From: a virus
Strand: one strand, 5' to 3'
Virus record (IMG/VR): IMGVR_UViG_3300030328_001490
Location: 1 to 23,202 of that record
DNA length: 23,202 bases
This document shows, one piece after another, positions 1 through 23,202 of the stretch. Numbering within the stretch: position 1 is the first letter of the stretch; every line of letters starts with the position of its first letter. Made by a program: the position numbers and the translations under genes. Under the pieces are notes generated by a model, which was given only the letters and a program-made list of their open reading frames with translations, had not been told where the DNA came from and ran no database searches.

Positions 1-54
1 ATGTACAGAATCTTTCCATTTAAGATGTTTATACCCCCTCCCATAATATTTTTT
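1..54. other. Left edge of contig, probable genome junction
   Basis: This stretch follows the stop codon of the minus-strand HNH gene and has no complete gene within the window. If the two ends of the window are joined directly, a minus-strand frame opens with ATG near base 46, crosses the join and stops inside the start of the zinc-ribbon gene at 23128, giving about 41 codons. That is consistent with a circular or permuted molecule, but an open frame of this size is easily found by chance in AT-rich DNA, so it is weak evidence by itself. Confidence 0.45.
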
Positions 55-396
55 TTATTTTTTTCTATCATATACCTTAGTCTTTCTCATCTCAGAACTT
101 TCTCTTCCTGACTTGGAGTTATGGCATTTAGTACACAATGATTGTAAGTTCTTTATATCTGTTGCAACTCCCATTCCATATTGGGATATAGGTTTTATAT
201 GGTCGCAAACTGTAGCTGGTACTGGTCCATTCCCATCTCTTTCACACTGAATACATAAAGGATTTTTCTTTCTAAAGTGTTTACTAATAGAACGCCAACG
301 TCTTGAGTTATAAAAGGATGAGTTGTCCACATCTCTCATATGACTTGGCCTTACTGGAATCCATGGCCTTTGTTTACCTTTAGGAAGTGTAGGCAT
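55..396 (-). CDS. HNH endonuclease, terminase-associated type
   Basis: A 113-residue HNH nuclease. Visible are a zinc-binding pair C48 and C51, the D65-H66 of the catalytic beta-beta-alpha-metal core followed by IKPIS, the conserved N83, and the second pair C88 and C91 followed by H92 in a CTKCHN context. The length and the position just ahead of the small terminase gene (if the window is circular) match the HNH proteins of HK97-type phages. In HK97 this protein (gp74) works with the terminase in cleaving concatemeric DNA during packaging. The start at 396 overlaps the 59-codon frame upstream by 17 bases, the usual spacing in this genome. A free-standing homing-type HNH cannot be excluded, but the location argues for the packaging role. 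Confidence 0.88.
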   Translation of the reverse strand: MPTLPKGKQRPWIPVRPSHMRDVDNSSFYNSRRWRSISKHFRKKNPLCIQCERDGNGPVPATVCDHIKPISQYGMGVATDIKNLQSLCTKCHNSKSGRESSEMRKTKVYDRKK

Positions 397-559
397 ATAA
401 CTTATCTAATAATTGTTGAGGTGTGTAAATCTTTAATTGATTTGTATAGTTCTTATATATTTGAGTAAACTCTTTCTCTTCCTCGTTAAAGGTCCAGAAT
501 GTTTTAACTCCATTGTTTATTTGTTTCTTTAATATGTTCTTTATGTTATTATATTTCAT
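380..559 (-). CDS. Small hypothetical protein (59 aa)
   Basis: A frame of 59 codons fills the gap between the 66-residue protein and the HNH gene. It starts MKYNNIKNILKKQ, is rich in Lys, Asn and Tyr, and ends TSstop. Its start lies 11 bases inside the preceding gene and its stop 17 bases inside the following HNH gene. That chain of short overlaps is the pattern seen between undoubted genes here and is the main reason to call it. No domain is recognised and there is no signal peptide or membrane segment. It is short enough to be missed by length cut-offs. Confidence 0.55.
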   Translation of the reverse strand: MKYNNIKNILKKQINNGVKTFWTFNEEEKEFTQIYKNYTNQLKIYTPQQLLDKLYAYTS

Positions 560-749
560 TTATTAAAGTTTTATATTTAGTTAATAAGTTTATTTGTTCT
601 ATATTCGTTTTATGTTTCTTAGTAACTCTTATATATATAATCCAGAAGTATCTTTTAAATATAGCTGAGGTTTTACCATCATTAAAGATTATATATCTAT
701 GATCCTTTGGCAAGTTAGTTGAAGCCCATTGTATTGTAAATAGATTCAT
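549..749 (-). CDS. Hypothetical protein (66 aa)
   Basis: A 66-residue basic protein with no recognised domain. The middle (residues about 21 to 43) has a predicted beta or amphipathic stretch containing FNDGKTSAIFKRYFWIIYIRV, and the C-terminus is lysine-rich and probably helical. It begins 4 bases after the 42-residue ORF upstream stops and its last 11 bases overlap the next ORF, so it sits in the same transcription unit as the nuclease genes. The context suggests an accessory early or middle protein, but no function can be assigned. Confidence 0.6.
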   Translation of the reverse strand: MNLFTIQWASTNLPKDHRYIIFNDGKTSAIFKRYFWIIYIRVTKKHKTNIEQINLLTKYKTLINEI

Positions 750-753
750 ATAT

Positions 754-882
754 TTATTCCCAACAGAAGTAAACCTTTATTCCTCTTACTTCTTTCATTA
801 GTATTCTTTTGCTCCATTCCTTTTCTTTTATATCCTTATTCCATTTAGGATTCTTACTATTCAATTTTCTTTTCTTTGCCAT
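754..882 (-). CDS. Small basic protein (42 aa)
   Basis: A 42-codon frame beginning MAKKRKLNSKNPKW and ending VYFCWE. Its ATG shares one base with the stop of the HNH-like gene upstream (TAATG), the classic arrangement for coupled translation, and its stop is followed 4 bases later by the next gene. The N-terminal half is very basic, so nucleic-acid binding is possible. No family is recognised. It is called from the exact junctions on both sides, not from similarity. Confidence 0.6.
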   Translation of the reverse strand: MAKKRKLNSKNPKWNKDIKEKEWSKRILMKEVRGIKVYFCWE

Positions 883-1208
883 TAATCAGTTATTAAAAAA
901 TAATATTCAGTATCTACTTCTAATATATATTCCATGTTCTTGCAGTAATCTAATAGTTTAACTCTTTCTTTTGTTTCCCACATATCATGGCATCCTTTAT
1001 GTTCTCCAATACTCAAACAATGATACGTTATATTTCTTTTGTCAGTTACCAAATCCTTTCTTCTACTTCTTGGTATTATATGAGAATGAGATAAGTTAGT
1101 TGTTCTTCCGCATCCAGTACAATAATGACCTCTCTCTTCTGCTATCTCATTATAAATAATAGATAGCTTTCTCTTCTCTTTCTTTTGTTTGTCGCTAATC
1201 TTTTTCAT
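882..1208 (-). CDS. HNH-like zinc-finger nuclease
   Basis: A 108-residue protein with an HNH or His-Me finger layout: C30-x2-C33, then a histidine pair in LSHSHIIPRSRR (H41, H43), N59, C64, and the C73-H74 pair in HKGCHDMWE. This ordering resembles NinG/Rap and related phage HNH proteins that act in recombination. A NinB-like gene and a VRR-NUC gene lie directly upstream in the same overlapping cluster, which favours a role in processing recombination or replication intermediates. It is not similar in sequence to the other HNH protein at 55-396. The start at 1208 lies 14 bases inside the VRR-NUC gene. Confidence 0.72.
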   Translation of the reverse strand: MKKISDKQKKEKRKLSIIYNEIAEERGHYCTGCGRTTNLSHSHIIPRSRRKDLVTDKRNITYHCLSIGEHKGCHDMWETKERVKLLDYCKNMEYILEVDTEYYFLITD

Positions 1209-1539
1209 TCAAGTAACTATCTATTAAATCTAATATAGCTGGTAATCCTTTTACTATCTCAGCTTTATAACCTCTTTCGTTCAATGCTTCTATCCATTCT
1301 TTCTGTTCCTTTGTAGCTCTTCCTTTTATTGTTTTAATCTCTAATGCTAATCCATGATAACCGTTCCTAGCTTCATACACAAATAAATCTGGGAACCCCT
1401 TTACATATCCTGTTCTCTTTGCTTTTACCGCTTGTTTAAAACTTGTTCTTATACCACCCAAACTTGCACAATACTTAACTTTAGGATATTGTAATTGAAT
1501 ATACTTAACAACTTCGCTCTGTAATCTTTCTTCACTCAT
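1195..1539 (-). CDS. VRR-NUC domain nuclease
   Basis: A 114-residue single-domain nuclease of the VRR-NUC branch of the PD-(D/E)XK superfamily. Visible motifs are an N-terminal Glu in the first helix (E9), a glycine-rich strand, GFPD with D51, the EIK core E67 and K69, Q79, and a final helix following the RGYKAEIVKG segment. Stand-alone phage VRR-NUC proteins are thought to cut branched DNA such as Holliday junctions or flaps, a function known for eukaryotic FAN1 and inferred for phage versions. It overlaps the NinB-like gene by 8 bases and the HNH-like gene by 14, so the three form one recombination cluster. The domain call is secure; the substrate is inferred. Confidence 0.9.
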   Translation of the reverse strand: MSEERLQSEVVKYIQLQYPKVKYCASLGGIRTSFKQAVKAKRTGYVKGFPDLFVYEARNGYHGLALEIKTIKGRATKEQKEWIEALNERGYKAEIVKGLPAILDLIDSYLNEKD

Positions 1540-1912
1540 TAGGAAGATTAATGTTTAATGTATCATTTGCCCAATAAAAAACTTCCTGAGTTAATTTGGC
1601 GAACTCTTCCTTTGTTAGAGTAGTTGTACTCTTTAATCCTTGATGAAGTTCTCCATCAATCATTTCTTCTTTTAATAAAAATTTATATTTCAAAATAGAA
1701 TGTATTTCTTGTTTTTCGTTTCCTGTTTCATCAGCGATCAGTTCAATCCATTTCCACCATAATCTGTTCTGAGCGTTTGTTCTAATATCTTTAGCCTCTC
1801 TTACTTCAATAACAATTTTAATATCATCATCAAATTTAGCAACATCATTTAAGAATTTTGCCCTATCATCAAATATAATCTTTCCTTTAATTATTTTTCC
1901 AAAAGCTTTCAA
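1532..1912 (-). CDS. ninB: NinB-like recombination protein
   Basis: A 126-residue protein with the hallmark block of the phage NinB family at residues 44-64: R-T-N-A-Q-N-R followed by two aromatic residues and a helix ending IADETG. In lambda NinB acts in the recombination (Orf) pathway and modulates RecF/RecBCD-type recombination by binding single-stranded DNA or SSB. The C-terminal part here, with LTKEEF and an aromatic-rich helix, also fits the family. It is followed with an 8-base overlap by the VRR-NUC gene, and the SSB-like gene lies upstream in the same unit. The start at 1912 lies 26 bases inside the small membrane ORF upstream. Confidence 0.7.
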   Translation of the reverse strand: MKAFGKIIKGKIIFDDRAKFLNDVAKFDDDIKIVIEVREAKDIRTNAQNRLWWKWIELIADETGNEKQEIHSILKYKFLLKEEMIDGELHQGLKSTTTLTKEEFAKLTQEVFYWANDTLNINLPNE

Positions 1913-2021
1913 GAGTCTGTATTATAATTTTAATTGTATAAACAAATATTAATATTGGAGTTAGTAACAAAACAGTTATTAAATTGTTTAATATTGTTAT
2001 AAGCGATTTGACGTTTCTCAT
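1887..2021 (-). CDS. Small single-TM protein (44 aa)
   Basis: A 44-codon frame in what otherwise would be a 175-base gap. The product starts MRNVKSLITIL, has one long hydrophobic segment (about residues 8 to 34, containing LLLTPILIFVY) and ends with a short charged tail. The A/T-rich leader just before its ATG resembles the leaders at 7062 and 7523. It overlaps the start of the NinB-like gene by 26 bases. Function is unknown; a small inner-membrane protein made early might affect the host envelope or superinfection, but nothing in the sequence decides this. Confidence 0.5.
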   Translation of the reverse strand: MRNVKSLITILNNLITVLLLTPILIFVYTIKIIIQTLESFWKNN

Positions 2022-2087
2022 TTTACAAATTTATAAATAATTTTTAAATATGTTTCTTTTGTTTTAAAAGTTGTGAACATCATTTTG

Positions 2088-2324
2088 TTAATTATCTTCA
2101 ATTAAAGAAATAACAAAATCAAAAGTAACATCAGTATATTCACAAATATTATAAATATTATAAACTTTTAATAGTGTTGGATCTTCCATATATTTTTTTA
2201 AAGTAACTGAGTTAGTAGTTGATATTTGTAATATATCACATATCATTACATTGCTGAATCCCTCCTCATTTAAAAACCTATGTAGAGTAGAATGAATTTC
2301 TGTGTGTTTGTGTGGTTTTCTCAT
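2088..2324 (-). CDS. Cro/XRE-like helix-turn-helix protein
   Basis: A 78-residue protein with a probable Cro/XRE-type fold: a first helix (LHRFLNEEGF), a helix-turn-helix candidate (NVMICDILQIS, then TNSVTLKKYM), a DPTLLKVYNIYNI segment equivalent to the fourth helix of XRE domains, and a C-terminal helix. The start at 2324 is chosen because its ATG overlaps the TGA of the preceding gene (ATGA), as at other junctions here; an in-frame ATG three codons earlier (2333) would overlap 13 bases. As the only repressor-like protein in the window it is the best candidate for regulating the promoter near 5413. The match is degenerate, so the regulatory role is inferred. Confidence 0.55.
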   Translation of the reverse strand: MRKPHKHTEIHSTLHRFLNEEGFSNVMICDILQISTTNSVTLKKYMEDPTLLKVYNIYNICEYTDVTFDFVISLIEDN

Positions 2325-2521
2325 AATAAACATGCTTTACATAAATTAGAACCCTCAACCTTTTTATACTTACCACAAGTACAATAATAAGTTTCATAAC
2401 ATTCATCACATACCTCACCTCTCTCTTCAACCTCTTCCATTTGACAATTCTTACACCAATGTTCTACTTCCTCCTTTTCATCTCTTGGATCATTATAAGA
2501 TCCGAATAAACCTTTTATCAT
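2321..2521 (-). CDS. Double zinc-ribbon protein (66 aa)
   Basis: A small acidic protein with four cysteine knuckles: C23-x2-C26, C38-x2-C41, C47-x-C49 and C60-x2-C63, enough for two zinc ribbons. The N-terminal 20 residues are charged and probably disordered. Such proteins bind nucleic acid or protein partners in phage early regions, but no specific family is recognised. It is joined to both neighbours by ATGA overlaps (at 2518-2521 and, with the preferred start, at 2321-2324), so it is made in step with the Cro-like protein and the 118-residue protein. Confidence 0.7.
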   Translation of the reverse strand: MIKGLFGSYNDPRDEKEEVEHWCKNCQMEEVEERGEVCDECYETYYCTCGKYKKVEGSNLCKACLL

Positions 2522-2874
2522 AATAGCTTTTTAATAGTTAGTAATCCTGTTCCTTTCTTTGGCCTGTATATTAATCTTTTATCTGGCCTATATGTAACTT
2601 GGTTGTTCTTTTTCCAAATATCTTCATCAATTAATTTCTTCTGAGCTCTTAACCATATATAATAGGTTTGAACATTAACTACAAAACGTTCTCCTCTTAT
2701 TCCTGAACGGAAAGCCTCCTCCACATCATTCCAACTCATGTTTCCAAAATCTCTTATCAAGTCCTCTGCAAGTGTTGAAGCAAGAATAAGAATATCCTTA
2801 TCTGACTTTGTTTGTCCTAATTGAACTAAGGTGTTTGATATTAGTCCAATGCATTTTTTAGTTAGTTCTTTCAT
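2518..2874 (-). CDS. Phage replication-accessory-like protein (118 aa)
   Basis: A 118-residue mostly helical protein. The N-terminal 40 residues form a helical region rich in Leu; residues about 48-80 (MSWNDVEEAFRSGIRGERFVV then a YYIWLRAQKK helix) resemble a segment found in hypothetical proteins next to replication genes in Bacteroidota phages and plasmids. The C-terminal 30 residues are basic. Position two genes downstream of the winged-helix replication protein suggests a part in loading the host helicase or assisting the initiator, but this is inference from context. Both junctions overlap (TAATG at 2874, ATGA at 2518). Confidence 0.5.
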   Translation of the reverse strand: MKELTKKCIGLISNTLVQLGQTKSDKDILILASTLAEDLIRDFGNMSWNDVEEAFRSGIRGERFVVNVQTYYIWLRAQKKLIDEDIWKKNNQVTYRPDKRLIYRPKKGTGLLTIKKLL

Positions 2875-3065
2875 TATTTAGTTTTATATTTTCCCATTTC
2901 TCCTTTATGAGGTCTTTGAGCACCATAAGCTTTTGTTCTTTTATCTTTATAATAATATTTCCTTTTATGAACATACTTACTATTGTTTTTTCTTGCTGCC
3001 ATACCATATCCAAACTGCATCTGAAATGAATCACACTCTATTGGATCATACATTTTTTCTTTCAT
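2874..3065 (-). CDS. Small basic hypothetical protein (63 aa)
   Basis: A 63-residue protein rich in Lys, Arg and Tyr, with no hydrophobic segment and no recognised domain. Its ATG directly abuts the stop of the replication protein gene, and its own stop overlaps the next start by one base (TAATG), so it is firmly embedded in the replication operon. The strong positive charge in the second half (residues 25-63) would suit nucleic-acid binding. Nothing more specific can be said. Confidence 0.6.
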   Translation of the reverse strand: MKEKMYDPIECDSFQMQFGYGMAARKNNSKYVHKRKYYYKDKRTKAYGAQRPHKGEMGKYKTK

Positions 3066-3704
3066 TTAATTTTTGTATTTCTGTTCTAATAAATTTAATG
3101 CTCCAACATAAGAATCAATTTGAGCATCTATTTTTGATGTTTTAGTTTTATTCCAGTTCTTGTCATTCTTTGCCCATGTTTTTAATCTTCTTTCAGTATT
3201 CCAAGTTTTTTGCAGGGATTGCCTTGTTTTACCCGTTTTAGATTCTTCACTCCAATATCCAATAAAATCTTCTTTCATTTCTTTTGGATAATTTAACTCT
3301 TGAATTTCATCAATCCAATATATCTTATTTAAATTAGTATTTATTTTATTATCAGTACTTATTTGTGTGCAGTTTTCCACATCTGGTTTTTTAAGTTGTG
3401 GCTTTTTGGTAAGTGGACTCTCATAAATAAGAAGTTCCCATTTAATCACTTTTCCCGTGTTATCTGTTATTCTATTACGTTCTACATACCCAAACTTATT
3501 TAATTCCTTTAGAATTGAGTAAACAGTGTTCTTAGACTCTTTTACAATCTCTACTAATCCATTTACAGTTAAATCCCAAGAATCAGGCAGGGATAATATT
3601 AAACTCATCAAACCTTTTGCTTTTAAGCTTAAATTCTTTCTTCTTAATATCTCATTTGATATTATAGAATAGTTTTTACTTTTCTGGATTCTTTTTATAT
3701 TCAT
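3066..3704 (-). CDS. Winged-helix replication initiator-like protein
   Basis: A 212-residue protein built like phage replisome organisers. Residues about 11-92 form a winged helix: the conserved NYSIISNEIL opening, LSLKAKGLMSLIL, a recognition-helix region VKESKNTVYSILKELNKFGYV and a two-stranded wing. A polar, lysine-rich linker follows (about 97-125). The C-terminal part (about 128-190) has F-x2-YW and a KTWNTERRLKTWAKND block, common in DnaD/O-type phage replication proteins that bind host helicase or loader. It probably binds the origin and recruits host DnaB, since no phage helicase or polymerase is present. The ATGA overlap at 3701-3704 couples it to a second winged-helix gene. Confidence 0.75.
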   Translation of the reverse strand: MNIKRIQKSKNYSIISNEILRRKNLSLKAKGLMSLILSLPDSWDLTVNGLVEIVKESKNTVYSILKELNKFGYVERNRITDNTGKVIKWELLIYESPLTKKPQLKKPDVENCTQISTDNKINTNLNKIYWIDEIQELNYPKEMKEDFIGYWSEESKTGKTRQSLQKTWNTERRLKTWAKNDKNWNKTKTSKIDAQIDSYVGALNLLEQKYKN

Positions 3705-4072
3705 TCAAAATCAGTTTGTTCTCCAGTTCCTCCAAACATAACAGATTGTTTTTCCAGAGCGTTTAATATTTCAATTTGAGATGTTATTCTTTGTTGTAAA
3801 CTTTTATTATTATCCTCAAGTTCTTGAATGTTTTTTGCAACATAATAACCTTTAGAGTTTGAGCATAATCCATAAAGTAAATTATTTACTCTAATAAAGT
3901 GTATTATCTTTCTAAGTCTAACTCCAATCAGATTCATTTTGTCGCAAATTATTTTGGAAGTAACTGCATTTTCTTTTCCAATACGTTTTCCAATACCTTT
4001 AACAATTGATGGAACTTTTTTAAGTTCATCATCAGTTAGTTCATCAGTTAGTTTTTCAAATCCTCTGAGCAT
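3701..4072 (-). CDS. Winged-helix protein of the replication region (123 aa)
   Basis: A 123-residue protein with a helix-turn-helix at about residues 37-79 (TSKIICDKMNLIGVRLRKII, then a short wing CSNSKGYYVAK) and a C-terminal coiled coil (about 82-108) starting NIQELEDNNKSL. The SxSKGYYxAxxxxEL element is typical of small winged-helix proteins located beside phage replication initiators. It overlaps the initiator gene by 4 bases, so the two probably act together at the origin. It could instead be a transcription factor. The C-terminal ten residues are acidic and polar. Confidence 0.6.
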   Translation of the reverse strand: MLRGFEKLTDELTDDELKKVPSIVKGIGKRIGKENAVTSKIICDKMNLIGVRLRKIIHFIRVNNLLYGLCSNSKGYYVAKNIQELEDNNKSLQQRITSQIEILNALEKQSVMFGGTGEQTDFE

Positions 4073-4209
4073 AATTTTAATTTATTAAATAACAATTCTA
4101 TTTCTTTTATAGTTAAATTATGAGTCATTACTTCTATAAGTTTATTTTGAGAATATACGTTATCAGTAATTTCTTTCACTATTTCAAGAGCTTGAGATAT
4201 TGGATTCAT
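4048..4209 (-). CDS. Small helical protein (53 aa)
   Basis: A 53-codon frame filling the gap between the SSB-like gene and the winged-helix gene. The product starts MNPISQALEIVKEITDN and is almost wholly helical by composition, with no cysteines before residue 48. Its ATG shares one base with the SSB-like stop (TAATG) and its last 25 bases overlap the next gene. These junctions are the reason for the call, since no homology is recognised. A partner of the SSB-like protein or of the winged-helix protein is possible but unproved. Confidence 0.58.
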   Translation of the reverse strand: MNPISQALEIVKEITDNVYSQNKLIEVMTHNLTIKEIELLFNKLKLCSEDLKN

Positions 4210-4817
4210 TAGAATGGCATATCATCAGTTGGAGTATCTTGGAATTTCTTCTGATTCATTTTATTTTTATATTCATCAGTATTTTTTATCTGTTCTTTAA
4301 TCCATTCTGGCTGTAATTCTAACCATTCTTCATTAAAGTTATCTTCATAGTTAAATATGAATGAATCATTAAATTGTTTAGGGCACTCAGTTCCTTTTGT
4401 TATACCTGATATACTTCCTATTTGAGCAAATTCATTTCCACTTTTTGAAGTCTTATGGATAATAGATATATTACATTCTTTACTAATTAAGTTTGTTATA
4501 TCAAAATGAGCTAATTCTTTATTATTAAAAGACTTACCTCTCCATCCCTCCAAATCTCTTCTTAAATTAGATTTTTCATGTAACGATAAAGTATATTCTT
4601 TACTTATTACCATTGGCTTTTGCTCTCCTCCAAAATCTCTCATTTCGTGTGGAAGTTCAAAACTAACTCTTATTTTATTTGAGTATTTTGTTTCTCCTTG
4701 CCATTCCCATTCAACTGTTCCAATATGAATCATTGAGTAGCATCTTGCAATGTGAGTTCCAGATGGAACTATTTCTCTTTTTGTTTCGGTGTTTCCTGTA
4801 GCTAAAATTCCTTTCAT
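4209..4817 (-). CDS. SSB-like / DUF669-like replication protein
   Basis: A 202-residue protein whose N-terminal about 140 residues look like an OB-fold-type beta-rich domain found in phage replication clusters (GTHIARCYSMIHIGTVEWEW, later NISIIHKTSKSGNEF). A charged helical segment follows and the protein ends DDMPF. An acidic tail closing in Pro-Phe is the signature by which bacterial SSB recruits partner proteins, so this is best read as a phage single-stranded DNA-binding protein able to engage the host SSB interactome. It heads the replication genes, upstream of the initiator. Related proteins in databases are often left as hypothetical, and the OB fold is inferred rather than seen. Confidence 0.6.
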   Translation of the reverse strand: MKGILATGNTETKREIVPSGTHIARCYSMIHIGTVEWEWQGETKYSNKIRVSFELPHEMRDFGGEQKPMVISKEYTLSLHEKSNLRRDLEGWRGKSFNNKELAHFDITNLISKECNISIIHKTSKSGNEFAQIGSISGITKGTECPKQFNDSFIFNYEDNFNEEWLELQPEWIKEQIKNTDEYKNKMNQKKFQDTPTDDMPF

Positions 4818-4829
4818 AGTTTTTTTTAT

Positions 4830-5192
4830 TTATATAATATATTTAGTTTGCATATCTTTTATGCTATCTAATTGTTTCCATTCTTTATAGTCTGCAAAAA
4901 ATAAAAATGTTTTCCATTCCATTCCAACAGAGTCATATTTCTCCATTTCAAATTCTAATTTATTCTTTAAGTAGATACTGGTTGCATGATGCATTCCATC
5001 AATATGTTTTTTAATATCATTATGAGGAACTTTAAAAACTTTCCATAAATAATAATTGTAAAACATCCGAGCATGAACTTTATTTTGTTTTCTACTCTTC
5101 ATTTCAACTATATCCTCTTCTATTACTTCAAACATAGTCATTAGAGCAAATCTTGCTTGTTTTAGTTTTTCCTCCATTTTAATTGGTTGCAT
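4830..5192 (-). CDS. DnaA domain IV-like helix-turn-helix protein
   Basis: A 120-residue protein. Residues about 34-80 resemble the C-terminal DNA-binding domain of DnaA: a basic start (KSRKQNKVHARMF), an aromatic helix YYLWKVF, an HNDIKKHI helix equivalent to the DnaA IG-helix, and HHATSIYLKNKLE in the place of the DnaA D-H-[ST]-T-V signature. The AAA+ domain is absent, so it would only bind DNA or compete with host DnaA. The two N-terminal and C-terminal flanks are helical and acidic. The start at 5192 overlaps the upstream gene by 14 bases; an ATG at 5177 would leave a 1-base gap. The resemblance was recognised by eye and needs a profile search. Confidence 0.5.
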   Translation of the reverse strand: MQPIKMEEKLKQARFALMTMFEVIEEDIVEMKSRKQNKVHARMFYNYYLWKVFKVPHNDIKKHIDGMHHATSIYLKNKLEFEMEKYDSVGMEWKTFLFFADYKEWKQLDSIKDMQTKYII

Positions 5193-5385
5193 AATAAATA
5201 AAGGAAAGAGTAAAAACTGCCATTAAAGTTAAAGTTAAAAAAGCGTAAAAGATTTCTGACTTGTTTAAAGTTCTAACTTCTTCCACCTTGTAATTTTTTG
5301 ATCCATTAGCATTAACAAAATTTGCAGCTTCTTTTGAATTAAAGTAATGAATGAATCCTGTTTTCTTGTGAGTTATTTTATACAT
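5179..5385 (-). CDS. Small C-tail membrane protein, first early gene
   Basis: A 68-residue protein with a soluble N-terminal half (about residues 1-44, containing KTGFIHYFNSKEAANFV) and one transmembrane helix near the C-terminus (about 46-65). The N-out or N-in orientation cannot be told; a cytoplasmic N-terminus is likely as there is no signal peptide. It is the first gene behind the consensus promoter at 5413-5443 and so is probably the earliest phage product. Position and form would suit host takeover or superinfection exclusion, but that is only inference from its place. Confidence 0.65.
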   Translation of the reverse strand: MYKITHKKTGFIHYFNSKEAANFVNANGSKNYKVEEVRTLNKSEIFYAFLTLTLMAVFTLSFIYYATN

Positions 5386-5412
5386 TTTATTTTTTATTTG
5401 TTAAACTTGGTA

Positions 5413-5443
5413 CAAATATAAGTAAGTTTTTAACATCTACAAA
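5413..5443 (-). promoter_or_regulatory. Bacteroidota-type promoter for the early operon
   Basis: On the minus strand this reads TTTG, a 19-base spacer, then TATATTTG. The Bacteroidota consensus is TTTG at -33 and TAnnTTTG at -7, usually about 19 bases apart, so every fixed position matches. The -7 end lies 28 bases upstream of the 5385 start codon, giving a short leader. It is the only fully matching promoter I found ahead of a gene. Confidence 0.85.
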
Positions 5444-5500
5444 CTTTTTTACATTTATTTTTAACCTAGCAAATGAAAGTTTTTTGGTTTTTTGTGTGTT

Positions 5501-5541
5501 TTAGTTACTAACATTTCGTCAATTTTTCGTTAGTTTTGACG
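5501..5541. promoter_or_regulatory. Candidate operator: palindrome and inverted repeat
   Basis: Two symmetric elements lie side by side upstream of the early promoter. One is the perfect 11-base palindrome TTAGTTACTAA (5501-5511). The other is an inverted pair, CGTCAA at 5517-5522 and TTGACG at 5536-5541, whose arms are 19 bases apart and so lie on about the same face of the helix. They could be bound by the Cro-like protein or a host regulator. Between the promoter and this element the DNA is simply AT-rich. No protein-binding evidence exists; symmetric short repeats also arise by chance. Confidence 0.35.
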
Positions 5542-5549
5542 TAAACTAT

Positions 5550-5586
5550 AAAAAAAAGGAGCTGAACCCCTTTAAAATTCAACTCC
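5550..5586 (-). terminator. Strong intrinsic terminator of the late operon
   Basis: On the minus strand GGAGTTGAA (5586-5578) pairs with TTCAGCTCC (5566-5558) through a nine-base stem with one G-U pair and an 11-base loop, followed at once by eight U residues (5557-5550). It lies 44 bases after the stop of the metallophosphoesterase gene. Together with the promoter and the operator candidate it accounts for most of the 5386-5630 gap, the only long stretch without a gene in this window. Confidence 0.88.
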
Positions 5587-5630
5587 CTTTCCAACTAAAT
5601 AACTAACTATTTAACAAATATGGAGCAATA

Positions 5631-6860
5631 TTATATAATTATTTTGAATATTGTTTCTTTTTTATGAGTTTTTTGTGCACTTTTTGCATTATAAGCAAAT
5701 AACTCTTCTTTTATATCGTAACCATCCCATCCGTTTGTTTCTTGTAAATCAATCCTTATATCGTGCCTTCCATCATCTGTAAAGCAATAGATGTTCTGAG
5801 CGGCTGTTCCACTTAAATTTAAAGCGTTTTCACTGTACGCATTACTCCCCACAAGACTGGCCGAACGACATATATTATCACGAATCATGGTCTCGTGCAA
5901 GTGTCCACAAATAATTAAATCAATTATAACTCCTTTTGCACTGTATTTACTTATTACTTTTCCTGTATCATTTGAGGTCATTCTTCCTAATTGATGTCCA
6001 TGTATTACCAACATATTTTTTCCATTTATTTCAACTACTAACTCAAGAGCATCTCCCCTCAAGAAATTAATATCTGGAAGTAATAACCTCAACATCTCAA
6101 ATATTGTAAAATCATAGTTATCAGAAGCAACCATATCAACCCATCCAAGTTCAAAATTAACTCTTGATTCATTCCCAGTAACACAACAGACCTGAACCTC
6201 TGCAATTTCGTTTATATCCAATATAAAATGTTTTAATAAATGAACTCCAAGAAATGTACTTTTTGCGCGATTTGTCGCCATGCTGAGTTTCTCATCCAAT
6301 CTTCTATCTGAGTTAATTAAATCTCCAGTTATTGCAATTAATACTTTATTTGCTTTATGGAATTTAACATATTCTTTTACTTTATAAGCGTATTTTTGAA
6401 GTCTTTTTGATGCAATATCAAAATCATATTTATTAGATTCAAGTTCTACAAGTTCGTTAAAATGAGTATCTGCAATCTGAACAACTATTGCAGCTTCGGT
6501 GTTATGTTTCTTTTTACTCAGTTTAGTCTTTAAAGACTCTCTTTTTAATAGTTTTATGATTTCGGTGTTATACTCTACAAGAGCGTTCTCTTGTCTTGTT
6601 CCCTCTCTAAATGATTTTCTTTCTATTCTGTTTAAATCTTGGAACTTTTGTTTCTGTTTTGCAAGTCTAATATTGTACTCAACAATATCTTTATCTGCAA
6701 TTAAATAATGAACAACCTCTCTTATCTTTTTTCTAAGTGTATCTACTGAAACATCCAGTTTATATTTATCTATAAGGAAACTGGATATTTCAATATAATT
6801 TTTCCCATTGTCAAAAAGCTCTAATATCTCATCCTTATAATTTAGATATTTGCTTTTCAT
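5631..6860 (-). CDS. Metallophosphoesterase with N-terminal helix-turn-helix
   Basis: A 409-residue calcineurin-like phosphoesterase. The catalytic core runs from about residue 124: D131-x-H133, G179-D180, G229-N230 followed by E231 where most relatives have His (GNH), H287-G-H289 and G319-H320-x-H322. The first about 115 residues hold a helix-turn-helix-like segment (about 20-50) and a charged helical region. Phage enzymes of this type often sit in late regions and may act on DNA ends, RNA or nucleotide signals, but the substrate is unknown. It starts 4 bases after the holin candidate gene stops and is the last gene before the terminator. The E231 substitution removes a usual metal-site/second-shell His, so activity or specificity may differ. 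Confidence 0.85.
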   Translation of the reverse strand: MKSKYLNYKDEILELFDNGKNYIEISSFLIDKYKLDVSVDTLRKKIREVVHYLIADKDIVEYNIRLAKQKQKFQDLNRIERKSFREGTRQENALVEYNTEIIKLLKRESLKTKLSKKKHNTEAAIVVQIADTHFNELVELESNKYDFDIASKRLQKYAYKVKEYVKFHKANKVLIAITGDLINSDRRLDEKLSMATNRAKSTFLGVHLLKHFILDINEIAEVQVCCVTGNESRVNFELGWVDMVASDNYDFTIFEMLRLLLPDINFLRGDALELVVEINGKNMLVIHGHQLGRMTSNDTGKVISKYSAKGVIIDLIICGHLHETMIRDNICRSASLVGSNAYSENALNLSGTAAQNIYCFTDDGRHDIRIDLQETNGWDGYDIKEELFAYNAKSAQKTHKKETIFKIII

Positions 6861-6864
6861 TTAT

Positions 6865-7062
6865 TTACTTCTTTTTATTCATATCTGCAAATCCTTGTCC
6901 AAGAATAAGAGCTCCAACGCTCATTAGAATATTGTTCACTTCTTCAGGATTCAAATTAAAAGTATCTGCGAAAATGGTTGTAAGTACCCCTATAACCATA
7001 TACCAGAATTTACGAGAATTACCCATTCCCCTTAAAATTATTGTTTGTAACCAATTTTTCAT
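6865..7062 (-). CDS. Holin candidate, two TM segments
   Basis: A 65-residue protein with two hydrophobic segments (about residues 19-36 and 45-57) separated by a short turn rich in Asn, Pro and Glu, a basic N-terminus and a KKK C-terminus. This is the layout of class II-type holins and matches short membrane proteins placed next to endolysins in Bacteroidota phages. It lies 53 bases after the endolysin gene. The leader just upstream of its ATG shares about 14 bases (AATTTTACAAAATG) with that of the endolysin. The holin role is inferred from topology and place; an alternative is the one-TM protein at 7591. Confidence 0.6.
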   Translation of the reverse strand: MKNWLQTIILRGMGNSRKFWYMVIGVLTTIFADTFNLNPEEVNNILMSVGALILGQGFADMNKKK

Positions 7063-7115
7063 TTTGTAAAATTTTAATTATAAGAAAGTGTTTCAGCCCT
7101 TTCTATTAGCTGTTT

Positions 7116-7523
7116 TCAGTAAATCCAGAGCCTTGGATTAGTACGTTCTTCATCAATATCAATATGGCAGAAATTACCTTTTCCTTTTCCAGCTATTCCA
7201 ACTCTAAATGGTAATCCTAATTCATGAACTAACTGTAAAGCATGGCCTACAAATAAAGCTCTCTTTACACTGTCTGAAATTGCAATATCAGCAGCCAATC
7301 CTTTTAAGTGTGGAGATTGTCCTTTTTTTGCTGTTTTATAACCTCTATCAGTTAAGGATTGTTGATATGCTTCCGTTCTAAATCCACTGGTTACAACAAA
7401 AGGAAAATTACATCTTGATCTTAATTCATCAATAAAATCCAAAAATACAGGACTCATGTTTTTTCCTGTTCCCTTCTCATTTGGAAGTCCAGAATCAAAT
7501 TCAGAAATTTTAAAATATCTCAT
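7116..7523 (-). CDS. M15 peptidase endolysin
   Basis: A 135-residue single-domain zinc peptidase of the M15 family (D-Ala-D-Ala carboxypeptidase or L-Ala-D-Glu endopeptidase type). The metal ligands are visible: H72 and D79 in SPHLKGLAAD, and H120 in NFCHIDID. SGFRT at 46-50 is the usual substrate-side motif, and the C-terminal LWIY closes the fold. It would cut the peptide stem of the host peptidoglycan at lysis. No signal peptide or membrane anchor is present, so a holin is needed. It is flanked by two small membrane-protein genes, as expected for a lysis cassette. Confidence 0.93.
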   Translation of the reverse strand: MRYFKISEFDSGLPNEKGTGKNMSPVFLDFIDELRSRCNFPFVVTSGFRTEAYQQSLTDRGYKTAKKGQSPHLKGLAADIAISDSVKRALFVGHALQLVHELGLPFRVGIAGKGKGNFCHIDIDEERTNPRLWIY

Positions 7524-7568
7524 TTTGTAAAATTATAAAAAAAATTATAATAAAACATTGATTGAATG

Positions 7569-7583
7569 AAAGTTATTAACTTT
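7569..7583. repeat. 15-base AT-rich palindrome ahead of the endolysin
   Basis: AAAGTTA and TAACTTT flank a single T, forming a perfect 7+1+7 palindrome in the 67-base gap between the one-TM gene and the endolysin gene. It could be a protein-binding site or a weak RNA hairpin regulating the lysis gene. No U-tract follows, so it is not a clear terminator. Confidence 0.35.
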
Positions 7584-7590
7584 ATGTTGT

Positions 7591-7737
7591 TTACTTCTTG
7601 GATAATTTATAGAATTTATAGATAGTAAAGGCTATTGCCAATGTTAATGAAACAAAGGTTAATATGTTGTTACATTCAGTTAGCATAGTTGCAGAAGCTC
7701 CTCCATTTGCTAATAATACTTGTGTTGTATCTTTCAT
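7591..7737 (-). CDS. Small one-TM protein of the lysis region (48 aa)
   Basis: A 48-residue protein starting MKDTTQVLLANGGAS with one transmembrane helix (about residues 24-42, containing ILTFVSLTLAIAF) and a basic KFYKLSKK end. The start at 7737 is preferred over an in-frame ATG at 7782, because the latter would lie 34 bases inside the preceding gene while the former begins 11 bases after its stop. Similar short proteins next to phage endolysins are often annotated as holin or antiholin. It and the 6865-7062 product could form a holin-antiholin pair. Function is inferred from size, topology and place. Confidence 0.6.
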   Translation of the reverse strand: MKDTTQVLLANGGASATMLTECNNILTFVSLTLAIAFTIYKFYKLSKK

Positions 7738-7748
7738 TTTTTTTGTTT

Positions 7749-8561
7749 TTAATTTTGCGTTAATGTAACTTTTCCTCCCCAAACTCTATGGTTTGTTGAA
7801 GAAACTAATACTTTTATCATTAAATAATTAGATGATGTTGAAGCTGTATCTGTTATATTTATAGCAGATCCATTTGTTGTTCCTGTTCCAATTGTACTTC
7901 CTTTGCCGTTTGCGTTAACATTCATCTCATAAACCTCAACTGATTTGGTAGTGTTAGAACCCCAAACAGCAACTTCAGTTGCAGTTGTTCCATGTGGAAT
8001 GTTTACTGTTGCAATTAGTTCTTGTGTTGTATCTTCAACTGATACCCCTGTATTTGTTCCATCTCCAAAAACAGCAGGAGTTGCATCGGCAGGAGTTGCA
8101 TCATCATTAACCATAAAATCTCTTGGAAGTATTTTCACATAATTAGGATCTACAGCAGGAAAAGTATAAACTCCATCTGCATATTGAAGAGCTCCCATAG
8201 AGTTAGCCGTAACTGCCATCCCTCCTATTGTTCCCTCTGTTTTCCTTTGATATTGTACAAACATGTTATCTTCATCAATAGCAATGTTGGAATATAGCTC
8301 TAAAGGTGTTTCTAAAGTTATTGCTTGTACAAAAAAGGAAGTTGCATCAACTGCAGCGTCTGCATAAATAGTTAATGAAGTTCCATTAATTGTTATTTTA
8401 TCTCCAGCTTTAAGAGCTATATTTAATTTTTTACAACTTATTGAAGTGTCAACATTTATTGTAACTCCCTCTTCATATTCACTTGTTAATTGACTAAGAT
8501 AAAACTTATTTTCATTATTTTCAGCTTTAACAAATGGAACAAAAGTATTAGTAGTAATCAT
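7749..8561 (-). CDS. Distal tail or virion surface protein (270 aa)
   Basis: A 270-residue beta-rich protein low in charged residues and with few aromatic ones. Residues about 1-110 are a first beta domain, followed by a segment with a tandem ATPAD/ATPAV repeat coded by a 15-base tandem repeat (8074-8103). The C-terminal about 100 residues form another beta domain (IATVNIPHGTTATEVAVWG onward, ending GGKVTLTQN) of a kind often seen at the end of structural proteins of uncultivated marine phages. It lies after the tail-tip gene and before lysis genes, the usual place for a fibre, tip or decoration protein. A role in receptor contact is plausible but not shown. Confidence 0.55.
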   Translation of the reverse strand: MITTNTFVPFVKAENNENKFYLSQLTSEYEEGVTINVDTSISCKKLNIALKAGDKITINGTSLTIYADAAVDATSFFVQAITLETPLELYSNIAIDEDNMFVQYQRKTEGTIGGMAVTANSMGALQYADGVYTFPAVDPNYVKILPRDFMVNDDATPADATPAVFGDGTNTGVSVEDTTQELIATVNIPHGTTATEVAVWGSNTTKSVEVYEMNVNANGKGSTIGTGTTNGSAINITDTASTSSNYLMIKVLVSSTNHRVWGGKVTLTQN

Positions 8562-8575
8562 AGTTCTTATTTATA

Positions 8576-11047
8576 TTATGGATTGAATGATGCAGATCCT
8601 GTTGGATCAGAAGGGTTGAAAAAAGGTGTATTGAATGAAGATGAATTTATCCCTATCTCTAAAGCTCCAGTTTTCCAATTTCTTGTTCCATTAGTAGTTG
8701 TTGGATCGTTGTAATAAACTTGAACCCACTGGCCGTTCCATTCATCGTTTATTAAATTAAATGAACTTCTCATCATCATATATTTTTTACCATCTGAATC
8801 TTCTATTCTTGCGCATGGATTAACAAATTTTAATTTCGTACTTCCTGAAAAATATTTATCTACAGAAGATAAAGCTGTTGTTCCATTGAAAGTTAAAATT
8901 GTTTTACTTTGATTGCTTAAAATTTCTTCTCCAAGCAAAACTTGAATTTTAGTATCATAAGTTAAAGAACTCCAAACATAAACACTTCCATTCCATGTAT
9001 ATATTCCTTTTGCCCATTTTCCTAAAGGATTAACATATACCCAGTTTGCTCCATCGTAGACTTGCATAGTTGAATTTGTATCAGCTCCAGAACCATCTCC
9101 AAACATAGTAACTCCAACATCATATTCATAAGAATTATTTCCACTTTGTTGAACCTCTACTTCTTGCCCACTATTTCCAAAAGATATTCCTCCAGTTTTA
9201 ACAGGGACAAACATTGATTCAAAATAAGAATTTCCGTTTGGAAGATTTGTTATTGTATCTTCATAATCAAAAGCATAAAAAGTTGGCGTATATCCCCACT
9301 CTAAAGCAGTTCCTGCATAATTAGTTCCTCCATTTAAAGAATTATTATTATAAATTAATCCATGAGAATAAGCTGAATTTCCTTGTACATAAGCTTTCAT
9401 TGGCCTTGTTCTGTCATTATCATATTCTGTAAATGTATAGAATTGAAAATCCCAGTTACCTTCAAAAGCATCATCAGTAGGAATTAAATTATCTGTTAAA
9501 TTAGTTATACTATCTGTAGCACTATCAAACATATTAATAGAATGGTCATTACATCCCGCAGGAATTATTCTTGTATTTCTAACATACTGTTGGTTGTTAA
9601 GTAATGGGAACTCGTTTGTCATCCATTTTAACTGAGAAGCAGCTCCAGATGTAAATTTGTACAAAGTCATATTATCAGAATCCCCCCAAGCTGATGTTGA
9701 TGGTTTTGCTCTAATAGTCCATAAGCTACAAAAATATAAATCTGCATTAGAAGTATTGGTAAACGATAAAAATATTCTGCAAAGAAAACCAGCTAATAAA
9801 TTAGCATCGGTCATACTTATGATATTGTACTCTTGACCAGATTGAGAAAATTGTGTGTATTGATGTAAAGCGTTGTCTGTTGGCCATGCAGTAGGTAATC
9901 CAGAAACAGTATTGTGAGTTAAAAATAAAGGAAAACCATTAAAAAAGTTACCTCCAGCCATTTCAGCGTATGTAGTTTTTGTTCTTTTTATTGCAGGTAA
10001 AGATTCATATTGAGTTGTTGCTAATTTTTGTAAACCTCCCGCAGATGTTCCTGTTTCAATTACTTGATTATATAAAGAATAATTTTGTGATCCAAAATAA
10101 TTTCTATCTGTTCTTAGACCCCCATTGTAAAAAAATTCTCTTGTTGGAATGTTTATTGGAGTTGTATATGGAGCTACCCCTTGTTCATTTGTGTTATATT
10201 CTGAAACCTGAATAAAGTGAAAAGTATGTTCCCAGTAAAAAAATCTCATATTAAAAGCTCTGCAAATACTTAACAAAACACTGTAAGTGTTAGGAGGTTG
10301 ATATTCATTATCTTCAGAGGATTTATAAAAATCACTCATGTTAAGTTTTATTTGAGATAAAGGGCATTGTGCAGATTGTGGACCTATACCCATATCTTCA
10401 TTCCACCAATTAACAGCAGTTTGAATTACATAATTTTCTAATCCAGCTCCAGCGCTTGCTTCATCCGACTCTAAAACCATTCCAGTATCATTTAAAATCT
10501 CTGTAATCCAAGCAGTTGAAGATCCAATTATTCTTCTATAACCAGCATTTGCAAAAGTATCAGCTTTAACATAAGGAAAAGTTGGAGTTGCTCCAGTTGA
10601 ACTATTTGTTTCTCTCAAAAATGGAGTTTCTTTTAAACTTGCAATCCCATCCACAAAAACTAAAGTTGAAACGTAAGGATATGAAACGTCCTCTCTTATA
10701 TCTAAATTAGGTATTAAATAACCTGACCATAATAAACTTCCTGTACTTCCTACGTTTAACGTAACCCAAACATCCCTTTCTGCTCTTTCACTAAATCCAT
10801 TTACTTCGTTTTCTTGAGTTAAATTTTCAACTAATACATCAAGAGTAAGTTTGGATGCTAATATTGGTGAATTTTTATCTTGAACATCAGCTGACTCCCA
10901 GTCTAATTTTAATCCATTTGAAGCTAATTTATATTCAGATGAACCTCCTGAGTAAGTAGTCCAAATTCTAGCAGTGTAAGTTGTTCCATTAGCTGACTCT
11001 AAAGGAATAACTCTATAAATTTGTAATCCGTAAGCTGCTCTTGCCAT
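8576..11047 (-). CDS. Large tail-tip / baseplate hub-like protein (823 aa)
   Basis: The largest gene of the window. It follows the tape measure gene with a 1-base gap, where siphoviruses encode the distal-tail and tail-associated (Tal/hub) proteins. The N-terminus (MARAAYGLQIYRVIPLES, then a WTTYSGGSSEYKL block) is beta-rich; residues about 90-330 are a conserved-looking hub-like region with LLWSGYLIPNLDIRED, LLSICRAFNMRFFYWEHTF and a short loop YNTNEQG; the second half has many Gly, Ser, Asn and Tyr and looks like carbohydrate- or surface-contact beta domains. It probably forms the tail tip and contacts the host. No peptidase or lysozyme motif was noticed. Exact equivalence to Dit or Tal is not resolved. 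Confidence 0.65.
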   Translation of the reverse strand: MARAAYGLQIYRVIPLESANGTTYTARIWTTYSGGSSEYKLASNGLKLDWESADVQDKNSPILASKLTLDVLVENLTQENEVNGFSERAERDVWVTLNVGSTGSLLWSGYLIPNLDIREDVSYPYVSTLVFVDGIASLKETPFLRETNSSTGATPTFPYVKADTFANAGYRRIIGSSTAWITEILNDTGMVLESDEASAGAGLENYVIQTAVNWWNEDMGIGPQSAQCPLSQIKLNMSDFYKSSEDNEYQPPNTYSVLLSICRAFNMRFFYWEHTFHFIQVSEYNTNEQGVAPYTTPINIPTREFFYNGGLRTDRNYFGSQNYSLYNQVIETGTSAGGLQKLATTQYESLPAIKRTKTTYAEMAGGNFFNGFPLFLTHNTVSGLPTAWPTDNALHQYTQFSQSGQEYNIISMTDANLLAGFLCRIFLSFTNTSNADLYFCSLWTIRAKPSTSAWGDSDNMTLYKFTSGAASQLKWMTNEFPLLNNQQYVRNTRIIPAGCNDHSINMFDSATDSITNLTDNLIPTDDAFEGNWDFQFYTFTEYDNDRTRPMKAYVQGNSAYSHGLIYNNNSLNGGTNYAGTALEWGYTPTFYAFDYEDTITNLPNGNSYFESMFVPVKTGGISFGNSGQEVEVQQSGNNSYEYDVGVTMFGDGSGADTNSTMQVYDGANWVYVNPLGKWAKGIYTWNGSVYVWSSLTYDTKIQVLLGEEILSNQSKTILTFNGTTALSSVDKYFSGSTKLKFVNPCARIEDSDGKKYMMMRSSFNLINDEWNGQWVQVYYNDPTTTNGTRNWKTGALEIGINSSSFNTPFFNPSDPTGSASFNP

Positions 11048-11048
11048 A

Positions 11049-12917
11049 TTATGATGTTCTTAATCTGTTTATTGATGTATTTCTATTTGACAAATATATA
11101 TCATTTCCTTTTAATACACCCTCTACAATTATATTTTGATTACCTCCTCCCATGTATTGCTTGAGTTTATCAAGCGGCGCAACTACCTCAGGGTTTGAAG
11201 CGGTCGTTCCAACTCCCTCCCCTATAAGAGCTGTTGTAGGTCCATACACTAATCCTCCATCTGCAAACCCCTCAAGCCCCAAAACCTTTCCCTTTGCAGT
11301 TGAAAAAGCTTTTCCAATAGTCATTGCTGACCCCCCTAATAACAGAGATATTACAGTAAGAACTGCTAATTGAATAAGTAGTTGTTTTATAGCTTGCTTT
11401 ATGTTTTCAATAAATGATTTAAAAAACTCTTCTTGACTATTAGCCGCACTCATAGCAGCACTAAACATTATGTCTTCAAGTAAAACTACTGTTGCATTGT
11501 GAGCTTTTTGAGCTTCTGTTAATTCTTGAGTCCAAAATAACATTCCTTTGAATTGATCTTCAGCACTGGAAGCCATATGTAAATAATCAGTGCTAACTGT
11601 TTCAAGAGCTTCAGAATACATTTTAGTTTCAGTAATCAAGCCTTTGGTCGAACTCTTTACTGATTTATTTAATTCTAATTGTATTTTTGCTTGTTTGAGT
11701 GCAAGTTCTCCAGTTTTTTTCATTTCTTGCCATCTTTTTCTAAAACTAACTGAAGTTGATGATCCAGATCCAGATGATTTTTCTTCAAGTTCAAAATAAC
11801 TTATTGTAGCAATGGGATTTGCATTTACAAAATCACTTACTTTGTTAAAAGCTATTATGATATTGTTGATTTGCATTATTATAGCATTAGCCATTGATTT
11901 AAACTCATTTTTAATGGCTATAGCTATATTTGAGGTACTTGTTTTTAAATAAATAATAGCAGATGTTAAAGCTACTATAGCCGCAGTTACAATTCCTATT
12001 GGAGTAGCTATTGCAGCCAGTGCTATTGATAAAGTTCCCAAAATAATTAAAACTGGCCCTATTGCAGCCAAAAGTAATCCCCAAAATACAATGTTGTCTT
12101 TTTGTGATTCTGATAAATCACTAAATTCCAAAACTAAACCTGTTATAAATTCTATAACTTTTTGAGCTATAGGAATCAATCTTGTTCCTAATTCTGCTGC
12201 CAAATCAACCAAATCTCCTTTTAGTATTCTCAATTGATTTGCAAAATCTCCTGAAGTTCTTGCAAAATCTCCAATAGCTTTTGAGCTTTGAGATGTTGCA
12301 ATTTCTAAATTATTTATTGCTTTAGCTTGTAGAATAGAAACCCCCTGCTCTTTCATTATAGCTGCAGTTCTTTCTTTATATTCTTTTGTATTTTGACGTA
12401 TTACAATCCCCAAAGATTTGGCAGACTCAGTTTCTCCAACTAATGCTTTAGTTAAAGCTTTAGAGGCTCCCTCTGCACCTCCTTCAAAATTAGTAAATGA
12501 GGCCAAATCAACAGCCAGTTCATTTACCCGTTGTGATAAATTTAACGCAGCTTTTTCAGTAAATCCAAATCCAACTAATAAATCTCCAGTATCAGATAAA
12601 AGTTGTTTTGCAGCAAGCTCTGAAAGTCCAAAAGATTCTTGAAAAACTTTTGCAGTATCTTCAGCTTCTTTTTGAATACTAACAAATACCTGTTTAAATT
12701 TAGAATCGGTTTCTTGTAAATCCGATGCAAACTTTAATGATGCAGCTCCAAGTCCTAAAATAGGAAGAGTAAGATTAGTTGTTAAAGATTGTCCAGTCTT
12801 TTTAAGATTTTTCCCAAACTTCTTTAAGTTCTTTTGAGCCTTTTTCATTGCTCTTTCAAAAGCTGTTAAATCAGCTGAAAATTTGAAATTTAAAAATCCT
12901 ATTGCTTTACTTGCCAT
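11049..12917 (-). CDS. Tail tape measure protein
   Basis: A 622-residue tape measure. The N-terminus opens with the usual LNFKFSADLTAFERAMKKAQK helix and GKNLKKTGQSLT; a long helical body follows. There is a large hydrophobic region about 277-330 (LLLAAIGPVLIILG onward) and a second about 515-545, as in proteins expelled into the host membrane. The C-terminal part has the characteristic FADGGLVYGPT, LIGEG and NPEVVAPLDKL segments. By the rule of about 0.15 nm per residue the tail would be near 93 nm at most. It overlaps the preceding chaperone gene by 11 bases. Confidence 0.93.
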   Translation of the reverse strand: MASKAIGFLNFKFSADLTAFERAMKKAQKNLKKFGKNLKKTGQSLTTNLTLPILGLGAASLKFASDLQETDSKFKQVFVSIQKEAEDTAKVFQESFGLSELAAKQLLSDTGDLLVGFGFTEKAALNLSQRVNELAVDLASFTNFEGGAEGASKALTKALVGETESAKSLGIVIRQNTKEYKERTAAIMKEQGVSILQAKAINNLEIATSQSSKAIGDFARTSGDFANQLRILKGDLVDLAAELGTRLIPIAQKVIEFITGLVLEFSDLSESQKDNIVFWGLLLAAIGPVLIILGTLSIALAAIATPIGIVTAAIVALTSAIIYLKTSTSNIAIAIKNEFKSMANAIIMQINNIIIAFNKVSDFVNANPIATISYFELEEKSSGSGSSTSVSFRKRWQEMKKTGELALKQAKIQLELNKSVKSSTKGLITETKMYSEALETVSTDYLHMASSAEDQFKGMLFWTQELTEAQKAHNATVVLLEDIMFSAAMSAANSQEEFFKSFIENIKQAIKQLLIQLAVLTVISLLLGGSAMTIGKAFSTAKGKVLGLEGFADGGLVYGPTTALIGEGVGTTASNPEVVAPLDKLKQYMGGGNQNIIVEGVLKGNDIYLSNRNTSINRLRTS

Positions 12918-13182
12918 GTTCTTCTAATTTTTTAAAATACTCTGCTTTTCTTTTTAATTCTTTAAAATCTATTTTTGATGCTTCTTTTTCCCACTCAAAC
13001 TGAATTAAGTCAGTTGGTTTGATACTTTTATTTTTAGGAAGCTGAATGTTTAATAATAAACAGGTGCTCCATCTTGTACGTTCCCAATCACTTCTTTGCC
13101 TCATATTTTCTAACTCATGAAACCCCTGCATTTTGTTCCAGAACTCTCTTGGTAACATATCATAAAAATCATCAACACTCAT
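12907..13182 (-). CDS. Tail assembly chaperone, GT extension
   Basis: The 91 residues from MSVDDFYDMLPREFW to the stop form the T-like part of a G/GT tail assembly chaperone. The same frame is open without a stop back to the slippery site at 13254, adding LTWPKLEQIAFGQLG ahead of that Met. The E-Q-I-A-F-G-Q-L-G-M segment is typical of GT extensions and would be lost if translation began at the Met. The real product is therefore expected to be the frameshift fusion of 13565-13254 with 13254-12907, about 219 residues. It coats the tape measure during tail assembly, by analogy with lambda gpGT, and is absent from the virion. Confidence 0.85.
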   Translation of the reverse strand: MSVDDFYDMLPREFWNKMQGFHELENMRQRSDWERTRWSTCLLLNIQLPKNKSIKPTDLIQFEWEKEASKIDFKELKRKAEYFKKLEEHGK

Positions 13183-13223
13183 TCCTAATTGCCCGAATGC
13201 TATCTGTTCCAGTTTTGGCCAAG

Positions 13224-13565
13224 TTAGCTCTTCTTCACTCTCTTGGCCTTCGACTTTTTTTCGTTACCTTCTCCCATTGCTCTTGCAAGTATCTCAAAAG
13301 CCTTTTCCATACAATCCATATTACCATCAAACATATCAGTTATATCATCTAAAGAATAATTAAATGGTTGTTTTGATGCTCTGTAACCATCTTCTATTCC
13401 ACAATAAATTAAACTGAAAGCATCGTTGAAGGTTAATTGTCCTGATGCTAATTTGTTTAAATCATTCATTGTTGCTCCAGTCATTAAACTATATTTTCTT
13501 AAAGCGTTAAAGCCAAATCTAACTGCCATTTTGTGTTCTCCAATTTCTAAAATTTCATATTTCAT
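13224..13565 (-). CDS. Tail assembly chaperone G-like protein
   Basis: A 113-residue protein in the place of lambda gpG, between tail tube and tape measure. It begins MKYEILEIGEHKMAVRFGFNA, has the compact alpha/beta body of the chaperone family with FNYSLDDITDMFD and a helix AFEILARAMG, and ends in a lysine-rich tail. The start at 13565 is preferred over the in-frame ATG at 13616, because that one lies inside the terminator hairpin. Near its 3' end is the A AAA AAG slip site (13260-13254) that yields the longer GT form. Confidence 0.85.
   Translation of the reverse strand: MKYEILEIGEHKMAVRFGFNALRKYSLMTGATMNDLNKLASGQLTFNDAFSLIYCGIEDGYRASKQPFNYSLDDITDMFDGNMDCMEKAFEILARAMGEGNEKKSKAKRVKKS
13254..13260 (-). 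promoter_or_regulatory. Programmed -1 frameshift site (A AAA AAG)
   Basis: In the zero frame of the G-like gene the codons GAA AAA AAG occur ten codons before its stop. This is the heptamer A AAA AAG in the right register for simultaneous -1 slippage, identical to the E. coli dnaX site. After the slip the new frame is open to 12907, joining the T-like extension. The downstream RNA just after the site is GC-richer than average but I did not establish a stem-loop or pseudoknot. Confidence 0.88.
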
Positions 13566-13594
13566 TTTTCTAAGTTTTTTGTCTTTTCTGATAT

Positions 13595-13644
13595 TAAAAG
13601 AAACCAACCCCCGCACTCAGAAAAGAAAACGCAAGGGCTGGCTC
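13595..13644 (-). terminator. Hairpin with U-tract after the tail tube gene
   Basis: On the minus strand GAGCCAGCCCTTGC (13644-13631) pairs with GCGGGGGTTGGTTTC (13614-13600) in an 11- to 13-base stem with several G-U pairs and a 16-base loop rich in U, ending in UUUC UUUU. It begins 13 bases after the stop of the tail tube gene. It probably limits read-through into the low-copy chaperone and tape measure genes or stabilises the upstream mRNA. Confidence 0.7.
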
Positions 13645-13656
13645 TAAATTTAATTA

Positions 13657-14109
13657 CTATGAAGCAACAGTTTGTGTTAAAGCTCCAGTACCTTGAAAAG
13701 AAGCGCTAAATGTACTTGAATCTTCATTTGGTGCACTAAGACTAGCTGAAGTCATCCATACATCTCCAGTATATTTAGTATCACCAGTTGATGATGTTGT
13801 TACACCAAAAGTAACTGATGTTGTCACTCTTGTGTTTATCATAGTATCAAACAATTCACTTAAAGTTAATCCTCCTATTGCACTACCAGAAGCATCTAAC
13901 CAAGCATACATTGCATCAACTGAAACATCCCAGTTTCGATACCCTTCCATAGCACTTTCCCAACCACCATCTTCTTTATTTGATGTGCTTCTTGGGCTGT
14001 GGTTTATGTTTATTGTTGCGTTTGTTGCGTACGCTATTAAAGTTGCAGATCCTCCTGATGGAGTAATGTACACCTTTAAATCCGTCCCATTTAAAATTCC
14101 ATTTGCCAT
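13657..14109 (-). CDS. Major tail protein, TP901-1 type
   Basis: A 150-residue tail tube protein of the TP901-1-like family. The sequence opens MANGILNGTDLKVYI, has the usual first loop with IAYATNATININHS, the conserved WESAMEGYRNWDVSVDAMYAW region (the Trp and the SVD motif), and the C-terminal SAPNEDSSTFSASFQGTG strand pair. Rings of six such subunits stack to form the tube. Position between the tail terminator and the chaperone genes agrees. The strong hairpin behind the gene fits its need for high expression. Confidence 0.93.
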   Translation of the reverse strand: MANGILNGTDLKVYITPSGGSATLIAYATNATININHSPRSTSNKEDGGWESAMEGYRNWDVSVDAMYAWLDASGSAIGGLTLSELFDTMINTRVTTSVTFGVTTSSTGDTKYTGDVWMTSASLSAPNEDSSTFSASFQGTGALTQTVAS

Positions 14110-14139
14110 TTTTTTTATTTTATAATATTAATATTTATT

Positions 14140-14364
14140 TTATTTTTGCTCTTCTTGAGCTTTTTTTGTTTTCGTTTCTTTTTTTACTTTCTTTTTTTCT
14201 GGTTCTCCATATCCATTTTCTAAAAACCAATCTATACCCTCTTGAGTAGTTGGAATTTTAACTCCAGAATTTAATATTTTCCCGTTTCTATTGTAATCCT
14301 TTTTTAATTCAAATTCATAAGTTTTAGAAACTGAATTATAATACTTATCATATTTTTCTGCCAT
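14140..14364 (-). CDS. Small structural-region protein with basic tail
   Basis: A 74-residue protein starting MAEKYDKYYNSVSK. The first about 50 residues look like a small domain (YEFELKKDYNRNGKIL, then IPTTQEGIDWFLENGYG), followed by a Lys/Glu-rich tail of about 20 residues that is probably disordered. The start at 14364 is chosen because it lies 4 bases after the preceding stop; an in-frame ATG at 14394 would overlap it by 26. Similar small proteins lie between the tail terminator and tail tube genes of Bacteroidota siphophages. No function is recognised. Confidence 0.55.
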   Translation of the reverse strand: MAEKYDKYYNSVSKTYEFELKKDYNRNGKILNSGVKIPTTQEGIDWFLENGYGEPEKKKVKKETKTKKAQEEQK

Positions 14365-14368
14365 TTTT

Positions 14369-14602
14369 TTATTCGTTTGTATCAATCCATCCATTATCTG
14401 GATTATTGATTATTTCTATTATTTCAGAATGAGAATATATTTTATCCCCACTTAAAAAATCTGGCACCTCTCCAATAAATTTAATTATTGTTTTAGTTCC
14501 ATCTAAATTATATCTTAATGTTGCTGCTGATGTTTCAATTACCTTTTGAAAATCAACTGAATCAACATAACTTTTTTCTATTATAACATACTTTTTTTCC
14601 AT
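14369..14602 (-). CDS. Hypothetical protein of the tail-completion region
   Basis: A 77-residue protein starting MEKKYVIIEKSYVDSVDF, with alternating beta strands (TLRYNLDGTKTIIKFIG) and a C-terminal helix (SHSEIIEIINNP). The start at 14602 lies 4 bases after the lectin-fusion stop; the in-frame ATG at 14620 is possible and would overlap by 14. It is part of the head-tail and tail cluster and probably a minor tail or neck component, but no family is recognised. Confidence 0.5.
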   Translation of the reverse strand: MEKKYVIIEKSYVDSVDFQKVIETSAATLRYNLDGTKTIIKFIGEVPDFLSGDKIYSHSEIIEIINNPDNGWIDTNE

Positions 14603-14606
14603 ATCT

Positions 14607-15695
14607 TTATTCTGGAACATCAGCTTGGAAGTCTGTTGATGTCATGTTAGTCATTGTTCCATCATTATTATTTGTGCTATCATCTGGTATTGTTGGATAA
14701 GTTGCGATTGGATCTCCAACTATTCCTCCATCTCCCATTTTCCAGTAACCAATCAAATTTGCTAAAGGAACAGGATTAAATGGAAGTCCATCATTGTATA
14801 AAGTGTTTACCTCTGTTGAACTTAATTCTTTATTAAATAAAGTAACTTCATCAATATTTCCAGCATAATAAGAAGATGAAACTCCACTACTTCCGATAGA
14901 AGCATAAACAGGAGTTCCAGTAAAAGTTCCAGATATTGCAGTAGTAGCTTTTAGAGTAGAGTCTAAATAAAGTTTAACATTCCCTGAGCTATTCCAAGTT
15001 CCTGAAATATGATGCCATAACCCATCATTTTCTATTGCATCAGTTAAAACAGCTGAATTTGGTGTTCCTCCAGCCCTATAAGTCATTCTTACTTCATTTG
15101 ATGCAGCATGATATAATAATTGTATTTGATTATTAGCATCAACTCTATAATTAATAAAATAACCGCTGCTATCCATTGTTGATAATTTTGCCCATAATGA
15201 GAAACTTCCAACAGATGTGTTTATTGTAGATCCACTTGAGTCAATATCAACATAATCATCAACTCCATCAAAATTAGTAGAGTATATATTATTGAAAGAA
15301 TTTATTATTCTAATATTAAAGTTTAATGATTTTCTATAAATACCATCACTTCCCGACATATCATCAAATACATCATCATATCCATCAAAATCAATTGATT
15401 GGATGTTTACAGCGTTATAAACTCCATTAACTCTATCTAATGCAGTTCTTATATAATTTGCAAGTTTTGAAGCTTCTGCATAAGTTTTACAATAAGCTGA
15501 AACCATAACAGTTGCGGTATCTAATAAAGCAACAGAATCTTTTTGTCCTTCTGGAGTATCAGTTGCAACATCATAAACAATAAAAGGAAAAGGAGATGTT
15601 TGTTTCATTACATTTGGAGCAATCCTTGTTCCTACCATTGACTCAACTGCAATGTTATCATGTAAAATTTTATATATTGCTTTACCTATTTCCAT
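14607..15695 (-). CDS. Tail terminator-like protein fused to a LamG lectin domain
   Basis: A 362-residue two-part protein. Residues 1 to about 132 match the DUF3168/tail-completion family (opening MEIGKAIYKILHDNI, then FPFIVYDVATDTPEGQKDS and the YAEASKLANYIRTALD helix), equal to the usual full length of that family. Residues about 137-305 are a concanavalin A/LamG-like beta-sandwich: FDGVDDYVDI, FSLWAKL, WHHISGTW, then NIDEVTLFNKELSSTEV, a standard Laminin_G_3 pattern. A further 55 residues end it, including IGYWKMGDG. The gene lies in the tail-terminator place, so the lectin would be presented at the neck. The tail-terminator half is inferred from place and pattern; the LamG domain is clear. 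Confidence 0.8.
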   Translation of the reverse strand: MEIGKAIYKILHDNIAVESMVGTRIAPNVMKQTSPFPFIVYDVATDTPEGQKDSVALLDTATVMVSAYCKTYAEASKLANYIRTALDRVNGVYNAVNIQSIDFDGYDDVFDDMSGSDGIYRKSLNFNIRIINSFNNIYSTNFDGVDDYVDIDSSGSTINTSVGSFSLWAKLSTMDSSGYFINYRVDANNQIQLLYHAASNEVRMTYRAGGTPNSAVLTDAIENDGLWHHISGTWNSSGNVKLYLDSTLKATTAISGTFTGTPVYASIGSSGVSSSYYAGNIDEVTLFNKELSSTEVNTLYNDGLPFNPVPLANLIGYWKMGDGGIVGDPIATYPTIPDDSTNNNDGTMTNMTSTDFQADVPE

Positions 15696-15696
15696 T

Positions 15697-16218
15697 TTAA
15701 TATGCGGCTCTTCCCCATTTTTTCATTCTTCTTAAATCTGCTTGTACTGCTTTAATATATATTTTTTCCGCTTCTGAAAATCCATCTGCTAAAACTACTG
15801 CATGTTTTTTATTCCAAGCTCTTTGCATAAAATCGTTTGGAGTTGTCATTCCTCCTCCTCTTTTTCTGTGTCCATATTCAACCCAAGCTCCATAGTAACC
15901 ACCCATATTTTTCTTAAATTTACCCTTAACTCTTGGTCCTATGTACGCTCCATGAACTCCTTTTTGTTTTGAAGCTCTTGTTCTGTAAAATTGTAGAGAT
16001 TTTTTTAATGTTCCTCTTGCAATTTTTAGTTTATTGTCTGGAGGATATACAACATCTTTTTTTGCAACTGGAGCTTCTGCAATTGCAGCATCTAACAATG
16101 GAACAGTAACCTTTTTCCAAAATCTTCCCCAAACCAAATCTTTTTTAACTCTATTAGGAAGCTGATTGAACATTTGACCAATCTCTTTTAATCCTTGAGC
16201 TTCAACAGTTACTCCCAT
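15697..16218 (-). CDS. HK97 gp10-like head-tail/tail completion protein
   Basis: A 173-residue protein of the HK97 gp10-like family. The N-terminus has the VEAQGLKEIGQMFNQLPNRV helix typical of the family, then APVAKKDVV and a loop rich in Lys and Arg, and a middle YYGAWVEYGHRKRGG block with the tyrosine-glycine-histidine motif shared by gp10 proteins. The C-terminus is basic. It would join the neck or the tail end. It abuts the lectin-fusion gene with a 1-base gap and shares one base with the adaptor gene upstream, so the neck genes are coupled. Confidence 0.88.
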   Translation of the reverse strand: MGVTVEAQGLKEIGQMFNQLPNRVKKDLVWGRFWKKVTVPLLDAAIAEAPVAKKDVVYPPDNKLKIARGTLKKSLQFYRTRASKQKGVHGAYIGPRVKGKFKKNMGGYYGAWVEYGHRKRGGGMTTPNDFMQRAWNKKHAVVLADGFSEAEKIYIKAVQADLRRMKKWGRAAY

Positions 16219-16547
16219 TAGTTGTTATCTTTTAATTTTGTTTCTATTTCTAAAAACTGTTCTCTTCCATCTATTTCTTTAATCCCATGTATAATATAAG
16301 TTTTTTCATTATATACTATTCTGTAAGTTCCTAAAATTGTAACTCCTAAATTTCTCACATAAAAAACTAAATCAGTTCCTTGAACTTGTTCTTGAGATTC
16401 TTCTTTTCTTCTGCTTGCTTTCCAATCTGCATGAGCCCATAAAGTATAAGCTGTTGCATAAACTTTTGTTTCTGCTCCATACCTATCTGTTGTATAAGTT
16501 GGAGATTTTACTTCAATACGTCTATCAAGCTGTCCTATACTTAACAT
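16218..16547 (-). CDS. Head-tail adaptor, SPP1 gp16-like
   Basis: A 109-residue protein of the phage head-tail joining family (SPP1 gp16 / HK97 gp7-like). It begins with the family pattern GQLDRRIEVKSPTYTTDRYGAE, has a WAHADWKASRRKE segment with the conserved Trp and basic patch, and ends in a beta strand pair (YRIVYNEKTYIIHGIKEI). It plugs or closes the connector between capsid vertex and tail. Overlap with the gp6-like gene is 7 bases. Confidence 0.9.
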   Translation of the reverse strand: MLSIGQLDRRIEVKSPTYTTDRYGAETKVYATAYTLWAHADWKASRRKEESQEQVQGTDLVFYVRNLGVTILGTYRIVYNEKTYIIHGIKEIDGREQFLEIETKLKDNN

Positions 16548-17119
16548 ACTTGTATTTTATACTGGTCTAATAAATATTGACTTGATAAAGGAAGTTCAGT
16601 TGCTGTTCTTCCTGTTATTACGCTCTGACGGTTTTCATAAAAATTTGCCAAAGTAATAAGTACAGCGGATTTTATTCCATCTGGCACATCTGATGAAGCC
16701 GTTCCATATCCAACTGTATATTTAACATGAACAGCGTTTATTCTATCTGCTAAATCGGGTAAAGTAGCATCTACTGCCAAACCAATTCTTGCAGGTTTTG
16801 AAACATTATCTAAAATGTAATTAGAAGATGCTAAAGTTTGTTCAGCATCATTAGTATCATAATACTTAATATGAGTAATTGATGATACTGGACTTTTATA
16901 AAGTGTATAAACTTCTAGCCAATTATCTGAATATTGTTCTACTACAGTATTTAAAAAATATTGATTAGTATAAATTTGACAAGACTCAGTTGCCGCTTTA
17001 ATTAAATTATCAATTAAAGTATCATCTGCCGTAGTATCAACTTTAAGAAAATCCTTAGCTTCAGCAGTTGTAAATAATGGAGTAGTTGATAAAGTAACTT
17101 CTTTTAGACTTCTATACAT
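16541..17119 (-). CDS. Head-tail connector, gp6-like
   Basis: A 192-residue protein of the gp6/gp15-like connector family: SLKEVTLSTTPLFTTAEAKDFLKVD, the second helix DTLIDNLIKAATESCQIYTNQYF, a central beta domain and the C-terminal helix AVLITLANFYENRQSV. In HK97-type phages this ring attaches to the portal after packaging. Its position directly behind the capsid gene and terminator is normal. The C-terminal GRTATELPLSSQYLLDQYK also fits the family. Confidence 0.9.
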   Translation of the reverse strand: MYRSLKEVTLSTTPLFTTAEAKDFLKVDTTADDTLIDNLIKAATESCQIYTNQYFLNTVVEQYSDNWLEVYTLYKSPVSSITHIKYYDTNDAEQTLASSNYILDNVSKPARIGLAVDATLPDLADRINAVHVKYTVGYGTASSDVPDGIKSAVLITLANFYENRQSVITGRTATELPLSSQYLLDQYKIQVC

Positions 17120-17133
17120 TTTAAATTAGTTTT

Positions 17134-17166
17134 AAAAAAAAAGGACTGGCTTCAAAACCAGCCCCT
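17134..17166 (-). terminator. Intrinsic terminator after the capsid gene
   Basis: On the minus strand GGGGCTGG pairs with CCAGTCC(T) around a short loop, and a run of A before the stem pairs with the nine U residues (17142-17134) after it, giving a long stem with a strong U-tract. It begins 25 bases after the stop of the major capsid gene and 15 bases before the gp6-like gene. It most likely reduces expression of the downstream neck genes relative to the capsid. Confidence 0.85.
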
Positions 17167-17190
17167 TTTTTAATTATTATAAAAACTTAA

Positions 17191-18429
17191 CTACGCTGTT
17201 AATGTAGTATATTTAACAAAAGATGCACCAGAAGCTACACCAAAGTCAAAATAGTTGTTCATTATCAATCTAACAGCACCAGTTCCAGCTGCAGAATAAG
17301 GATCAACAATTATGTTTGAAGGTCCGAATTGAGCCATATAAACTCTACCAAAATCTCCGAACATACCATCTCCAGATGCACCAGCAGAAGAAGCAGGAGC
17401 AGAAGAGAAGTAGCCTGGATAACCAGCTAATCTGTCATCTACGTATAAAGGATAAGTTGAAGAAACTTGAGCTTCTTTCTTAATAGCTGAATAAAGCTCC
17501 CAAGAGTTAACAAAAGCTAAGTTCCCGTCTAATCCATGATTGTCAGCAACTGTTTGAATAGCTTCTAACATATCAGAAGCAATAGAACCAGAACCGAAAG
17601 TAGCTTCAGTAAATGTTAAAGTTCCAGAAGTTCCAACAATACAGCCAGGAGCGTTTGTTACATTTGAAGAACCAAACATTGCAGCATCAATTTGAGTTGC
17701 CATGTTTCTTCCCATATCTCTCATTACAGAAGCTTCAGCAGCAGGTCCATTTTGAGCTAATATAACATTAGATAAATCTGCATATCCAGTTAATCTGTTT
17801 GGAGATAATGTTACTTTTCCAAAATCAGCACCACCATCAGCAGAAGCACCGTTCTCAGTGTTCCAAGCTACAGTTGAACCTCCAGCAATAGGAAGAACAG
17901 TATCAGCAGCAACAGTTCCTAAATCATTAATTCCTACTCTATTGTAAAGACCAGAAGCTTGTAAACTATCAACATAAGCACCTACAGCAGTTGGAGCAAT
18001 TGCAGAAGTTCCTTGATCAATTGCAGCTCTTTCTTCTTTTAACATTGTAGGAATACCAATTCCTTGTAATCCTTTTCTTGCTTCAGTTTCAGCTTCTTGA
18101 TGCATCTCTGCCTCAAGTCCAGTTAATTGCCCACCATTTGAAACTTCTCTAACAGCTTTAAACAAACTCCATTCTCTAGCTTCTTTTGCTGTGTTTACTT
18201 TTTGAACTGGAGTTCCAGATAACTTTACATTATTTCTAATTTCAGTTTCTACTTTCTCAGCTCTTTCAATCTTTGCAGATAATTCATCTGCATTTTTAAG
18301 AAGTGAATCCATTTCATTATTCTCCTCTGAAGTTAAATCTCTTTCTTCTGCAGTAGCAGTTTCTTTGATTACTTCTAAAGAATCAATAATATCATTTCTC
18401 ATTTCTTTCAATTCAATACTTGATTTCAT
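17191..18429 (-). CDS. Major capsid protein, HK97 fold
   Basis: A 412-residue HK97-type capsid protein. Residues 1 to about 67 are a charged coiled coil (the delta domain that acts as internal scaffold) and are expected to be removed by the protease. Later landmarks are the GIGIPTML strand, GVAAYVDSLQASGL-like E-loop region, the strands VLPIAGGSTVAWN and TLSPNRLTGYADLSN, and a P-domain containing GLDGNLAFVNSWELYSAIKKE. The protease gene is directly upstream. The delta cleavage site cannot be fixed from sequence alone. The final GTGAVRLIMNNYFDFGV is typical of this family. Confidence 0.94.
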   Translation of the reverse strand: MKSSIELKEMRNDIIDSLEVIKETATAEERDLTSEENNEMDSLLKNADELSAKIERAEKVETEIRNNVKLSGTPVQKVNTAKEAREWSLFKAVREVSNGGQLTGLEAEMHQEAETEARKGLQGIGIPTMLKEERAAIDQGTSAIAPTAVGAYVDSLQASGLYNRVGINDLGTVAADTVLPIAGGSTVAWNTENGASADGGADFGKVTLSPNRLTGYADLSNVILAQNGPAAEASVMRDMGRNMATQIDAAMFGSSNVTNAPGCIVGTSGTLTFTEATFGSGSIASDMLEAIQTVADNHGLDGNLAFVNSWELYSAIKKEAQVSSTYPLYVDDRLAGYPGYFSSAPASSAGASGDGMFGDFGRVYMAQFGPSNIIVDPYSAAGTGAVRLIMNNYFDFGVASGASFVKYTTLTA

Positions 18430-18451
18430 TTTAAAAAATTTTTTATTATTA

Positions 18452-19390
18452 TTATTTTGTTCGTTTTATTAATTCTATTTTTAGTTTCGCCAACGAACGC
18501 GCTACTAAATCGTTTTCCTCCTCTTTTATTTCTTGTTTTTCTTTATACATTGCCAAACCTCTTTGAGCTACTATTAAATCAGAATCAGCTTGACTATATG
18601 CTGCATAAACTACAGGAGATACGTCATAAAGTCTATCTATAGAAGTTATAGTTCTAATATCATTACCTTCTTCATCTGTACTCCATTCATCTTCAGCAAC
18701 AGTAAAAGCAAATGAAGATTGTGTAATATTTCCATTTTTCATATTAATAGCAAGATCTTTTCCATAAGAAGTTTCTGGAATAGAAAATTCATATCTTAAA
18801 CCTTTTTCATCAACAGACAAGTCCAAAGTTCCAGTTGTACTTCTTGCAAGAATTAAATTCTGATCATGGTTAATTAATGCACGTACATCTGATTTTTCAA
18901 TAGTTTCTTGACTAATAGCAGTTGGAGAAATGTATTCATAGAAATTTCCGAGATTTTCGGATCTACTATTAAATATACTTCCATATCCAACAACCACTTC
19001 TTGGCCATCTTCTTTTGTTTCAAATCTGTTTTCAATGTTAAATAATCTTTTTTCCATAGTTATGTTATTAAATTTTTTATCCCAAACTCTTTTTTTATCT
19101 TCTTTTGCTAATGCTTCTTTTGCTTCCTCATGAGTATTAAATGGCATGTAATACACTTTTCCATCTATTGTATGTTCATGATAACCTGTTCCTCCTAATT
19201 TTTCAGCTTCTTTTTCTGCTTCCTCAATTGTATCAAATACTGGTAATTCTATTCCATCACTAATAATTGTTCCAACTTGATCTCTGTAATAATCTTCATT
19301 GTCTTTTTCAGCTTCTAGCTTTGTATCATATTTACAAGCTCCAGTTGCTCCCCACTTCCATTTTCCGTTATTACATTCTTCAGCTGGCAT
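18452..19390 (-). CDS. Prohead protease (S78) with N-terminal extension
   Basis: A 312-residue protein. Residues about 112-260 are the HK97 prohead protease: EKRLFNIENRFE opening, the GYGSIFNSRSENLG block, the His in ALINHD (H175), the Ser in QSSFAF (S225/S226) and LYDVSPVVYAAY with D256. This serine protease trims the capsid delta domain and itself. The first about 111 residues are extra: a C-containing start with GKWKWGATGACKYD, an acidic helical part and a YHEHTIDGKVYYMP plus H87 segment of unknown role. An in-frame ATG at residue 112 would give a protease of normal length, but the extended frame overlaps the portal gene by 11 bases, as other pairs here do. A C-terminal coiled coil follows. 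Confidence 0.88.
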   Translation of the reverse strand: MPAEECNNGKWKWGATGACKYDTKLEAEKDNEDYYRDQVGTIISDGIELPVFDTIEEAEKEAEKLGGTGYHEHTIDGKVYYMPFNTHEEAKEALAKEDKKRVWDKKFNNITMEKRLFNIENRFETKEDGQEVVVGYGSIFNSRSENLGNFYEYISPTAISQETIEKSDVRALINHDQNLILARSTTGTLDLSVDEKGLRYEFSIPETSYGKDLAINMKNGNITQSSFAFTVAEDEWSTDEEGNDIRTITSIDRLYDVSPVVYAAYSQADSDLIVAQRGLAMYKEKQEIKEEENDLVARSLAKLKIELIKRTK

Positions 19391-20573
19391 CTTCGTCTTG
19401 TCCTATTTTATTAATGGTAGTCATATTCATTTGAAGATAATTTTCATCTCCAGAATCTATTTTGTTTAAATCTTCTTTTTGTCTTACTTCATTAATTGAC
19501 ATCCATCCGTTTGTAATTGCAGTTTTATAATAATCTGCTCTATCTTTTACGTTTCCTCTAAGTAATCCGTTTACATTAAATTTAATGTATTCTCTTCCAA
19601 TATTATTTCTTCTAAATAATTTTAAACTCATTTCCAATTCTATCTTTGATATATAAGGCATTAAAGAATAAGAAACAAATTCTTGAGATTGCATTTCTAT
19701 ATTATTGAAAGAACTTGCTGATAAATCTTTTAATAAATGTGGAGGAAGTCCAAAAATACGTGCTACTTCCTGAATTGAGAATTGTCTTGATGCTAAAAAC
19801 TGAGCTTGGTCGGGGGTTACTGAAATACTTTTGTATTTCAATCCCTCCTCTAATACTGCCGTTTGGTTACTACCATTTAAAGTTCCATAATTTTTATTAA
19901 AGCTATTCCTTAATCTATCTATGGCCTGTTCTGACAGTGCTCTATCTGATTCCAATATCCCCGACAATTTTCCACCGTTACGAAAAAATGTGCTTGAATA
20001 GGTCTGCACATCCATACCCCATCCAATTGCATTTTTACATTGTTCAATTGGAGAAAGTCCAGTTATCCCATCTGGTCCTGTAATCATTTTAAAATGAAGT
20101 ATATTTTCAGAGTCATGAGTTTGCCCAGATTTATCATCTGAATAATATAATTTGTTATCTAAAGTGTAAGTTTCTACATCTCCATAATTCAATGGTAACA
20201 ATTCAAGAACTCTTCCGTTTCTATTTCTTACAATTTGAACATAAGAATTTCCATCTGATAACATATCCATTATTATCTTTTCGTAAAAAGTAATTTTGTT
20301 TTGATATGTATTTGGTTGATATTTAACTAAAAAAGAAAGATCAGAATTTACCTCAATATTATCTCCATTATTTTCTCTTCTAAAAACTCCAACTGGAAGT
20401 GTAGATATACTCTCTGAAAGTAATCTCATTGCAGCCCATACAGCTGAAAAAGTTAAAGCAGTTTGAGGAGAAACAGTTTGTGCAGGCCCGAAAGGCAAGT
20501 TGTAATTTATGCTTCTTTGTTCTTTTTTCTGAGTTCCCGAAAAGATGTTTTGGATTGATTGCAGTATTCCCAC
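19380..20573 (-). CDS. Portal protein, HK97 type
   Basis: A 397-residue HK97-family portal. The start MGILQSIQNIFSG, then SPQTALTFSAVWAAMRLLSESISTLPV, a stem region with ILHFKMITGPDGITGLSPIE and the wing part GLPPHLLKDLSASSFNNIEMQSQEF are characteristic. It forms the dodecameric ring at one vertex, binding TerL and later the gp6-like connector. It lies 25 bases after the small 69-residue gene and overlaps the protease by 11 bases. Length is typical. Confidence 0.95.
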   Translation of the reverse strand: MGILQSIQNIFSGTQKKEQRSINYNLPFGPAQTVSPQTALTFSAVWAAMRLLSESISTLPVGVFRRENNGDNIEVNSDLSFLVKYQPNTYQNKITFYEKIIMDMLSDGNSYVQIVRNRNGRVLELLPLNYGDVETYTLDNKLYYSDDKSGQTHDSENILHFKMITGPDGITGLSPIEQCKNAIGWGMDVQTYSSTFFRNGGKLSGILESDRALSEQAIDRLRNSFNKNYGTLNGSNQTAVLEEGLKYKSISVTPDQAQFLASRQFSIQEVARIFGLPPHLLKDLSASSFNNIEMQSQEFVSYSLMPYISKIELEMSLKLFRRNNIGREYIKFNVNGLLRGNVKDRADYYKTAITNGWMSINEVRQKEDLNKIDSGDENYLQMNMTTINKIGQDEDAS

Positions 20574-20598
20574 TATATAATTTTTTGCAATTATACTG

Positions 20599-20808
20599 TT
20601 ATTTTGTTCTTTTTTTGTGTAACATTGTTTCCTTTATTTTTCTATCTCTACAAACTCTAAAAGAATTATAATCAGAATATTTACGTTTTCCGAATAGTTC
20701 AATGTGGTCTTTTTCTACTGCCTCATAAGCTCCTTTGAGAGTCTTATGTTCTTTGGCTTTATCCCAAAACTCTCTAACAAATCCATCTGCTGAATAAATA
20801 TATATCAT
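20599..20808 (-). CDS. Small hypothetical protein between terminase and portal
   Basis: A 69-residue helical, basic protein (MIYIYSADGFVREFWDKAKEH, later KDHIELFGKRKYSDYNSFRV). It overlaps the end of the large terminase gene by the ATGA junction and is followed 25 bases later by the portal gene, so it is co-translated with the packaging genes. Short basic proteins of this kind sit between terL and portal in some Bacteroidota phages. No motif gives a function; an accessory packaging factor is possible. Confidence 0.6.
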   Translation of the reverse strand: MIYIYSADGFVREFWDKAKEHKTLKGAYEAVEKDHIELFGKRKYSDYNSFRVCRDRKIKETMLHKKRTK

Positions 20809-22346
20809 AACATTAACAAACCTCTATCATCATAAATTGAATTGTAACCTCCCTCAGTCATATAACATCCAAGAGCCATAACTAAAGCAACCACTCCATC
20901 TATTTTTTCTGTACTCTTTTTCTTTGATGGTTTTATGTTTCCTGCTGCATCCTCTTCCATTACAGTGTTTGCAATCATCCATTTTAAAACTGGATTGTTA
21001 TTATGAATAATTTCTTGGCCTAAAATTAAAGCCTCCAATTGTTTTGAAGGGGCGCTTAAACTAATAAATCCCTGTCCGAAGGGTTCCATTGGAACTCCTT
21101 CATTTTGTAAATCAATAACTAATTGAGAAGCGTTCCATCTATCATAACAAACTGATTGAATCAAATATTCTTTTCCTAAATCTAAAATCTTTTGTTTTAT
21201 AAAATTATAATCAGCAACATCTCCAGAAGTTGCAATAATATGGTTATCTCTTATCCAAGTTATATAATCTACTTTATCTCTTTCACTTCTTTTCTTTGCA
21301 TTCTCTTCTGGAATAAAAAAGTATGGAACTATAATAAACTTTTCATCTTCTTTAAATAATAAAACCAGAGCCGAGATGTCCCTCGTGCTGGCAAGATCTA
21401 ATCCGAGATAGCATTCTTTATTCTTTAATTTTTGCAAATCAACTTCTCCTTCACAAAGTTCCCATTCCTTTGCACCTATCCAAGCTGTTTGAGAATCAGT
21501 CCAGATATTAAGCATTAATCTTTTAAAAGTATTTTGATAAGATGGAACATCAACAGCTCTTTGAGATTCTCTTTTCATATATTCTTTTCTTAAACTTATT
21601 CCATAATTTGGATTGGCTTTTTTCCATACCTCTTCATCAGTAATATCATCATCAATATCAGCTTCATAAATTGCAGAGTAGAAACTTGAATCTTCTATTA
21701 GTTCGTTTTGAACTTGTTTAGAATAATTATATACCTCATGACAAATAGAATTTTTATCATATCCTGCTGTTGTTATAGCAATACATAATGGTTGCCTTCT
21801 TGATCCTGTTGAGGTTGTTAAAGTATCCCATAAATCTCTATTAGGTTGTGTGTGTAATTCATCAAAAATAATACAGTTAGCATTGAATCCATGTTTGGTT
21901 TTAGAATCAGAAGAAATAGCTTGATAGAAATTTCCTTTACTTTCGTTTGTAATTGAGTTTCTAAATACCTTTGAACGCTTAGTTAATTCAGAATTTTTAA
22001 GAATCATTTGTTTTGCTATCTCAAAAACAATACCTGCTTGAGCTCTATCTCCTGCAGCTGAGTAAACTTCAGAACCTCTTTCATCATCTGCAAATAACAT
22101 ATATAATCCTATTGCAGCACATAGAGTAGATTTACCATTCTTTCTTGGAACTTCAATAAAGGCTGTTCTATATTTCCTTAATCCATTCTCTTGTTTCCAA
22201 CCAAATAAATCTCCAATTATTTTCTTTTGCCAATCTTCTAAAAGTAATGGAGTTCCGCTTAGTTCGCCTTTTGTATGGCTACAAAAAATCTCAATAAAAT
22301 TTATAGCCTTTGAAGCTGCTTCTTTGTCAAAATAAAACTTAGTCAA
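20805..22346 (-). CDS. terL: Large terminase subunit
   Basis: A 513-residue Terminase_1-type large subunit. The ATPase has a Walker A-like VPRKNGKS (residues 66-73), a GFNAN segment and the Walker B IIFDE with D162-E163. The C-terminal nuclease part has GLDLAS with D317 and further acidic residues near 378 in SGDVADYN. TerL powers packaging and cuts concatemers; the P27-type TerS upstream and the HNH gene complete the set. The gene overlaps TerS by 8 bases. Confidence 0.95.
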   Translation of the reverse strand: MTKFYFDKEAASKAINFIEIFCSHTKGELSGTPLLLEDWQKKIIGDLFGWKQENGLRKYRTAFIEVPRKNGKSTLCAAIGLYMLFADDERGSEVYSAAGDRAQAGIVFEIAKQMILKNSELTKRSKVFRNSITNESKGNFYQAISSDSKTKHGFNANCIIFDELHTQPNRDLWDTLTTSTGSRRQPLCIAITTAGYDKNSICHEVYNYSKQVQNELIEDSSFYSAIYEADIDDDITDEEVWKKANPNYGISLRKEYMKRESQRAVDVPSYQNTFKRLMLNIWTDSQTAWIGAKEWELCEGEVDLQKLKNKECYLGLDLASTRDISALVLLFKEDEKFIIVPYFFIPEENAKKRSERDKVDYITWIRDNHIIATSGDVADYNFIKQKILDLGKEYLIQSVCYDRWNASQLVIDLQNEGVPMEPFGQGFISLSAPSKQLEALILGQEIIHNNNPVLKWMIANTVMEEDAAGNIKPSKKKSTEKIDGVVALVMALGCYMTEGGYNSIYDDRGLLML

Positions 22347-22815
22347 AATAATTATTTATCTGAGTATTGTTAGTAGTAACTGGAGCAGCAATTGAAGCTC
22401 TTGCAACTGGAGTTAATCCGAATTGAGCGGCCAGTTTTAATGAGTTATTTAAAGCGTCATTTTTCATTTTAACTAAAGGAGATGCTTGACGTCTTAAAAC
22501 TATTCCCTCTGATGATTGAAACTCATCTATTCTGTTTTCTTTTCTGAGTTTCATTTCACATTCTAAGTAAAGAGAAATCTCATTTGCATAAGCTTCTACA
22601 AGTTTAAGATCAACTGAGTATAACATTTCCAAATTAAAAAGTTGAGTTGTAACCTTTTTAAATTCTTTCTTTCCAATTTCAGATAACCATTCTGGAACTT
22701 CAGGCAATTGAGAAACTTGATCTACTACCATTTCATTTTCAATGGTACGACTTTTCTCAAGAGTTCCTTGCATCTCCTTTATTTTAGTTGGTGTTTTCTT
22801 TCTTCCTTTTCCCAT
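22339..22815 (-). CDS. terS: Small terminase subunit, P27 family
   Basis: A 158-residue protein of the P27 small terminase family: a basic start (GKGRKKTPTKIKEMQGT), then LPEVPEWLSEIGKKEFKKVTTQL, an acidic helix pair VDLKLVEAYANEISLYLE and the GLTPVARAS end motif shared by the family. It recognises phage DNA for packaging. Its start is 21 bases after the 33-residue membrane ORF. The C-terminal NNTQINNYFD tail is unstructured. Confidence 0.92.
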   Translation of the reverse strand: MGKGRKKTPTKIKEMQGTLEKSRTIENEMVVDQVSQLPEVPEWLSEIGKKEFKKVTTQLFNLEMLYSVDLKLVEAYANEISLYLECEMKLRKENRIDEFQSSEGIVLRRQASPLVKMKNDALNNSLKLAAQFGLTPVARASIAAPVTTNNTQINNYFD

Positions 22816-22836
22816 CTATATTACAAAATTAATCTT

Positions 22837-22938
22837 TTATTTTTTATTAATATTTTTTAAAAATAATCCAAAATAAATTCCAGAAAGTAACCCAGAAACC
22901 CAAGCAATAATATGAGTAATAATCCAAATTAATTCCAT
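22837..22938 (-). CDS. Micro-ORF: single-TM peptide (33 aa)
   Basis: A 33-codon frame between the zinc-ribbon gene and terS. The product starts MELIWIITHIIAWVSG and is almost one transmembrane helix, containing a Gly/Ser repeat in SGLLSGIYFG that could help helix packing, and ends KNINKK. It begins one base after the stop of the zinc-ribbon gene and ends 21 bases before terS. The fully hydrophobic character over 27 residues is unusual for chance reading of this DNA. Function is unknown; a small membrane-active peptide or a holin-like factor is possible. Confidence 0.5.
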   Translation of the reverse strand: MELIWIITHIIAWVSGLLSGIYFGLFLKNINKK

Positions 22939-22939
22939 T

Positions 22940-23128
22940 TTATTTTTTATATTTATCTGTTGGAGCCTGGAAACTCGTTCCAAAACCCTTATATTTTGTT
23001 GTATCTTTCATGTATTTTCCACATTTGCAAAGAGCCTCTTTTACAATATATTTTTCTTTTTTAAAAACTAAAGTTTGTTTTAAAATATTTTTTTCACACT
23101 TACATTTTTTACATCTAAACTTAGCCAT
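22940..23128 (-). CDS. Zinc-ribbon protein ahead of the terminase (62 aa)
   Basis: A 62-residue protein with a CxxC knuckle at residues 6-9 (RCKKCKCEK) and CKC at 34-36 in ALCKCGKYM, consistent with a single zinc ribbon. The C-terminus ends in a Lys/Tyr-rich segment. Small zinc-ribbon proteins of this kind commonly precede terS in Bacteroidota phages, so it fits the packaging block. It is the first gene read on the minus strand from the right edge; if circular, it follows the HNH gene by about 128 bases. Confidence 0.68.
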   Translation of the reverse strand: MAKFRCKKCKCEKNILKQTLVFKKEKYIVKEALCKCGKYMKDTTKYKGFGTSFQAPTDKYKK

Positions 23129-23202
23129 TTTTAGTTGGTTTTAGTTTGAACTTAAACTGATATAATAGTAAAGCTGTAATTTTACGTGTAACAACGTTAA
23201 AG
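23129..23202. other. Right edge, leader of the zinc-ribbon gene
   Basis: No complete gene lies here. The stretch is AT-rich and directly precedes the zinc-ribbon gene on the minus strand; it would join base 1 if the molecule is circular. No consensus Bacteroidota promoter (TTTG, about 19 bases, TAnnTTTG) and no terminator hairpin was found, so late transcription is likely to enter from the HNH side. Confidence 0.5.

Follow-up and report, generated by a model that had tools for sequence, protein, structure and literature searches.

The window analyzed here, the 23,202 bases of IMG/VR virus record IMGVR_UViG_3300030328_001490, codes for a phage tail terminator with a lectin-like LamG domain fused to its C terminus, followed directly by a gene for a 77-residue partner protein. 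The LamG part is fast changing and exchangeable, and together with its partner it suggests a mobile sugar-binding attachment module. We judge it moderately probable that the fused LamG is a surface-displayed, exchangeable glycan-binding (adhesin) module, that each neck bears about six of these domains, and that the partner acts as their helper or companion.

A tail terminator fused to a LamG domain

The fused gene (14607 to 15695, minus strand) is one uninterrupted, ATG-started frame of 362 codons, and its product matches PHROG 347, "tail terminator," with an E value of 1e-48. Residues 5 to 130 match PF11367 Tail_completion_gp17 (E = 1.8e-8; 35.0 bits against a cutoff of 24.5), and residues 143 to 297 match PF13385 Laminin_G_3 over the full length of the profile (E = 1.8e-20; 74 bits against a cutoff of 27.6). 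An AlphaFold2 (AF2) model of the whole protein, built with an alignment of relatives as input, has a mean pLDDT of 85 and a pTM of 0.65 and presents an alpha/beta terminator domain, a beta-sandwich, and a C-terminal tail in that order, with pLDDT mostly between 86 and 97 across the sandwich (residues 141 to 290). The nearest PDB folds found with Foldseek are pentraxin, neurexin LNS, laminin LG, and CBM40 or other carbohydrate-binding domains (E of about 1e-8), and the E values and the predicted fold together rule out chance domain matches. The linker (residues 131 to 140) is short, no long helix joins the two domains, and the model leaves their relative orientation unset because of the pTM and a linker pLDDT of 66 in the monomer.

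The fusion of a terminator with a lectin-like sandwich, as described in the initial annotation, is thus confirmed. That the N-terminal 132 residues are a complete terminator is best shown by a sister group of phages (loci L062 to L080), in which a bare 136-residue homolog, 54 to 58% identical, ends a few residues from where LamG would start; the concanavalin-like nature of the C-terminal part follows from the PF13385 match and the pentraxin- and LG-like folds.

Table 1. Features of the neck region and of the fused gene
Feature	Coordinates	Strand	Evidence
Head-tail adaptor Ad1	16541..17119	-	PF05135 (E 2.2e-9), PHROG 442 (E 3e-25)
Head closure protein Hc1	16218..16547	-	PF05521 (E 2.1e-13)
Neck1 / tail completion protein	15697..16218	-	PHROG 5 (E 2.6e-6)
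Tail-terminator domain, residues 1-132	15300..15695	-	PF11367, PHROG 347, bare homologs in same gene position
LamG / concanavalin-type beta-sandwich, residues ~133-305, exchanged core	14781..15299	-	PF13385, AF2, PDB folds
Pfam match segment of LamG, residues 143-297	14805-15269	-	PF13385
Conserved C-terminal tail of LamG gene, residues 306-362	14610..14780	-	GYWKMGDG...NNNDGTMTNM..ADVPE
Partner protein, 77 aa (MEKKYVII...)	14369..14602	-	Start codon 4 bases past LamG stop
Major tail protein	13657..14109	-	PF06199 (E 5e-11), PHROG 1407 (E 1.5e-23)

The gene order of the window is the classic siphophage neck order (Table 1): adaptor, Hc1, and Neck1 lie upstream of terminator-LamG, and two small genes and then the major tail protein gene lie downstream. 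A PF11367/PHROG 347 gene occupies the place between Neck1/head closure and the major tail protein in the window and in its relatives. Homology and this gene order point to a neck position for the terminator-LamG protein, with residues 1 to 132 predicted to form the ring atop the tail.

A scan of viral contigs gave 139 relatives, 80 of which were kept, so that the counts given here are lower bounds. At least 56 uncultured viral contigs (L001 to L056) with 43 metagenome identifiers cross the junction in frame, and every one that is long enough has the identical order of portal/adaptor, Hc1, Neck1, terminator-LamG, partner, and major tail protein; the loci compared are not mutually independent. 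The initial annotation had raised the concern that the fusion might stem from a mistake in assembly or a frameshift at about residue 132 and had proposed a search for further examples. The 56 contigs with their 43 identifiers and in-frame junctions answer both, ruling out such an error.

The bare-terminator loci keep the neck gene order unchanged. Relocation of LamG elsewhere in these phages was considered and rejected, as no PF13385 match was found in 12 bare-terminator records (fragments of up to 29.7 kb); nor did these fragments yield a partner homolog, in a search that had no built-in positive control. In a local profile search of the fetched loci, 51 from the range L001 to L057 have a partner match and none of 19 bare loci does; the six others of that range (L045, L047, L050, L053, L056, and L057) break off before reaching the end of the partner gene. 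Since the sister group manages with bare terminators, LamG is an add-on, and every sampled member of the window's clade keeps it. A single origin of the fusion, as opposed to repeated fusion, is compatible with a tree whose long branches make it unsafe and on which the fused and bare labels need two changes.

Block exchange of the LamG core

Among 39 fused sequences, the terminator part has a dN/dS of 0.10, LamG has 0.37, and the C-terminal tail has 0.25; all three parts are under purifying selection, LamG least so. Mean pairwise identity is 74% in the C-terminal tail versus 59% in the LamG core. In the comparison of the window with L016, dS is low in the flanking parts (Neck1, 0.06; terminator part, 0.12; partner, 0.07), as against a dN of 0.47 and a dS of 0.87 in LamG, and nucleotide identity runs at 91 to 98% up to codon 140, falls to 45 to 71% as far as codon 280, and then recovers. 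The same block pattern across terminator, LamG, and partner is seen with L002, L004, L008, L009, and others. We note a contrary case in L001, whose LamG is as near to that of the window as its flanks are; alleles are therefore shared across the clade. The high dS inside LamG indicates that divergent alleles were imported by recombination and did not arise by fast substitution only. The LamG core is replaced as a block between near-identical genomes; it behaves like a surface recognition domain, and recognition is the cause that we infer. The partner hardly changes across these swaps (dN of 0.01 to 0.03) and gives no sign of allele-specific contact with LamG.

The reading of the protein in the initial annotation as a lectin-bearing neck component therefore stands in two respects, the presence of the fusion in a conserved neck gene order across a phage family and the evolution of the lectin part in the manner of a surface-exposed domain; projection outward, polysaccharide binding, and an algal-polysaccharide-degrading host are putative.

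Several other genes deserve mention. The major tail protein and the 84-residue product of the gene before it (14140 to 14394) vary strongly among otherwise near-identical relatives, and the major tail protein is 73% identical to that of L002, with a dS of about 1.0. The sole very large gene after the tape measure codes for an 823-residue protein (8576 to 11047), which has a marginal PHROG match only and no match among cultured phages and is probably a tail-tip or receptor-binding protein. Between the portal and major capsid protein genes, a gene at 18452 to 19390 opens with the short motif MPAEECNNGKWKWGATGACKYD..., which also opens a different protein in L059 (5961 to 6977, MPCYECENGKWKFGQTGNCQYD...) with a 56% local match.

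A partner gene that accompanies LamG

The partner, for which the program-made open reading frame begins earlier, at 14620, matches no family in Pfam, PHROGs, or NCBIfam. Its AF2 model has a pLDDT of 90.8 and no match among PDB folds (best E of 0.64), and its fold matches uncharacterized viral models only. Among these is BFVD A0A7M3UP30, an uncharacterized protein of Pyramimonas orientalis virus, an algal giant virus (Foldseek E of 9.8e-5). The partner may represent a new protein family, possibly with a new fold.

The queries that gathered the 137 loci L160 to L296 were partner sequences and alignments and never LamG itself; two of these loci come from cultured phages. A LamG gene stands immediately upstream of the partner in 124 of the 128 cases in which the partner has an upstream neighbor, compared with 5 of 1,261 for other genes; the first figure is the share of partners preceded by LamG, not the share of phage LamG genes that have a partner, and many of the loci are near copies. 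Clustering of the upstream proteins at an 80% identity threshold leaves 54 groups, of which 51 have a PF13385 match and 23 a PF11367 match. L236 is an exception, with its LamG gene after the partner. LamG genes from other settings end in a C-terminal tail of the same kind, directly ahead of the partner. The partner is absent from 78 bacterial and archaeal LamG loci, and a natural LamG-partner fusion, which would be a direct sign of contact, was not present among the fetched loci. The initial annotation considered the fused protein by itself and overlooked this two-gene cassette, which is found in other virion contexts, as well as the joint absence of LamG and partner from the bare-terminator phages.

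These contexts are varied. LamG domains that have a partner gene are carried on tail terminators, including the deeply divergent ones of L231, L239, and L241, and in L197 (3026 to 4984) a 652-residue terminator protein has two tandem LamG domains, followed by the partner gene. In L240 (1449 to 4982), LamG forms the C terminus of a 1,177-residue protein encoded after the tape measure gene, in tail-tip position; by eye, the N-terminal part of this protein resembles the 823-residue protein of the window. A 160-residue carrier bears LamG in L160, L276, and L279 and is a separate gene in L265, and stand-alone LamG proteins with a partner are found in L058 to L061, L232 to L235, L237, and L268. The LamG of L160 (2653 to 4105), on its different 160-residue carrier, is followed by the partner gene of the window's family at 99% identity; L160 may be a real recombinant phage, or else its contig may be chimeric, and it carries no weight in the argument. 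The LamG-partner pair also occurs in unrelated phages, among them two cultured ones, cyanophage S-SKS1 and Flavobacterium phage immuto. Cyanophages S-H68, S-B05, and S-H9-2 have LamG without the partner, and so not every phage LamG needs one.

We lean, by a small degree, toward viewing LamG and the 77-residue partner as an adhesion cassette of general use among uncultured tailed phages, in which the partner is a dedicated companion and which is grafted, like a plug-in, onto available virion proteins. The terminator would be one of these, and a neck protein would have become a fast-evolving recognition site.

Display at the neck and alternative explanations

Terminators form a hexameric ring atop the tail tube and offer a surface for the head (PMC11784142). 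About six LamG domains would be expected at the neck because known terminators form such a ring, and by analogy the fused protein is likely a hexamer located there. By our own estimate, six LamG domains of about 19 kDa each are too big for the lumen of the tube and should therefore lie outside, presumably projecting outward. In the T5 terminator, however, the C terminus lies where subunits meet, and a tag attached to it is suspected to have folded into the lumen (PMC11784142), a placement that, by analogy, may count against outward display of a C-terminal LamG.

We propose that the roughly six LamG domains around the tail-neck ring would provide weak, multivalent attachment to host or environmental polysaccharide, supplementing the principal receptor-binding protein of the tail tip. 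Glycan binding by LamG is an assumption here. LamG folds also mediate protein-protein binding. Recombination between the conserved terminator part on one side and the conserved 3' end and partner gene on the other could swap the LamG cores. The partner would then serve LamG domains in general, most likely as an assembly helper (chaperone) or as a fixed companion subunit. It is constant under LamG swaps and follows LamG across carriers, in keeping with a helper whose target is common to these LamG domains and might be, for example, the conserved C-terminal tail. A marine phage adhesin is reported to require coexpression of the next gene (PMC7289586).

It is conceivable, though we think it unlikely, that LamG recognizes targets other than the host, such as environmental particles, gels, or released polymers, or that it varies to escape an agent that targets the virion. 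Rapid exchange of a surface lectin would be equally expected in that case, and no host receptor is known for this phage family. Host searches gave one weak match for the terminator among 400 genomes of the Mangrovimonas family and, for the portal among 396 genomes from the wider phylum, matches in 12 at 19 to 36% identity, and the closest cultured relatives of the head genes point to no host. The LamG on the tail-tip-position protein of L240, however, fits host contact better.

Somewhat more doubtful is a structural role, with LamG reinforcing the neck or acting as an assembly checkpoint against the stopper, portal, or capsid vertex and not serving as an adhesin. Retention of the fusion throughout the sampled clade and the purifying selection on LamG agree with such a role, and myophage terminators with extra sheath-contacting domains are known (PMC11784142). 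A buried contact should covary with its neighbors, however, and LamG is swapped while terminator and partner stay near-identical; moreover, relatives manage without LamG, and the same LamG type is borne by unrelated carriers, including the tail-tip-position protein. Least probable of all is that LamG is clipped off after assembly, with the partner a processing or quality-control factor active during assembly only: small genes directly after structural genes are often assembly factors (as in the chaperone case of PMC7289586) and the partner does stay conserved under LamG exchange, but there is no evident cleavage site, conservation extends to the C-terminal tail, and allele exchange should not diversify a domain that every virion discards.

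If the adhesin reading is correct, recognition of hosts or surfaces by a group of uncultured phages would reach beyond the tail tip, and a core neck protein that is otherwise highly conserved would have turned into a site of hypervariable display. In phages with mostly "hypothetical" structural genes, the partner gene would serve as a simple sequence marker of LamG adhesins, and it raises the question of chaperone versus virion subunit for a family without a known function or fold.

Comparison with known systems

The terminator domain, its gene position, and its size are like those of the PHROG 347/PF11367 proteins of the SPP1 gp17 and lambda gpU type. The PHROG 347 profile, with 394 columns, spans both terminator and LamG, and the LamG of L160 alone matches columns 126 to 394; the architecture is therefore already present in the database, uncommented and named only "tail terminator." To our knowledge, and from PMC11784142, SPP1 gp17, lambda gpU, and T5 p142 are without a lectin domain. 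No report of a LamG-terminator fusion was found in the open literature, which leaves out most subscription journals.

Sugar-binding modules at the siphophage neck have a precedent in the neck passage structure (NPS) of lactococcal 936 and TP901-1 phages, which is likewise variable and is nonessential in TP901-1; the NPS of 936 phages carries carbohydrate-binding modules, with binding shown for one (PMC6669499). The NPS, however, is a separate collar-and-fiber protein with coiled coils near the portal and adaptor, whereas here a LamG fold sits on the terminator ring with a dedicated gene downstream. The fused protein thus falls outside the NPS definition of a separate gene with a BppU-like N-terminal ring domain and a coiled-coil fiber, as LamG is attached by a short linker. 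The tail-tube protein TpeX and evolved Dit are similar in that a core tail protein gains an optional glycan-binding module (PMC6669499), although those modules are BppA-like and are placed on the major tail protein or Dit rather than on the terminator, and we found no report of a partner gene beside them.

For the partner, the closest parallels are T4 gp37-gp38 and gp26-gp27 of Alteromonas phage V22, in which a small gene directly follows an adhesin gene and is kept together with it. The LamG partner likewise stands next to LamG and is kept with it, both being absent from the 12 bare-terminator records. Unlike in those pairs, it matches no chaperone family or fold in Pfam, PHROG, NCBIfam, or the PDB, and its helper role is putative. 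We would group the terminator-LamG protein with the tail and neck proteins already known to bear an optional glycan-binding module, and the partner family is the newest part of the system.
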